The notes below the pieces were generated by a model. It saw only the letters and a program-made list of their open reading frames with translations, made no database searches and was not told the DNA's origin. This document shows, piece after piece, positions 1-64,000 of a stretch of 64,000 nt of DNA. The stretch's first letter is position 1; each line of letters opens with the position of its first letter. Source of the stretch: Aerolutibacter ruishenii (GTDB taxonomy: Bacteria > Pseudomonadota > Gammaproteobacteria > Xanthomonadales > Xanthomonadaceae); contig NZ_VLKP01000002.1 of assembly GCF_007830115.1 (NCBI RefSeq), forward strand, positions 186,001 through 250,000, in the 5' to 3' direction. The translations under genes and the position numbers were made by a program.

Positions 1-224
1 CACAACCGTTCCGATCGGGCGTTTGTGGCCGGGGTCCGCGCAGTGGACCCGCGCTGCGTCCACAGTTCCCGGCCGGCGAGGACGAGTTCGACGCGCATGC
101 CTTTGTCCTGCCGTGTGGAGACACGGCAGGACGCGTTGGAGGTGTAACCGGATTCGCGGATCCAGCGCGCACGGTGGGCCAGATGCAATGGCCTGCGGGG
201 TATGCGGCGTGCGCGGGCGCGTGC
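1..224. other. Spacer downstream of dnaA, no gene seen
   Basis: This stretch follows the dnaA stop on the minus strand and runs off the window edge. No convincing ORF is visible. In related genomes the dnaA-dnaN spacer or the dnaA upstream region carries the replication origin. Here I see only one weak DnaA-box-like sequence (GTCCACA near 69-75) and one strong hairpin (105-132), so an origin call is not supported. Confidence 0.4.
105..132. other. Perfect 12-bp hairpin downstream of dnaA
   Basis: The sequence GTCCTGCCGTGT at 105-116 is exactly complementary to ACACGGCAGGAC at 121-132, with a GGAG loop. It lies about 95 bases past the dnaA stop on the minus strand. No U-run follows the stem in that direction, so it is not a textbook intrinsic terminator. 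It may be an mRNA 3' end structure or an origin-associated inverted repeat. Confidence 0.6.
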
Positions 225-1562
225 CTACTCGCTGAGCTTGCGGATCAGCTTGTCCCAGTCCTCGCGCAGCTTGCCGTCGGTTTCCATCAGGGTGCGGATC
301 TGCCGGCAGGCGTGCAGCACGGTGGTGTGGTCGCGGCCGGCGAAGGCGTCGCCGATCTCCGGCAGGCTGTGCTCGGTCAGCTCCTTGGTCAGCGCCATCG
401 CCATCTGCCGCGGGCGCGCCAGCGAGCGCGTGCGGCGCTTGCTCAGCAGGTCCTTGATCTGCAGCCCGTAGTAGTCGGCGACCACCTTCTGGATGTTGGG
501 GATGCCGACCGAATGCTGCTGCGCGCGCAGCAGGTCGCGCAGGGTTTCCTGGGCGAATTCGACGCTGATCGCGCGGCCGGTGAAGTTGGCGCGCGCGGCC
601 AGGGTGTTGAGCGCGCCCTCGAGGTCGCGCACGTTGCTGCGCATCTTCTTGGCCAGCAGGAACGCGACGTCCTCGGGGATGGCCAGACCGCGCTCACGCG
701 CCTTGCTCAGCACGATCTGCGCGCGGGTCTCGAAGTCCGGCGGCTCGATCGCCACGCTCAGGCCCCAGGCCAGGCGCGACTTCAACCTGGGTTCGAGCCC
801 TTCGACCTCGCGCGGGTAGCGGTCGCAGGTCAGGATGATCTGCTGCTTGCCGTCGAACAGCGCGTTGAAGGTGTGGAAGAACTCCTCCTGCGTGCGGTCC
901 TTGCCGGCGAAGAACTGGATATCGTCCACCAGCAGCGCGTCGACCTGCTGGAACTGGCGCTTGAACGCGTCCATGGTCTTGTCCTGCAGCGCCTTCATCA
1001 TGGCGCTGAAGAACTGTTCGCTGCGCAGGTACATCACCCGGAAGCCGGGGTTGTTGGCGCGCATGGCGTTGCCGGCGGCGAACATCAGGTGGGTCTTGCC
1101 CAGCCCGGTGCCGCCGTACAGCAGCAGCGGGTTGTGGGCGCGGTCGCCGGGCTTGATCGAGGCGTGGAACGCGGCGGCGCGGCCCATCTGGTTGCTGCGG
1201 CCCTCGACGAAGTTGTCAAAGGTGTAGTGGTTGTCCAGGTGGCCCTGGAACGGCTCGGCGGCCGGGGTGGGCGCGGCGGCGCGGGCGGCGGCCAGCGCGG
1301 CGGTGGGCGAGGGCGCGGCCGGCGCGCGCGGCAATGAACCCACTTCCAGCGCGACCTGGTCGCTGCCGGCGAAGTACGACAGCAGCTCGCGGATGCGCGG
1401 CAGGTAGCGGTCGCGCACGTGCTCGACCACGAAGGCGTTGGGGGCGTACAGCACGGTGAGGTCGTCGCGGCGGCTGGCCTGCAACGGCTTCAGCCAGGTG
1501 TGGACGTCTTCGACCGGGTATTCGGCTTCAAGGCGTTCGAGGCAGCGGGGCCAGGCGTCCAT
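225..1562 (-). CDS. dnaA: Chromosomal replication initiator protein DnaA
   Basis: DnaA binds DnaA boxes at the origin, opens it in its ATP form and recruits the DnaB helicase. The 445-residue product has the normal family length. Domain I is at about residues 1-85, followed by an Ala/Pro-rich linker. The AAA+ core carries the Walker A motif GGTGLGKTH and the Walker B motif LLVDDIQFF. The C-terminal DNA-binding domain ends in the signature [14 protein letters not shown]. The start is the ATG at 1562 ([14 protein letters not shown]), which matches the usual DnaA amino terminus. The 5' neighbour is a divergent GGDEF-like gene rather than rpmH/rnpA, which is unusual for the family. dnaN is not in the window and would be expected beyond position 1. 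Confidence 0.98.
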
Positions 1563-1735
1563 AGGTCAGGCGGGGTCAATCCGGTCAGGCAAAAGGCGGT
1601 CCGGCGCGAGGCTTGCGGCGTCGCGCAGCACGAGCGGTCGGGGGTGGATCAGACTACCACCCCCCACCCGCCGCTGCATCCGCCATGGTGCGGTCGCGGC
1701 TTCGCGCTAGACTGCGACGGCAAGCGGGGGATTGG

Positions 1736-3421
1736 ATGATGCGGTGGACGGGGTGGGCCGTGCTGCTGCTGTGCGCGTGGCTGTGGGCCGCGCCGGCAGG
1801 GGCGCAGGCATTGCGGGTGGAACTGCTGCAGAGCGGGGGCGGGGCGGCATCGCCACCGCTTTCGGCATCGGTGCTGGACGTGGGCCGGATGGACGCGGCC
1901 GGGCGGGAACTGGTACTGCATCCCCCCTATCTGCAGGGCAGCTACTGGTTGCGGCTGACCACCGACCGCGGCATCGCGCCGTCCGAGGGGCGGGTCCTGG
2001 TGCTGGAAGGCGCCCACGCCATCGGCCCGGTGGTGTATTTCCCGCCCGCCGGCGCGGTGCGGGTAGTGCATGAGTCCGGCCGTGGCGGTTCCGGCCTGCT
2101 GCGCCGCGGCTGGGTGCTGGCCCTGCCCAACGGCTGGCCGACGGGCGCGGTGGCCTACCTGCGGGTGGGTGGTGCCTCGACCGAGGCGGTGCGCCTGCGC
2201 TTCTCCGACGTGTCCACCCTGGCGCTTGAACAGCGCGCCCAGGCCCGGTTCTTCACCGCCTCGTTCACCGCGCTGATGCTGATGGCGCTGGCCATGCTGG
2301 TGATCGGGCTGAACTTCAGCGAGCGCCTGTACCTGGGTTACGGAGCCTACCTGGTGTGCCTGGCGCTGTACCTGATGCTGCAATCGGGCGATGCGGCCGA
2401 GATGTGGGGCTTGGCGTGGCTGGACCGTACCGGCGTGCTAGGCCAGTGGGGCCTGGCCACCTTGGCGGTGATCACCCAGCTGGGGTTCACGCGGTTGTTC
2501 CTGGAGCTGCCGAAACGATTGCCCAACGGCGCCCGGGCGGTGCGCGCGCTGCAATGGATGCACGTCGCCCTGCTGGCCACGCTGCTGGTCGGTGGCCGAC
2601 ACGTGCAGGACTGGTATTACCTGGTCGGCAACACGCTGCTGGTGGCCAGCGTCCCGGTGGTGGTGGTGCTGGCCGTGTGGGCGTGGCGCAAGGGCGCCAC
2701 CTATGCGGGCTATTACCTGCTGGGGTGGGGCCCGCTGCTGGCCATGGTCATGACCATGACGGGACACCTGCTGGGGCTCTTCAACGCGCCATGGGCCGAA
2801 CAGCTGCTGCCGGCGACGGCGGTGCTGGAGTCCGGTGTGCTGGTGCTGGCCGTGAGCCGGCATGCGGCCAACCGCCACCGGCTGGCGGTGCTGGCGCGCG
2901 AGGCGGTGGAGCGCGACCCGCTGACCGGTGCGATGAACGCGCACGCGTTCCATGAGCTGCTCGCGAGTTGGCAGCATCCGGGTGCGTTGGGCAGCAGGCA
3001 TTATGGGCTGCTGCTGATCGACCATGACGACCTGCGCCAGGTCAACGCACGTTACGGCCGGGCCGTCGGCGACGCGGTGCTGCAACAGGTGATGGGCCGG
3101 ATCCGGGGCGTGTTGCGGCCGGACGACGTGGTGGCGCGCCTGGAAGCGGACAGTTTCGTCGTGGTGACCGAATGCAGCCGCTCGGACTGCGAACAGCTGG
3201 CTTACCGTCTGTCGGAAGTGGTTGGCAAGCGTCCGTTGCGCATTGATGGCCAGGCGATCCGGGTGACGGTCAGCATCGGGGTGGCGATGTCGCGCCCAGG
3301 TGATTCGGTGGCGGTGCTGCTGGCGCGTGCCGAGCGTGCGCTGCAGGGTGCGCGCATTGCCGGACACGGCGCGGTCGGCCACGAGCCGGCACGCCCGGCG
3401 GCCGAACCGGCCATGGAGTAG
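1736..3421 (+). CDS. Membrane protein with degenerate GGDEF domain (7TMR-DISM type)
   Basis: A 561-residue sensor-like membrane protein. The ATG at 1736 is chosen because it is followed by a signal peptide ([19 protein letters not shown]). A periplasmic region of about 170 residues follows, then a block of about seven hydrophobic helices (residues about 185-385) and a C-terminal GGDEF-type fold. Intact diguanylate cyclases carry GG[D/E]EF, but here the site reads LEADSF, and the upstream substrate motif is also divergent ([16 protein letters not shown]). The domain is therefore probably catalytically dead and may bind GTP or act as a regulatory partner. folE begins 31 bases downstream on the same strand, so the two are likely co-transcribed. 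Confidence 0.85.
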
Positions 3422-3452
3422 GATGCCGGTCCCCCCGCCGCAGGAGCCCGTC

Positions 3453-4046
3453 ATGGCCGACACCCCCCGCAAGCCCAGTCGTGAAGAGGCCGAAGCCGCC
3501 ATCCGCACGCTGCTCAGCTGGGCGGGCGACGACCCGGGGCGGGAGGGGTTGCTGGACACGCCCAAACGCGTGGTCGAGGCCTACGGCGACTGGTTCAGCG
3601 GTTACGGCGAGGATCCGGCCGAGTACCTGAAGCGCACCTTCGAGGAAGTCGAGGGTTACGACGAGATGATCGTGCTGCGTGACATCGAGTTCGAGAGCCA
3701 CTGCGAGCACCACATGGCGCCGATCATCGGCAAGGCGCACGTGGGCTACCTGCCTGACGGCAAGGTGGTGGGCATCAGCAAGCTGGCGCGGGTGGTGGAG
3801 ACCTATGCGCGGCGGTTGCAGGTGCAGGAGAAGATGACGGCGCAGATCGCGCAGGCGATCCAGGACGTGCTGCAGCCGCGTGGGGTGGCGGTGGTGGTCG
3901 AGGGTTCGCACGAGTGCATGACCACGCGCGGGGTGCACAAGCGCGGGGTGAGCATGATCACGTCGACGATGCTGGGGACGTTCCGCGAGGATGCGCGGAC
4001 GCGGGCGGAGTTTTTGCGCTTTATTGATGTGGGGTCGGGGCGCTGA
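3453..4046 (+). CDS. folE: GTP cyclohydrolase I
   Basis: FolE converts GTP to 7,8-dihydroneopterin triphosphate, the first step of tetrahydrofolate synthesis. The 197-residue protein has the family signatures: the zinc-binding segment [20 protein letters not shown] and the segment [12 protein letters not shown] near the end. The ATG at 3453 is preceded by CAGGAG at good spacing and gives [18 protein letters not shown]; longer upstream readings overlap the preceding gene and are not family-like. It probably forms an operon with the GGDEF-like gene in front of it. Confidence 0.97.
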
Positions 4047-4080
4047 GTTCTGCGCTGACGTCAAGACCAGGCGGCGGGAC

Positions 4081-4195
4081 GGCGCCGGGCTGCGTGGGGC
4101 ATCGCTTCGACCCTCCGTCCGCGCATTCCTGCGCGGAGTCGGGCCGCGGGCCATCCATGGCCCGCTCTACGCGATACCCCACGCAGCCCGACGCC
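4081..4195 (-). repeat. Structured dispersed repeat, copy A
   Basis: Outer arms of 25 nt (4081-4105 and 4171-4195) are complementary except at two positions, which become G-U pairs when read on the minus strand. Inside lies a core of about 62 nt (4106-4170) shared with the copy at 29546-29665. Within the core are two hairpins: a palindrome around GGCCATGGATGGCC with 7-bp stems GCGGGCC/GGCCCGC, and a stem formed by CCGCGCA/TGCGCGG. The arm sequence differs entirely from that of the 29.6 kb copy. Strand is given as the direction in which the core reads GAGCGGGCCATGG. Confidence 0.8.
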
Positions 4196-4223
4196 TGGTG
4201 ACACGCGGCGTTGAGTCGGAAGT

Positions 4224-4295
4224 AGAGCGAGAAAGCGGCAAAGCGAGAAAGCGGCAAAGCGGCAAAGCGGCAAAGCGGCAAAGCGGCAAAGCGAG
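4224..4295. repeat. 8-bp tandem repeat array (AAAGCGGC)
   Basis: About nine consecutive 8-bp units. Six read AAAGCGGC exactly (4232-4239 and five from 4248 to 4287), two read AAAGCGAG (4240-4247, 4288-4295), and the first is a degenerate AGAGCGAG (4224-4231). The array lies in a non-coding spacer. A unit length not divisible by three would permit frame switching if it lay in a gene, but none is evident here. Confidence 0.9.
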
Positions 4296-4440
4296 CTTCG
4301 GGAATATCGCGAGTTGCGGGAACCTGCTTCGGCGTGGTCATGCACATCGCTCGCGATGCCGGTTCGGTCAACGCAGAACCAGAAAGCCTCATGTGTGAGG
4401 CGAACAGTCTCGAAAGCGATGGTGTGAGCCGCACGTGAGA

Positions 4441-4493
4441 GGCTTTCTGACTCACGCACGACCCAGAAGGCCTGGGGCGCGAGTCAGAAAGCC
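4441..4493. repeat. Inverted repeat with 13-bp arms
   Basis: GGCTTTCTGACTC at 4441-4453 is exactly complementary to GAGTCAGAAAGCC at 4481-4493. The inner part can extend the structure through ACCCAG and CTGGGG. A related AGAAAGCC word also occurs at 4381-4388. There is no U-run on either side, so terminator function is not indicated. Confidence 0.7.
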
Positions 4494-4714
4494 CGGCGTT
4501 TGAGTCCGATTGCCTCATCGGTGGGGCAATAAGCGCCATGCATGGCACGAGCGGACGCATCGATGGCGAAAAAACCGCCATCCGTCACCGTTGCAGCGTG
4601 GCCGTTGGGCCTCAAAGTCTCACGAACGGCCCCGAGCGCTCCGTGGCCGTTAGGAAACGCGGTGCGAATCGCCCCAAAGCGGGCAAGCGGCGCGCCGGAA
4701 CTCTCCGCTGACGA

Positions 4715-4775
4715 GTGGGGGTGGACAGTCGGGGTGTGGCGTAGAGCGGGCCATGCCCCGGCTGGCCGCCCCCAC
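4715..4775 (+). repeat. Structured repeat, short derivative (copy C)
   Basis: Arms at 4715-4734 and 4756-4775 are complementary over 20 nt with three exceptions. Two are G-U pairs on the plus strand and one is an A-G mismatch. The loop contains GTAGAGCGGGCCATG, identical to the start of the copy A core, but the rest of the core is missing. It begins 28 bases past the gltD stop. I interpret it as a truncated or minimal member of the same family. Confidence 0.65.
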
Positions 4776-4802
4776 CCACCCGAAGCCGACCACGCTACCG
4801 CT

Positions 4803-10929
<6,127 letters not shown>

Positions 10930-11059
10930 GGCGGTTCCTCGGGTGACGTGTTCGCCATGAGGCGATCATGGCGATGGCACTGGAGCAGGGCACGCCCGTC
11001 CGTCGCGCCCGGGGTTTCGGCGCGACAGACCCAACGTGTCCGTGTATGACCCGAATAAA

Positions 11060-11072
11060 GCACAATTTGTGC
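11060..11072. promoter_or_regulatory. Palindrome in the gltB upstream region
   Basis: GCACAATTTGTGC is a perfect 6-bp inverted repeat around one base, in an AT-rich tract (11055-11110) about 130 bases upstream of the gltB start. Its half-site resembles the TGCAC half-site of NtrC, but the spacing (13-14 bp rather than 17) does not fit, so the regulator is unknown. It lies in the only plausible promoter region for gltBD and 141 bases before the divergent transporter gene. Confidence 0.4.
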
Positions 11073-11212
11073 AGCGCCGCAAATGCGTAAATAGTTGAAT
11101 CTGAAATAGTTTCCGGCGCAACGACCCATGGCCCTTCGAGTGCCGCCAGCCGTGCGGGAAAGTGCGCTCCACGGGCCCACGCTAGACTGCGCGACCGCCC
11201 CGAGCCCCGCGA

Positions 11213-12487
11213 GTGTCCGTGACCGAATCCGTTGCTCCACGCGTGCGGAAGGCCGCGCTGGTGTTCATCTTCATCACCGTGCTGATCGACGTGCTGTCGT
11301 TCGGCGTGATCATCCCGGTGCTGCCGCACCTGATCGAACAGTTCGTCGGCGGCGACACCGCCAATGCCGCCTACTGGGTAGGCGTGTTCGGCACGGTGTT
11401 CGCCGCGGTGCAGTTCGTGTGTTCGCCGATCGAGGGCGCGCTGTCGGACCGCTTCGGCCGACGCAAGGTGATCCTGCTGTCGTGCCTGGGCCTGGGCATC
11501 GACTTCATCTTCATGGCGCTGGCCAACACGCTGCCGTGGCTGCTGGTGGGCCGCATCATCTCGGGCGTCACCTCGGCCAGCTTCAGCACCGCCAATGCGT
11601 ACATCGCCGACGTCACGCCCCCGGAAAAGCGCGCCAAGAGCTTCGGCATGATCGGCGCCGCGTTCGGCCTGGGCTTCATCGTCGGCCCGCTGATCGGTGG
11701 CTGGCTGGGCGAGATCAACCTGCGCTGGCCATTCTGGTTCGCCGCCGGGCTGGCGCTGTGCAACTTCCTGTACGGCTGGTTCGTGCTGCCCGAATCGCTG
11801 CCGCCGGAGAAGCGCAGCGCGAAGTTCGACTGGTCGCATGCCAACCCGGTCGGCTCATTGCTGCTGCTCAAGCAGTACCCGCAGGTGTTCGGGCTGGCGG
11901 CGGTGGTGTTCATCGCCAACCTGGCGCACTACGTGTACCCGAGCGTGTTCGTGCTGTTCGCCGACTATCGCTTCGACTGGGGCCCGCGCGACGTGGCGTG
12001 GGTGCTGGCGGTGGTGGGCGTGTGCAGCGTGATCGTCAACGGTGCGCTGGTCGGGCGCGTGGTCAAGGCGTTCGGCGAACGGCGCGCGCTGCTGTTCGGG
12101 CTGTCGTGTGGCGTCATCGGGTTCCTCATCTACGGATTCGCCAGCGAGGGCTGGATGTTCTGGCTGGGCATCCCGGTCAGCGCGCTGTGGGCGCTGGCGT
12201 CGCCGTCGACACAGGCGCTGATCACCCGCCAGGTGGGCGCGCAGGTGCAGGGTCGGATCCAGGGTGCGCTGATGAGCCTGGTCAGCCTGGCGGGCATCAT
12301 CGGCCCGACGTTGTTCGCGGGCAGTTTTGGCTACTTCATCGGCAAGAGCGCGCCGGTGCACCTGCCGAGCGCGCCGTGGTTCATTGCCGCGGCGTTGCTG
12401 GCATGCGCGGTCGCGCTGGCGTGGGTGTTCGCGAAGGTGCCGCCAGACGACGAACCGGGGGCTGCGCCGGGTGCATCCGCCACCTGA
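11213..12487 (+). CDS. TCR/Tet-family MFS transporter
   Basis: A 424-residue inner-membrane major facilitator with about 12 hydrophobic helices, in the family that includes TetA. The loop 2-3 signature is clear (GALSDRFGRRKVILLS), as are the helix 4-5 segments (VGRIISGVTSASFSTANAYI and GPLIGGWLGE). Chromosomal members in this group are usually annotated as putative drug or metabolite exporters, and substrate cannot be read from sequence. Translation starts at the GTG at 11213; a second GTG at 11219 is possible. It is divergent from gltB and convergent with the barstar gene. Confidence 0.9.
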   Translation: MSVTESVAPRVRKAALVFIFITVLIDVLSFGVIIPVLPHLIEQFVGGDTANAAYWVGVFGTVFAAVQFVCSPIEGALSDRFGRRKVILLSCLGLGIDFIFMALANTLPWLLVGRIISGVTSASFSTANAYIADVTPPEKRAKSFGMIGAAFGLGFIVGPLIGGWLGEINLRWPFWFAAGLALCNFLYGWFVLPESLPPEKRSAKFDWSHANPVGSLLLLKQYPQVFGLAAVVFIANLAHYVYPSVFVLFADYRFDWGPRDVAWVLAVVGVCSVIVNGALVGRVVKAFGERRALLFGLSCGVIGFLIYGFASEGWMFWLGIPVSALWALASPSTQALITRQVGAQVQGRIQGALMSLVSLAGIIGPTLFAGSFGYFIGKSAPVHLPSAPWFIAAALLACAVALAWVFAKVPPDDEPGAAPGASAT

Positions 12488-12530
12488 CCAGCCGGCTTGA
12501 TGGCGCGCATGCTTCCCCCGTGCGGCGGGC

Positions 12531-12971
12531 CTATTCGTCCTCGTCGTCGGGCAGCGCCTCGGCCGGCATCGGCAGGATCGCCCAGAACGGGCGGTCGTCC
12601 TCGGCCCAGCGGAACGCGGCTTCGTTGAGGATTTCCAGCAACGTGTCGAAGTCTTCCGGCGACGCGTCGCGCAGGTCGTTGGCGTGCTCGATCAGCAGCA
12701 GGTAGCCCACCGCCGGTTGCCACGACAGATCGCCCAGCACGTCGGCCAGCGCATCCCAGGTGCCGCCGAACCAGGTCGGCAGGCGCATCGCCGCGGCCAG
12801 CCGTTCCATCAGTTCGACCTTGTCCGGGCAGCCCGCCAGGTCGATGTGGTAGACGTGGTAATCCAGCGCTTCGCCGGCCTCGGCCATCGCCGCGCTGTCG
12901 CCCTCGGCGACGAAGTAGGCGCCGCTCTGCGCCGGGTCGGCGAGCACGTTGCGCAGGTCGGTGTCGTTCAT
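12531..12971 (-). CDS. Barstar-family ribonuclease inhibitor
   Basis: A 146-residue cytosolic acidic protein of the barstar family, which blocks barnase-type ribonucleases by covering the active site. Family features include VYHIDLAGCPDKVELMERLA and the TWFGGTWDALADVLGDLSW segment, the helix region that contacts the enzyme in known barstars. The tail is very acidic (ALPDDEDE). Its ATG overlaps the stop of the ribonuclease gene by four bases (12968-12971), so the toxin is made first and the inhibitor is translationally coupled. This order fits a cognate enzyme-immunity pair. Confidence 0.92.
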   Translation of the reverse strand: MNDTDLRNVLADPAQSGAYFVAEGDSAAMAEAGEALDYHVYHIDLAGCPDKVELMERLAAAMRLPTWFGGTWDALADVLGDLSWQPAVGYLLLIEHANDLRDASPEDFDTLLEILNEAAFRWAEDDRPFWAILPMPAEALPDDEDE

Positions 12972-13471
12972 CGTGCCGCTCCGTTCGGTTCGAAGCGGCG
13001 GAAGGTACGGTAGTGGTCGTCGGTGTACCAGTACTCCACCGGCGGATTGCCGCCGGTGACGATGCGCCGCGCGCCGCGGTCGTCGGAGCCGGGCGTGTCG
13101 ACGGTGAACTCGTGGTAATAGCCGCGCGGCTGCGCCGGCAGGCGGCGTTCGCGGTTCTGGAACACGTTGCCGTCCTGCCGGTAGTGGTACGGGCCGCCGC
13201 GGGCGATGGCCTCCAGCACCGGATGCGCTTCGGGTGGAATGAACGCGGGATACGCGGCGGTGCCGGTGCGGCCGGTTGCGGCCGCGGGCTGCGGTGCGGT
13301 GTCGGCCGGCCCGGATGGCGTGCCCACGGGACCCGGCGCCTGCGGCGCGGGTTGTGTGGCCGGTTGCGATGCGGGTGCCGGTGGCGTCGTGTCCGGGTTG
13401 TCCACGCGCTTGGACCACGTCCACAACCCCAGCAACACGACGGCGGCCAACAGCCAGTGGTGGTGACGCAT
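12968..13471 (-). CDS. Secreted barnase-like guanyl-specific ribonuclease
   Basis: A 167-residue ribonuclease of the N1/T1 barnase group. The start at 13471 gives MRHHHWLLAAVVLLGLWTWS, a signal peptide or anchor. A Pro/Ala/Thr-rich linker (residues about 25-75) precedes the catalytic domain. The domain contains GNVFQNRERRLPAQPRGYYH, a glutamate in HEFTV, an arginine cluster in DRGARRIV and a histidine in DDHYRTF, which correspond to the Glu, Arg and His catalytic residues of barnase. The substrate is single-stranded RNA. The product is likely exported, with the overlapping barstar protecting the cytosol. An earlier in-frame ATG at 13513 is less likely because it would mask the signal peptide. 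Confidence 0.92.
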   Translation of the reverse strand: MRHHHWLLAAVVLLGLWTWSKRVDNPDTTPPAPASQPATQPAPQAPGPVGTPSGPADTAPQPAAATGRTGTAAYPAFIPPEAHPVLEAIARGGPYHYRQDGNVFQNRERRLPAQPRGYYHEFTVDTPGSDDRGARRIVTGGNPPVEYWYTDDHYRTFRRFEPNGAAR

Positions 13472-13530
13472 CGTCCTGCTCCCTGCAGCGGTGTGGCTGC
13501 AGTCTAAACCCACGGCAACCTGGCGGTGGC

Positions 13531-13550
13531 GGCTTGAGGGGGATCAAGCC
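13531..13550. promoter_or_regulatory. FNR/CRP-type palindrome between ribonuclease and L,D-transpeptidase genes
   Basis: GGCTTGAGGGGGATCAAGCC has 7-bp arms GGCTTGA and TCAAGCC with a six-base centre. The TTGA-N6-TCAA core matches the FNR/ANR-type consensus TTGAT-N4-ATCAA at eight or nine of ten defined positions. It sits 49 bases before the L,D-transpeptidase start and 60 bases upstream of the ribonuclease start, so it could act on either. Function is inferred from form only. Confidence 0.4.
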
Positions 13551-13598
13551 CGCCGGTGTGCCGGCCGGTTACCGTAGTGCCAGAAGGAGCGTGCATCC

Positions 13599-14891
13599 AT
13601 GTCCAGTCCCACCCCTCGCGTTTGCTGCGCAAGGCCCGGGCATCCTCCCATTGTGGTGCTGGCGGCGGCATTGGCCGTTGCATTGACCGCACCGGCACTG
13701 GCCGCGCCTCCGGCGGCGGCAACGCCCCCGGCACCGGCGACAACTTCGACAACGTCCGAGGCGACGTCCACGCCCAGGACAGCCGCAACGCCCAAGGCGA
13801 CCGCAACATCCGCCGCCACCCAGGACGCCGCGGCGAAGGCGGTGATCGCGCCGGTTGCTGCACCGGCGACCGAACCCGCCACGCCCGCGCGCGAGGCCCC
13901 GACGCTGGCGCTCAAGCCCGGCGAGTACCTGTGGACGCCGGAACTGGCCCCGCAGGGCCCGGTGGTGATCGTGATCAGCCTGCCCGAGCAGATGGCCTAC
14001 GTGTACCGCAACGGCGTGCGCATCGGCGCGTCCACGGTGAGCAGCGGCAAGAAGGGCTACGAGACACCGACCGGCGTGTTCACCATCCTGCAGAAACGCA
14101 AGGAGCACTACTCCAACCTGTATGACAACGCGCCGATGCCGTACATGCAGCGCCTGACGTGGGATGGCGTCGCGCTGCACGCCGGCCGCGTGCCCGGCTA
14201 CCCGGCCTCGCACGGTTGCGTGCGCCTGCCGCTGGAGTTCTCGAAGAAGCTGTTCGACGTCACCTCGCATGGCATGACCGTGGTGGTGGCCAACGCCGCC
14301 TCGCACGCGCCGGACGTGGTTTCACCCGGCCTGTTCGCGCCGGTGGACGCCTCCACCGGTCACGCGCGCGCGACCGCGAAGGCCCTCCCGAAGGGCCAGT
14401 TCAGCTGGACGCCGGAGCGTGCCAGCGACGGGCCGATCACCCTGGTGTTCAGCACCCGCGACGAGGAAGTGGTGGTGATGCGCGGTGGCACCGAGATCGG
14501 CCGTGCCGCCGTGACCCTGACCGGCGATCCGCTGAGCGGCACCCATGCCTACGTGCTGCTGGACGGGCAGGGCGACGGGCCCAACACACTGGCGCCCGGC
14601 CGGCCGCCGCTGCGCTGGTTGCAGGTGGAGGTGCCCGGGGCCACGCCCGACCTGCACCAGGGCCTGCAGACGGCGATCCGCGGTGAGCGCCTGATGGTGC
14701 CCCCGGTGTTCAGCCAGCTGGTGTACGAAGCGCTGACGCCCGGCGCCACCATGGTGGTGACCGACGAGCCGCTGCAGGCGCGCGGCGCCAGTACCGGCCT
14801 GACCGTGATCCGTGGCCAGGACGATGCAGCGGACGCAGAAGACGATGCCGTGCAACCTGACCCGGCCGGTCAGCAAGCTGAACACCCTTGA
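13599..14891 (+). CDS. L,D-transpeptidase (YkuD domain)
   Basis: A 430-residue exported enzyme that would crosslink peptidoglycan 3-3 or attach proteins to the wall. The N-terminus has a signal peptide (VVLAAALAVALTAPALA) and an Ala/Pro/Thr-rich stretch to about residue 105. The YkuD domain contains VVIVISLPEQMAYVYRNGVR, the conserved histidine region ALHAGRVPGYPASHG and the nucleophile C207 in SHGCVRLP. The C-terminal half (residues about 265-400) holds a second, partly similar segment (FSWTPERASDGPITLVFSTR) repeating the start of the domain without an SHGC motif, so it looks like a non-catalytic duplication. A lipoprotein L,D-transpeptidase of another family follows 25 bases downstream. Confidence 0.92.
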   Translation: MSSPTPRVCCARPGHPPIVVLAAALAVALTAPALAAPPAAATPPAPATTSTTSEATSTPRTAATPKATATSAATQDAAAKAVIAPVAAPATEPATPAREAPTLALKPGEYLWTPELAPQGPVVIVISLPEQMAYVYRNGVRIGASTVSSGKKGYETPTGVFTILQKRKEHYSNLYDNAPMPYMQRLTWDGVALHAGRVPGYPASHGCVRLPLEFSKKLFDVTSHGMTVVVANAASHAPDVVSPGLFAPVDASTGHARATAKALPKGQFSWTPERASDGPITLVFSTRDEEVVVMRGGTEIGRAAVTLTGDPLSGTHAYVLLDGQGDGPNTLAPGRPPLRWLQVEVPGATPDLHQGLQTAIRGERLMVPPVFSQLVYEALTPGATMVVTDEPLQARGASTGLTVIRGQDDAADAEDDAVQPDPAGQQAEHP

Positions 14892-14916
14892 CGCGATCAT
14901 CATGTAACCTCCCCGC

Positions 14917-15753
14917 ATGACCAAATCCCCCCTGGCCCTGCTCATGGCAGTGCTGGCAGCGGGATGCGTCGCGCCTTCGGCAAGGACGTCCATCGCCGCG
15001 GCCATTCCGCCCGTCGCACCGCCACCGTCCACCGCGCCCGCGGTCGTCGCCCCTGCCGACGCCGGGCTCCCCGTCGTAGCCAGCGCCCCCGTCCAGCCCA
15101 CGTTGCTGCAGCGGTTGGCCAAGGCTGCGCCGGAAGCCAATCCCGAAGTGCTGGCACTGGCACTGGAAGCCCGTACCTGCGCCGGCCGCGTGGGCACCGG
15201 CACCGACGCCACCCGGCTGGCGGTGATCGACTACTCGCGCCCGTCGACCGAGCGCCGGCTATGGGTGTTCGACCTGACCAAGGCAAGCCTGCTGTACGAC
15301 GAACACGTGGCCCATGGCCGTGGCAGCGGCGAGAACCTGGCCACCGCGTTCTCCAACACCGACGGCAGCCACCAGACCAGCCTGGGCCTGTTCACCACCG
15401 CCGAAACCTACATGGGCGGCAACGGCTACTCGCTGCGCATGGACGGCCACGAGCCGGGCTGGAACGACAAGGCGCGCGACCGCCTGATCGTCATGCACGG
15501 CGCGCCGTACGTGAACCCGCGGCAGGCACACGTGCAGGGCCGGCTGGGGCGCAGCTTCGGCTGCCCGGCGGTGCGCCCGGAAGTGGCGCGGCCGATGATC
15601 GACACGCTCAAGCAGGGCCAGCTGGTCTTCGCCTATGCGAAGAACGACAAGTGGCTGAAAGGCTCGCGCTTCCTGGGATGTAACGGGGCCGCCGCCCTGG
15701 TGCGCGGCGGACGGCCCGACACCGGCATGGTCAACCGCACCGCAATCCTGTGA
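14917..15753 (+). CDS. Murein L,D-transpeptidase catalytic-domain lipoprotein
   Basis: A 278-residue lipoprotein with lipobox LAAGC (lipidated C17) and a Pro/Ala-rich spacer. The fold is of the second YkuD-related family (PF13645 type), distinguished by DYSRPSTERRLWVFDL, AFSNTDGSHQTSLGLFTT, LIVMHGAPYVN and a cysteine in RSFGCPAV that corresponds to the nucleophile. It follows the first L,D-transpeptidase by 25 bases on the same strand, probably in one operon acting on peptidoglycan. Its 3' end overlaps that of the minus-strand I78 gene by 23 bases. Confidence 0.9.
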   Translation: MTKSPLALLMAVLAAGCVAPSARTSIAAAIPPVAPPPSTAPAVVAPADAGLPVVASAPVQPTLLQRLAKAAPEANPEVLALALEARTCAGRVGTGTDATRLAVIDYSRPSTERRLWVFDLTKASLLYDEHVAHGRGSGENLATAFSNTDGSHQTSLGLFTTAETYMGGNGYSLRMDGHEPGWNDKARDRLIVMHGAPYVNPRQAHVQGRLGRSFGCPAVRPEVARPMIDTLKQGQLVFAYAKNDKWLKGSRFLGCNGAAALVRGGRPDTGMVNRTAIL

Positions 15754-16054
15754 TCGCCTCGCGTTCGTTGACGTCGATGTTGAGGCGTTCGGCGCGGTAT
15801 TCCATCGTCACCACCTGACCGGGACGCAGCACGCGCGAGAGCTTGGCGCCGCTGTCACGGGTGGCGCGGTCCACCACGTCCTGCGTGGGTGCGCGGCCGA
15901 TGGCCCAGCTGGCGGCCTGCGCGTTGCACACGCCCACCGGCGGGGCGTCCATCGGCGGCTCGGCGGGCATGGTGCTGCAGGCCACCATCGAGGCGAGCAG
16001 GACCGCCAGCGGAACCAGGGGCAGGCGGGTGTCGGCGGTGCGGGGTGAGGCCAT
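15731..16054 (-). CDS. Peptidase inhibitor I78-family lipoprotein
   Basis: A 107-residue lipoprotein. The start at 16054 is preceded by CGGAG and gives a signal peptide ending in the lipobox MVAC (C26). The remainder matches the I78 family: CNAQAASWAIGRAPTQ, RATRDSGAKLSRVLRPGQVV, MEYRAERLNIDVNE and a terminal LRCG. Such proteins are small periplasmic inhibitors of serine proteases, though most bacterial members are uncharacterised. It converges on the L,D-transpeptidase gene with overlapping 3' ends. Confidence 0.88.
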   Translation of the reverse strand: MASPRTADTRLPLVPLAVLLASMVACSTMPAEPPMDAPPVGVCNAQAASWAIGRAPTQDVVDRATRDSGAKLSRVLRPGQVVTMEYRAERLNIDVNEREAITGLRCG

Positions 16055-16194
16055 GGCGGGGACTCCGGCGGGGCTTGCGGCGACAATGCGGGGGTGAGGG
16101 TGATCAGCATGTAAAGGCCGCGCCGTCGCACCGGCTGCGACCGACCGTGCCGTTGCTCGCGCCGACCCCGTCCCCCAGAGTGGAACGCACGCCG

Positions 16195-16791
16195 ATGGAC
16201 AAACCCCACGCCCCCGCCTGCGAGCGCAACCGCGACCCGATCCTGGCGGTGCTGCAGCCACGCCTGGCCGATGCCCGCCGCGTACTGGAGATCGGCAGCG
16301 GCACCGGCCAGCACGCCGTGCACTTCGCCGCAGCCATGCCGTGGCTGCAGTGGCAGTGCAGCGACCGCGCGGACAACCTGCCGGGCATCGCGCTGTGGCT
16401 GGATGACGCGGCGCTGGCCAACACCCCCGTCCCGCTGCAACTCGATGTCGCTGCAGGGCCGTGGCCCACGCAGACCTTCGATGCGGTGTTCAGCGCCAAC
16501 ACCCTGCACATCATGGGCTGGCCGGAGGTGCAGGCGTTCTTCGACGGCGTGGCGCGCGTGCTCGCGCCGGGCGGTGTGCTGGTGGTGTACGGCCCGTTCA
16601 ACTACGACGGCAGGTACACCAGCGACAGCAACCGCGAGTTCGATGCGTGGCTGCAGGCGCGCGATCCGCGCTCGGCGATCCGCGACGCCGCCGCGGTGGA
16701 TGCGTTGGCCGCGACCGTCGGCCTGGTGCTGGAAGAAGACCTGGCGATGCCCGCCAACAACCGCTGCCGGGTGTGGCGCAAGCTGCCGTGA
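16195..16791 (+). CDS. DUF938 SAM-dependent methyltransferase
   Basis: A 198-residue class I methyltransferase-like protein of the DUF938 family. It opens with ACERNRDPILAVL, followed by the SAM-binding motif VLEIGSGTGQHAVHFA, FDAVFSANTLHIMGW and VLVVYGPFNYDGRYTSDSN. The ATG at 16195 gives the family-typical N-terminus; longer frames run into the divergent I78 gene. The methyl acceptor is unknown. It lies alone between the I78 gene and the EF-hand gene. Confidence 0.9.
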   Translation: MDKPHAPACERNRDPILAVLQPRLADARRVLEIGSGTGQHAVHFAAAMPWLQWQCSDRADNLPGIALWLDDAALANTPVPLQLDVAAGPWPTQTFDAVFSANTLHIMGWPEVQAFFDGVARVLAPGGVLVVYGPFNYDGRYTSDSNREFDAWLQARDPRSAIRDAAAVDALAATVGLVLEEDLAMPANNRCRVWRKLP

Positions 16792-16897
16792 TGCCGACCG
16801 CGCGCTGAACGGCGTGGATGCGCCGTCAACGGCGATGCGGCTGTGGCGTTAACCGGTACATGCCCGGCACGTCGCCGGCGCCACCGAGGATCGCCAC

Positions 16898-17434
16898 ATG
16901 AACCGCACCACCCTGCTTGCCCTTGCCCTGACGGCCGCGACGGTGTCGGGCCTTGCCATCGCCCAGAACGCCACCGACGGCGCCCGCCCGCACCGCATGC
17001 ACGGCGACCGCATGATGCAACTGGACACCGACAAGGACGGTCGCATCAGCCGCAAGGAAGCCGAGGCCCGCCCCGCGCTGGCGCAGCGCTTTGCCGAAAT
17101 GGATGCCGACAAGGACGGCTTCCTTGACCAGAAGGACCGCCAGGCCCGCCACGCTGCGCGCAGCGACGAATGGTTCACCAAGGCCGACGCCAACCGCGAC
17201 GGCAAGCTGACCCGCGCCGAGCTCGATGCCGCGCACGAAGTGCGTCGCGCCGAGATGGAAGCCCGCCGCAAGCAGCATGCCGACGAGCGCTTCGCGCAGA
17301 TGGACACCAACAAGGATGGCGCCATCAGCCGCGAGGAGATGGCCAAGGCGCCGAAGATGGGCGGCCGTGGCGGTCGTCACCATGATGGCCAGCACCATGG
17401 CGGTCAGAAACACGATGGACAGAAGCACCACTGA
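16898..17434 (+). CDS. Exported EF-hand calcium-binding protein with His-rich tail
   Basis: A 178-residue protein with a signal peptide (TTLLALALTAATVSGLAIA). It has four EF-hand loops that keep the DxDxDG ligand pattern: DTDKDGRISRKE, DADKDGFLDQKD, DANRDGKLTRAE and DTNKDGAISREE. The last 30 residues are rich in Gly, His and Lys (HHDGQHHGGQKHDGQKHH), which suggests additional transition-metal binding. The partner is unknown. A strong hairpin (17447-17479) follows the stop. Confidence 0.88.
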   Translation: MNRTTLLALALTAATVSGLAIAQNATDGARPHRMHGDRMMQLDTDKDGRISRKEAEARPALAQRFAEMDADKDGFLDQKDRQARHAARSDEWFTKADANRDGKLTRAELDAAHEVRRAEMEARRKQHADERFAQMDTNKDGAISREEMAKAPKMGGRGGRHHDGQHHGGQKHDGQKHH

Positions 17435-17446
17435 GGCTGGGGCGCT

Positions 17447-17479
17447 CGCCCCGAGGGAGCGTGACCGCTCCCCGGGGCG
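17447..17479 (+). terminator. Hairpin after EF-hand gene
   Basis: CGCCCCGAGGGAGCG (17447-17461) pairs with CGCTCCCCGGGGCG (17466-17479) across a TGAC loop, with a single bulged A. It starts 13 bases after the EF-hand stop. There is no U-tract, so it may stabilise the 3' end rather than act as a classical intrinsic terminator. Confidence 0.45.
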
Positions 17480-17649
17480 ATGCGTTGGCAGCCGCTCCGG
17501 GTTTGGAGGCATGGCGACCGTGCCAAGCGGCCCCGTGCCATCCGGCAGGCCGTCATCGGCACCGAATCGCCGTAGGCTGTAGCGGACGCCAAACGCGGCC
17601 GCCACCCACGGCGCACCGTGCGAGGCCATCCACTCAAGGAGGATTGCCG

Positions 17650-19434
17650 ATGCGCCCGTTGTCACCTGCCACCTCGCTGCTCACCCTCGCCCTGGCCGCA
17701 ACGATGGTTGGCAGCGGGTTTGCCGCCACGCCCGCGCCGACGTCGCGAATCAGTGTCCTCGCCCATGCCGCCGCTTCGACCGCGGCCCCGGCCACCGTGC
17801 CGGTGCCTGCTGCCGAAGCAAGCACGGTGCCCACGCCGGCCGCCGTCGCGCGCTACGCCGCACAGATGCTGGCAAAAACCTACGACCCCGCCGGCCCTGG
17901 CGCCGCGGTGCTGGTGACCCGCGGCGACCAGGTGCTGTACCGCGGTTCCATCGGCCGCGCCGACATGAGCGCCGCCAATCCGCTGACCGCCGACGCGATG
18001 TTCCGCATCGCCTCGGTCAGCAAGCAGTTCGCCGCGGCCGGCGTGCTGCGCCTGGTCGAGCAGGGCAAGGTCGCGCTCGACGACCCGCTTACCCGGTACC
18101 TGCCCGGCTATCCCAACGGTGATGCGGTCAGCGTGCGCCAACTGCTCAACCACACCTCCGGCATCCGCAGCTACACCGACATGCCCGGGATGATGGACGG
18201 CCCGATCCGCAAGGACGTCACCACGGCGCAGCTGATCGACGTGTTCAAGAACGAGAAGCCCGACTTCGCCCCGGGCGAGGGCTGGCGCTACAACAACTCC
18301 GGCTACGTGCTGGTGGGCGCGGTGATCGAAGCCGCCAGCGGCATGCCGTGGCACCGGTTTCTGCACCAGGAATTCTTCGCCCCGCTGGGGATGAGCCACA
18401 CCGGCTATGGCCATGACCCCGCCATCGTCGCCCGCCAGGTGCATGGCTATGCGTGGGAAGGCGACAAGGTGGTCGATGCGCCGCCGATCAGCATGACCCA
18501 GCCGCATGCGGCCGGTGCGCTGGTGTCGTCGGTGGACGATCTGCAGAAGTGGAATCGCGCGCTGCACGAAGGCCGCCTGTTCAAGGACGCCACCTACACC
18601 GCGATGATCACGCCCGAAGGCAAGGCGGTGGACAACAAGTACGGCTACGGCATCACCACCGGCACCCTGCGTGGGCGGCCGATGTTGTCGCACGGCGGTG
18701 GCATCTTCGGCTTCTCCACCACGCTCAACTACCTGCCCGGCCCCGACATCGGCGTGGTGGTGCTGCAGAACGGCCAGGGCTCGCGCGGCGAGCACGAAGG
18801 CCCCAGCGAAATGGCGCGTCGCCTGGCCGCCTTCACCCTTGGCGATCCGTACCCCACGCCCTCGCCGATCGCCATCGACGCGGCCACGCTCAAGCAGTAC
18901 GAAGGCGTGTACCGCATCGACGACAAGACCACCCGTACCCTGCGCGTGGTGGACGGCAAGCTCACCGGCCAGCGCACCGGCGGCCAACGCGCGGAGCTGA
19001 CCTCGATTGCCCAGGACACCTTCCTGTACGAAGACGGCTTCAACCGCTTTGACGTGCTGCGCGACGCCACCGGCAAGATCACCTCGATGCGCTTCTACCC
19101 CGAGGGCGAAGGCCCGGGCACGGTGGTGGCATTGAGCAAGGAACCGCTACCGGCCGACCGCGCTTCGGTGCAGCTGCCGGCACCGGCCCTGCAACGCCTG
19201 GTGGGCCGCTACGAGTTCAACGGCATGCCGATGCTGATCACCGTGGCCGACGGCGCCCTGCACGCCCAGCTCGGCAGCCAGCCGGTGTTGCCGCTGCAGG
19301 CCGAATCCGCCGACCGCTTCTACCCCACCGTGGTGGACGCCACGTTGGAGTTCAGCCCGGCCAGCGGCATGCCGGAGACCGTGACCCTGCACCAGAACGG
19401 CCAGCAGATCGCGTTCAAGCGCAGCGCCAACTGA
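17650..19434 (+). CDS. Serine hydrolase, class C beta-lactamase/esterase family
   Basis: A 594-residue exported hydrolase. The ATG at 17650 has an ideal AAGGAGG upstream and starts a signal peptide. The catalytic domain has SVSK (nucleophile S122, base K125), the tyrosine motif YNNSGYVLVG and HGGGIFGF in place of the KTG box, as in the Pab87/EstB-like penicillin-binding esterase group. About 190 C-terminal residues form one or two lipocalin-like beta domains (YEGVYRIDDKTTRTL, LVGRYEFNGMPMLI), common in D-aminopeptidase-type members. A peptide or ester substrate in the periplasm is likely; true beta-lactam resistance is not implied. Confidence 0.88.
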   Translation: MRPLSPATSLLTLALAATMVGSGFAATPAPTSRISVLAHAAASTAAPATVPVPAAEASTVPTPAAVARYAAQMLAKTYDPAGPGAAVLVTRGDQVLYRGSIGRADMSAANPLTADAMFRIASVSKQFAAAGVLRLVEQGKVALDDPLTRYLPGYPNGDAVSVRQLLNHTSGIRSYTDMPGMMDGPIRKDVTTAQLIDVFKNEKPDFAPGEGWRYNNSGYVLVGAVIEAASGMPWHRFLHQEFFAPLGMSHTGYGHDPAIVARQVHGYAWEGDKVVDAPPISMTQPHAAGALVSSVDDLQKWNRALHEGRLFKDATYTAMITPEGKAVDNKYGYGITTGTLRGRPMLSHGGGIFGFSTTLNYLPGPDIGVVVLQNGQGSRGEHEGPSEMARRLAAFTLGDPYPTPSPIAIDAATLKQYEGVYRIDDKTTRTLRVVDGKLTGQRTGGQRAELTSIAQDTFLYEDGFNRFDVLRDATGKITSMRFYPEGEGPGTVVALSKEPLPADRASVQLPAPALQRLVGRYEFNGMPMLITVADGALHAQLGSQPVLPLQAESADRFYPTVVDATLEFSPASGMPETVTLHQNGQQIAFKRSAN

Positions 19435-19593
19435 CCCACCCAACACCGCGTCCCCATCCGGGGGCGCGGACCGCCCCCTCACCCCCTCAGGGCGCAGGGT
19501 CAAACTCACCCCGTGCCCACCCGAAGCGCGACCTTGGCACCTTGCGCCCGCCCTCACCCGTAAAATGGCGGACCGCACCCCCGGCCGCCGCAA

Positions 19594-21303
19594 ATGCTCC
19601 GCATCACCGACCTCAAGCTGCCCCTCGACCATCCGCCCGAGGCGCTGGAAGCGGCAGTGCGCGCGCGGCTGGGCCTGCGCGCCGACGAGCCGGCGAGCGT
19701 GCACGTGTTCCGCCGCGGCCACGACGCGCGCAAGCGCGGCGACATCCAGCTGATCTACACCCTCGACGTCGACACTCCCCGCGCAGCCGAGTTGCTGGCG
19801 CGCGAACACGCCGCTGCAGACAGTGCCCCAAGCGGGGTATCCGGCGCTGCACCGGGCGCCTCGGCCCGCAAAGGCGAGTCGAAGGGCCAACCCAAACTCG
19901 GTCCCACCCCCGACACCACCTACAAACTCGTCACCCACGCCCCCGACGGGCTGACGGAGCGTCCCATCGTGGTCGGCTTCGGCCCCTGCGGCCTGTTCGC
20001 CGCGCTGCTGCTGGCGCAGATGGGCTTCCGCCCGATCGTGCTGGAGCGCGGCAAGGCCGTGCGCGAACGCACCCAGGACACCTGGGGCCTGTGGCGCAAG
20101 CGCGAGCTGACGCCCGAATCCAACGTGCAGTTTGGCGAAGGCGGCGCCGGCACCTTCTCCGACGGCAAGCTGTACAGCCAGATCAGCGACAAGGAACACC
20201 GCGGGCGCAAGGTGCTGCGCGAGTTCGTGCTGGCCGGCGCGCCGGAGGAGATCGAATACGTCAGCAAGCCGCACATCGGCACCTTCCGCCTGGTGTCGAT
20301 GATCCAGTCGATGCGCGAAGAGATCCTCCGCCTGGGCGGCGAGATCCGCTTCTCCGCGCGCGTGGACGACCTGCTGGTGGAGACTGACGCCGAAGGCGTG
20401 CGCCACGTGCGCGGCGTGAAACTGTCCGACGGCAGCGAACTGCACAGCGGCCACGTGGTGATGGCGCTGGGCCACAGCGCGCGCGACAGCTTCGAGATGT
20501 TGCACGCCCGCGGCGTGCACATGGAGGCCAAGCCGTTCTCGGTCGGCTTCCGCATCGAGCACCCGCAGTCGCTGATCGACCGAGCGCGCTTCGGCCCGCA
20601 GGCCGGGCATCCGCTGCTGGGCGCGGCCGACTACAAGCTGGTGCACCACGCCAGGAACGGGCGCGCGGTGTACAGCTTCTGCATGTGCCCCGGCGGCACG
20701 GTGGTGGCCGCGACCAGCGAACCGGGCCGGGTGGTGACCAACGGCATGAGCCAGTATTCGCGCAACGAGCGCAATGCCAACGCCGGCATCGTGGTCGGCA
20801 TCGAACCGGCGGACTTCGCCGAGTACGACAACAGCGGCTCGCCGCTGGCGGGCGTGGCGCTGCAGCGGCACTTCGAATCGCTGGCGTATGAGCTGGGTGG
20901 ACGCACCTACGATGCGCCGGGCCAGCTGGTCGGCGACTTCATCGCCAACCGTGCATCCACCGCGTTCGGCGAGGTGCAGCCGTCGTACAAGCCCGGCGTG
21001 CACCTGACCAACCTCGAGACCGCGCTGCCGCGCTACGCCATCGACGCGATCCGCGAGGCGTTGCCGGCATTCGGGAAGCAGATCAAGGGCTTCGACCGCG
21101 CCGATGCGGTGCTGACCGGCGTGGAGACACGCACTTCGTCACCAGTACGAATCACCCGCGGTGAAGATCTGCAGAGCCTCAACACCCGCGGCCTGTATCC
21201 GGCCGGCGAAGGCGCCGGCTATGCCGGCGGCATCCTCTCGGCGGGCGTGGACGGCATCCGCGTGGCCGAGGCGGTGGCGCGCGCGATCATGGCGCCGCGC
21301 TGA
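19594..21303 (+). CDS. FAD-dependent dehydrogenase (COG2509-like)
   Basis: A 569-residue flavoprotein. The N-terminal domain of about 100 residues (MLRITDLKLPLDHPPEALEA) is typical of this uncharacterised dehydrogenase group, followed by a low-complexity linker. The FAD site is PIVVGFGPCGLFAALLLAQM, with further signatures GGAGTFSDGKLYSQ, HIGTFRLV and a C-terminal LYPAGEGAGYAGGI. The electron acceptor and substrate are unknown. Its last 17 bases overlap the 3' end of the minus-strand GGDEF-EAL gene. Confidence 0.88.
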   Translation: MLRITDLKLPLDHPPEALEAAVRARLGLRADEPASVHVFRRGHDARKRGDIQLIYTLDVDTPRAAELLAREHAAADSAPSGVSGAAPGASARKGESKGQPKLGPTPDTTYKLVTHAPDGLTERPIVVGFGPCGLFAALLLAQMGFRPIVLERGKAVRERTQDTWGLWRKRELTPESNVQFGEGGAGTFSDGKLYSQISDKEHRGRKVLREFVLAGAPEEIEYVSKPHIGTFRLVSMIQSMREEILRLGGEIRFSARVDDLLVETDAEGVRHVRGVKLSDGSELHSGHVVMALGHSARDSFEMLHARGVHMEAKPFSVGFRIEHPQSLIDRARFGPQAGHPLLGAADYKLVHHARNGRAVYSFCMCPGGTVVAATSEPGRVVTNGMSQYSRNERNANAGIVVGIEPADFAEYDNSGSPLAGVALQRHFESLAYELGGRTYDAPGQLVGDFIANRASTAFGEVQPSYKPGVHLTNLETALPRYAIDAIREALPAFGKQIKGFDRADAVLTGVETRTSSPVRITRGEDLQSLNTRGLYPAGEGAGYAGGILSAGVDGIRVAEAVARAIMAPR

Positions 21304-24247
21304 CGGTCGCCGCCGCTGCCGGCGATGCGACCACGGCGGGCAGCGTGACCGCCGCCGGCCGCCCCAGCAGGTAGCCCTGGCCGAACTCGCACCCCAGGGC
21401 CAGCAGGGCCTGGCGCTGCGACTCGGTCTCGATGCCTTCGGCGATGACGTCCATGCCCAGCGCGCCGGCCAGCGCCAACACCGAGGCGACCACCGAGACG
21501 ATGTTCTCCTTGCCCGGCTGGCCAAGTTCGGCGACGAAACTGCGATCGATCTTGAGTACGCGCAGCGGGAACGTGTGCAGGTAACTGAGCGCGGAGTAGC
21601 CGGTACCGAAGTCGTCCAGCGCGGTGCGCACGCCGGCCGACTGCAGCCGCGCCAGGATGTCGCGCACGTGGTCGCTGTTGTCCAGCAGCGAGCCTTCGGT
21701 CACCTCGGTCAGCAACCGCGCGGGCGGCAACCCGGTGCGCGCCAGCACGTCGAGCAGGCGCCGGTCGAAATGCGCGTCGCGGAAGTGGCGCGGCGAGACG
21801 TTGATGGTGAGGTAGGTATCGCCCGGTTGCTGCGCGGCCAGGTGGCAGCTGAGTTCGAACATGCGCCAATCGATGGCGTCGATCGCGCCGCTGTCCTCGG
21901 CCACGGACAGGAAGCTGTCCGGGGCCAGCACGCCGCGGGTGGGGTGGCGCCAACGCAGCAGCGCCTCGTGGCCCACGACCTCGCCGGTGGACAGGCGCAC
22001 GATCGGCTGGAAGAACGGCTCGAAGTGGTCGTTGTGCAGGGCCTCGTGCAGCTCCGCCTCGACCGTGAGCACGTCCGTGGTGCGGTGCTTGAGCGAGTCG
22101 TCGAACAGCGCGTACTGCTTGCGGCCCAGGGCCTTGGCCCGGTACAGCGCCAGGTCGGCGTCGCGCAGCAGTTCGCTTGCATTGTGGTAACCATCGCCGG
22201 CCACCGCGATGCCGATGCTGGCCGACGGCGACAGCGTCTTGCCACCGATCTGCAGCGGCTCGGACAGCAGTTCGAGCAGTCGCTTGGCCACCCGCACCGC
22301 CACCTCGGGCGTGGCGATGTCGACCAGCAGGATCGCGAACTCGTCGCCGGCCAGGCGCGCGACCACGTCCGGTTCGCGCACACAGCGCACCATGCGCCGC
22401 GATACCTGCTGCAGGAACTCATCGCCGCCGCTGTGGCCGAGGCTGTCGTTGATGACCTTGAAGCGGTCCACGTCCAGGTACAGCAGCGCACAGCGCGGCC
22501 CATCCTGCTCGTGCATGTCCTCCAGCGCGCGCTCCAGCCGCTGCTGCAGCACGCCGCGGTTGGGCAGGCCGGTCAGCGCGTCGTGCTGCACCTCGTGTTC
22601 CAGCTGGCGCTGGATGCGTTCGCGCTCGCCGATCTCGCGACGCAGCTCGCGGGTACGCTCCTGCACCCGGTCTTCCAGTTGCGCGTAGGCCTGCTCGCGG
22701 ATCCGGGTGGCCCGGCGACGATTGAGCACGCTGGCAATCTGCGAGGCGACGAACTCCAGCAACTCCTGGTCGGTGGTGCCGTAGCCCACCGCCCCGTCGT
22801 AGCTGCGCACCGCGACCACGCCGCCGATTTCATCGCCAAAGCGCAGTGGCACGCCCAACCACGACACCGGCACCGGGCCAATCAGCGCAAGGTCCAGCTG
22901 CCTGCGGCGGTGCAGGTCGAAGATGTCGCTGGTGGCCAGCAGCTGCGGCTGGCCCTGGCGCATCACGTACTCGGTCAGGCCCTGGCCCGGGATCCGCGGC
23001 TCCGGAACCGCGTCCAGCTCGTCGGCGAAATACGCGAACTGCAGCGTGCGCCGTTCGTCGTCCAGCAGCGCGATGAAGAAGTTGCGCGCCTCGATCAGCT
23101 GCCACACCACCTCGTGGATGCGGTAGTAGAACGCGCGCTCGTCCAGGTCCGCGTTGGCCAGATCGGCGATCTGGAACAAAGCGGCCTGCAGGCGCTCGGC
23201 GCGCTGGCGCTCGACGATCTCCTGCTGCAGGCCACGGTTGGCCTCGGCCAACTCCACGGTGCGCAGGCGCACGTTGTGCTCCAGCGCCTCGGTGCTGCGT
23301 CGCCGGTCCAGTGCGGTCAGCAGGTGGCTGCCCACGAACGCCAGCAGCGCCTGGTCCTCGCCGGTGTACGACATGCCGGGCTCATAGCTCTGCACCACCA
23401 GTGCGCCGCGCACCTGGCCGTCGCCCAGCAGCGGTACGCCCAGCCAGTCGAACGCGTCGGTGCCGATCCGTCGCACCGGTCCCTCCAACTGGCGATGGAT
23501 CTGGTCGGTGGCGCCGCGCAGGGCCATGCCCTTGCGGATCACGTACCAGGTCAGCGAGTGCTCGATCTCATCCAGCGCGAATTGCTCGCCCGGCGCCGGG
23601 GCCGGATCCTTGACGTCGACGAAGTACAGCAGCTGGGCGGCATCGCTGGCCTCGTCGTACAGCACGATGAACAGGTTCTCGGCGTACATCAGCGTGCCGA
23701 CGATGGCATGGATGCCGCGTAGCAGCTCGGGCATGTCACGGCCGGAACCGGCCAGGTCGGAGATGGCGAACAACGCGCGCTGCAACTGCTCGGAGTGCTC
23801 CAGGCGGACCACCGAGTTCTCCAGTTCCATGACCCGGAGCAGGCCCCGCAGGCATTGGTCGATGGCGCCGGGCAGGGCGCCCAGTGCGGCGATCACGGCC
23901 CCGGTGCCCTCGGGGTCTTCGGGGTCCTCCAGTCGAAGGAGCAGCACGGCGCCGCTGTGGGGAAGCGGTATGCCCAGCCACGTCCCGTCGGTGGAGCGCC
24001 TGGGATGCTGGTCCTGCCACGCCTGCCACGCGACGGTTTCCGGCTTGTCGGCGTCGTGGAGACCGCCTGTTCCACTGGCTGCCGGTTTCAACACCACGCG
24101 TGCGTCCGCGACGCCGGGCGTGGCGTGTGCCAGCCGCCGCGCCACGGCAATGCCCTCGCCCAGGTTGCGGACCTCAAGCAGCTCACTGATACGTGAGATA
24201 CCGAGGTCGGCGATTGGCGGCAGCGATGCGGCGTGGTCGGACGGCAT
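21287..24247 (-). CDS. GAF-GAF-GGDEF-EAL c-di-GMP turnover protein
   Basis: A 986-residue cytosolic protein with a degenerate N-terminal sensor, two GAF domains (residues about 170-320 and 360-520), a coiled connector, GGDEF (about 555-715) and EAL (about 725-975). The cyclase site reads ARLAGDEFAILL, an AGDEF variant still found in active enzymes. The EAL domain keeps EALLRWRHP, TINVSPRHF, DDFGTGYSALSYL and VIAEGIET, so phosphodiesterase activity is likely. No membrane segments are seen. GAF domains suggest control by a small ligand. It overlaps convergently with the FAD dehydrogenase gene by 17 bases. Confidence 0.94.
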   Translation of the reverse strand: MPSDHAASLPPIADLGISRISELLEVRNLGEGIAVARRLAHATPGVADARVVLKPAASGTGGLHDADKPETVAWQAWQDQHPRRSTDGTWLGIPLPHSGAVLLLRLEDPEDPEGTGAVIAALGALPGAIDQCLRGLLRVMELENSVVRLEHSEQLQRALFAISDLAGSGRDMPELLRGIHAIVGTLMYAENLFIVLYDEASDAAQLLYFVDVKDPAPAPGEQFALDEIEHSLTWYVIRKGMALRGATDQIHRQLEGPVRRIGTDAFDWLGVPLLGDGQVRGALVVQSYEPGMSYTGEDQALLAFVGSHLLTALDRRRSTEALEHNVRLRTVELAEANRGLQQEIVERQRAERLQAALFQIADLANADLDERAFYYRIHEVVWQLIEARNFFIALLDDERRTLQFAYFADELDAVPEPRIPGQGLTEYVMRQGQPQLLATSDIFDLHRRRQLDLALIGPVPVSWLGVPLRFGDEIGGVVAVRSYDGAVGYGTTDQELLEFVASQIASVLNRRRATRIREQAYAQLEDRVQERTRELRREIGERERIQRQLEHEVQHDALTGLPNRGVLQQRLERALEDMHEQDGPRCALLYLDVDRFKVINDSLGHSGGDEFLQQVSRRMVRCVREPDVVARLAGDEFAILLVDIATPEVAVRVAKRLLELLSEPLQIGGKTLSPSASIGIAVAGDGYHNASELLRDADLALYRAKALGRKQYALFDDSLKHRTTDVLTVEAELHEALHNDHFEPFFQPIVRLSTGEVVGHEALLRWRHPTRGVLAPDSFLSVAEDSGAIDAIDWRMFELSCHLAAQQPGDTYLTINVSPRHFRDAHFDRRLLDVLARTGLPPARLLTEVTEGSLLDNSDHVRDILARLQSAGVRTALDDFGTGYSALSYLHTFPLRVLKIDRSFVAELGQPGKENIVSVVASVLALAGALGMDVIAEGIETESQRQALLALGCEFGQGYLLGRPAAVTLPAVVASPAAAATVSAAP

Positions 24248-24483
24248 GGTCGGATCGGTGGGTCAGGAGGGCGGGGAGTACCCCGTATCTGAATCCTAAC
24301 GGCGGCTTTCCATGAAACTTCAGCACGGGATGTGAGCCAATTTCTCGCCCACGGCCGCCCGGTGGCGCGGGACATCCTCGGCTGACGGCAAGGCACGGCG
24401 TCCGCCTAACGTCGATGGCCTTCGGTGCCGCTGCCTGGATCACAATGGCCGCCACGCCCATCCGCCATCCAAGGAGGCCCACG

Positions 24484-25488
24484 ATGCGCCGCTGGCTTCG
24501 CTCACTGCTTCCGGTCCTGTGCTGCGCACCGTTGCTCGCGCTGGCCGCCGAGCCTGCCTTCGGCCCCAACCTGGAAGGCTTCGATTACCCCTATCCGGTT
24601 GGCAGCTTCGCGTTCGTCTCGCAGGGCAAGCCCGTGAAGATGGATTACATGGACGTCAGGCCCGCCGCCCGGGCCAATGGCCGCACGGTGGTGCTGCTGC
24701 ACGGCAAGAACTTCTGCGGCGCGACCTGGGAGGGCAGCATCAAGGCGCTGACCAAGGCCGGTTACCGCGTCGTGGCACCGGACCAGATCGGCTTCTGCCG
24801 CTCGACCAAGCCCGACGGTTACCAGTACAGCTTCCACCAACTCGCGCACAACACCGCCGCGCTGCTCGACCACCTGGGCGTGGACAAGCACGTGGTGCTG
24901 GGCCATTCGATGGGCGGCATGCTGGCCACGCGCTACGCACTGCTGTACCCGCAGCGGGTCGAGAAGCTGGTGCTGGTGAACCCGATCGGGCTGGAGGACT
25001 GGCTGGCCAAGGGCGTGCCCTACACCCCCGCGGATGCCTGGTACCAGGGCCAGCTCAAGACCACCCGCGACGGGATCAAACAGTACCAGCTCACCACGTA
25101 CTACAACGGCGAATGGCGGCCGGAGTTCGACCGCTGGGTGGACATGTCAGCGGGCATGTTCAACGGGCCGGGGAAGGAAACCGTCGCTTGGCACGCGGCC
25201 CTGACCTTCGACATGATCATGACGCAGCCGGTGTACCACGAGTTCCCGCGCCTGCAGGTGCCGACGGTGCTGATCATAGGCGAGCACGACAACACCGCCA
25301 TCGGCAAACACCTGCTGCCGAAGGCGCAGCAGTCGACGGTGGGCGACTACCGCGCGATGGCGCGCGACGTGGCGGCGAAGATTCCGGGTGCGGTGCTGCA
25401 CCTGTACCCGGATCTTGCGCATTCGCCGCAGATACAGGACCCGGGGCGGTTTCATGCGGATTTGTTGAGGTTGCTGGGAGAGCGGTGA
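24484..25488 (+). CDS. Exported alpha/beta hydrolase
   Basis: A 334-residue hydrolase. The ATG at 24484 follows AAGGAGG at ideal distance and begins a signal peptide (RSLLPVLCCAPLLALAA). The fold has the oxyanion loop LLHGKNFCGATW, the nucleophile elbow GHSMGG (S142), a late aspartate in IIGEHDNTAIG and a histidine in DLAHSP, a complete catalytic triad. The substrate is unknown. The lower-GC island begins just after it. Confidence 0.9.
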   Translation: MRRWLRSLLPVLCCAPLLALAAEPAFGPNLEGFDYPYPVGSFAFVSQGKPVKMDYMDVRPAARANGRTVVLLHGKNFCGATWEGSIKALTKAGYRVVAPDQIGFCRSTKPDGYQYSFHQLAHNTAALLDHLGVDKHVVLGHSMGGMLATRYALLYPQRVEKLVLVNPIGLEDWLAKGVPYTPADAWYQGQLKTTRDGIKQYQLTTYYNGEWRPEFDRWVDMSAGMFNGPGKETVAWHAALTFDMIMTQPVYHEFPRLQVPTVLIIGEHDNTAIGKHLLPKAQQSTVGDYRAMARDVAAKIPGAVLHLYPDLAHSPQIQDPGRFHADLLRLLGER

Positions 25489-25772
25489 GTGCAGATGTGT
25501 ACTGACCCAGTACCGTCGATGGCGATGAGGTGGAATATCGCTGGCTGACGTAGTCAACGTGCCCGAATGATGTCCATGGCAACTGCCGACCCGAAGCGGA
25601 CATCGGCAACGACTGGGTCACTCGCAGGAAATTGGCCCTGACATACTGAGTTCCAGAGGGGCGCTCGAACACATGTGGCACATACAAAGCTATAGTCTCA
25701 ACCCGTGAGGCTGGAGGCGCTTAAATTCCACGCCAAATTCTATGCCATTGACACAGAAAGAAATTTGCCTCA
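25489..25772. other. Spacer before the methyltransferase island
   Basis: Base composition falls abruptly compared with the hydrolase gene upstream. No ORF is convincing. The 17-mer CCGACCCGAAGCGGACA at 25586-25602 recurs at 63574-63590 in the other low-GC region. No tRNA, integrase or clear direct repeat marks an insertion boundary. Confidence 0.5.
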
Positions 25773-28670
25773 GTGCCTTCCGCCCTTGCCAAAGCCCTTC
25801 AATCGTACGGCGCGCAGCCGGATCAGCTAGTCGAGCTCGCGGATAGCTCGCCTCGGGCGTTGCGCTACGCCGACCTAAAAAATGGGGATGAGGCCTGGTC
25901 GCCGCCAGTCGTAGCGGAGCATGAGCATGTCCCCCGGGTGTTCATCTTTGACGGTCGAAGCAAGTCCGGCGAAGTCTCCCAATCCATCGTTGACCAGTGG
26001 TGCCGGCGGATTCTGCTGCGTGGGGATCCCGCGTGGACTGCGATCCTCCGGCCCGGCCGGCTGGATGTGCTCTCGTTCGAGATCCATGGCACGGACGTAG
26101 CCACTTCAACAGAGTCGATCGCGCCGGATTCGGGCGGGCTTACGCGGTTCATCCACGACGTGCGCAGTGGCGCCGCCGACCTGCCGCGGCGTACGTACCT
26201 CAAGGATCTGCTCTCGGAGTCGATGCGGCAGGCCGTTGATCTGGGCGTATCGCCCATCGATGCCGTGTCGCTCGTCGGTTGGGGTCTGTTCTGGCGCTTT
26301 CTTGTGGACCGCGACTTGCTCGTGGGAAAAACGCCGGATGCCATCGCCGATGGCGCCAATTCATGGACAGATTGCCTCAACACAAAGGGTCGTGCCCTAA
26401 AGACGCTGAAATGGCTGGAGGGCACCTTCAATGGTGGCTTGCTGCCGTTCGAGACGTCGCCCAAGGACTACGCGCCAGAAGTGTTCTCGCAGGTGCTCGG
26501 GAACATTGCGGCCGGCGCTACGCCACAAGGCCAACTGCGCCTGCCTACCGATTGGGACGAAATCAACTTCTCCCATGTTCCGGTGGGCCTGCTCAGCGAA
26601 GTCTACGAGGCGTTCGCAACGGCGCTCGATGCTCCCAACGCAAAGAAGGCCAGCATCCACTACACGCCACAGCACATCGCCGAGTTCGTGGTCGGCGAAG
26701 CGCTCAGCGCCATCCGGGACGTTGATCGTCCCCGTGTACTAGATCCGGCAGTTGGGGCGGGTGTTTTCCTGATCTCCACGTTCCGTCATCTCGTACAGCG
26801 CGAATGGGAGAGAACAGGGACGCGGCCAAAGCGGCGGCAGATTCGGCGCATCCTCTCGAATCAGCTTTCGGCATTCGATGTGGACAAGCGTGCGTTGCGT
26901 CTGACGCAGCTCGGGCTCTACCTCACTGCCCTGGAACTCGATCCGAGTCCGACGCCTGTCGAAGACCTAAAGTTCGATGACCTCGAATCGGTGCTGCGGT
27001 TGCGCCATGAGATCGACGGGAGCCTTGCAGGTGTAGCGAAGGAAGATGCCGGCCAGTTCGATCTGGTCGTAGGTAATCCGCCATGGACCGGGCACGATAA
27101 CACCGCAAAGCGACGCTGGGTTGCCAATACAGACAAGACGTTCCTAGAGCGGCTCGGTTCGGAATCGAATTCGTTCGATTTGCCAGACGCCAATCCCGAC
27201 CTGGCGTTCTTGTGGCGCGCTGGCGAATGGGCGAAGCCCAAGGGGCAGATCGCGCTTGTTATTCATGCGCGCTGGTTGTTCGGGTTGTCGGAACGATTGC
27301 TTAAGGCGCGTAGCCGGATTTTCACTGCGTTCAACGTGACGGGTGTCTTGAATGGTGCCGCGCTTCGCCAGACAAGGGTGTGGCCAAACGTTACAGCTCC
27401 CTTTTGCCTTGTCTTTGCGCGGAATGAGGTTGCGCCAGGGGACGGCGCGTTCCAGTTTGTCAGCCCGTTCGTGGAAGCTGATGACACGAAGGAGCAAACG
27501 GTTCTCCGGGTTGATTGGGCCGATGCGCAGGCCGTTCCTCATGAGGAAGTTAGATCCACGCCGTGGATACTCAAGGCTCGCTTCCGAGGTGATCCTCTGG
27601 CGCGCCGCGCATTCGAGACGTTGCGTGCGGTCGGCGTTCCGCTCGGAAATTACCTGGACGGTCTAAAGCCGGGCCTGCGCTTCAGGAATGGCTATCAGGT
27701 TGGTGGCGAGGCCGGCACACAGCAATCCGCAAGGCAGATGCACGGAATGCCGGATCTGAAGAACACAGATGCCGATGAATTCCTCGTCACTACGTCGGAA
27801 CTCCCCAAGTTCAAGAGAAAGACGCTTCTGTTCCCGCGTAACCAGGCGATCTATAAATCGCCTTTGCTGCTCGTGCGGCAGACGATTCCGGCAGACCCGC
27901 TCCGACCGCGTGCGCTCCGCGCCGAATCACCAGTCGCATTTCACGAGTCGTTCCATGGAATCTCGTTCTCTGGAGTTGCCCGCGGAGCGGACCATGCAAG
28001 ATTGCTGCAAACATTTCTGCAATCGCAGATAAGTCCATTCGTGTCCTTGCTTATGGATGCGAGGTTCGGTGTCGAGCGCGATACGATCTACCAAGAAAGT
28101 CTCGATGCCATCCCAGTGGTCCCGCTTGACCGGCTTTCGGATGGCCAATTGGCTCAGATGCGGCAGATTTCAAAGGAGATGGAGGGCGGGCTCGGCGATG
28201 CGCAATTCGAGAGGCTGAACACATTCGTGTTCGACCTTTATGGGCTTGGAAATCTAGAGCGCCAGGCTATCGAGGACACGCTTCAAACGCGGGGGCCAAC
28301 ATCCGCGTCGGTCGGGCGGGCAGTGACTCCACCTGACAAAACAGAACGTGCGGTGTTCATCACGGCATTGAAGGATTCACTTGATGACGTGCTTCAGGCA
28401 TCGGGTCTCCAAACGACGATAGAAGAAGTGTCGGTCGGTAATATCCCGTGGCGAGTACTTTCCATCGCCACTCGCTCCGCTCCGAGAATGTCTTTGCCAG
28501 TGGACGCGCTACTCAAGGAGGCCGACGAGTCCGGCACAAGTCTGGTGGTGGTTCCCGTGAGCAAGTCGCATGTTTTCGTAGGCCTGCCAGACCGCTATCG
28601 GTATTGGACACGAACACAAGCGGTGCTCCTCGCACACGATCTCCTCGGAGGGTCGCTTGGCGATGGCTAA
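25773..28670 (+). CDS. N6-adenine DNA methyltransferase, Eco57I/type IIG-like
   Basis: A 965-residue protein predicted to methylate adenine in a specific DNA sequence. It has SAM motif I at residues 323-330 (LDPAVGAG) and catalytic motif IV NPPW at 435-438. Together they identify the gamma-class N6-adenine family, related to Eco57I, BREX PglX and type I HsdM. The N-terminal 280 residues are of unknown role, with no ExK nuclease motif that I can see. Residues about 590-880 probably form the target-recognition region. The only in-frame start is the GTG at 25773, with a weak ribosome-binding site. GC is visibly lower than in flanking genes, which suggests horizontal acquisition. The next gene overlaps its end by eight bases. 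Confidence 0.85.
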   Translation: MPSALAKALQSYGAQPDQLVELADSSPRALRYADLKNGDEAWSPPVVAEHEHVPRVFIFDGRSKSGEVSQSIVDQWCRRILLRGDPAWTAILRPGRLDVLSFEIHGTDVATSTESIAPDSGGLTRFIHDVRSGAADLPRRTYLKDLLSESMRQAVDLGVSPIDAVSLVGWGLFWRFLVDRDLLVGKTPDAIADGANSWTDCLNTKGRALKTLKWLEGTFNGGLLPFETSPKDYAPEVFSQVLGNIAAGATPQGQLRLPTDWDEINFSHVPVGLLSEVYEAFATALDAPNAKKASIHYTPQHIAEFVVGEALSAIRDVDRPRVLDPAVGAGVFLISTFRHLVQREWERTGTRPKRRQIRRILSNQLSAFDVDKRALRLTQLGLYLTALELDPSPTPVEDLKFDDLESVLRLRHEIDGSLAGVAKEDAGQFDLVVGNPPWTGHDNTAKRRWVANTDKTFLERLGSESNSFDLPDANPDLAFLWRAGEWAKPKGQIALVIHARWLFGLSERLLKARSRIFTAFNVTGVLNGAALRQTRVWPNVTAPFCLVFARNEVAPGDGAFQFVSPFVEADDTKEQTVLRVDWADAQAVPHEEVRSTPWILKARFRGDPLARRAFETLRAVGVPLGNYLDGLKPGLRFRNGYQVGGEAGTQQSARQMHGMPDLKNTDADEFLVTTSELPKFKRKTLLFPRNQAIYKSPLLLVRQTIPADPLRPRALRAESPVAFHESFHGISFSGVARGADHARLLQTFLQSQISPFVSLLMDARFGVERDTIYQESLDAIPVVPLDRLSDGQLAQMRQISKEMEGGLGDAQFERLNTFVFDLYGLGNLERQAIEDTLQTRGPTSASVGRAVTPPDKTERAVFITALKDSLDDVLQASGLQTTIEEVSVGNIPWRVLSIATRSAPRMSLPVDALLKEADESGTSLVVVPVSKSHVFVGLPDRYRYWTRTQAVLLAHDLLGGSLGDG

Positions 28671-29349
28671 ACGACCCTCCCTTGCGGATCCGCCTGCACA
28701 ACTTGCGGCAGAACCGGATCTTTCATCCGCCCATAAGCGAGCAATTGAAGGAGCGCTGCGATGGGCTTGGCAACAACTTGTTTCGGCAAATGACGTCGTA
28801 TTGAATGACGGTTCCGAGGAGGCCATCACGGCGGCGCTCGAAACCCAACTCGGTCGAATGGAGCACGGGCGCCGTGTTGCACCTGGGCTCAAGGACTTCG
28901 ACCACCCTGTTCGTGGCGCAAAGCAGTGCACGTCGGACGGGCGTATCGAGAAGCAACCCGATCTTACATTCAGGCCACCGACTTCCCGCTATCAACGGGT
29001 CACGAATACCGCCTGCTGGGGCTGTTTCGTCGAATGCAAGCTCATCGAAGATGGCCATGCCTCCCGCACGGTCGAGTCCTATAGCGACAAAGGCATTCGG
29101 CGATTCGCCATAGGTGAGTATGCGGCACGGATGCCATCCGCCATGATGATCGCGTTTGTACGCGGCAATAAGCAGCCGGCTGAGAGCCTTGAACCATTGC
29201 TCCCGCTGCATGGTGCAACAACCATCGCGCGTGGGAAGTCCGCGGACACCTGCTCCACACAACATCCTCGCATAGCGCTCTTTCCATCATGCGCTGACGT
29301 GAATCTCATACACCTTTGGTTGCTGGTTCCGACTAAGCTAGCAGCCTGA
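28663..29349 (+). CDS. PD-(D/E)XK-like protein, candidate restriction nuclease
   Basis: A 228-residue cytosolic protein of no family I recognise with certainty. It has a plausible PD-(D/E)XK core: D100 in QPDLTFRP and E124-x-K126 in FVECKLIE, followed by a helix with SYSDKGIRRFAIGEYAARMP and the strand MMIAFVRG. The spacing fits restriction endonuclease folds, where these residues bind the catalytic metal. The ATG at 28663 overlaps the methyltransferase stop, and GGAGGG lies upstream inside that gene, which points to coupled translation. Context and motif suggest the nuclease half of a restriction-modification pair. Nuclease activity is inference, not proven by similarity. Confidence 0.7.
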   Translation: MAKRPSLADPPAQLAAEPDLSSAHKRAIEGALRWAWQQLVSANDVVLNDGSEEAITAALETQLGRMEHGRRVAPGLKDFDHPVRGAKQCTSDGRIEKQPDLTFRPPTSRYQRVTNTACWGCFVECKLIEDGHASRTVESYSDKGIRRFAIGEYAARMPSAMMIAFVRGNKQPAESLEPLLPLHGATTIARGKSADTCSTQHPRIALFPSCADVNLIHLWLLVPTKLAA

Positions 29350-29486
29350 AAGCCACTGTCCTCGTACGCAACGAAAGCAGTGGCCGGGGGATGCTGAGGC
29401 GAAAGTACGGTCAGAGTCGAGTTTTTCTTTTTCTTGGTCCTACGACCGCTCTTGGCCGTAGGCGGACCTAACGCGGGAATCGACGA

Positions 29487-29514
29487 ACAAAAAAAGCCCC
29501 ATCAAAGACGGGGC
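29487..29514 (-). terminator. Intrinsic terminator for iorAB
   Basis: Read on the minus strand, GCCCCGTC-TTT-GATGGGGC forms an 8-bp stem with one G-U pair, followed by seven T residues. The G-U pair exists only on the minus strand, and the T-run also fits that direction. It lies 164 bases past the iorAB stop, beyond the structured repeat. Confidence 0.85.
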
Positions 29515-29545
29515 TTCTGCCTTTCAACCTCACCACCTGTCATCA

Positions 29546-29665
29546 GGTGGGAGGGTGTGGGCGCTGTGTCGCGCAAGAGCCGGCCATGGATGGCCGGCGG
29601 CCCGACTCCGCGCAGGACTGCGCGGACGGAGGGTCGGCGCGACACAGCGCCCGCGCCCTCCCACC
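29546..29665 (+). repeat. Structured dispersed repeat, copy B
   Basis: Arms at 29546-29574 and 29637-29665 pair over 29 nt with two exceptions, both G-U on the plus strand. The core (29575-29636) differs from the 4.1 kb copy at only about four of 62 positions, and two of those changes are compensatory within one hairpin (stem GCCGGCC/GGCCGGC here, GCGGGCC/GGCCCGC there). The arms share no sequence with copy A. The element ends 12 bases before the iorAB stop codon. Confidence 0.82.
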
Positions 29666-29677
29666 GTGCGACACCCC

Positions 29678-32600
29678 TTACGCCACCTTCACGATCCGCA
29701 GCGGGTTATCCCACTCCTTCAACAGCTCCGCCTCACGCAGCTTCGCTTTGTGCAGGTGATCTTCCTTGACGTGCCCGTAGCCCCGGATGTGCTCCGGAAT
29801 CGAAGCAATCTCAGCCGCCAGATCCACGTTGCCCCGATCCAGCTTCGGCAACAACCCTTCCACCGTCTTGATGTAATCGGCAATCAACTGCCGCTCCATC
29901 TTCCGCTCCTCGGTGTAACCGAAGATGTCCAGCTTGGTGCCGCGCAGCTTGCGCAGCTTCGCCAGCCACTTGAACGCGGTCAGCACCCACGGCCCGTACT
30001 CGCCCTTGACCAGCTGCCCATCGGCATTGCGCTTGGCCAGCAGCGGCGGCGCCAGGTGGAACTTCAGCTTGAAGTCGCCGTCGAACTGCTGCTGCACCCG
30101 GCGCAGGAACTCGCCGCTGGTGTACAGGCGCGCCACTTCGTACTCGTCCTTGTACGCCATCAGCTTGAACGCATAGCGCGCCACCGCCTCGGTCAGGTCG
30201 GTGCTGCCCGGCGCCTTGCCCTGCTCGGCGTCGCGCACGCGGGTGACGAAACCGGCGTAGCCCTTGGCGTACTCCGCGTCCTGGTACTCGGTGAGGAACG
30301 CCACGCGACGCGCGATCAGCTCGTCCAGTGAGCGCGACAGGCGCTCGTCGTCGAGCGGCAGGAACGCGACGTTGTCGCCGCCGGTGTTGCTCGGCAGGTG
30401 GCGCAATTCGTCCTCGTTGCGTACCGACTTCAGCGGCGCGGCGTTGGCGCCCCACTCGTGGCCTTCCCACTCGGCGGCCCCGAGCATCGGCAGTGCGTGC
30501 GGGGTGGCTTCGGCGGCGGTCGGCGCGTTACGGATCAGCCCGGCGGCCTCGGCCACGGCGGCCGGGTCGATCACCGCCAGGCGGCCCCACGCGAACGCGG
30601 TCTTGTTCATTTCCACCGCGGCGCCGTTGAGCTCGATGGCGCGCATCAGCGAATCCATCGACAGCGGCACCAGGCCGCGCTGCCAGGCGTAGCCGAGGAT
30701 GAACAGGTTGGTGGCGATCGCATCGCCCATCAGCGCGGTGGCCAGTTGGGTGGCGTCCACCGCGTGCAGGCCTTCGCCGCCCAGGGCGCTGCTGATCGCG
30801 GCCATGATGTCGGTGGCCGGGAACTGCATGTCCGGGCGGGTGGTGAAGGTGCCGGGCATCGCTTCGTAGGTGTTGAGCACCACCTGCGCGCGGCCGCTGC
30901 GGATCTTCGACAGCACCCAGTAGTCATTCACCACGACCATGTCGCAGCCCAGCACCAGGTCGGCCTCGCCGGCGGCGATGCGCACCGCGTGGATGTCGTC
31001 CGGGGTCTTGGCGATGCGGATGTGGGTGGTGACCGCGCCGCCCTTCTGCGCCAGGCCGGTCTGGTCGAGCACGGTGGCGCCGCGGCCTTCCAGGTGGCCG
31101 GCCATGCCCAGCAGCGCGCCGATGGTGACCACGCCGGTGCCGCCGACGCCGGTCAGCAGGATGTTCCACGGCTGCGACAGGTCGCTGGCCACCTGCGGCA
31201 GCGGCAGGTTGGCGAGGCGGTCCTTGGCGCCGGAGCCCCCGCTCTTATTAAGCGCGCCCTTGCGCAGGCCACCGCCTTCGACGGTGACGAAGCTGGGGCA
31301 GAAGCCGGTGGTGCAGCTGTAGTCCTTGTTGCAGTTGGACTGGTCGATCTCGCGCTTGCGGCCGAACTCGGTTTCCTTGGGCAGCACCGACACGCAGAAC
31401 GACTTCTTGCCGCAGTCGCCGCAGCCTTCGCACACCAGCGAGTTGACCACCACGCGCTTCTGCGGGTCGACCATCTTGCCGCGCTTGCGGCGGCGGCGCT
31501 TCTCGGTGGCGCAGGTCTGGTCGTAGATCAGCACCGAGGTGCCCTTCACTTCGCGCAGGCGCTTCTGGATGGTGTCCAGTTCGCTGCGGTCATGGAACTC
31601 CATGTCGGCCGGGAACAGCTCGCGCTTGCTCCACTTCTTGATGTCGTCGGACAGCAGGATGATGGTGTGCACGCCTTCGCTGCGCACCTGGTGGGCGATC
31701 TGCGGCACGCTCAGGGTGCCGTCCACCGGCTGGCCGCCGGTCATCGCCACCGCGTCGTTGTAGAGGATCTTGTAGGTGATGTTGACGCCGGCCGCGATCG
31801 ACTGGCGGATCGCCAGCGAACCGCTGTGGAAGTAGGTGCCGTCGCCCAGGTTCTGGAACACGTGCGGGGTGTCGGTGAACGCCGCCTGGCCCGCCCACGT
31901 GACGCCTTCGCCGCCCATGTGGGTGAAGGTGTCGGTGTTGCGGTCCATCCACGTGACCATGTAGTGGCAGCCGATGCCGCCCAGCGCGCGCGACCCCTCC
32001 GGCACCTTGGTGCTGGTGTTGTGCGGGCAGCCGGAGCAGTAGTGCGGCACGCGCGGGAACTGCGCGCGCGGCAGGGCCAGCTCGGACTCCTTCTCGTCCA
32101 TCCAGCGCAGCACCTGCGCGATGCGCTCGGCGTTGCTGCCTTCCACCAGGCCCAGCTTCTGCATGCGGCGGCCGATGACGCCGGCGATGGTCGCCGGGGT
32201 CAGCTCGCCGGTGCTGGGCAGGATCCACTCGCCGGCCTCGTCGTACTTGCCGACGATGCTCGGGCGCTGGCCCGGCCAGTTGAACATGTACTCCTTCATC
32301 TGCCGCTCGATGAAGGCGCGCTTCTCCTCCACCACGACGATGTCCTGCAGGCCTTCGGCAAACGCGCGCAGGCCCACCGGCTCCAGCGGCCAGGTCATGC
32401 CGACCTTGTACACGCGGATGCCGAGGTCGGCGCAGGCCCGCTCGTCCAGGCCGAGGTATTCCAGCGCCTGCAGCACGTCCAGGTAGGACTTGCCAGTGGT
32501 GACGATGCCCAGGCGCGCGCGCGGCGAGTCGATCACCACCTTGTCCAGGCGGTTGGCGCGCGCGAAGCTCTGCGCGGCCTTGACCGCGTAGCGGTGCAGG

Positions 32601-33403
32601 CGCATCTCCTGGTTCATCGGCGGGTCCGGCCAGCGGATGTTGAGTCCGCCTTCCGGCATCTCGAAGTCGTCCGGGGTGATGATCTGCAGCGCCATCGGGT
32701 CGGCTTCGACCGAGGCGGAGGACTCGACGGTTTCGGCGATGGTCTTGAAGCCGACCCAGCGGCCGGTGAAGCGGCTCATTTCCCAGCCGATCAGGCCCAT
32801 CTCGAGGATGTCCTGCACGCCGGCCGGGTTGAGGATCGGCATCATCGCGCTGACGAATTCGTCCTCGCTGCCGTGCGGCAGGGTGGAGGAGCGGCAGGCG
32901 TGGTCGTCGGCGGCCAGCGCCAGCACGCCGCCGTAACGGCCGGTGCCGGCGGCGTTGGCGTGCTTGAACACGTCGCCGCAGCGGTCCACGCCGGGGCCCT
33001 TGCCGTACCACATGCCGTACACGCCATCGACCTTGGCGCCGGGGAACAGGTTGGTCTGCTGGGTGCCCCAGACCATGGTGGCGCCCAGGTCCTCGTTCAG
33101 GCCCGGGGTGAACTTCACGCCGGCCTTCTCCAGGTACTTCTTGGCGCGCCACAGCTCCAGGTCGAAGCCGCCCAGCGGGCTGCCGCGGTAGCCGGAGATG
33201 AAGCCGCCGGTGTTGAGGCCGTTGGCCTCGTCGCGCAGGCGCTGCATCAGCGGCAGGCGCACCAGGGCCTGCACGCCGCTCAGGTAGATGCGGCCCTTTT
33301 CGCGGCTGTACTTGTGCTCGAGGGTGTAGTCGAGGTCGAGGACGTCGTGGGTCAACAACGACTTCGCGGATTCGGGCGAGCTGAGTTCGGCGGTGCTGGT
33401 CAT
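29678..33403 (-). CDS. Fused indolepyruvate ferredoxin oxidoreductase (IorA-IorB type)
   Basis: A 1241-residue 2-oxoacid:ferredoxin oxidoreductase in which the alpha and beta (gamma-domain) parts are joined, as usual in proteobacteria. It would oxidatively decarboxylate aryl-pyruvates, or related branched 2-oxoacids, to acyl-CoA with TPP and Fe-S clusters. Visible parts are the N-terminal pyrimidine-binding domain (FISGYRGSPLGGFDLELW), a TPP-binding central region (YCSGCPHNTSTKVPEG, GGIGCHYMVTWMDR), cysteine clusters CEGCGDCGKKSFC and CNKDYSCTTGFC, and the gamma domain (GVGGTGVVTIGALLGMAG). The start at 33403 has CGGAG upstream and gives MTSTAELSSPESAK. A terminator lies downstream. Confidence 0.95.
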   Translation of the reverse strand: MTSTAELSSPESAKSLLTHDVLDLDYTLEHKYSREKGRIYLSGVQALVRLPLMQRLRDEANGLNTGGFISGYRGSPLGGFDLELWRAKKYLEKAGVKFTPGLNEDLGATMVWGTQQTNLFPGAKVDGVYGMWYGKGPGVDRCGDVFKHANAAGTGRYGGVLALAADDHACRSSTLPHGSEDEFVSAMMPILNPAGVQDILEMGLIGWEMSRFTGRWVGFKTIAETVESSASVEADPMALQIITPDDFEMPEGGLNIRWPDPPMNQEMRLHRYAVKAAQSFARANRLDKVVIDSPRARLGIVTTGKSYLDVLQALEYLGLDERACADLGIRVYKVGMTWPLEPVGLRAFAEGLQDIVVVEEKRAFIERQMKEYMFNWPGQRPSIVGKYDEAGEWILPSTGELTPATIAGVIGRRMQKLGLVEGSNAERIAQVLRWMDEKESELALPRAQFPRVPHYCSGCPHNTSTKVPEGSRALGGIGCHYMVTWMDRNTDTFTHMGGEGVTWAGQAAFTDTPHVFQNLGDGTYFHSGSLAIRQSIAAGVNITYKILYNDAVAMTGGQPVDGTLSVPQIAHQVRSEGVHTIILLSDDIKKWSKRELFPADMEFHDRSELDTIQKRLREVKGTSVLIYDQTCATEKRRRRKRGKMVDPQKRVVVNSLVCEGCGDCGKKSFCVSVLPKETEFGRKREIDQSNCNKDYSCTTGFCPSFVTVEGGGLRKGALNKSGGSGAKDRLANLPLPQVASDLSQPWNILLTGVGGTGVVTIGALLGMAGHLEGRGATVLDQTGLAQKGGAVTTHIRIAKTPDDIHAVRIAAGEADLVLGCDMVVVNDYWVLSKIRSGRAQVVLNTYEAMPGTFTTRPDMQFPATDIMAAISSALGGEGLHAVDATQLATALMGDAIATNLFILGYAWQRGLVPLSMDSLMRAIELNGAAVEMNKTAFAWGRLAVIDPAAVAEAAGLIRNAPTAAEATPHALPMLGAAEWEGHEWGANAAPLKSVRNEDELRHLPSNTGGDNVAFLPLDDERLSRSLDELIARRVAFLTEYQDAEYAKGYAGFVTRVRDAEQGKAPGSTDLTEAVARYAFKLMAYKDEYEVARLYTSGEFLRRVQQQFDGDFKLKFHLAPPLLAKRNADGQLVKGEYGPWVLTAFKWLAKLRKLRGTKLDIFGYTEERKMERQLIADYIKTVEGLLPKLDRGNVDLAAEIASIPEHIRGYGHVKEDHLHKAKLREAELLKEWDNPLRIVKVA

Positions 33404-33607
33404 GCGTGGCTCCGGGCGCGGCGTGGGGGCCGGCGGCGTGGCGGCGGGGCGGGTGGCGGGGGAAAAGGGGGGCGTTGTCGCGGGGGCAACGGACCGGGGT
33501 GCAAAACCGGGCAATTGTACCAGCGACCAAAGTCGTAGCCCGGTCGGGACGTCCCGTGCGCGACCCGCAGCGGGTAGGATTCAAAGGGCCATACAGGGGG
33601 AAATGCC

Positions 33608-34237
33608 ATGCAAGTTCGAGGTTTGCTGCTGGCCGTGGGGCTGTTGCTGGCCACTGGAGCGCAAGCGCAGACGCTGCCCAAGCCCGCGGAGTTCTATTTC
33701 GAGAACGATGCGCTGGCCATGAAGCCCATCGTGGCGGTGCGCGAAACCGGCGAAGCCGCCACCGAGAAACTGCTGCGCGCCATCCAGCGCAATCCGCGCG
33801 GCGTGGCCGAGCGTGCGCAGCTGGCCCACATCGCCATGGAGGCGGGCCGCGTCGAGCTGGGCCGCCAGCTTTACGACGACGCGCTGCTGCGGGTCACCAC
33901 CAGCGACGCGCTGTACCGGCCGCTGCTGTGGAATTACGGCTGGGACCTGTACCGCTCCGGCGACGACCAGGCCGCGCTCCGGCAGTGGCTGCAACTGGTC
34001 GCGGCCCGCAACTCCACCGCCCACTGGATCCCCATGACGCTGGCGATGGTGCTGTGGTCGCTGGACCGCCGCGACGAGGCGGTCCAGTGGTACGCCGCCG
34101 CGGTGCGCAGCGAGCCCACCCAGTGGGCCACGACGGCACGCCATGCCGAGCTGCTGCCCGGCTGGACGGCGTCCGAGCGCGCCACGCTGGCCGAGGTCCA
34201 GGCCGCCTGGGCGGCCAATCCGCCGACCTGGCCGTAG
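33608..34237 (+). CDS. Exported tetratricopeptide-repeat protein
   Basis: A 209-residue protein with a signal peptide (LLLAVGLLLATGAQAQ). Helical repeats (AERAQLAHIAMEAGRVELGR, LWNYGWDLYRSGDDQAALRQ, TLAMVLWSLDRRDEAVQWY) have TPR spacing, suggesting a periplasmic protein-protein interaction scaffold. The start at 33608 follows GGGGGAAATGCC. Partner and role are unknown. It lies just upstream of the REC-EAL gene on the same strand, 95 bases apart. Confidence 0.8.
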   Translation: MQVRGLLLAVGLLLATGAQAQTLPKPAEFYFENDALAMKPIVAVRETGEAATEKLLRAIQRNPRGVAERAQLAHIAMEAGRVELGRQLYDDALLRVTTSDALYRPLLWNYGWDLYRSGDDQAALRQWLQLVAARNSTAHWIPMTLAMVLWSLDRRDEAVQWYAAAVRSEPTQWATTARHAELLPGWTASERATLAEVQAAWAANPPTWP

Positions 34238-34332
34238 CCCTGCCGGGCCCGGCAGCGCCTTTGCCCGGGTCCCTCGCGTTGTAACGGTGGGCACGCTACA
34301 GTCGGACCGGCCCACCCAGCACCGAGGAACGG

Positions 34333-35530
34333 ATGTCCCTGTCGGCCCTGAGCATCATGGTGGTCGAAGACCACGGTTTCCAGCGCCGCATGGCGCTGCG
34401 ACTTCTCGCCGAACTGGGGATCAGCCAGGTATCGCAGGCCGCTGACGGCATCGGCGCGCTGCTGCAGCTGGACGAACTGGAGCACGTGCCCGACGTGGTG
34501 CTGGTCGACCTGGACATGCCGGGCATGGACGGCATCGAGTTCATCGGCCACCTTGCGCAGCGCCGCCTGGCGCGGGCGGTGGTCGTGGTCAGCGCGCTGG
34601 ATGCGGCGCTGCTCAACACCGTGCAGACCATGGCCCGCGCCTATGGCCTGCGCGTGCTGGGCAGCGTGGAAAAGCCGCTGACCCTGGACAAGCTGGCCAC
34701 GGCGCTGGAGGACTACGTCCACGGCCCGCACGACGATGCCGACGACGAGCCGGTGGAGATCAGCGCCAGCAGCATCCGCGAGGCGCTGGCCGCCGGCGAG
34801 ATCGAGCCGTGGTACCAGCCGCAGGTGGAGTTTGCCAATGGCCGCGTGGTCGGCGTGGAAGCACTGGCGCGGTGGGTGCGCCCGGACGGCCACGTGGTGG
34901 GCCCCGTGCATTTCGTGCCGCTGCTGGAACGCGAGGGGCTGCTGGAGGCGCTCACCGACCACATGCTGACCCGGGCGTGCCGTGACAAGCGCCGCTGGGA
35001 CCAGCAAGGCCTGGACCTGACCCTGTCGGTGAACGTGTCGCCGACCTCGCTGACGCTCAACAGCGCCGCGGACCGCTACCAGCGCCTGGTGGAAGCCGAG
35101 GGCGTGGACCCGGCCGCCATCATCCTCGATGATCACCGAGAGTTCGGTCATGGCCGACGCAGCGCGCGGGTTGGGGGTGATGGCGCGCCTGCGGCTGAAG
35201 GGCTTCGGGCTGTCGATCGATGACTTCGGCACCGGCTGGTCGTCGCTGGCGCAGTTGTCGCAGGTGCCCTTCACCGAGCTCAAGATCGACCAGGGCTTCG
35301 TCACCGGGGCGCACAGCCAGCCGCGCAAGCGCGCGGTGGTCGAGGCCAGCCTGGACCTGGCGCGCAAGCTCGACCTCAAGGTGGTGGCCGAAGGCGTGGA
35401 GAGCGTGGACGACTGGCAGATGCTGGCCGAACTGGGCTGCGGCATCGCGCAGGGCGCACTGGTCTCGCTGCCGGTGCCGGCGGCGAACCTGCCGGACGTG
35501 GTGGCGCACTGGCGGCGGCCCGGTTACTGA
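34333..35530 (+). pseudogene. REC-EAL response regulator (RocR-like), frameshifted
   Basis: The gene encodes a receiver domain (phosphoacceptor D59 in VLVDLDMPGMDG, residues 1-125) and an EAL phosphodiesterase domain without GGDEF, as in RocR. The EAL part starts intact (VGVEALARWVRPDG, SVNVSPTSL). The frame breaks at about 35130, where CTCGATGATCACC has one extra T relative to the expected CTCGAGATCACC (the EITES motif). The remainder (MADAARGLGVMARLRLKGFG, DDFGTGWSSL, VVAEGVES) continues in the next frame to 35530. As written the first frame ends at 35223 and loses the catalytic DDFGTG segment. It could be a real inactivation or a single-base sequencing error. A hybrid kinase gene begins eight bases later. 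Confidence 0.85.
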
Positions 35531-35538
35531 CGCGCGCG

Positions 35539-38478
35539 ATGGCCGGGTTCTTTGCCAGGCTGAGTTTGCGCCACCAGCTCTGGGCATTGTTCGCCCTGTT
35601 CCTGTCCACCGGCGTGGCGGTGCTGGTCATCGACGAAGTGGCGCAGTACCGCGCGCGCCAGTCGCTGTTGCTGCTCAAGGACGACACGCTGCGACGGATG
35701 GCGATCCTCAAGCGCGTGTCCGACGCCTATGGACTGGACGTGGTCGACACCACCTTCCGCGTGCGCAACAACCTGATCCCGTGGCGCCAGGGCGTGGCCA
35801 CGCTGGATGCCGCGCGCACGCGCATCGACAGCGAGTGGGCGCGCCTGGCGGCGCTGCCGCACGATCCGCACGAACAGGTGCTGTTGGACCAGATCGCGCG
35901 CGCGCGGGTGCGCGCGGATGCGACGACGATGGAGTTGCGGGCGATCCTGCTGCGCCGTGACATCCGTGCACTGGGCCGCTTCGCCGACAGCGAGTTGTAC
36001 CCGGCCATCGATCCCGTCACCCGCCGCATCAATACCTTGTCCGACCTGGCGCAGGCGCGCGCGGAGACGCTGGTCGCGGACCAGGTGCGCCGCAACCGCA
36101 CGGTCAGCGCGCTGCGCATCGGCCTGTCGGTGCTGGCCCTGCTGGCCGCTGCGTTGATCGGAAGGGTGGTGCTGCGCAACGCCTATCGCGGCGTGGAAAG
36201 CCTGACGTGGATGGCACGGCGCATGCGCGCACACGACTTCGACGCGCAGCCGCGTTTCCAGCCGCGCGGCGAGCTGGCCACGGTGATGGAGGCGTTCGTG
36301 GACATGCGCCAGAACGTGGTGGAGTTCGAGCAGCGGCTCACCGAGAACCTGCTGCAGGCCGAGCGCACCAAGGGCGAACTGGCTCGCCGTGAGCGCTTCC
36401 TCCGTTCGGTGCTGGAAGCCGCCCAGGCGGCGATCCTGGCGGTGGACCGCGACGGGCGCTGGAACGTGTTCAATCCCTTCGCCGAGCAGATGCTGGGCTG
36501 GCGTGCACAGGACATCCTCGGCAAGGTGGTGCGCTACGGCGCCGCGCCGCGCCCGGACGACAGCCCGCTGCTGGTGCCGCCGCAGGACATCGAACGCACC
36601 GTGCAGCGCCTATCGAAGCGGCTGGGCCGGCCGGTGCCGACCGACTGGCGCGCGCTGGAGGCGCTGGCGGCACTGCGCCGCCCCCCCGGCGAGGCGGCGC
36701 TGCGCCACCGTGATGGCCACCTGGTGCCGGTGCTGATCGCGCTGTCGCCGGTCGAGGACGAGCACGGCCGCGCCGCGGGGGTGATCGCGGTGGCCATCGA
36801 CCTGACCCGGTTCAAGCAGCTGGAACGGCAGCTGCGCGAGAGCGAGGCGCGGGCGCAGCAGGCCAACGAGGCCAAGTCGTCGTTCCTGGCGGCGATGAGC
36901 CACGAGATCCGCACGCCGATGATCGGGGTGACCGGCATGATCGAGGTGCTGGCGCATTCGCGCATGGATGCCGACCAGCGCCGCGCGCTCAACGTGATCC
37001 AGGAATCCTCGCAGTCCCTGATGCGGATCATCGGCGACATCCTCGACTTCTCCAAGATCGAGGCGGGCCGGCTGGCGCTGCAGGCGGAGCCGACCAACCT
37101 GTCGGCGCTGGTGCGCAGTACGGTGGCCAACTACCTGGGATCGGCTTCCAGCAAGGGGCTGGCGCTGGAGTGCCAGGTCGATCCGCGGGTGGCGCCGGCC
37201 TACCGTACCGACCCGCTGCGCGTGCGGCAGATCCTCTCCAACTTCCTGTCCAACGCGATCAAGTTCACCGACGCGGGCCGGGTGGACGTGGCGCTGGAAT
37301 GGCTCGGCACCGACGTGCCGGAAGCGGGCGATGGCCTGGGGACCGACCAGTTGTGCGTGCGCGTGACCGACACCGGCATCGGCGTGAGCACCGCCCAGCA
37401 GCAGCACCTGTTCGAGCCGTTCAGCCAGGCCGAAGGGGACACCACCCGCCGCTTTGGCGGCACGGGCCTGGGGCTGGCGATCTGCCGGCGGCTGGCCGAG
37501 TTGATGGGCGGTACGGTCAGCATGCTCAGCGCTCCCGGCGAAGGCACCACCCTGCGCCTGCAGGTGAGCCTGCCGCGCGCGCGGGTGGAGGACGTACCAG
37601 CGGAGCCCGTGGTCCGCGCCGAACGCGAGGGCTTCACCCCGCGGCCGCTGCCGACCGTGGAACAGGCGCGCGCCGACGGCACGCTGGTGCTGCTGGTGGA
37701 CGACCATCCCATCAACCGCATGGTCATCGCGCGCCAACTGGCCCTGGCCGGTTTTGCCAGCGAGGCCGCCGAGGATGGCCGCCATGGGTTGGAGCGTTGG
37801 CGCGACGGGGGCTACGGCCTGGTGCTGTCGGACGTGCACATGCCGGGACTGGATGGCTACGACTTCGCCCGCGCGATCCGCGAGGAAGAAGCCCGCAGTG
37901 GCCGCACGCGCACCCCGATCGTGGCCCTGACCGCGTCCGCGCTGAAAGGCGAGGCCGAGCGCTGCCTGGCGGCGGGCATGGACGACTACCTGGCCAAGCC
38001 GGTAAGCGTGCCGACGCTGGCGGCGTGCCTGCGGCGCTGGCTGTCCGGCGTGTTGCCGGAGGTCGTGGCCGACGATGCGGCCGGTGCGCCACCCGCGGAA
38101 ACCGTGCATGCCACGGACCATCTGGTGCAGCTGGACCACCCGCCCGCGCTGGACGCGAGCGTGCTGGCCGAACTCACCGGCGACGACCCGATCGAAGCGC
38201 GCAACGTGCTGAACGACTACCTCACCAGCGTCGACCACGACCTGGGGGCCCTGCGAAGCGCGCGTGACGCAGGCGACCTGGGCGCGGTGACGCGCGAGGC
38301 CCACAAGCTCAAGGGCGCCGCCCGCCTGGTCGGCGCGCGCGAGTTGGCGGCGGCGGCGGGCCGACTGGAAGACGCGGCCCGCGACGGCGCGTGGGCCGAG
38401 GCAAGGGTGCTGGCGGTCGATGTGGAAACCGCGGTACAGCGCCTGCAGTTGACCGTACGCGAACGCTGGCTGGACTGA
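35539..38478 (+). CDS. Hybrid sensor histidine kinase with REC and HPt domains
   Basis: A 979-residue inner-membrane kinase. A transmembrane helix (LWALFALFLSTGVAVLVI), a helical periplasmic domain and a second helix (IGLSVLALLAAALIG, about residue 195) are followed by a HAMP-like linker, PAS (about 280-430), HisKA with H455 (MSHEIRTPM), HATPase (VRVTDTGIGVS, GGTGLGLAICRRLAELMGG), a receiver with D765 (LSDVHMPG) and a C-terminal HPt domain with H922 (EAHKLKGAARLVG). This full phosphorelay layout resembles BvgS/EvgS/RocS kinases. Its placement directly after a REC-EAL gene suggests a Roc-type pair controlling c-di-GMP. Confidence 0.93.
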   Translation: MAGFFARLSLRHQLWALFALFLSTGVAVLVIDEVAQYRARQSLLLLKDDTLRRMAILKRVSDAYGLDVVDTTFRVRNNLIPWRQGVATLDAARTRIDSEWARLAALPHDPHEQVLLDQIARARVRADATTMELRAILLRRDIRALGRFADSELYPAIDPVTRRINTLSDLAQARAETLVADQVRRNRTVSALRIGLSVLALLAAALIGRVVLRNAYRGVESLTWMARRMRAHDFDAQPRFQPRGELATVMEAFVDMRQNVVEFEQRLTENLLQAERTKGELARRERFLRSVLEAAQAAILAVDRDGRWNVFNPFAEQMLGWRAQDILGKVVRYGAAPRPDDSPLLVPPQDIERTVQRLSKRLGRPVPTDWRALEALAALRRPPGEAALRHRDGHLVPVLIALSPVEDEHGRAAGVIAVAIDLTRFKQLERQLRESEARAQQANEAKSSFLAAMSHEIRTPMIGVTGMIEVLAHSRMDADQRRALNVIQESSQSLMRIIGDILDFSKIEAGRLALQAEPTNLSALVRSTVANYLGSASSKGLALECQVDPRVAPAYRTDPLRVRQILSNFLSNAIKFTDAGRVDVALEWLGTDVPEAGDGLGTDQLCVRVTDTGIGVSTAQQQHLFEPFSQAEGDTTRRFGGTGLGLAICRRLAELMGGTVSMLSAPGEGTTLRLQVSLPRARVEDVPAEPVVRAEREGFTPRPLPTVEQARADGTLVLLVDDHPINRMVIARQLALAGFASEAAEDGRHGLERWRDGGYGLVLSDVHMPGLDGYDFARAIREEEARSGRTRTPIVALTASALKGEAERCLAAGMDDYLAKPVSVPTLAACLRRWLSGVLPEVVADDAAGAPPAETVHATDHLVQLDHPPALDASVLAELTGDDPIEARNVLNDYLTSVDHDLGALRSARDAGDLGAVTREAHKLKGAARLVGARELAAAAGRLEDAARDGAWAEARVLAVDVETAVQRLQLTVRERWLD

Positions 38479-38560
38479 GGACTGGCTCGCCCATTGTCGC
38501 AATGTCGCCGGCCGGGTGGCGCGCTAGCATGGGCGGATCGCCATCACCCCGGATTCCGGC

Positions 38561-40291
38561 ATGCGCCCATTGTTCGCCGCGCTCCTGCTCGCCCTGCCGC
38601 TGGCCAGTCCGGCGGCGGACCGGATCACCGGCAAGCCGTTCGCCACCCGCAGCGAGGTGTACGCGCCGCACGCCATGGCCGCGACCTCGCATCCGCTGGC
38701 CACCCAGGTGGCGCTGGACGTGATGCAGGCTGGCGGCAGCGCGGTGGACGCGGCGATCGCCGCCAACGCCACGCTGGGCCTGATGGAACCGACCGGCAAC
38801 GGCATCGGCGGCGACCTGTTCGCCATCGTGTGGGACCCGAAGACCAGGCGGCTGCATGGCTACAACGGCTCCGGCCGTTCGCCGACGGCACTGACCCTGG
38901 CCGAATTCCAGCGCCGCGGGCTCACCCAGGTGCCCGCGCACGGGCCGTTGCCGGTGACGGTGCCCGGGACCGTGGACGCGTGGTTCGCGCTGCACCAGCG
39001 CTTCGGCCGGCGCGCCATGGCCGACAACCTCGCGCCCGCGATCCGCTACGCGCGCAACGGCCACCCGGTGCACGAGGTGATCGCGTACTACTGGGGCCGG
39101 TCGGTGCCGACGCTGTCGAAGTGGCCGGGTTACAGCGAGCAGTTCACCGTCCCGTGCGCGGCGGGTGAAAGCGGTTGCGTGGCCGGCCGCCGCGCCCCGC
39201 GTACCGGTGAGACATGGAAGAACCCGTACCTGGCCGCGACATTGGAACGGATCGCCCGCGGCGGTCGCGATGCGTTCTACAAGGGCGAGATCGCGCGCGG
39301 CATCGATGCGTACTTCAAGGCCAACGGCGGTTTCCTCGCCTACGCTGACCTCGCCGCGCACCGCGGCGAGTGGGTCGATCCGGTCAGTACCAGCTACCGC
39401 GGCTTTGACGTGTGGGAACTGCCGCCCAACGGGCAGGGCATCGCCGCGCTGCAGATCCTCAACCTGCTGGAACCGTATGACCTGAAGGCTTACGGCTTCG
39501 GGAGCCCCGAGCACGTGCACCTGTTCACCGAAGCCAAGAAGCTGGCCTTCGCCGATCGCGCCGCGTCCTATGCCGATCCGGAGTACTACAAGACGCCGGT
39601 CGCGAAGCTGGTCTCGAAGGAGTACGCGCGCGAACGCGGCAAGCTGATCAACATGGACCGCGCGATGAAGGCCGCCGAACCCGGCGTGATCCCGCAGCTC
39701 AACGAGGGCGACACCATTTACCTCACCACCGCCGACGTCGACGGGATGATGGTCTCGCTGATCCAGTCCAACTACCGCGGCATGGGCAGCGGCATGGCGC
39801 CGCCTGGGCTGGGCTTCATCTTCCAGGACCGCGGCGAGCAGTTCGTGCTGAAGGAAGGCCACCCCAACTCGTTCGCACCGGGCAAGCGTCCGTTCCACAC
39901 CATCATTCCCGCATTCGTGACGAAGGGCGGCAAGCCGTGGCTGAGCTACGGCGTGATGGGCGGCGCGATGCAGCCCCAGGGCCACGTGCAGATCCTGCTC
40001 AACCTGATCGACTTCGGCATGAACCTGCAGGAGGCCGGCGATGCGCCCCGCATCCAGCACGATGGCTCGACCGAACCGGCGGGCCAGGCGACCGCGATGG
40101 CCGACGGCGGCGAACTCGACCTCGAGTCCGGCTTCCCCTACGAGACCGTGCGCGCGCTGATGCGCAAGGGCCACAGCGTGCGCTTCGCCGACGGTCCGTA
40201 TGGCGGCTACCAGGCGATCATGGTCAATCCGCACGGCGGCTACATCGGCGCCAGCGAATCGCGCAAGGATGGCCAGGCGGCCGGGTACTGA
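38561..40291 (+). CDS. ggt: Gamma-glutamyltransferase
   Basis: A 576-residue exported Ntn hydrolase that cleaves or transfers the gamma-glutamyl group of glutathione and related peptides. A signal peptide (LFAALLLALPLASPAAD) precedes the large subunit with PTGNGIGGDLFAIVWD and VPGTVDAWFALHQRFG. The self-processing and nucleophilic threonine is probably T385 in EGDTIYLTTAD; known enzymes have TTH at this point, so this is a divergent member. LGVMGG-like oxyanion residues appear as YGVMGGAMQPQGHVQ. The stop TGA overlaps the start of the following transporter by one base. Confidence 0.92.
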   Translation: MRPLFAALLLALPLASPAADRITGKPFATRSEVYAPHAMAATSHPLATQVALDVMQAGGSAVDAAIAANATLGLMEPTGNGIGGDLFAIVWDPKTRRLHGYNGSGRSPTALTLAEFQRRGLTQVPAHGPLPVTVPGTVDAWFALHQRFGRRAMADNLAPAIRYARNGHPVHEVIAYYWGRSVPTLSKWPGYSEQFTVPCAAGESGCVAGRRAPRTGETWKNPYLAATLERIARGGRDAFYKGEIARGIDAYFKANGGFLAYADLAAHRGEWVDPVSTSYRGFDVWELPPNGQGIAALQILNLLEPYDLKAYGFGSPEHVHLFTEAKKLAFADRAASYADPEYYKTPVAKLVSKEYARERGKLINMDRAMKAAEPGVIPQLNEGDTIYLTTADVDGMMVSLIQSNYRGMGSGMAPPGLGFIFQDRGEQFVLKEGHPNSFAPGKRPFHTIIPAFVTKGGKPWLSYGVMGGAMQPQGHVQILLNLIDFGMNLQEAGDAPRIQHDGSTEPAGQATAMADGGELDLESGFPYETVRALMRKGHSVRFADGPYGGYQAIMVNPHGGYIGASESRKDGQAAGY

Positions 40292-41199
40292 TGGCCTTCG
40301 ATGCGTTCGCCCTGGTGCTGGCGATGCTGGCGCTGGGCTACCTGTTCCAGCGCACGAAGGTGCTGCCGCCGGATGCGGCGCAGACGCTGAACCTGGTGGT
40401 GCTGTACGTCTGCCTGCCGGCCGCGGTGCTGCGCTACGCGCCGCGCCTGCAACTGGAGCCGGCGCTGCTGGGCGTGGTGGCGGTGCCCTGGCTGCTGCTC
40501 GGCGCCACCGTGCTGCTGGTCGGCGCGCTGTCGCGCTGGCTGAAGTTCCGCGACGACGAGCGCGCGGTGCTGTTGCTGGCCGTGGCGCTGGGCAACACCA
40601 GCTTCCTCGGCTACCCGCTGACCCGCGCGCTGATCGGCGAGCACGCGCTGCCGTACGCGGTGATCTACGACCAGTTCGGCGCGTTCATCATCCTGTCCAC
40701 CTTCGGCTTGTGGGTGCTGGCGCGCTATGGCGGCGAGCACACGCCCACGGCCGGCGAGATCGCACGGCGCATCGTGCGTTTTCCGCCGTTGTGGGCCTTG
40801 GTACTGGGCTTCACCGTGATGCCGGCCGAGCCACCGGCGTGGATCGCCAGCGGCCTGCAGCGGCTGTCCGATGCGCTGCTGCCGCTGGCGATGCTGACCA
40901 TCGGCCTCTCGGTGCGGCTGGCGCTGCCCCGCGACGAACTCAAGCCGTTGGCCACCGGGCTGCTGTTGAAGCTGCTGGTGATGCCGGCGCTGGCCTGGGC
41001 GCTGGTGCCGATCCTGGGCCTGCATGGCGACATGGCCCGGACCACCGTGCTGGAGGCGGCGATGCCGCCGATGGTCACCGCCGGTGCCTTGGCCATCGCG
41101 CACAACCTGGCGCCGCGGTTGGCGGCCGCGCTGGTCGGCTACGGCCTGCTGCTGTCGTTGTTGACGCTGCCGGCGTGGGTGCGGGTACCCGTCGGCTAG
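40291..41199 (+). CDS. AEC-family permease
   Basis: A 302-residue inner-membrane protein with about ten hydrophobic helices, of the auxin efflux carrier/malonate transporter family. Landmarks are LGYLFQRTKVLPPDAAQTLN, VALGNTSFLGYPLTRAL, LPLAMLTIGLSVRL and LEAAMPPMVTAGALA. The ATG at 40291 shares its A with the stop of the gamma-glutamyltransferase gene (TGATG), so translation is likely coupled. It may move an amino or organic acid linked to gamma-glutamyl metabolism, though the substrate is not shown by the sequence. Confidence 0.9.
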   Translation: MAFDAFALVLAMLALGYLFQRTKVLPPDAAQTLNLVVLYVCLPAAVLRYAPRLQLEPALLGVVAVPWLLLGATVLLVGALSRWLKFRDDERAVLLLAVALGNTSFLGYPLTRALIGEHALPYAVIYDQFGAFIILSTFGLWVLARYGGEHTPTAGEIARRIVRFPPLWALVLGFTVMPAEPPAWIASGLQRLSDALLPLAMLTIGLSVRLALPRDELKPLATGLLLKLLVMPALAWALVPILGLHGDMARTTVLEAAMPPMVTAGALAIAHNLAPRLAAALVGYGLLLSLLTLPAWVRVPVG

Positions 41200-41363
41200 G
41201 GTCGACGGCAACCGAAGGGACAGGGGAGGCAGCAACAGTACCGCCAGTTGCTGTCCGGCCGCGGATGACCGGTGGCTGAGGCCGCCTCGCCCCGGTGGCC
41301 GCCCGCGCCGCTCCCGGTGTACGCTGCGGTTCCCGTCTGATGGAAACGCCAAAGGTGGGCCCG

Positions 41364-41996
41364 ATGAGAACCGTGCTGGTCGCCAGCTCCAAGGGGGGCG
41401 TAGGCAAGACCACGATCGCCACCCATCTTGCCGCGCAGGCGGCGCTCGAGGGCCTGCGCACCGCGCTGGTCGACGCCGATCCGCAACGCTCCTCCACCCG
41501 CTGGGCGGAGAAGCGCGCCGCGCTGCAGGCCGCGGTGCTGCCGCTGGACGGCACCCGGCGCAAGGCCTGGCGCAAGCAGATGCCCGACGACACCCAGCAG
41601 CTGGTGGTCGATGCGCCCGCCGGCGCCATGGCCGACGAACTGGAAGCCTTCCTCGAGCAGGTCGATGCGGTGGTCGTGCCGGTGCAGCCGTCCAGCTTGG
41701 ACATCGAGGCCACGGTGCCGTTCCTGGATTCGCTGGCCCGGCACCCGCGGGTGCGCAAGGGCACGCTCAGGGTGGGGCTGGTGGGCAACAAGCTCAAGCC
41801 GTGGACCAATGCCTCGCAGGAGGCGATGGACCTGCTGCGCGCCTGGCCGTATCCGGTGGTGGCGCAACTGCGCGACAGCCAGGCCTACGTGGTCACGACC
41901 GGGATGGGCAAGAGCCTGTTCGACTACCACTCCGCCCACGTGCGCGACCACCAGTCCGACTGGCAGTCGTTGCTGAAATGGCTGCGAAAGTCCTGA
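41364..41996 (+). CDS. ParA-family ATPase without visible ParB
   Basis: A 210-residue deviant Walker-type ATPase. The site SKGGVGKTT (from K10) is preceded by MRTVLVAS and followed by LVDADPQRSSTRWAEKR and VVDAPAG. The start at 41364 is preferred over an ATG at 41340, which lacks a ribosome-binding site and would add an atypical extension. No parB, DNA-binding domain or chemotaxis cluster lies nearby, so the cargo is unknown; orphan ParA proteins position diverse assemblies. The following SixA gene starts 22 bases after its stop. Confidence 0.88.
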   Translation: MRTVLVASSKGGVGKTTIATHLAAQAALEGLRTALVDADPQRSSTRWAEKRAALQAAVLPLDGTRRKAWRKQMPDDTQQLVVDAPAGAMADELEAFLEQVDAVVVPVQPSSLDIEATVPFLDSLARHPRVRKGTLRVGLVGNKLKPWTNASQEAMDLLRAWPYPVVAQLRDSQAYVVTTGMGKSLFDYHSAHVRDHQSDWQSLLKWLRKS

Positions 41997-42018
41997 TCCC
42001 TGCCGGAAGCCCGATCGA

Positions 42019-42495
42019 ATGCGCGAACTGATCCTGCTGCGCCACGCCCACGCCGACGCGGCCTCCGCGGGCCAGGCCGACCTGGACCGCCCATTGTCCG
42101 CCGAAGGCTTGGCCGAGGCCGAAGCCGCCGGCCGCTGGCTGGCCGCCAACCACCTCATCCCCGATTGCGTGCTGTGTTCGCCCGCGCGGCGTACGCGCGA
42201 GACGCTGGAAGCGGTGCTGGGTGCCATCGGCTACATCGACCAGCGCATCGAGCCTGCGATCTACGAAGCCACGCCGGGCACGCTGATCGGCCTGGCCGAT
42301 GCCAACGTGGAGGTCGGCCGGCTGATGCTGGTGGGCCACAACCCGGGCCTGGAACGCCTGGCGGCGCTGCTGCACAGCGGCCAGTCCGGCGACTACCGCG
42401 GCATGCCGCCGGCGGGCATCGCGGTGCTTACCGTCCCCGTGGAAACCGCGCTGGAGCCGGGCATCGCCCAGCTGTCCGCCTTCTGGTGGCCGTGA
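42019..42495 (+). CDS. sixA: Histidine phosphatase SixA
   Basis: A 158-residue cytosolic phosphatase of the phosphoglycerate-mutase fold. SixA removes phosphate from phosphohistidine, for example on HPt domains or the nitrogen-related PTS. The catalytic RH motif is R8-H9 in LLRHAHADAAS. CVLCSPARRTRETLEAVLG and LMLVGHNPGLERLAALL supply the remaining active-site residues. The following YceI gene begins at a GTG that overlaps its stop, forming a three-gene overlapping operon with YceI and phospholipase D. Confidence 0.92.
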   Translation: MRELILLRHAHADAASAGQADLDRPLSAEGLAEAEAAGRWLAANHLIPDCVLCSPARRTRETLEAVLGAIGYIDQRIEPAIYEATPGTLIGLADANVEVGRLMLVGHNPGLERLAALLHSGQSGDYRGMPPAGIAVLTVPVETALEPGIAQLSAFWWP

Positions 42496-43055
42496 TCCGG
42501 CGAGCGCGATGCTGGCTGGCTGCCATCGCCCTCGGGGTTTGCATCGGCCCGGGCTGGGCCCAGCCGGTGGACGCGGAACGCTCCAGTGTTGGTTTCGAGT
42601 TGCGGACGCGCTGGGGGCAGCGCATCCACGGCACCTTCGGCCGTCCCCTGGGTCACGTCACCGAGCTGGGCGACAGCCGCCACCAGGTGCGGCTGAGCCT
42701 GTCGGTCGCGTCGATCGAAGTGGCCGACTCCCCGTACTACACGCAGATGGCGCGCGGGCCGGAATTCTTCGATGCCGCGCGCTTCCCTCATGTCGATTTC
42801 CTGTCCGAGCCGTATCGCCCGTCGCTGGCGCATGACGGCGGCAAGCTGCGCGGCAAGCTGACCCTGCGTGGCGTGACCCGTGCCGAGTTCTTCACACTGC
42901 AACCCGCGGAGTGCGCGCGGCCGGGGTGGGATTGCGACGTTGTCGCCACCGGCATCATCAATCGCGCCAACTACGGCCTGAGTGGCTACCGGCTGGCGCT
43001 GGCCGACCGGGTACGCTTCACCATGCGGATCAGGCTGAAGAACGAGGACGAATGA
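42492..43055 (+). CDS. YceI-family periplasmic protein
   Basis: A 187-residue exported lipocalin-like protein. The GTG at 42492 overlaps the sixA stop by four bases and gives a signal peptide (CWLAAIALGVCIGPGWAQ). The family pattern is visible in SSVGFELRTRWGQRIHGTFG, SIEVADSPYY, FFDAARFPHVDFLS and LTLRGVTRAEFF. YceI proteins bind isoprenoid-type lipids; the ligand here is unknown. The downstream phospholipase D ATG overlaps its stop (ATGA). Confidence 0.9.
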   Translation: MIRRARCWLAAIALGVCIGPGWAQPVDAERSSVGFELRTRWGQRIHGTFGRPLGHVTELGDSRHQVRLSLSVASIEVADSPYYTQMARGPEFFDAARFPHVDFLSEPYRPSLAHDGGKLRGKLTLRGVTRAEFFTLQPAECARPGWDCDVVATGIINRANYGLSGYRLALADRVRFTMRIRLKNEDE

Positions 43056-45040
43056 CGGGTTTGCGATCCATCGTGGTCGCCATGCTGCTGCCATGGCTGG
43101 CAGCGTGTGCGACGTTGTCGTCGGCGCAGCGCGAACAGGCGGCCAGCGTGGCCGCGCAGGCGCGCACCACCACCGTGGACTGCGTCGCGGCCGATGCGTG
43201 CGCGCAGCCTTCACCACTGCGGCGACTGGCGGGCGAAGCATTCGCGACCTCCACCGCGGAGGCGCCGCGCCATTACGCCCTGATCCTGGACAACGGCCCC
43301 GACGCGCTGCTGGCGCGGATCAACCTGATCCGCAGCGCCACCACCGCCATCGACCTGCAGACCTACATCTTCAACGAGGATGACGCCGGCCGGCTGGTGA
43401 TCGACGAGCTGCTGGTCGCCGCCCGCCGCGGCGTGCGCGTGCGGCTGTTGCTGGACCAGCTGTCGGCGCTGGAAAAGGTCGAGACCCTGGCCGCGCTGGC
43501 CGGCATCCACGCCAATTTCCAGGTGCGGGTGTACAACCCGGTGCTCGGCCGCGCGCGAATCACCTATCCGCAGTACGCGCTGGCCGCGGCCTGCTGCTGG
43601 CGGCGGCTCAACCAGCGCATGCACACCAAGCTGCTGCTGGTGGACGGCGCGGTGGGCATCACCGGCGGGCGCAACTACCAGGACGACTATTACGACTGGG
43701 ACGCCAGCTACAACTTCCGCGATCGCGACGTGCTGGTGGCGGGCCCCGTCGCGCGCGAGATGGACGCTGACTTCGTGCGCTTCTGGGACGATGCGCGCAG
43801 CGTTCCCGCCGAGCGCCTGAGCGACGTGGGCCGCGAGCTGCTGGCACGCGGCGTGCCGACCCTGCCGCCCGCGCGGTTCCGGCGCCCCGAGCGCGCCGAG
43901 CGGATGCGCGCCGACGCCGCGGACAGCGCGTTGGTGGCGCAGCGCCTGGCCGCGCCGGCGTTGCCGGTGGGCGTGGTGGGCTACATCTCCGACACGCCGG
44001 CCAAGCACGAAGGCGATGGCTCCGGGCACGCCCGCGCCTCGCGTTCGATGCGTCGTCTGATCGAGTCGGCACGGGACGAAGTGCTGCTGCAGACGCCGTA
44101 CCTGGTGTTGTCCGAGCCGGCGCAGGACATGTTCCGCGAATTGCGTGCGCGCGCCGATCCGCCGCGCATCGTGGTCTCGACCAACAGCCTGGCCGCGACC
44201 GATGCGTTCATCGCCTACGCGTTGTCGTACAAGTACAAGCGCCGCTATTTGCGCGAATTCGGATTCAACATCTACGAGTTCAAGCCGTTCCCGGCGGATG
44301 CGCCGATCGACGTGGCCGCCACCGGCGCCGAGTTGTCGCCCGTGGAAACGGACAATGGCGGCGAGCCGGGCACCACGCGGGCAGCGCCGGTAACCGCAGG
44401 TCCCGACGCGGCCGTGGCGCAGGCGCCGCCGATGCAGCGCGCGCGCCGCGATTTCAGCAGCGTGCGACGGCCGACGATCGCCTACCGCGCGCCCCTGTCG
44501 CGCGAACACACCGCGTTGCGCTTTGGTTCGCGCGGGGCCAACGAACCGGTGCCGCTGAAACGCGCCGGCGTACGCATCGGGCTGCACGCCAAGTCGCTGG
44601 TGATCGATGGCCGGATCGGCGTGATCGGCACGCACAACTTCGATCCGCGTGGCGACGACTACAACACCGAAAGCGCGGTGGTGATCGAGGATGCCGCGTT
44701 CGCGCAGGCGCTGGCGGCCAGCATCCGTCGCGACATCGCGCCGGCCAACGCGTGGGTGATCGCGCGCCGCGACCGTCCGCCGGTGTTGTCGGGACTGAAC
44801 TATTCGCTGGGCAAGGCGTTCGAGGCGATGCCGGTGTTCGATCTGTGGCCGGTGCGCTACGCCACCAGCTACGAGTTCGTGCCCGGGCCCGAATGCCCGA
44901 CGCCATTGCCGCCGGACGCGCCGGGGTTCCGCGCGTGCTACCGCCCGGTGGGCGACTTCCCCGAGGTCGACCTGGGGTTGAAGAGCCTGACCACGCGCAT
45001 CTTCACCGCGTTCGGCGCGGGCCTGGCGCCGATCCTGTAG
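43052..45040 (+). CDS. Phospholipase D-family lipoprotein
   Basis: A 662-residue enzyme with lipobox LAAC (C19), so probably membrane-anchored in the periplasm. Two HKD motifs are complete: H191-T-K (HTKLLLVDGAVGITGGRN) and H512-A-K (HAKSLVIDGRIGVIGTHN), as required for the PLD dimer-like active site that cleaves phosphodiester bonds, or synthesises cardiolipin in related proteins. An insertion of about 130 residues rich in Pro/Ala lies before the second motif. It overlaps the YceI stop by four bases. A hairpin (45047-45103) follows. Confidence 0.9.
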   Translation: MTGLRSIVVAMLLPWLAACATLSSAQREQAASVAAQARTTTVDCVAADACAQPSPLRRLAGEAFATSTAEAPRHYALILDNGPDALLARINLIRSATTAIDLQTYIFNEDDAGRLVIDELLVAARRGVRVRLLLDQLSALEKVETLAALAGIHANFQVRVYNPVLGRARITYPQYALAAACCWRRLNQRMHTKLLLVDGAVGITGGRNYQDDYYDWDASYNFRDRDVLVAGPVAREMDADFVRFWDDARSVPAERLSDVGRELLARGVPTLPPARFRRPERAERMRADAADSALVAQRLAAPALPVGVVGYISDTPAKHEGDGSGHARASRSMRRLIESARDEVLLQTPYLVLSEPAQDMFRELRARADPPRIVVSTNSLAATDAFIAYALSYKYKRRYLREFGFNIYEFKPFPADAPIDVAATGAELSPVETDNGGEPGTTRAAPVTAGPDAAVAQAPPMQRARRDFSSVRRPTIAYRAPLSREHTALRFGSRGANEPVPLKRAGVRIGLHAKSLVIDGRIGVIGTHNFDPRGDDYNTESAVVIEDAAFAQALAASIRRDIAPANAWVIARRDRPPVLSGLNYSLGKAFEAMPVFDLWPVRYATSYEFVPGPECPTPLPPDAPGFRACYRPVGDFPEVDLGLKSLTTRIFTAFGAGLAPIL

Positions 45041-45046
45041 AGCGAC

Positions 45047-45103
45047 GGCGCCGGGTAGCGCCCCCGCACGGAATCCGGGCATCTACCGGCGCAGCCCGGC
45101 GCC
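45047..45103. terminator. Hairpin after phospholipase D gene
   Basis: GGCGCCGGGTAGCGCC (45047-45062) pairs with GGCGCAGCCCGGCGCC (45088-45103) with one G-U pair on the plus strand and one mismatch. The interior has further self-complementary words (CCCG/CGGG, GGTAG/CTACC). It begins seven bases after the stop codon. The preceding bases TAGAGCG match the start of the structured-repeat core, but no other core sequence is present. No U-tract follows. Confidence 0.45.
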
Positions 45104-45164
45104 ATTGGCACCGCCGTTCCGGGGCCGTGCCGGCGGCCGGCCCTGTCATCAGTCATGGCAACCA

Positions 45165-45182
45165 ATCGCCCCTTGGGGCGAT
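45165..45182. promoter_or_regulatory. 18-bp palindrome upstream of small gene
   Basis: ATCGCCCCTTGGGGCGAT has perfect 8-bp arms around TT. It lies 140 bases before the small ORF at 45322. A second inverted repeat, GGTGTTG...CAACACACC, occurs near 45268-45292 next to an AT-rich patch. Either may be an operator; no regulator can be named. Confidence 0.35.
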
Positions 45183-45321
45183 CCAAGTCCTTGATTCCGC
45201 AGTGTGCGATCCCCGTCTGCCACCAGGTCTTTGGTGGGGTGACTTCTGGCCCATGGCGGAATCGAATTGGTGTTGTACTTTACCAACACACCAGATCACA
45301 CCCCACCCGAAGGACCCCGCC

Positions 45322-45582
45322 ATGAACGCCATGACCATCGCCCACCTCCGCGCCGAAGAACGCCGCAACGCCGAACGCCGCCTGGTTGAACGCCGCATGT
45401 CGGCCAACCGCCGCCAGGCCGACCGCCAGGACGCCGCCCCCGCGCCGCTGGCCACCGTCACCCCGATCCGCCACCAGCACCGCGAGCGCGACTTCGGCGT
45501 CGGCTACGGCAACAGCAGCGGTTACGCAGCCCGCGGGCGCTACACCACCAACTGGAACCAGCCGCACTTCCGCGTTGCCTGA
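45322..45582 (+). CDS. Small basic hypothetical protein
   Basis: An 86-residue protein with no signal peptide. The N-terminal half is very rich in Arg, Ala and Glu and probably helical (AEERRNAERRLVERRMSANR). The C-terminal half is glycine- and aromatic-rich (DFGVGYGNSSGYAARGRYTT). The start has GAAGGA upstream, and the preceding 280-base spacer has inverted repeats and an AT-rich patch, consistent with its own promoter. I recognise no function. The charged, low-complexity composition suggests nucleic-acid or protein binding, but this is a guess. Confidence 0.65.
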   Translation: MNAMTIAHLRAEERRNAERRLVERRMSANRRQADRQDAAPAPLATVTPIRHQHRERDFGVGYGNSSGYAARGRYTTNWNQPHFRVA

Positions 45583-45626
45583 ACCAGGGCTCGCCTGAGG
45601 GGAATGGGGTCCGTTATCGTGGGAGC

Positions 45627-46073
45627 ATGGACCGCTCCCACGACCACCCGCCCTCGCCGTTCCGCCGTCCGCCGGACCTGGATGCGCTCAACGCGCTGTC
45701 CCGCGGCAACAGCATCGAAACCCTGGGCATCGTCTTCACCGACATTGGCCCCGACCACATCACCGCCACCATGCCGGTGGACGCCCGCACCCGCCAGCCT
45801 TACGGGCTGCTGCACGGCGGGGCCTCCGTGCTCCTGGCCGAGACGCTGGGCAGCAGCGCCGGCAACCTGTGCGTACCCGACGACCGCATCTGCGTCGGCA
45901 TCGAGATCAACGCCAACCACCTGCGTGGCGTGCGCGACGGCGTGGTCACCGGCACCGCACGCCCGCTGCACGTGGGCCGCAGCACCCAGGTCTGGGAGAT
46001 CCGCATCGAGGATGAAGCCGGCCGCCTGGTCTGCATCTCGCGCCTGACCCTGGCGGTCGTGCCGCGCGGTTGA
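45627..46073 (+). CDS. Hotdog-fold acyl-CoA thioesterase (PaaI/MenI-like)
   Basis: A 148-residue thioesterase of the hotdog fold. The central helix motif LLHGGASVLLAETLGSSAG carries the HGG signature and the catalytic Glu of the YdiI/MenI/EntH-type family, and INANHLRGVRDGVVTG follows. It probably hydrolyses an acyl- or aroyl-CoA. The ATG at 45627 has a GGGAG that lies very close, so a start a few codons downstream cannot be excluded. Confidence 0.88.
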   Translation: MDRSHDHPPSPFRRPPDLDALNALSRGNSIETLGIVFTDIGPDHITATMPVDARTRQPYGLLHGGASVLLAETLGSSAGNLCVPDDRICVGIEINANHLRGVRDGVVTGTARPLHVGRSTQVWEIRIEDEAGRLVCISRLTLAVVPRG

Positions 46074-46154
46074 AGCCGCGGCCCCAGACCCGCCCCCGCC
46101 ACGGCGTGACACCGTGTCTGGTCGCGCCGCCGCCGCTTCGGTATCGTTTCCGCG

Positions 46155-46958
46155 ATGAATGCGCCGTCTTCCCCCGCCGGCGTGCCGGCGCCCTCCGCGT
46201 CGCTGGCGCGCGCGTTCCGCTATGCCTACCGCGTGCCGCTGCTGTTGTGGCACCTGCTGGTCGACCTGCCGTTGACCTTGCTGGCCATGATGCCGGGCGT
46301 GGGTGCCTTGGAATTGCGCGGCGAACGCCTGGACCACCTGGCCGTGCGCTGGTGGTCGGCCGGGCTGATGCGCGTGTTCGGCTTCCGCCTGCGCCGGGTC
46401 GGCGAACCGTTGCGCGGCGGGGTGATGTTCGTCGCCAACCATGTCAGCTGGATCGACATCATCACCATGCATAGCCAGCGCATGATGGGCTTCGTCGCCA
46501 AGCGCGAGATCGAGCGCTGGCCGGTGGTCGGCTGGCTGGCCTCGCGCGGGCAGACCATCTTCCATCACCGCGGCAACGCCGAGTCGCTGGGCGGCGTGCT
46601 GCACGAAATGCTGGCGCGGCTGCGCGACGGCCACGCGGTGGGTGTGTTCCCCGAAGGCGGCACCCGGGGCGGCGGCGAGATCGGGCCGTTCCACGCGCGC
46701 ATCTTCCTGGCCGCGGTCGAGGCCGGGGCGCCGGTGCAGCCGGTGGCGCTGCGCTACGGTGAGGGCGGCAGCGCGCAGCGCACGGTGGCGTTCGCCCCGC
46801 GCGAGCATTTCCTCGGCAATTTCCTGCGTCTGCTGGGCGAGCCGCCCCGCGTCGCCGAGGTGCACTTCCTCGAGCCGATCGTCGCCAGCGAAGCCGAAGG
46901 TCGCCGGCGCATCGCCGAAACCGCGCGCCAGCGCATCGTCGAGGCGATGACGGGCTGA
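46155..46958 (+). CDS. 1-acyl-glycerol-3-phosphate acyltransferase-like protein
   Basis: A 267-residue membrane-associated PlsC-family acyltransferase that adds an acyl chain to a lysophospholipid. The catalytic HX4D is H96-D101 (ANHVSWIDII). Substrate motifs include VAKREIERWPVVGWLA and VFPEGGTRGGGE, and an N-terminal hydrophobic segment lies at about residues 28-48. A YheT-like hydrolase begins four bases after its stop, so they form an operon. Confidence 0.92.
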   Translation: MNAPSSPAGVPAPSASLARAFRYAYRVPLLLWHLLVDLPLTLLAMMPGVGALELRGERLDHLAVRWWSAGLMRVFGFRLRRVGEPLRGGVMFVANHVSWIDIITMHSQRMMGFVAKREIERWPVVGWLASRGQTIFHHRGNAESLGGVLHEMLARLRDGHAVGVFPEGGTRGGGEIGPFHARIFLAAVEAGAPVQPVALRYGEGGSAQRTVAFAPREHFLGNFLRLLGEPPRVAEVHFLEPIVASEAEGRRRIAETARQRIVEAMTG

Positions 46959-46961
46959 ACC

Positions 46962-47948
46962 ATGCTCTCGGCCGCCGACTACCGTCCTGTGTGGTGGGCC
47001 CGCAGCGGGCACGTGCAGTCGCTGCTGGGCTCCAACCGCTGGCGGCAGTCGCTGGGCGAACAGCGACTGCAGGCGACCGGCGCGCAGACCCGCGAACACC
47101 TGCTCGACGCCGGTGACGGCGTGCGCCTGCTGGGCCTGCACAGCGTGGTCCCTGGGCGGACCCCGCGCGGCCTGGCGCTGCTGCTGCACGGCTGGGAAGG
47201 CAGTGCCGAGTCCAGCTACATGCGCCATACCGCCGCGCACCTGCTGGAGGCGGGCTTCGAGGTGTTCCGCCTCAACTTCCGCGACCACGGCGACACCCAC
47301 CACCTCAACGAGGGCATCTTCCACTCCAACCGCATCGACGAGGTGGTGCGCGCGGCGGCGGAGCTGGCCCGGCATTTCCCGGCCCGGCCGATGGTCGCCG
47401 CGGGCTATTCGCTGGGCGGCAACTTCGCCCTGCGCCTGGCGATGCGCGCCCATGCGGCGGGGGTGCCGCTGCAGCGCGTGGCGGTGGTGTGCCCGGTCCT
47501 GGACCCCGCGCGCACCATGTCGGTGATCGAGCACGGGCTGCCGGTGTACCGCTGGTACTTCCAGCGCAAATGGACCGCGTCGCTGGCGCGCAAGCGCGAA
47601 CTGTTCCCGCACCTGCACGACTTCGACGACCGCGTGCTGCGGATGGACATCCGCGCGCTCACTGGCTGGCTGGTGGAGCGGCAGACCGAGTTCGGCAGCC
47701 TGGAGCGCTACTTCGACGGCTACTCCATTGCCGGCGACCGGTTGGCGGACCTGCCCGTGCCCGCACGGATCCTGATGGCCGCCGATGACCCGGTGATCCC
47801 GGTGGACGATTTCCACCACCTGCAGCTGCCAGGCAGCGCCCGCCTGGAAATCTCCCGCTGGGGCGGGCACTGCGGCTTCGTCGAGGACGGGCATCTGGAT
47901 GGATTCGCCGAGCGCTGGATCGCCGCGCAGCTGTTGGCCGGGGACTGA
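46962..47948 (+). CDS. YheT-like alpha/beta hydrolase
   Basis: A 328-residue cytosolic hydrolase of the YheT/EstB group. It has LLLHGWEGSAESSYMR (oxyanion region), FRLNFRDHGDTHHLNEGIFH (family signature) and the nucleophile elbow GYSLGG (S150). Asp in AADDPVIP and His in GGHCGFVE complete the triad. The substrate is probably a medium-chain ester. It is four bases downstream of the acyltransferase gene. Confidence 0.92.
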   Translation: MLSAADYRPVWWARSGHVQSLLGSNRWRQSLGEQRLQATGAQTREHLLDAGDGVRLLGLHSVVPGRTPRGLALLLHGWEGSAESSYMRHTAAHLLEAGFEVFRLNFRDHGDTHHLNEGIFHSNRIDEVVRAAAELARHFPARPMVAAGYSLGGNFALRLAMRAHAAGVPLQRVAVVCPVLDPARTMSVIEHGLPVYRWYFQRKWTASLARKRELFPHLHDFDDRVLRMDIRALTGWLVERQTEFGSLERYFDGYSIAGDRLADLPVPARILMAADDPVIPVDDFHHLQLPGSARLEISRWGGHCGFVEDGHLDGFAERWIAAQLLAGD

Positions 47949-48005
47949 CCGGCAGACCCTGCGGCTGCGGCTACAATGCGGGTTTGCCCCGTCTCCAGGC
48001 TGTTC

Positions 48006-50078
48006 ATGTACGAAACCATCCTCCAGGCCCTGCGCAGCGGTGATGCCGCCGCCGGCGTCGCCGCCGCGCGCGACGCGGTCGCCGCCAACCCGCAGGACGC
48101 CACTGCCCACCGCCTGCTGGCCACCGCATTGCGCACGGCCGGCGAGCGTGACGCCGCCCTGGCCGCCATCGGGCGGGCGATCGAACTGTCCCCGGACGAT
48201 GCCGGGCTGCACCTGGCGCATGCCGGCCTGCTGCTGGAGGAGCGCCAGCTGGGCGAGGCCGAGGCCGCGCTGGCACGCACGATCGGACTGGACCCCAACC
48301 AGTTCCCCGCGTACATCGTGCAGGGGCAGCTGGCGATCGCCCGCGGCGACCTGGACGAAGCCGAGCGGGTGGCCCGCGTGGCCGCGCGCATCGCGCCCGA
48401 ACACCCGCACGTGGCCACGATCGTGGGCACGGTGGCATTGCGCCGCGGCGATGCCGACGGCGCGCTGGCGACCCTGGCGCGCGCGGCCGAGCGCGCGCCA
48501 GGCGACGAGCAGGTGCGACATGCGCTGGGCCTGGCCTACATGGCCAAGGGCCACCTGGCCTTCGCCGAGCAGGCGTTCCGCTCGCTGCTGGAGCTGCGCC
48601 CCGACTCGCGCCCGTTGCGCTTGCTGGTCGCCGACCTGGCCAACCAGCAGGGCCGCAAGGCCGAGGCCGCCGATATGCTGGCACCGCTGCTGGACGCGGG
48701 CGCCACGCCGGCGCTGCTGCGCACCTTGGGCATGCTGGAATACGACGGCGGGCGCGTGGAGCGCGCGCGCGAGCTGCTGCGCCAGGCCTTCGACGCGGCA
48801 CCCACCGATCGCGCAACCCTGGCACCGCTGGTCGAGGTGTGGCGGCGCGAGGACCTGGCCGACGAAGCGCGCACCGCGCTCGATGCCGCGCTCGGCGCGC
48901 ACCCGGCCGAGACCGCGCTGTGGCACGCGCGCCTGGTGTTCGAACCGTTTGCCGGCGACGAGGCGCGCGCGGTGGTCGAACGCTGGCAACAGGCCATGCC
49001 CGACACCCTGCCGCCGCTGATGGCGCAGTGGGCAATCGAGGATGCGTCCGGGGCCCTTGAAAAGGCCGATGCCATCGCCCTGCGCATCACCGAACTGGAG
49101 CCCGGCCACACCGCCGCGGAGATGCGGGTGATCGATGCGCTGCTGCGCACCGATCCGGATGCGGCGATCGCGCGCGTTGACATGCTGATCACCCGCGCCA
49201 GTGATGCAGGGGTCAAGCGCGCGTTGCGCCAGCTGCTGGGCCGCGCCTACGACGCGGCAGGCCAGCATGAAGCGGCCGTGGCGACGTGGGCTGAAGTCCA
49301 CGCCGAAGTGGCCGATCAACGCCTGCCGTACCCGCCGCTGAGCACGGCGCGCAGTGACTGGCCGGAGCTGGCACCGCTGCCGGACGACGCCAAGGGCGTG
49401 CTGCTGCTGTGGGGCGCGCCGGGCAGCCTGGTGGAGCGGATCGCCGCCACCTTCGAAACCAGTGGCGCGCCGTTGCGGGCCGACCGCCTGGGCGCAAATC
49501 CGCCCAACGATTTCCTGCAGCGTTATCCGACGATCGAACAACTGTCGGCGGGCGATGCGGAAACCCGCGCCGAAGCGCTGGTGGACGAGTGGCGTTCGTT
49601 GCTGCCCACGCGTGGCATCGAGGATGGCAACGTGTTCGACTGGTTGCTGTGGTGGGATAACGCCCTGCTGGCCGCACTGCGCCCGCACCTGCCCGAGGCG
49701 GTGCTGATGGTCGCACTGCGCGACCCGCGCGACATGCTGCTGGACTGGCTGGCGTTCGGCGCCCCGGTGCCGTTCCAGCTGGAGTCGCCGGACGCCGGTG
49801 CGCGCTGGCTGGCCCAGGTGCTGGCGCAGGTGGCCTACCTGCACGAGCAGGACCTGTTCCCCCACCGCCTGGTCAGGCTGGACGACATCGCCCAGGACCC
49901 CAAGGGCATCGCCCAGGCCCTGGCCAACGCGCTCGAAACCCAGGTGCGTATCCCGCCGCAGGGCGTGCTGCAACCCGAGCGCTTTGCCGCCGGGCACTGG
50001 CGCGCCTACAGCGGGGCGTTGGCGGAAGCATTCACGCTGCTGACACCGGTGGCCAAGCGCCTGGGGTACCCCGAGTGA
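48006..50078 (+). CDS. TPR protein with sulfotransferase-like C-terminus
   Basis: A 690-residue protein. Residues 1 to about 450 are tandem tetratricopeptide-type helical repeats (HRLLATALRTAGERDAALAA, HLAHAGLLLEERQLGEAEAA, AYMAKGHLAFAEQAFRSLLE). The last 240 residues resemble a PAPS-dependent sulfotransferase fold (LLLWGAPGSLVERIAATFE as the 5'-phosphate loop, LMVALRDPRDMLLDWLAFGA for the 3'-phosphate contact). The phosphate loop is atypical (GAPGS), so activity is uncertain. The ATG at 48006 is chosen over 47976 because MYETILQALRSGD starts the first repeat. Confidence 0.82.
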   Translation: MYETILQALRSGDAAAGVAAARDAVAANPQDATAHRLLATALRTAGERDAALAAIGRAIELSPDDAGLHLAHAGLLLEERQLGEAEAALARTIGLDPNQFPAYIVQGQLAIARGDLDEAERVARVAARIAPEHPHVATIVGTVALRRGDADGALATLARAAERAPGDEQVRHALGLAYMAKGHLAFAEQAFRSLLELRPDSRPLRLLVADLANQQGRKAEAADMLAPLLDAGATPALLRTLGMLEYDGGRVERARELLRQAFDAAPTDRATLAPLVEVWRREDLADEARTALDAALGAHPAETALWHARLVFEPFAGDEARAVVERWQQAMPDTLPPLMAQWAIEDASGALEKADAIALRITELEPGHTAAEMRVIDALLRTDPDAAIARVDMLITRASDAGVKRALRQLLGRAYDAAGQHEAAVATWAEVHAEVADQRLPYPPLSTARSDWPELAPLPDDAKGVLLLWGAPGSLVERIAATFETSGAPLRADRLGANPPNDFLQRYPTIEQLSAGDAETRAEALVDEWRSLLPTRGIEDGNVFDWLLWWDNALLAALRPHLPEAVLMVALRDPRDMLLDWLAFGAPVPFQLESPDAGARWLAQVLAQVAYLHEQDLFPHRLVRLDDIAQDPKGIAQALANALETQVRIPPQGVLQPERFAAGHWRAYSGALAEAFTLLTPVAKRLGYPE

Positions 50079-50155
50079 ACCCATCGCGGGCACGGGCGGC
50101 CTCGTGCCGCGTGCGCCCGCGTCCCTGACCTGCCAAACGCGTTCCGGAGGCGACC

Positions 50156-50782
50156 ATGCAGATCCGCAGCAACAGCTTCGAACACCGCCAGCGCCTGTCG
50201 CCGGAATTCGCCGCAGGCCAGCCCACCGCCGACGGCTTCGGCTTCGCGCCCAACCGCAACCCGCACCTGGCGTGGGACGAGGTGCCGGCCGGCACGCGTT
50301 CGTTCGTGCTGCTGTGCATCGATCCGGATGTGCCGACGGTGGCGGAAATGGTCGGCCGCAGCGATGTGCACATCCCGGTGGAACAGCCGCGCTGCGACTT
50401 CGTGCACTGGGTGATGGCCGACATCCCCGCCGACGTGCGCGAAATCGCGGCCGGTGCCTGCAGTGATGGCGTGGCGCCGCACGGCAAGGCCGAACCGGCG
50501 GGCCCCATCGGCAGCCGCCAGGGACTGAACGACTACACCGGCTGGTTCGCCGGCGACGAGGCGATGGCGGGCGACTGGCGCGGCTACGACGGCCCGTTCC
50601 CGCCGCCCAACGACCTGCGCCTGCACCGTTACTTCTTCCGGGTATTCGCGCTGGACGTGGCCGGCCTGCGGTTGCCCGAACGCTTCGCCGCGGCCGACGT
50701 GCAGGCGGCGATGCACGGCCACGTGCTGGCCGAAGCGGCGATCTACGCCACGTATTCGCTCAATCCCGGGGTCAAGGGCTGA
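50156..50782 (+). CDS. YbhB/YbcL PEBP-family protein
   Basis: A 208-residue cytosolic phosphatidylethanolamine-binding (Raf-kinase-inhibitor-like) protein. The family ligand pocket is visible in NPHLAWDEVPAGTRSFVLL, CIDPDVPT, FVHWVMADIP and LHRYFFRVFALD. Members are abundant in bacteria but lack a defined role. The ATG at 50156 is preceded by CGGAGGC at optimal distance. It converges with uppP. Confidence 0.9.
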   Translation: MQIRSNSFEHRQRLSPEFAAGQPTADGFGFAPNRNPHLAWDEVPAGTRSFVLLCIDPDVPTVAEMVGRSDVHIPVEQPRCDFVHWVMADIPADVREIAAGACSDGVAPHGKAEPAGPIGSRQGLNDYTGWFAGDEAMAGDWRGYDGPFPPPNDLRLHRYFFRVFALDVAGLRLPERFAAADVQAAMHGHVLAEAAIYATYSLNPGVKG

Positions 50783-50807
50783 GCGCCCCTGGTCGGGGCC
50801 GGTCGGA

Positions 50808-51662
50808 TCAGTCCCCGGCCGGGACCAACGCCAGCAGTGCCACGCCCAGCACCACCCGGTATACCGCGAACGCGGTGAAGCGGCGCGACTGGATGTAGTG
50901 CAGCAGCCACTTCACCGCCACGAACGCGGTCACCGCGGACGCCACGAACGCCACGCCCAGCGCGGTCCAGTTTTCCTGGCCGATGCCGCCAGCGCGCGCC
51001 ATCGACAGCAGTTCGTAGCCGGTGGCGGCGAACATGGTGGGAATGCCGACCACGAACGCGAACTCGGTGGCCGCCACGCGGCTGGTGGTGCCCGCCAGCA
51101 GGGCGACGAAGATGGTCGCCGCCGAGCGCGAGGTGCCCGGGAATACCCCGGCGACCACCTGTGCCACGCCCACCAGCAAGGCCGTGGTCCAGGCAATGTC
51201 GGTGCGCTCGCCCTCGCGTTCGGCGCGTCGGGCGGCGAGCTGTTCGGCCAGCACCATCCAGGCCGCGCCGATGATCAGCGCCCACGCGATGGGTTGCACG
51301 GTGTGGGGCAGTTGCCAGCCCAGCGCCTTGACCAGCACGCCACCGACCGCAGTCACGGCGAATGCGGCCAGCAGCTTGAAGGCGTAATCGCGCGATTGCG
51401 CCGGCGTGGCGGTCACGCCCAGCGGATCGTACGGCGCCGGGGCGTCATGGCCGAGGAACGCCACCAGCATGCCCCACAGCCGCTTCCAGTAGATCACCAC
51501 CACGGCGAGGATCGCGCCGGCCTGGATGGCGATGTTGAACAGGTCGCTGCGGTGGCCAAGCCAGTGCTGGGCGATGAGCAGGTGGCCGGTGCTGGAGATC
51601 GGCAGGAACTCGGTGATGCCTTCGATGATGCCAAGCAACAGCGCGGCGAGCAGGTCGGTCAT
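50808..51662 (-). CDS. uppP: Undecaprenyl-diphosphate phosphatase
   Basis: A 284-residue inner-membrane phosphatase (BacA) that recycles undecaprenyl pyrophosphate to the monophosphate lipid carrier used for peptidoglycan and polysaccharide synthesis. About eight hydrophobic helices are seen. Catalytic signatures are the (E/Q)XXXE segment IIEGITEFLPISSTGHLLI and the PGXSRS box VFPGTSRSAATIF. The ATG at 51662 gives the family start MTDLLAALLLG. It is divergent from glnA and shares the regulatory spacer. Confidence 0.97.
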   Translation of the reverse strand: MTDLLAALLLGIIEGITEFLPISSTGHLLIAQHWLGHRSDLFNIAIQAGAILAVVVIYWKRLWGMLVAFLGHDAPAPYDPLGVTATPAQSRDYAFKLLAAFAVTAVGGVLVKALGWQLPHTVQPIAWALIIGAAWMVLAEQLAARRAEREGERTDIAWTTALLVGVAQVVAGVFPGTSRSAATIFVALLAGTTSRVAATEFAFVVGIPTMFAATGYELLSMARAGGIGQENWTALGVAFVASAVTAFVAVKWLLHYIQSRRFTAFAVYRVVLGVALLALVPAGD

Positions 51663-51720
51663 GCGGCTGGGTGCGGAAACGGGTGCGCCAGCATAGCCGA
51701 TGGCCCGTTGCGGCCGCCGA

Positions 51721-51737
51721 TGCACGATAATGGTGCA
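51721..51737 (+). promoter_or_regulatory. NtrC enhancer site 1
   Basis: TGCACGATAATGGTGCA matches the enterobacterial NtrC consensus TGCACC-N4-TGGTGCA over 17 bp with a single deviation in the defined positions. It lies about 107 bases upstream of the sigma-54 promoter of glnA. Confidence 0.8.
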
Positions 51738-51749
51738 AATACGATTTTT

Positions 51750-51766
51750 CGCACAGTCATGGTGCA
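51750..51766 (+). promoter_or_regulatory. NtrC enhancer site 2
   Basis: CGCACAGTCATGGTGCA has an intact right half-site TGGTGCA and a left half-site with one change (CGCAC for TGCAC). Its centre is 29 bp from site 1, close to three helical turns, as in classical paired NtrC enhancers. Confidence 0.72.
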
Positions 51767-51827
51767 ATTTCTCATTGTTGGCTTGCCCTACACCATGAAA
51801 ATCAGTGTCTTGCGCGATGATCATGGC

Positions 51828-51842
51828 TGGCACACAACTTGC
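51828..51842 (+). promoter_or_regulatory. Sigma-54 promoter of glnA
   Basis: TGGCACACAACTTGC matches the -24/-12 consensus TGGCACG-N4-TTGC with the required ten bases between GG and GC. Transcription would start near 51854, about 50 bases before the glnA ATG. Two NtrC sites lie 60-110 bases upstream, so glnA should respond to nitrogen limitation through NtrB-NtrC. Confidence 0.88.
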
Positions 51843-51902
51843 TTTGTCTACGCTGAGCCGCCCCCGCGGCCCTGACATCCCAATCCCAGCCGAGGCCACC
51901 CC

Positions 51903-53312
51903 ATGTCGTTCGAACACGTCGAAAAGCTGATCAAGGACCACAAGGTCGAATTCATCGACCTGCGTTTCACCGACATGCGCGGTGTGTGGCACCACGTGAC
52001 CTTCCCCAAGTCGGTGGTGGAACCGGGCCTGTTCGAGGACGGCAAGATGTTCGACGGCAGCTCGATCGGCGGCTGGCGCGGCATCCACCAGTCCGACATG
52101 GTGCTGCTGCCCGACGCCGGCAGCGCGTTCCTGGACCCGTTCACCGCCGACCCGACGCTGGTGCTGACCTGCGACGTGCTCGACCCGACCACCATGCAGG
52201 CCTACGAGCGCGACCCGCGCGGCATCGCCAAGCGCGCCGAGGCGTTCCTCAAGTCCAGCGGCATCGCCGAGCAGGCGTTCTTCGGCCCGGAGCCGGAGTT
52301 CTTCATCTTCGACAGCGTGCGCTACGCCAACGACATGGGCCACACCTTCTTCCACGTGGATTCGGAAGAGGCGGCGTGGAACTCGGGCCGTGAATACGAA
52401 GGCGGCAACACCGGCTACCGTCCGGGCGTGAAGGGCGGCTACTTCCCCGTCGCCCCGCTGGACACGCTGCACGACATCCGCGCCGAGATGTGCAAGACGC
52501 TCGAGGCCATCGGCATCGAAGTGGAAGTGCACCACCACGAAGTGGCCAACGCCGGCCAGTGCGAGATCGGCACCAAGTTCAGCTCGCTGACCCGCAAGGC
52601 CGACGAGTTGCAGATGATGAAGTACGTCATCAAGAACGTCGGCTACCGCAACGGCAAGACCGTGACCTTCATGCCCAAGCCGCTGGTCGGCGACAACGGC
52701 AGCGGCATGCACGTGCACCAGTCGCTGGCCAGGGGCGGCGTGAACCTGTTCAGCGGCGACGGCTACGGCGGCCTGAGCCAGATGGCGCTGTGGTACATCG
52801 GCGGCGTGTTCAAGCATGCTCGCGCGATCAATGCGTTTGCCAACTCGGCCACCAACTCGTACAAGCGCCTGGTGCCGGGCTACGAGGCGCCGGTGATGCT
52901 GGCCTACTCGGCCTCCAACCGCTCGGCGTCGTGCCGCATCCCGTACGTGTCCAACCCGAAGGCGCGCCGCATCGAGTTCCGCTTCCCGGATCCGGTCAAC
53001 TCCGGCTACCTGACCTTCGCCGCGCTGATGATGGCCGGCCTGGACGGCATCCGTAACCAGATCGATCCGGGTGCGCCGAGCGACAAGGACCTGTACGACC
53101 TGCCGCCGGAAGAAGAGAAGAACATCCCGACCGTGTGCCACTCGCTGGACCAGGCGCTGGACGCGCTGGACAAGGACCGCGAGTTCCTCACCGCCGGTGG
53201 CGTGTTCACCAACGACTTCATCGATGCCTACATCGGGCTGAAGATGAAGGAAGTGACCCAGTTCCGCGCCGCGGTGCACCCGCTGGAATACCAGCTGTAC
53301 TACACGATCTGA
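51903..53312 (+). CDS. glnA: Glutamine synthetase, type I
   Basis: GlnA makes glutamine from glutamate, ammonia and ATP as a cytosolic dodecamer. The 469-residue length and sequence fit the GSI-beta subtype. Signatures are [20 protein letters not shown] (metal site), [30 protein letters not shown] and NRSASCRIP. The regulatory adenylylation tyrosine is Y398 ([10 protein letters not shown]), a target of GlnE. The promoter is sigma-54/NtrC type, and torF-glnK-amtB follows on the same strand, forming a complete ammonium assimilation module. Confidence 0.99.
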
Positions 53313-53321
53313 CGCGAGTTC

Positions 53322-53348
53322 CGCCGCGCCTCCACGCGGGGCGCGGCG
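53322..53348 (+). terminator. Hairpin after glnA
   Basis: CGCCGCGCC (53322-53330) pairs exactly with GGCGCGGCG (53340-53348), starting nine bases after the glnA stop. No U-run follows. It may separate glnA from the torF-glnK-amtB transcript. Confidence 0.45.
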
Positions 53349-53535
53349 CGGCAGGATGCCGCTCGCCGTAGCGACACCGGCACCGCTTCACCCAGCACCA
53401 CACAACAGGCTGCAATCCCGGCGCGACCTGCCCGAGCAGGCGCGTACGGGCGCGGCGCGGGGCGACTCGTGCCGGAAAACGCGACAAGCCACACCGAGTG
53501 CATAACCAGGGAGGGCCTTTCGAGGAGCCTGGTTC

Positions 53536-54821
<1,286 letters not shown>

Positions 54822-54838
54822 ACCGGGGGACACGAACC

Positions 54839-56257
54839 ATGATGAGCAATGACCTGGGCCGGCGCGCGCTGGCCGTGACCGCCCCGACGGGCAACCGGTT
54901 GACCAACCGTCTGGCACACGCTGTCTGGGGAGCGGCGGTGCTGGGTGCGCTGGCGGCATCGCTGCCGGCGCATGCGCAGGATGCCGCGGGGGTGGCGCAG
55001 GCCGCCACCTCCGCGGCCGCGCCGGTGGTGGAGAAGGGCGACGTGGCGTGGATGCTGACCTCCACGCTGCTGGTGTTGATGATGGTGGTACCGGGCCTGG
55101 CGCTGTTCTACGGCGGCCTGGTGCGCAGCAAGAACGTGCTGTCGGTGCTGATGCAGGTGCTGACCGTGTTCTCGCTGATCGTGCTGCTGTGGGTGGCGTA
55201 CGGCTACTCGCTGGCGTTCGCTGGCGGCAACGCGTTCATCGGCACGCTGGACCGGGTGTTCCTGCTGGGCATCACCAAGGACTCGCTGGCGGCGACGTTC
55301 ACCGCGGGGGTGTCGATCCCCGAGTACGTGTTCGTGGCGTTCCAGGCCACGTTCGCCGGCATCACCGGGGCGCTGATCGTTGGTGCGTTCGCCGAGCGCA
55401 TCAAGTTCCGCGCGGTGCTGCTGTTCTCGGTGCTGTGGTTCACCTTCGCCTACCTGCCGATCGCGCACATGGTGTGGTACGCGCCGGATGGCTTCCTGTT
55501 CGCGAAGGGTGCGATTGATTTCGCCGGCGGCACGGTGGTGCACATCAATGCCGGCATCGCCGGCCTGGTGGGTGCGTACTTCGTAGGCCCGCGCACCGGC
55601 TACGGGCGTGACGCGATCAAGCCGCACAACGTGACCTTCACCATGGTCGGCGCGTCGCTGCTGTGGGTGGGCTGGTTCGGCTTCAACGCCGGCTCCAACC
55701 TCGAGGCGACCTCGGGCGCGGCGCTGGCCTTCATCAACACGCTGGTGGCCACCGCCGCCGCGGCGATCGCGTGGACGCTGGTGGAAGCGGTGCACAAGGG
55801 CAAGCCGTCGATGCTCGGCGGTGCCTCGGGCGTGGTCGCGGGCCTGGTCGGCATCACCCCGGCGTGCGGCACCGTCGGGCCGCTGGGCGCGATCGCCATC
55901 GGTGCGATCGCGGGCATCGCCGGCGTGTGGGGCGTGACCGGGCTCAAGCGCCTGCTGCGCGCGGACGATTCGCTGGACGTGTTCGGCGTGCACGGCGTGG
56001 GCGGCATCGTCGGCGCCCTGTTGACCGGCGTGTTCACCGCGCCGTCACTGGGCGGCACCGGCGCGGCCGATTTCTCCATCGCACACCAGGTCGGCGTACA
56101 GGCGCTGGGTGTCTGCATCACCGTGGCGTGGTCGGGCGTGGTGTCGCTGCTCGCGTTCGGCATCGTCAAGCTGCTGGTGGGCCTGCGTGTGCCGGAAGAG
56201 GCCGAGCGCGAGGGCCTGGACATCACCTCGCACGGCGAGGTCGCCTACGAAAGTTGA
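54839..56257 (+). CDS. amtB: Ammonium transporter
   Basis: A 472-residue trimeric inner-membrane channel. A signal peptide (AVLGALAASLPAHAQD) is followed by eleven helices. The substrate path is recognisable: ATFAGITGALIVGAFAER, the first pore histidine in VVHINAGIAGLVGAYFVG and the second in VFGVHGVGGIVGALLTGVF. GlnK, encoded immediately upstream, blocks the pore when nitrogen is plentiful. An intrinsic terminator follows at 56314-56339. Confidence 0.97.
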   Translation: MMSNDLGRRALAVTAPTGNRLTNRLAHAVWGAAVLGALAASLPAHAQDAAGVAQAATSAAAPVVEKGDVAWMLTSTLLVLMMVVPGLALFYGGLVRSKNVLSVLMQVLTVFSLIVLLWVAYGYSLAFAGGNAFIGTLDRVFLLGITKDSLAATFTAGVSIPEYVFVAFQATFAGITGALIVGAFAERIKFRAVLLFSVLWFTFAYLPIAHMVWYAPDGFLFAKGAIDFAGGTVVHINAGIAGLVGAYFVGPRTGYGRDAIKPHNVTFTMVGASLLWVGWFGFNAGSNLEATSGAALAFINTLVATAAAAIAWTLVEAVHKGKPSMLGGASGVVAGLVGITPACGTVGPLGAIAIGAIAGIAGVWGVTGLKRLLRADDSLDVFGVHGVGGIVGALLTGVFTAPSLGGTGAADFSIAHQVGVQALGVCITVAWSGVVSLLAFGIVKLLVGLRVPEEAEREGLDITSHGEVAYES

Positions 56258-56313
56258 CCGTGCCATGACAAGGCAATGAAGACGGGCTTACCCTCCCCCC
56301 GTTTTCGCACTTC

Positions 56314-56339
56314 GGGCCCGGTTTCCGGGCCCTCTTTTT
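56314..56339 (+). terminator. Intrinsic terminator of glnK-amtB
   Basis: GGGCCCGG-TTT-CCGGGCCC forms a perfect 8-bp stem followed by TCTTTTT. It is 56 bases after the amtB stop on the same strand. Confidence 0.92.
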
Positions 56340-56456
56340 CTGGCGACTGGAATTCCACGGAGGGTGTCGACACCCCGGTCGCGATGGGGATGCCGGTGAA
56401 TTTCCAGTATCCGTGGCCGGTTGCTGGCGCTTTACACGTGGTGCAACCCCGATGCC

Positions 56457-56837
56457 ATGGAAACTCCTGATGGCGCGGAAAAAGAGTTCAGCGTGACCAC
56501 CGTTCTCCAGTTCGACCAACATCGTCGGCGCGCGGCAGACCCCGACGCCACCCCGGTCTCCGTCACCGCGTTCGGGTTCTGCGTCGGCCCCACGTTCGTG
56601 GCATGGCAGGCGGTGTCGACCATCCACGCTGGTCGCGTGCACGGCATGCCGTGCGACGACGTCGTGCTGGAGTTTGCCGCGCATGGCAAGAACTTGCCGG
56701 TGCGCGCCTCACAGCCGGGCTTTGCGGCGTTGGAGGCTGCCATGGTTGACGCCTTTCCGGACACGGCGGGTTGGCGTGAGGCGCTGCAGGCATCGCTGCG
56801 TCCGCGCGGGCGCATGCTGCTCTATTGCCGGCCGTGA
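56457..56837 (+). CDS. Hypothetical protein
   Basis: A 126-residue soluble protein that I do not recognise. Starts at 56421, 56457 and a GTG at 56494 are possible. The GTG has GGAAAAAGAG upstream, and the GTG version (MTTVLQFDQHRRRAADPDAT) may be the true one. The central part alternates hydrophobic strands (VSVTAFGFCVGPTFVAW) with a helix (GFAALEAAMVDAFPDTAGWR) and ends RMLLYCRP. No signal peptide or membrane segment is seen. It lies between the amtB terminator and a convergent FMN reductase gene. Confidence 0.6.
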   Translation: METPDGAEKEFSVTTVLQFDQHRRRAADPDATPVSVTAFGFCVGPTFVAWQAVSTIHAGRVHGMPCDDVVLEFAAHGKNLPVRASQPGFAALEAAMVDAFPDTAGWREALQASLRPRGRMLLYCRP

Positions 56838-56858
56838 GCCACTCCTGCGCCGCGGAGC

Positions 56859-57425
56859 CTAGCTTGTCGCCTTGTGCGCCGCGACGAATGCCGCGAACCC
56901 GCTGACGAAGGCCGCCAGCTGGCGTTGCACGAGGTCGTTGACCAGCGTGCCTTCGGCATCGAAGGCCTCGTGCGCGCGTGACACCATCAGCCGTCCGCCG
57001 GTCCAGTGCTGCGCGCCCAGCGTACGCAGCACGGGCAGCCAGGCGTTCTGCGAGAGGATGGTGCCGAAGCCGCCGGGTGAGGCCCCCAGCACGGCCACCG
57101 GCCGCCCGCCGAACAGCGCCGGGATCTCGCCGGCCGGGCGCGACAGCCAGTCGATCGCGTTCTTGAACACCCCGGGGATGCCGTTGTTGTACTCGGGCGT
57201 GACCAGCAGCAGGCCGTCACAGGCCAGCACGCGCGCCTTCAACGCCTGTACCGCCTGCGGAATGCCGTCACGCGCCTCGACGTCGCCGTCGTACAGGGGA
57301 ATGCCGTGCAGCGTGGCGATATCCAGGGTGACGCCATCGCCGGTTGCGTGCTGCGCGGCGCGCAGCAGTGCGGTGTTGTAGGACTTGCTGCGCAGGCTGC
57401 CGGAAATGCCGAGAAGGCGGGTCAT
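56859..57425 (-). CDS. NADPH-dependent FMN reductase
   Basis: A 188-residue flavodoxin-fold reductase. The FMN phosphate loop is GISGSLRSKSYNTALLRAA, followed by VTPEYNNGIPGVFKNAIDW, the family signature for flavin and quinone or chromate/azo-type reduction, and VLGASPGGFGTILSQ. The ATG at 57425 has TGGAG six bases upstream. The acceptor in vivo is unknown. Confidence 0.93.
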   Translation of the reverse strand: MTRLLGISGSLRSKSYNTALLRAAQHATGDGVTLDIATLHGIPLYDGDVEARDGIPQAVQALKARVLACDGLLLVTPEYNNGIPGVFKNAIDWLSRPAGEIPALFGGRPVAVLGASPGGFGTILSQNAWLPVLRTLGAQHWTGGRLMVSRAHEAFDAEGTLVNDLVQRQLAAFVSGFAAFVAAHKATS

Positions 57426-57527
57426 GGACGACTCCAGGGAGGGGGTGATGTCAGGCGCCGTCACGCCGCCCGATGCGGGCAGACGGCAGGATGGCCCGAT
57501 CGTACGGGATGGCCCGTGAGTTGCCGA

Positions 57528-58952
57528 TCACGCGGCGTTGCCGCGTGCCGCGACAGTCGCGCGTCGATGCTGCGCCCACCTGCACACCCCGGCAATCGCC
57601 AGCGTCAGCACCACCGTCGACAACAGTTGGGTGCGCGAGGCTGGCGACAGCAGGGTCAAGGCGAAGATCAGTGCGAGGATGCCCAGCCCGGCCAGGGTCA
57701 GCTGCGGAAACCCGGCCATGCGGAATGGCAGTGCCGTGCCCGCGCGGTCGGCACGGCGGCGCAACACCCACTGCGAGGCCAGCGTGATCGTCCACACCAT
57801 CAGGCAGGTGGAACCGACCAGGTTGAGCAGTGCCGGCAACACCTTGCCCGGCCAGCGCAGTTCCAGCGCCGTCGTGAGAAAGCCGAAGGCCACGCTCGCC
57901 ACCACCGCCGCCACCGGCACGCGGCGTGCGCTCAACCGGGCCAGCGCGCGCGGCGCCTCACCGCGTTGCGCCAACGAGTAGATCATCCGCGAGGCGCCAT
58001 AGAGGTTGGCATTGAGCGCCGACAGCAACGCCACCACCGCCACCAGGGTGATCGCCGCGGCCGCGCCGGGGATGCGCGCCACGTCCAGCACCGCCGCGAA
58101 CGGCGACTTCAGCGCCTCGCTGGTCCACGGCACCACCGCGATGATCACCGCCAGCGAGCCGAGATAGAACACCAGGATGCGCCATGCCACCGTGCGGATC
58201 GCCCGCGCCAGGCTGCGCCCCGGGTGTTCGGATTCGGCTGCCGCAATAGCCACGATCTCGGTGCCGCCGAAGGCGAACACCACCACCAGCAGCGCCGCGC
58301 CGATGCCGGCCCAGCCGTTGGGCGCAAAGCCACCATGCGCGGTGAAATGGGACCAGCCCGGTGACGCCACGTCCGGCAGCCAGTCCAGCAGCAAGGCGAT
58401 GCCGATGCCGATGAAGGCCAGGATCGCCACCACCTTGACGATGGCGAACCAGAACTCGAACTCGCCGAAGTTGCGCACACCCAGCAGGTTGATCGCGGTG
58501 AACACCAGCATGAACCCCAGCGACAGCCACGGCACCGGCAACGCGGGCCACAGCGTGGCCAGCAGGCCCGCCGCGCCCACCGACTCGGCGGCGACGACGA
58601 TCACCACCTGCAGCCACCACAGCCAGCCCACCGTGGCGCCAGCCACCGGGCCGAAGGCATCGGCGGCATACACCGAGAACGCGCCGCTGGCCGGCCGCGC
58701 GGCGGCCATTTCGCCCAGCGCATGCATCACGATGATCACCAGCGCGCCAGCGATCAGGTACGACACCAGCACTGCCGGCCCCGCGGCCTGGATGCCCACG
58801 CCCGAGCCGAGGAACAGACCCGCCCCAATGGCCGTGCCCAGCCCCATCATGATCAGTTGGCGCGGCTTGAGCGCGTGCTGCAGCGGGGCGCCCGCAGGGT
58901 CGGTCGAGGACTGGCCGCTCAGGCCGGGTGCGGTCGGGTCGAGGTGGGACAT
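57528..58952 (-). CDS. APC-family amino acid permease
   Basis: A 474-residue inner-membrane transporter with twelve hydrophobic helices. The N-terminal half has the amino acid permease signature (MGLGTAIGAGLFLGSGVGIQ, AGPAVLVSYLIAGALVII, MHALGEMAAARPASGAFS), and helix 6 reads FGGTEIVAIAAAESEHPGRS. Proline, GABA or aromatic amino acid symport is typical of this subfamily; the exact substrate cannot be assigned. It lies alone between the FMN reductase gene and the SnoaL-like gene, all on the minus strand. Confidence 0.92.
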   Translation of the reverse strand: MSHLDPTAPGLSGQSSTDPAGAPLQHALKPRQLIMMGLGTAIGAGLFLGSGVGIQAAGPAVLVSYLIAGALVIIVMHALGEMAAARPASGAFSVYAADAFGPVAGATVGWLWWLQVVIVVAAESVGAAGLLATLWPALPVPWLSLGFMLVFTAINLLGVRNFGEFEFWFAIVKVVAILAFIGIGIALLLDWLPDVASPGWSHFTAHGGFAPNGWAGIGAALLVVVFAFGGTEIVAIAAAESEHPGRSLARAIRTVAWRILVFYLGSLAVIIAVVPWTSEALKSPFAAVLDVARIPGAAAAITLVAVVALLSALNANLYGASRMIYSLAQRGEAPRALARLSARRVPVAAVVASVAFGFLTTALELRWPGKVLPALLNLVGSTCLMVWTITLASQWVLRRRADRAGTALPFRMAGFPQLTLAGLGILALIFALTLLSPASRTQLLSTVVLTLAIAGVCRWAQHRRATVAARGNAA

Positions 58953-59081
58953 CGGTTGGAAGGACGCTTTATGGCGGATGGCGGGAAGGGCGTCACCTTA
59001 CCGCGTCGACCACGGCCGCTGGGCGTCCGCCCGCGCCTGCGCCCATGCCATGCGGTGGCGCGGCGCCGCACGCGACCGGGG

Positions 59082-59594
59082 TCAGGGCGCTTTCGGCGCA
59101 CATACCGGACTGCCCTTGTCGAAAACCACCTTCCACACGCCCGGCGCCTCGCGTCGCCAGATCGAGTTGAAGCGGGCGATGACCGTGCCGGTCGCATCGC
59201 GCACCGGTCCGGTGCTCAGCGCCAGCGTACCCGATGCCAGCACCTGCACCTGGTCGGGTTCCCACGAGAATGGGGGTGTCGGGCCCGCATACAGCCGCGC
59301 CCAGGATGCCGCCACCGCAGCGCGCCCGCGGGCGGCCTGCTCGCCGGAGAAGAACACCGCTTCGTCGGCGAGGAACCGCGCGAAGGCCGCGTGGTCGCGG
59401 TCCGCCATGGTCCGTGCGAAGGCGCGTTCGGCGGCCAACACCTCGGCTTGCGCGACCAGCAGCGCATCGCCTTCGGCCGCGGGCGCGGTTGCCGCCAACA
59501 GGACGGGTTCGCCGGAATCAGGGGAAGCCGACACGGGCAAGGCGAGTGTCGCGGCGAGGAGCGGCGGCAGGAACAGCGGGGCGCGGCGGACCAT
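59082..59594 (-). CDS. Exported SnoaL/DUF4440-like protein
   Basis: A 170-residue protein with a signal peptide (LFLPPLLAATLALPVSASP). The body has the cone-shaped NTF2-like fold of DUF4440: AERAFARTMADRDHAAFARF, DEAVFFSGEQAARGRAAVA, and a terminal strand IARFNSIWRREAPGVWKVVF. Such proteins bind small hydrophobic ligands or act as isomerases, and function is not predictable. The start at 59594 is favoured because it places the signal peptide at the N-terminus. Confidence 0.82.
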   Translation of the reverse strand: MVRRAPLFLPPLLAATLALPVSASPDSGEPVLLAATAPAAEGDALLVAQAEVLAAERAFARTMADRDHAAFARFLADEAVFFSGEQAARGRAAVAASWARLYAGPTPPFSWEPDQVQVLASGTLALSTGPVRDATGTVIARFNSIWRREAPGVWKVVFDKGSPVCAPKAP

Positions 59595-59724
59595 GGTGGC
59601 GGTTGGGAAGTGGAGAAGCGGCCAATACACGCCAATGCGGCGGCGCGGGCACGTCCCAAAGGTCGGGGTGCCTTCCTGTACCGTCACGGCGCCGGATGCG
59701 GCAAGCGCCCGCCAAAGGCGTCTG

Positions 59725-59740
59725 GCTGACCTGGGTCAGC
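59725..59740. promoter_or_regulatory. CRP/FNR-type palindrome before DUF2249 gene
   Basis: GCTGACCTGGGTCAGC has perfect 7-bp arms around TG. The TGA-N6-TCA spacing is that of CRP/FNR-family operators and matches the palindrome at 13531-13550. It lies 59 bases upstream of the DUF2249 ATG and could also serve the divergent SnoaL-like gene. DUF2249 genes are often linked to anaerobic or nitric-oxide metabolism, which makes an FNR/DNR-type regulator a reasonable hypothesis. Confidence 0.42.
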
Positions 59741-59798
59741 GCGCGCTCGCCCGGAGGGTCGTAGCGTGGCGATTCCACCGCTTCTTCCGCATACCGCC

Positions 59799-60059
59799 AT
59801 GTCCAACTGCAGCAGCGCCACCCCCAACCCCGAAACCGCCCACCTGTTCGACGCCCGCGGCGTGGCCCGCCGCTTCCGCCATTCCGCCATCTTCGGCGCA
59901 CTGGGGGCCCTGTATCCGGGCGAGACCATGCGCTTCGTCAACGATCACGATCCGATCCCACTGCTGGGCCAGTTGCAGGAGAAGTTTGGCGATGCGCTCA
60001 GCATCACTTACCGCCAGCGCGAGCCGGGGGCGGTGGTGATCGATTTCACCGTGGTGTGA
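59799..60059 (+). CDS. DUF2249 domain protein
   Basis: An 86-residue cytosolic protein of the DUF2249 family, small TusA-like alpha/beta proteins. It carries FDARGVARRFRHSAIFGALG, GETMRFVNDHDPIPLLGQL and REPGAVVIDFTVV. A GTG at 59766 would add eleven residues, but the ATG at 59799 is favoured by the domain boundary. Members often sit near hemerythrin or denitrification genes; here there is only a candidate FNR-type site upstream. The role is unknown. Confidence 0.85.
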   Translation: MSNCSSATPNPETAHLFDARGVARRFRHSAIFGALGALYPGETMRFVNDHDPIPLLGQLQEKFGDALSITYRQREPGAVVIDFTVV

Positions 60060-60158
60060 CACCAGTCATGGATCGCATGCCCTTGGCGGATTGGGCGCCA
60101 GCGCTGCCGATACAATAGTACGCAGACCACGGCAGGATTTCGGTTCGTGGAAGGCGGC

Positions 60159-62288
60159 ATGGGCAAACGGCGAAGCACACTCGCGTGGGGCATCTGGGTG
60201 CTGATGGTGGCTTGGCCGCTGTCGGCGGTGGGTGCCGAGCCCGCGATCCGGACGCTCCGCGATCCCCTGGAGTTGCGTGCATTGGGCGAGCCCCGGGCCG
60301 TGTTGCAGGAACTGCACGCGGCGTTGGCCGAGGCCAACCAGCACAACGACCGGCACCGCCGTGCCCTGTTACTGCTGGCCCGTGCCAACGCCTGCCGGGT
60401 GATCGCCGACTGGGATTGCCAGCGCATTGCAGGAACCGAAGTGCAGGCCATCGCACGCGGCCTCGATGACCCGTTGCTGGAAGTTCGCGGTCTGATCAAC
60501 GAGGCGCTGGCGGACGTTGCGCAACGACAGTACAGCCACGCCGGGCAGAGGCTCGGGCAGGCCGAGCTGGTGCTGAAACGGCAGCCGGTGGACGTGCTGT
60601 ATGCGGATATCCAGCTGGGTTTCTCGGCGATGAGCGCAGCCTCGGGCAAGCATGCGATGGCCGCCCGTTACGCCGAACGCGGATTGGCGGCACTCGGCGC
60701 CGGGCAGGTTTCGCCGATACGGGCGCGCTTGCTGCGCAACCTGGCGCAGGCGCAGATGGGACTGGACCAGTGGAGCGCGGCGCGCACGACCCTGGTACAG
60801 GCGCGACGGGCGGTGGAGGCAGTCAAGGATCCCAAGCTGGAGGCGGAACTGGCGCTGGCTTGGGCGCGTCTGGCGCGCACCAGTGGGCTCGTCGCTCAGC
60901 AGCGCGAGGAAGGCGAGCGCGTCCTCGCCATCGCTACGACCCTGGAAAACGCCCAGTTGGAAGCGATGGGCCGCGAGGTGCTCGGCAACGCGGCGGCCGA
61001 TGCGGGTGACAGCGTGGCGGCAGCGCGTGAGTATGCTCGAGCCGCGGCGCTGTTCCGCCAATTGGACCTGCTGCGCGAGGAGCAGCGGCTGTTGCGTCAG
61101 CTGATCTCGGTCCAGGCCAGGTCTGGCGTACCCTCCGCGCTGCGCGAGGACGCTTTCGCGCGTTTCCTGGCCGTGGATGAAGCGGTGGAATTTGCCGATC
61201 GCGCGCAGGCCCTGGATGAATTCGAAGCGCAGCTGAAGTACGCCCAACAGGCGAAGGACGTTGCCAGGCTCGCACACGAGACCGAAGTCGCGCAGCATCG
61301 CGCGACCGCCCTGGCCGAACGCAACCGCCTGATCGTGGGGCTGCAGATCCTGACCGCGGTGGTCCTGATGCTGATGCTGGGCTCGTACCGGCAGGCACGC
61401 CAGCGCAACCGACGCCTGCGCGAGGCGCTGGACACCGTGCGCGAGCGTGAGGCGCAGACTTCGGGGCTGATGCGCGTTACCCGCGGCTGCGTGCTGCTGC
61501 ACGACGTCGCGGGGCGGATCATCCTCGCCAACCCGGCCGCCGCCGAGGCGTTCGGCGCGGACAGCGTGGAGGCGATGCGGGGGCAGTCGTTGCAGGCCCT
61601 TCTGCCAGGGGGCGTGGCGGAAACCGTGGACGCCTACCTGGCGAAGGTGCGCAGCGAGGGAACCGGCGAGGGCGTGCTCGGGGTGCCGGTCGCGGCGGGT
61701 GGCAACCGCTACTGGCAATGTGCCAGCAGTTACGTCGAGCCCGCCGATGCCACGCCCTACATCGTTACCCAGGCGGTGGAGGTGACCTTGCACAACCTCG
61801 AACTGGAAGCATTGCGCGAGCAAGGGTTGCGCGACGCGCTGACCGGCGCCTACAACCGTCGCGAACTGGAGCGGTTCGAGCAGCGCCATGCCGATGGCGC
61901 CAGCTGGGCGGTGATCGCCTTCGACCTGGACGAGTTCAAGCAGATCAACGACCGGCAGGGCCACGAATTCGGCGACGCGGTGCTGAAGGCGACGGTGCGA
62001 TTCCTCGCCGACCGGGTGCGGGCCGATGACGTGGTGGTGCGGATGGGCGGCGACGAGTTCGTGGTCCTGTTGCCGCACAGCGGCGCCGCGGCGCTGGAGC
62101 GCATTGTCGAACGCTTGCGCGAGGATGCCCGGCAGGCACCGTGCAGTTACTCGATGGGCAGTGCCCTGCGCGAAAACGGTGAGTCGCTGGTGGCGACGCT
62201 GGCGCGTGCCGACGCGGCGATGTACATCGGCAAGCGGGCGTTGGGCATGTCGCAGCGCAGTCAGACGGTACTGATCAGACAACCATAG
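60159..62288 (+). CDS. TPR-PAS-GGDEF diguanylate cyclase
   Basis: A 709-residue membrane protein. A signal sequence (WGIWVLMVAWPLSAVGA) precedes about 350 residues of periplasmic TPR-like helices. One transmembrane helix (LIVGLQILTAVVLMLMLGSY, about residue 395) leads to a cytoplasmic coiled coil, a PAS domain (about 440-540) and a C-terminal GGDEF domain with an intact site (RMGGDEFVVLL) and substrate motif FDLDEFKQINDRQGHEFGD. Active c-di-GMP synthesis is expected. The ATG at 60159 has GGAAGG upstream. Confidence 0.92.
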   Translation: MGKRRSTLAWGIWVLMVAWPLSAVGAEPAIRTLRDPLELRALGEPRAVLQELHAALAEANQHNDRHRRALLLLARANACRVIADWDCQRIAGTEVQAIARGLDDPLLEVRGLINEALADVAQRQYSHAGQRLGQAELVLKRQPVDVLYADIQLGFSAMSAASGKHAMAARYAERGLAALGAGQVSPIRARLLRNLAQAQMGLDQWSAARTTLVQARRAVEAVKDPKLEAELALAWARLARTSGLVAQQREEGERVLAIATTLENAQLEAMGREVLGNAAADAGDSVAAAREYARAAALFRQLDLLREEQRLLRQLISVQARSGVPSALREDAFARFLAVDEAVEFADRAQALDEFEAQLKYAQQAKDVARLAHETEVAQHRATALAERNRLIVGLQILTAVVLMLMLGSYRQARQRNRRLREALDTVREREAQTSGLMRVTRGCVLLHDVAGRIILANPAAAEAFGADSVEAMRGQSLQALLPGGVAETVDAYLAKVRSEGTGEGVLGVPVAAGGNRYWQCASSYVEPADATPYIVTQAVEVTLHNLELEALREQGLRDALTGAYNRRELERFEQRHADGASWAVIAFDLDEFKQINDRQGHEFGDAVLKATVRFLADRVRADDVVVRMGGDEFVVLLPHSGAAALERIVERLREDARQAPCSYSMGSALRENGESLVATLARADAAMYIGKRALGMSQRSQTVLIRQP

Positions 62289-62560
62289 GCCGAACCGGGA
62301 GCCAAGCATAGTTGCTACGCCGAACGCTCAGAAATGGCAGGACATTGATTGGGTGAACAGCCATAACGAGCGCAAAGTGTTTCAAATCAAGGGCATAAAC
62401 CCCGAATCTCCCGTCGCCAAACAATCAAAGTGGGTGTCACTGAGTCCACGAGGCGAAGTACCAGCACGAGCACCACATGCGACTTGTCTAGGCGTAGAGT
62501 CATTCGTGCACCGTTCGCACGGTCCTGAATGCAGCCTAGAGATAAACAGGAGACGCCGAC
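62289..62560. other. Spacer at the start of the second low-GC stretch
   Basis: GC content drops after the diguanylate cyclase gene. No convincing ORF, tRNA or terminator with a U-run is visible. AGGAGA near 62548 is the ribosome-binding site of the next gene. Confidence 0.5.
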
Positions 62561-62803
62561 GTGAGGCATGCGAAGCCCCTGGGTTCAGATCTAGCCGACG
62601 CAAAGAGGATGCTCCGGGACGCCATCGCCGCGCAGGGAGGACCTTCAGTCGATTACGACGTCGACGCGTGGGTTGAAGAGTGGATCTTGCGGCCGCAGCC
62701 GGCATTGGGAGGCGTCTGTCCCTCAACTCTTCTGCAGACAGAGGAAGGGTTGGACCGCGTTCGTCGCCTACTCGGTGCAATTATTAGCGGCGCGTTTCAA
62801 TAG
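62561..62803 (+). CDS. MbcA/ParS/Xre antitoxin-type protein, short orphan
   Basis: An 80-residue protein starting at a GTG with AGGAGA upstream. Residues about 28-78 match the MbcA/ParS/Xre toxin-binding domain: a helix with the W of DAWVEEWILRPQPALGG, the conserved P in GVCPSTLLQTEEGLDRV, and a closing helix LLGAIISGAF. In full antitoxins this part clamps a RES-domain NAD-degrading toxin. The N-terminal helix-turn-helix domain is absent or reduced to 27 residues, and no RES-type toxin gene lies next to it in the window. It could be an orphan, a remnant or a regulator. Confidence 0.72.
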   Translation: MRHAKPLGSDLADAKRMLRDAIAAQGGPSVDYDVDAWVEEWILRPQPALGGVCPSTLLQTEEGLDRVRRLLGAIISGAFQ

Positions 62804-63010
62804 TATTTCGTTCTGCATGAAGCCTAGGGCAGGTCCTAGAATGATCGCGCTGAACGGTGCATGGGAAAGGGCCATTTAGTGTGCGGCCAAAGTGGACGGC
62901 GGGCCCTGCCTGGCCTGCTCACGAACTTAAACACCTTGGCTGGTACTCATAACCGTACCGTCGGGAAGTGGGGATTGGTAATCTGATCCCGTAAAAGCTT
63001 GGGAGGCGAA

Positions 63011-63199
63011 ATGGCTGAGAAGCACACGAACAACTTAGATGGATCAGTCTCGTCGGGCACGTCAGTTGACCCCCCGCAGGTCGGGTTGACGGAGGAGATA
63101 CCAGAGTTCACTCCAGAACAGTGGGCATGGATCAAGGCTGAGTCGGCTCGTTACGAGCGAGGCTACAAGCCAACATCTTCGTTGATCGAAGGGCTTTAG
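63011..63199 (+). CDS. Small acidic hypothetical protein
   Basis: A 62-residue protein with a strong GGGAGG five bases before the ATG at 63011. The first half is polar (TNNLDGSVSSGTSVDP). The second half may form a helix (FTPEQWAWIKAESARYERG). No signal peptide, membrane segment or known domain is recognised. It is supported by its ribosome-binding site and position in a low-GC region between an antitoxin-like gene and a membrane-protein gene. Confidence 0.55.
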   Translation: MAEKHTNNLDGSVSSGTSVDPPQVGLTEEIPEFTPEQWAWIKAESARYERGYKPTSSLIEGL

Positions 63200-63858
63200 G
63201 AACCTACCTCTTCTAGCGAGCACGCTCCTCCTGACTCAAAGCGTTCAGTGCCGGCCAAGCCGCGAGCTTAGCGGATCGCGCACGAGCGCAGAGCAGTGCG
63301 GCACGGCTTGGTCGAGCGCGTCGTAAAGCGCGCCGGCACGTCGTCCCCGCACGATCGATCTCTGAGCTTCGTAAGCGGGCCTGAGCTCAAGGCGACAGCA
63401 CCTCGTATCAACCGGTGGGGCGCGGAAAGGATTGGTCCAACAAACTTGCAGTTCAGTACTGTGATCCGGTCGAGAAGGTACGAGTGATCATGCCTCGATG
63501 TGAAGTACTGAATCGACCTTTGTTCCTTAGGTGCCAGATGTTCGACTGTGGCCGCTAAGGACCTGGGCGCTTCCCGACCCGAAGCGGACACGAACATTCG
63601 AACTGCCTCTCCCGGTCAACTTATACGCGCAGTTATTGGCCGGACCCAGTCAATCTAAGATCGCCAGGGCAAGTCCATGCCCATTACGCGCTGTCGCGCG
63701 TGGTGGGCGACGCTCCACAATGTCCGCCGTGGACAAGCCGTACAGTTGGGTCCCTTGCATCCGGGTTCCCGCTAGTAGATGGTTCGTCACACGGGGGTGT
63801 GACACCTAGGATTTCTATGTCGAAGACGACACGAGTAGTCGCCATGAAGGGGGGAGAA
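63200..63858. other. Low-GC spacer without a supported gene
   Basis: This 659-base stretch contains the 17-mer CCGACCCGAAGCGGACA (63574-63590), also present at 25586-25602, and a hairpin GTCACAC-GGGG-GTGTGAC (63786-63803) about 56 bases before the next start. A 92-codon open frame (63531-63809) has no ribosome-binding site and looks random in composition. Confidence 0.5.
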
Positions 63859-64000
63859 TGATCGAGAAGGTGCGCGTATCACTGTGGGACATCTTTACGT
63901 TCTTCATGACTGGCCTACTAGCCTCGGCGGCGACCACCGCATTTGTGGTGTACGTAGGACCGTGGACCGCTGGGGACCTCTTGTCTGGTCTATCGAAGGT
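63859..64000 (+). CDS. Partial membrane protein, cut by the window end
   Basis: The ATG at 63859 is preceded by AAGGGGGGAGA. Forty-seven residues are visible (MIEKVRVSLWDIFTFFMTGL onward), including one clear hydrophobic helix (FFMTGLLASAATTAFVVYVG). No domain can be recognised from this fragment. The GC content is lower than in the core region, as for the preceding small ORFs. Confidence 0.6.

Follow-up and report, generated by a model that had tools for sequence, protein, structure and literature searches.

Type II restriction-modification systems with separate modification and nuclease genes are the closest described counterparts of the two-gene locus analyzed here. Type IIG and IIL enzymes, such as MmeI, DrdV, BpuSI, and BsaXI, instead hold their activities in one polypeptide. 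Among free-standing nucleases, BamHI has an E-x-E motif and BglII has E-x-Q, while among the methyltransferases, CamA is a solitary enzyme with conserved specificity. Our literature search (search results, mostly not full texts) found no description of the present gene pair, and the accessible part of PMC12255303 deals with a repressor of Type I systems, not with the pair. We consider it likely that the pair is a Type II-like restriction-modification system, an assessment that concerns restriction-modification as such.

The locus lies in a 64,000-nucleotide stretch of Aerolutibacter ruishenii DNA (contig NZ_VLKP01000002.1, positions 186,001 to 250,000), which is referred to as the window. It consists of two genes.

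25773..28670, + strand: N6-adenine DNA methyltransferase, gamma-class (Eco57I / N6_Mtase); GTG start, 965 aa
28663..29349, + strand: PD-(D/E)XK nuclease-like partner, presumed restriction endonuclease; ATG start at 28663, 228 aa
28663..28670, + strand: 8-base overlap of the methyltransferase and partner reading frames, from ORF coordinates

The ORF list bears out the eight-base overlap reported in the first-pass annotation, as well as its claim that there is no separate specificity gene, since no third plausible gene is seen between 25488 and 29678. Translational coupling of the two overlapping genes is likely. An overlap of 4 bases was counted in 43 of 57 related loci under a start-choice rule favoring the ATG closest to the stop codon of the methyltransferase. 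The sharp contrast in composition with both flanks is equally clear, GC being 0.57-0.62 across the pair vs. 0.66-0.73 outside (1-kb windows, 15000-40000), with a transitional value of 0.61 at 25000-25999. Neither hsdS nor a helicase-bearing hsdR is present between 25488 and 29678, which rules out a Type I system, and neither is annotated beside the pair in 12 plasmid loci. A small upstream gene of one of three kinds (XRE-like, a 150-aa protein, or a LexA-like repressor) is found in 39 of 57 relatives, though not in the window, two of these kinds being helix-turn-helix regulators. The LexA-like regulators, present in four loci, would suggest control by DNA damage. When the upstream proteins of 18 relatives were searched by tblastn against 23000-30000 of the window, there was no match at E ≤ 10.

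As for the methyltransferase, it matches the Pfam families N6_Mtase (8.6e-16), Eco57I (1.2e-11), and MmeI_Mtase (2e-6). Its AlphaFold2 model (pLDDT 84, pTM 0.86) superposes by VIA-align onto CamA (Z 28.5 over 480 residues), MmeI (25.6), BrxX (24.9), and M.BseCI (23.3). The LDPAVGAG and NPPW motifs noted earlier are indeed there, at residues 323-330 and 435-438, respectively.

26739..26768, + strand: motif I, LDPAVGAGVF, residues 323-332; L323, D324, G328, G330, and F332 invariant in 47 sequences
27075..27086, + strand: motif IV, NPPW, residues 435-438; invariant in 47 sequences
26187..26582, + strand: helical connector, approximately residues 139-270; AlphaFold2 helices between 141 and 247
27693..28172, + strand: part of the target-recognition region, residues 641-800; position inferred from the CamA VIA alignment, limits approximate

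The 47 aligned sequences are those of the window and 46 loci out of 59 (57 genome, 2 viral), the 13 omitted loci having an ORF shorter than 950 aa or scoring below the limit. Family matches, predicted fold, motifs I and IV across the 47 members, and a built-in recognition region together show the site-specific methyltransferase expected of a Type II system, and the model looks like that of a complete m6A enzyme. The VIA rows of MmeI, BrxX, BsaXI, and DrdV start at residues 138-142, i.e., at the connector. No conserved E-x-K is found among the invariant residues of the N terminus in the 47-row alignment.

In the partner, the translation contains D100 and E124-x-K126, the residues to which the first-pass annotation had drawn attention.

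28960..28962, + strand: D100 codon, presumed catalytic; D100 in 54/55 partners
29032..29040, + strand: E124-C-K126 codons, presumed catalytic; E and K each in 55/55 partners

The conserved residues in a 55-row alignment, from which L049, L057, and L058 were excluded as short or truncated partners, are E52, P99, D100, E124, and K126. P99-D100 and E124-x-K126, the catalytic signature of PD-(D/E)XK nucleases, are kept in 54 or 55 of the 55, and the sole D100 exception (L073) adjoins a broken methyltransferase. Such conservation across 55 members rules out a chance ORF. The proposed strand-helix context holds as well, since in the AlphaFold2 model (pLDDT 82, pTM 0.82) D100 sits just ahead of strand 101-103, E124 and K126 lie within strand 121-129, and helix 137-149 comes next. 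Structure prediction, named beforehand as the check on the fold, points with moderate strength to PD-(D/E)XK: the top seven VIA-align rows are all Type II nucleases, namely OkrAI (Z 8.6), BamHI (three entries, 7.9), BglII (7.6), and BstYI (two entries, 7.3), with Z 8.6-7.0 over 136-150 residues, rank 1 alone exceeding Z 8 and the range being close to the Z of 7 to 8 that, according to the tool, usually tops the list when a model has no clear match. Foldseek returned no PDB match for the model at E ≤ 0.001; its low-ranking matches, in which nucleases (Mus81-Eme1, BglII) are mixed with unrelated proteins, were given no weight. A search of PDB sequences with the 55-partner profile retrieved no restriction enzyme at E ≤ 5. 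The assignment as a nuclease is thus supported by the conserved E52, D100, E124, and K126 and by a predicted BamHI/BglII-like fold. No known restriction family could be named at first pass, and models in Pfam, NCBIfam, and PADLOC do not cover the partner, which is best read as a nuclease family so far undescribed and unnamed. The window copy itself deviates at three near-invariant positions, A155 (W in 54/55), S141 (C in 52), and A205 (F in 52), and could therefore be impaired.

McrC and NucC also appear among the fold matches of the partner (Z 5.6-6.1). Together with the LexA-like regulators ahead of the pair in four loci, they would fit an abortive-infection effector or a modification-dependent nuclease, with the methyltransferase as antidote or marker, instead of classical restriction of unmarked DNA. 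We regard this as improbable. Site-specific Type II enzymes head the list of fold matches, the methyltransferase resembles a complete site-specific enzyme, and the annotated plasmid loci, whose gene tables are incomplete, show no recurrent third gene except the small upstream ones.

The two genes travel together. In named genomes searched by methyltransferase, the partner adjoins it in 55 of 57 loci, the exceptions being one locus at a contig end and one with a broken gene. Of 398 evenly sampled genomes, five (Aerolutibacter ruishenii included) have either gene and all five have both, side by side; in one of them the partner, and in a second the methyltransferase, came to light only with wider profiles. 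The co-occurrence check proposed in the first-pass annotation thus shows that homologous methyltransferases do not regularly stand alone, and this linkage (55/57 loci, 5/5 carrier genomes) rules out an orphan methyltransferase and reproduces the adjacent, co-inherited modification and nuclease genes of Type II systems. Both viral contigs matching the methyltransferase profile carry an adjacent partner; two of the four viral loci (L076 and L077) have no match to this profile at 1e-20 and contain generic enzymes. Among 48 plasmid records with a match, 20 were inspected and 18 of these have the partner, annotated there only as "hypothetical protein." Two remote plasmid methyltransferases have no partner. 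The first 12 plasmid partners were added to the profile because of their position, which makes their match to it no independent proof; the D, E, and K columns show no variation among them. In one locus (L016), the partner is found one annotated ORF further along, the intervening ORF being the methyltransferase tail. Loci assigned to Pseudomonadota, Acidobacteria, Planctomycetes, and Chloroflexi (taxa as named in the records, many of them metagenome-assembled) show the same catalytic residues and arrangement of the two genes, which is more than chance would give. Sphingobium sp. SYK-6 (L047) is one of the carriers. A partner-only pattern scan of the named genomes yielded 65 stretches and 0 relatives, and phage records gave only 8 weak matches (E 0.5-0.7), judged not genuine. 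The partner alignment had too little conservation to be of use in a viral scan. A weak partner match in another genome (G174, E 3.8e-4) has one internal stop.

How the nuclease would find its target can be approached through the recognition region. Only one type of this region occurs in the 47-member subfamily, and it co-varies with the nuclease, a pattern to be expected of two proteins that recognize one and the same site. Its residues 641-800 are retained in all 1081 pairs (0/1081 lose them), and recognition-domain exchange within the subfamily is ruled out, no swapped version having been seen. In a control family of four fused enzymes, all of ~1360 aa, the Bradyrhizobium member aligns to the three others (48%) over residues 1-843 only, which shows a recognition swap; the control enzyme had 0 relatives in a scan of viral sequences. 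Several plasmid methyltransferases outside the subfamily (H44-H47, H50, and H51) align only up to residues 439-565, so the wider family may hold other recognition types. Partial correlation with the partner, computed on related loci and controlled for the catalytic domain, peaked at connector residues 161-270 (0.57).

That the nuclease reads its site by itself is, within restriction-modification, quite possible and only just short of probable. A tentative variant, rather on the unlikely side, is a split Type IIG-like enzyme, in which the nuclease would have no specificity of its own and would cut only when docked on the connector of the methyltransferase, which would supply target recognition. 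In support, the methyltransferase combines a connector with a recognition domain as MmeI, DrdV, and BpuSI do, its connector shows the top correlation with the partner, the translational overlap suggests matched amounts of both proteins, and the recognition half may vary in the wider family. However, systems that share recognition swap it, as the fused control family does and the subfamily does not in any of its 1081 pairs, and the size and predicted fold of the partner are those of free-standing Type IIP nucleases. More doubtful still is the fuller architecture that we can sketch: a Type IIG-like methyltransferase that would have lost its nuclease domain, a small BamHI-fold nuclease supplied in trans and docked on the helical connector, one recognition sequence frozen across a multi-phylum subfamily, and an exchangeable transcriptional switch (XRE-like, 150-aa protein, or LexA-like).

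The genomic setting was compared with that of congener G321.

21304..29490, no strand: variable slot between two conserved genes, holding the pair here; from the comparison with G321
19594-21303: FAD-oxidoreductase-like gene (name by reading), slot border
29678-33514: indolepyruvate ferredoxin oxidoreductase-like gene (name by reading), slot border

The congener matches the window at 88% over 19558-21281 and at 91% over 29491-34247, with ~2 kb of other DNA in between that encodes a PDC-S49-like protein, a different defence candidate. No convincing direct repeats were found at the insert borders. The unit moves horizontally, as shown by its occurrence in this variable slot, its patchy distribution among genomes, and its presence on plasmids. 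Its neighborhood is rich in defence genes: 92 flanking ORFs of 23 loci match 43 PADLOC families vs. 4 for 91 control ORFs (9 genomes, crude gene caller), DrmC models matching the control too. Twenty-five families, including DarT, DarG, AbiE, Lit, DrmC, and REase_II, are among the matches listed for flanking ORFs. This neighborhood, the strict linkage, and the conserved nuclease residues make it very improbable that the pair has no defence role and merely joins an epigenetic methyltransferase, for which the resemblance to CamA could speak, to an unrelated co-transcribed DNA-processing protein.

In the restriction-modification system that we favor, the methyltransferase would mark adenine in a specific host DNA sequence via its built-in recognition region, and the small PD-(D/E)XK protein would cut this same sequence wherever it lacks the mark, for example on phage or plasmid DNA entering the cell. 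The most likely outcome would be host protection, own DNA being marked and unmarked phage or plasmid DNA being cut. The earlier suggestion of an undescribed restriction or anti-phage unit is therefore supported by fold, linkage, and the lack of a family in three libraries, the restriction or anti-phage activity itself being inferred. A catalytic motif and a profile are now available for a nuclease hitherto hidden in plasmid annotation, and a recurrent, mobile restriction system would join defence catalogues that now see only its methyltransferase. Should the subfamily indeed keep a single frozen recognition sequence, the target of dozens of loci would be predictable from one methylome, which also raises the question of why some restriction systems keep their target and others swap it.

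Compared with known systems, the pair shares its methyltransferase superfamily with BREX PglX/BrxX and MADS MAD2, but the methyltransferase scores far under the NCBIfam cut-offs (46.9 of 900 bits for the best BREX model and 35.9 of 720 for MAD2). No other BREX (PglZ, BrxC) or MADS genes are seen adjoining the pair in the window, and both systems are ruled out on these two grounds. CamA and M.BseCI have the same methyltransferase core and recognition fold, with the VIA scores given above, but they align only from approximately residue 269 or 286 on, without the long N-terminal part. OkrAI, BamHI, BglII, and BstYI resemble the partner in predicted overall fold and size; in contrast, no sequence relationship was detected (profile search, PDB sequences), and the partner has E-x-K where BamHI and BglII differ. 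Type IIG and IIL enzymes likewise combine a connector, a gamma-class methyltransferase, and a recognition region in one chain. However, the nuclease of the pair is a separate protein encoded by a second gene, in the window and in related loci, and the interchangeable recognition region of these enzymes is not found in the 47-member subfamily. Type II systems with separate genes differ in that the methyltransferase of the pair, at ~1000 aa, has a helical connector and an N-terminal extension of the sort usually seen in fused enzymes, and its nuclease, for which cleavage is predicted, is in no Pfam, NCBIfam, or PADLOC family. Yet it is these systems that the pair resembles in having an m6A methyltransferase adjacent to a PD-(D/E)XK protein, no helicase or specificity gene in sight, and, in many relatives, a small upstream regulator.

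The methyltransferase and its partner lie on the + strand between two genes that we name from a reading of their translations.

24415-25488: alpha/beta-hydrolase-like gene, left flank of the pair
25773-28670, + strand: methyltransferase gene, 965 aa, GTG start
28663-29349, + strand: partner gene, 228 aa, ATG start
29678-33514, strand opposite to the pair: indolepyruvate ferredoxin oxidoreductase-like gene, right flank

These coordinates bear out the first-pass annotation, which had described an overlap of 8 bases: the two reading frames share exactly that many. The lower GC content that it had noted relative to both flanks also holds (0.57-0.62 for the pair vs 0.66-0.73 for its surroundings), and every residue it had named in the two proteins is found in the translations.

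As for the methyltransferase, it matches the Pfam families N6_Mtase (8.6e-16), Eco57I (1.2e-11) and MmeI_Mtase (2e-6), and in PADLOC it scores best against a Type IIG enzyme model (1.1e-22), while BREX and MADS models score far below their cut-offs. In the AlphaFold2 model, which was built from 47 sequences (pLDDT 84, pTM 0.86), residues 269-825 superpose on CamA (7rfk) in VIA-align with a Z of 28.5 (rmsd 3.8, 480 residues aligned). From about residue 138, the protein superposes on MmeI (Z 25.6), BrxX (24.9), BsaXI (23.9) and DrdV (23.4), and its top Foldseek match is BpuSI, a Type IIG enzyme (2.1e-17). On the strength of these matches, the modeled protein looks like a gamma-class m6A enzyme with its own target-recognition region and a helical connector, as in fused restriction enzymes.

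The partner has no family with a meaningful score in Pfam, NCBIfam or PADLOC, and neither do the 55 members of its alignment, apart from a few weak matches to one or two members each; 13 diverse members searched against Pfam likewise gave no family. Its AlphaFold2 model (pLDDT 82, pTM 0.82) has the element order helix-helix-strand(D)-strand(ExK)-helix-strand-helix-strands. Foldseek returned no match to this model at E <= 0.001. When its 1000 best were realigned with VIA-align, OkrAI came top (Z 8.6, rmsd 3.7, 149 residues aligned), followed by BamHI, BglII and BstYI at Z 7.9-7.0, with McrBC, NucC and others at about 6 and below; a Z under 8 may reflect a common arrangement. Of the 55 members, P99, E124 and K126 are conserved in 55, D100 in 54 and E52 in 53, and Y140, G144, Y153, H201, R203, H217 and W219 in 55 each. 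The window partner retains them all but carries A155, S141 and A205 at sites that are otherwise near-invariant. The one member lacking D100, which has S instead (locus L073:2-2541), adjoins a methyltransferase broken into two short pieces and is probably a decaying copy. Since the top seven structural matches are all restriction enzymes and the conserved residues sit where the fold requires, we are persuaded that the predicted structure is a restriction-enzyme-like nuclease fold.

The two genes are tightly linked. A scan of named genomes with the methyltransferase alignment, blind to the partner, yielded 57 loci, and a profile built from the partners of the window and of plasmids, 13 in all, matches the next open reading frame in 55 of them. 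At the two exceptions, the sequence ends within the methyltransferase (L017) or the copy is broken (L069). At four loci (L008:9989-12978, L060, L064 and L065), the partner gene is kept and the methyltransferase lies in two reading frames, through either sequencing errors or decay. Partner starts, for which the ATG nearest the methyltransferase stop was preferred, overlap the methyltransferase by 4 bases in 43 of 57 cases. On plasmids, 48 records match the methyltransferase and a partner-family gene follows in 18 of the 20 inspected, always annotated as "hypothetical protein"; the two without it, from a haloarchaeon (L113) and Levilactobacillus (L114), carry remote methyltransferases. When methyltransferase or partner profiles were run against 398 genomes sampled evenly across the phylum, five matched, the window's own included, and wider profiles place both genes adjacent and on the same strand in all five. 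Both also occur on two viral contigs. Among 40 relatives, the methyltransferase matches in three: the window's own genome, G332, which has the pair, and G354, which has a remote version with its partner. At 1e-30, only the own genome and G262, also with a partner, match among 321 genomes of the class. This patchy distribution, together with carriage on plasmids, argues for horizontal spread.

We surveyed up to 1.2 kb upstream of the pair at 58 loci, namely the window, 11 plasmid loci and 46 loci whose methyltransferase is full-length, and the genes there vary. In 22, an upstream gene encodes an XRE-like protein (about 97 aa), which is annotated as XRE in L006 and L007 and whose Pfam helix-turn-helix match is below cut-off. 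A family of about 150 aa occurs in 13, and calling it a regulator is a guess because three members had no Pfam match. LexA-like repressors are found at four loci (L037, L052, L054 and L056), within 5 bases of the pair in the last three, whose titles name acidobacteria; the two examined contain LexA_DNA_bind and Peptidase_S24. Their position suggests DNA-damage control of the pair in some hosts. In L014 and L115, a gene upstream is assigned to the MerR family by RefSeq, and 19 of the 58 loci, including the window, have no recurring upstream gene within 1.2 kb.

In the one congener searched (genome G321), window positions 19558-21281 align at 88% and 29491-34247 at 91%, with about 2 kb standing in for everything between and encoding the following protein.

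L105:9998-11713 (G321): PDC-S49-like protein (PADLOC), 571 aa

Its first 205 residues match the PADLOC defence candidate PDC-S49 (3.4e-21), and a KAP_NTPase match is weak and below cut-off. Because the congener holds such a protein here, the site could serve as a hot spot for defence genes. In the window, the same slot has GGDEF/EAL-like and alpha/beta-hydrolase-like genes (21287-25488, named by reading), both absent at the congener's site. The hairpin-rich intergenic stretch at 29546-29665 (29-nt arms, 93% complementary) is probably a repeated element, since 79 bp at 4108-4185 align at 89% with the copy in the congener. Around the pair, 92 open reading frames taken from the 23 loci whose flanks are long match 43 PADLOC families at 1e-10, vs four (subtilase, mad2 and two DrmC models) for 91 control frames from 20 arbitrary stretches of nine genomes; the numbers refer to families rather than proteins, and several AbiE models may match one protein. 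The matches listed, covering 25 of the 43 families, include DarT and DarG (two members each), AbiEi/AbiEii, Lit, DrmC, REase_II and dGTPase. Annotated plasmid neighbours include SIR2, TIR, DarT, AbiE, caspase-like and toxin-antitoxin genes. At L146 and L147 (genomes G499 and G538), the pair adjoins conjugation-like genes, which from their translations alone look TraG/VirD4- and TrbB-like.

We then considered how the target is recognized. All 1081 pairs among the 47 subfamily methyltransferases align throughout the recognition part. In the 80 pairs with a catalytic-domain identity of at least 0.75, mean identity over residues 641-800 is always at least 0.46, single 25-residue windows dropping to 0.12. 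A fused enzyme served as control.

L011:9595-13725: fused Eco57I-type enzyme, Bradyrhizobium plasmid, directly downstream of the pair

It shares 48% identity with three others of about 1360 aa over residues 1-843 and does not align beyond, those three being 62-71% identical to one another over nearly their full length. Its C-terminal half, unrelated to that of its relatives, is by this alignment a swapped recognition half. Fused MmeI-like enzymes are able to swap recognition, one domain serving both activities. If the methyltransferase and the nuclease each recognized the site separately, no such swapping would be expected within a subfamily, and none is seen among the 47 members. Two observations cut against separate reading. 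Corrected for the catalytic domain, partial correlation with the partner is highest for the helical connector (0.57), followed by residues 721-800 (0.48), 641-720 (0.30), the N-terminus (0.27), 881-964 (0.24), 801-880 (0.14) and 601-640 (0.03); this fits physical contact. In addition, several plasmid members of the wider family (20-28% identity; H44-H47, H50 and H51) align to the window methyltransferase only to residues 439-565. The wider family may therefore have other recognition types, and the idea of a frozen target is confined to the subfamily. We rank a nuclease that reads its site itself first and one that would cut only when docked on the connector second.

Fold and motifs strongly suggest that the methyltransferase would methylate a specific adenine, and fold and conserved residues fairly strongly that the partner would cleave DNA. 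The pairing of the genes suggests that cleavage would be restricted to unmethylated copies of the same site, and within the subfamily this target may be frozen. Such selective cleavage, together with the neighbourhood, points to putative protection against phages or plasmids. No description of the pair turned up in the family libraries scanned (Pfam, NCBIfam and PADLOC) or in a literature search, which is weak evidence as most subscription papers and REBASE were outside its reach. In comparison with known systems, the pair is best read as Type II-like restriction-modification in which the nuclease represents a new family.
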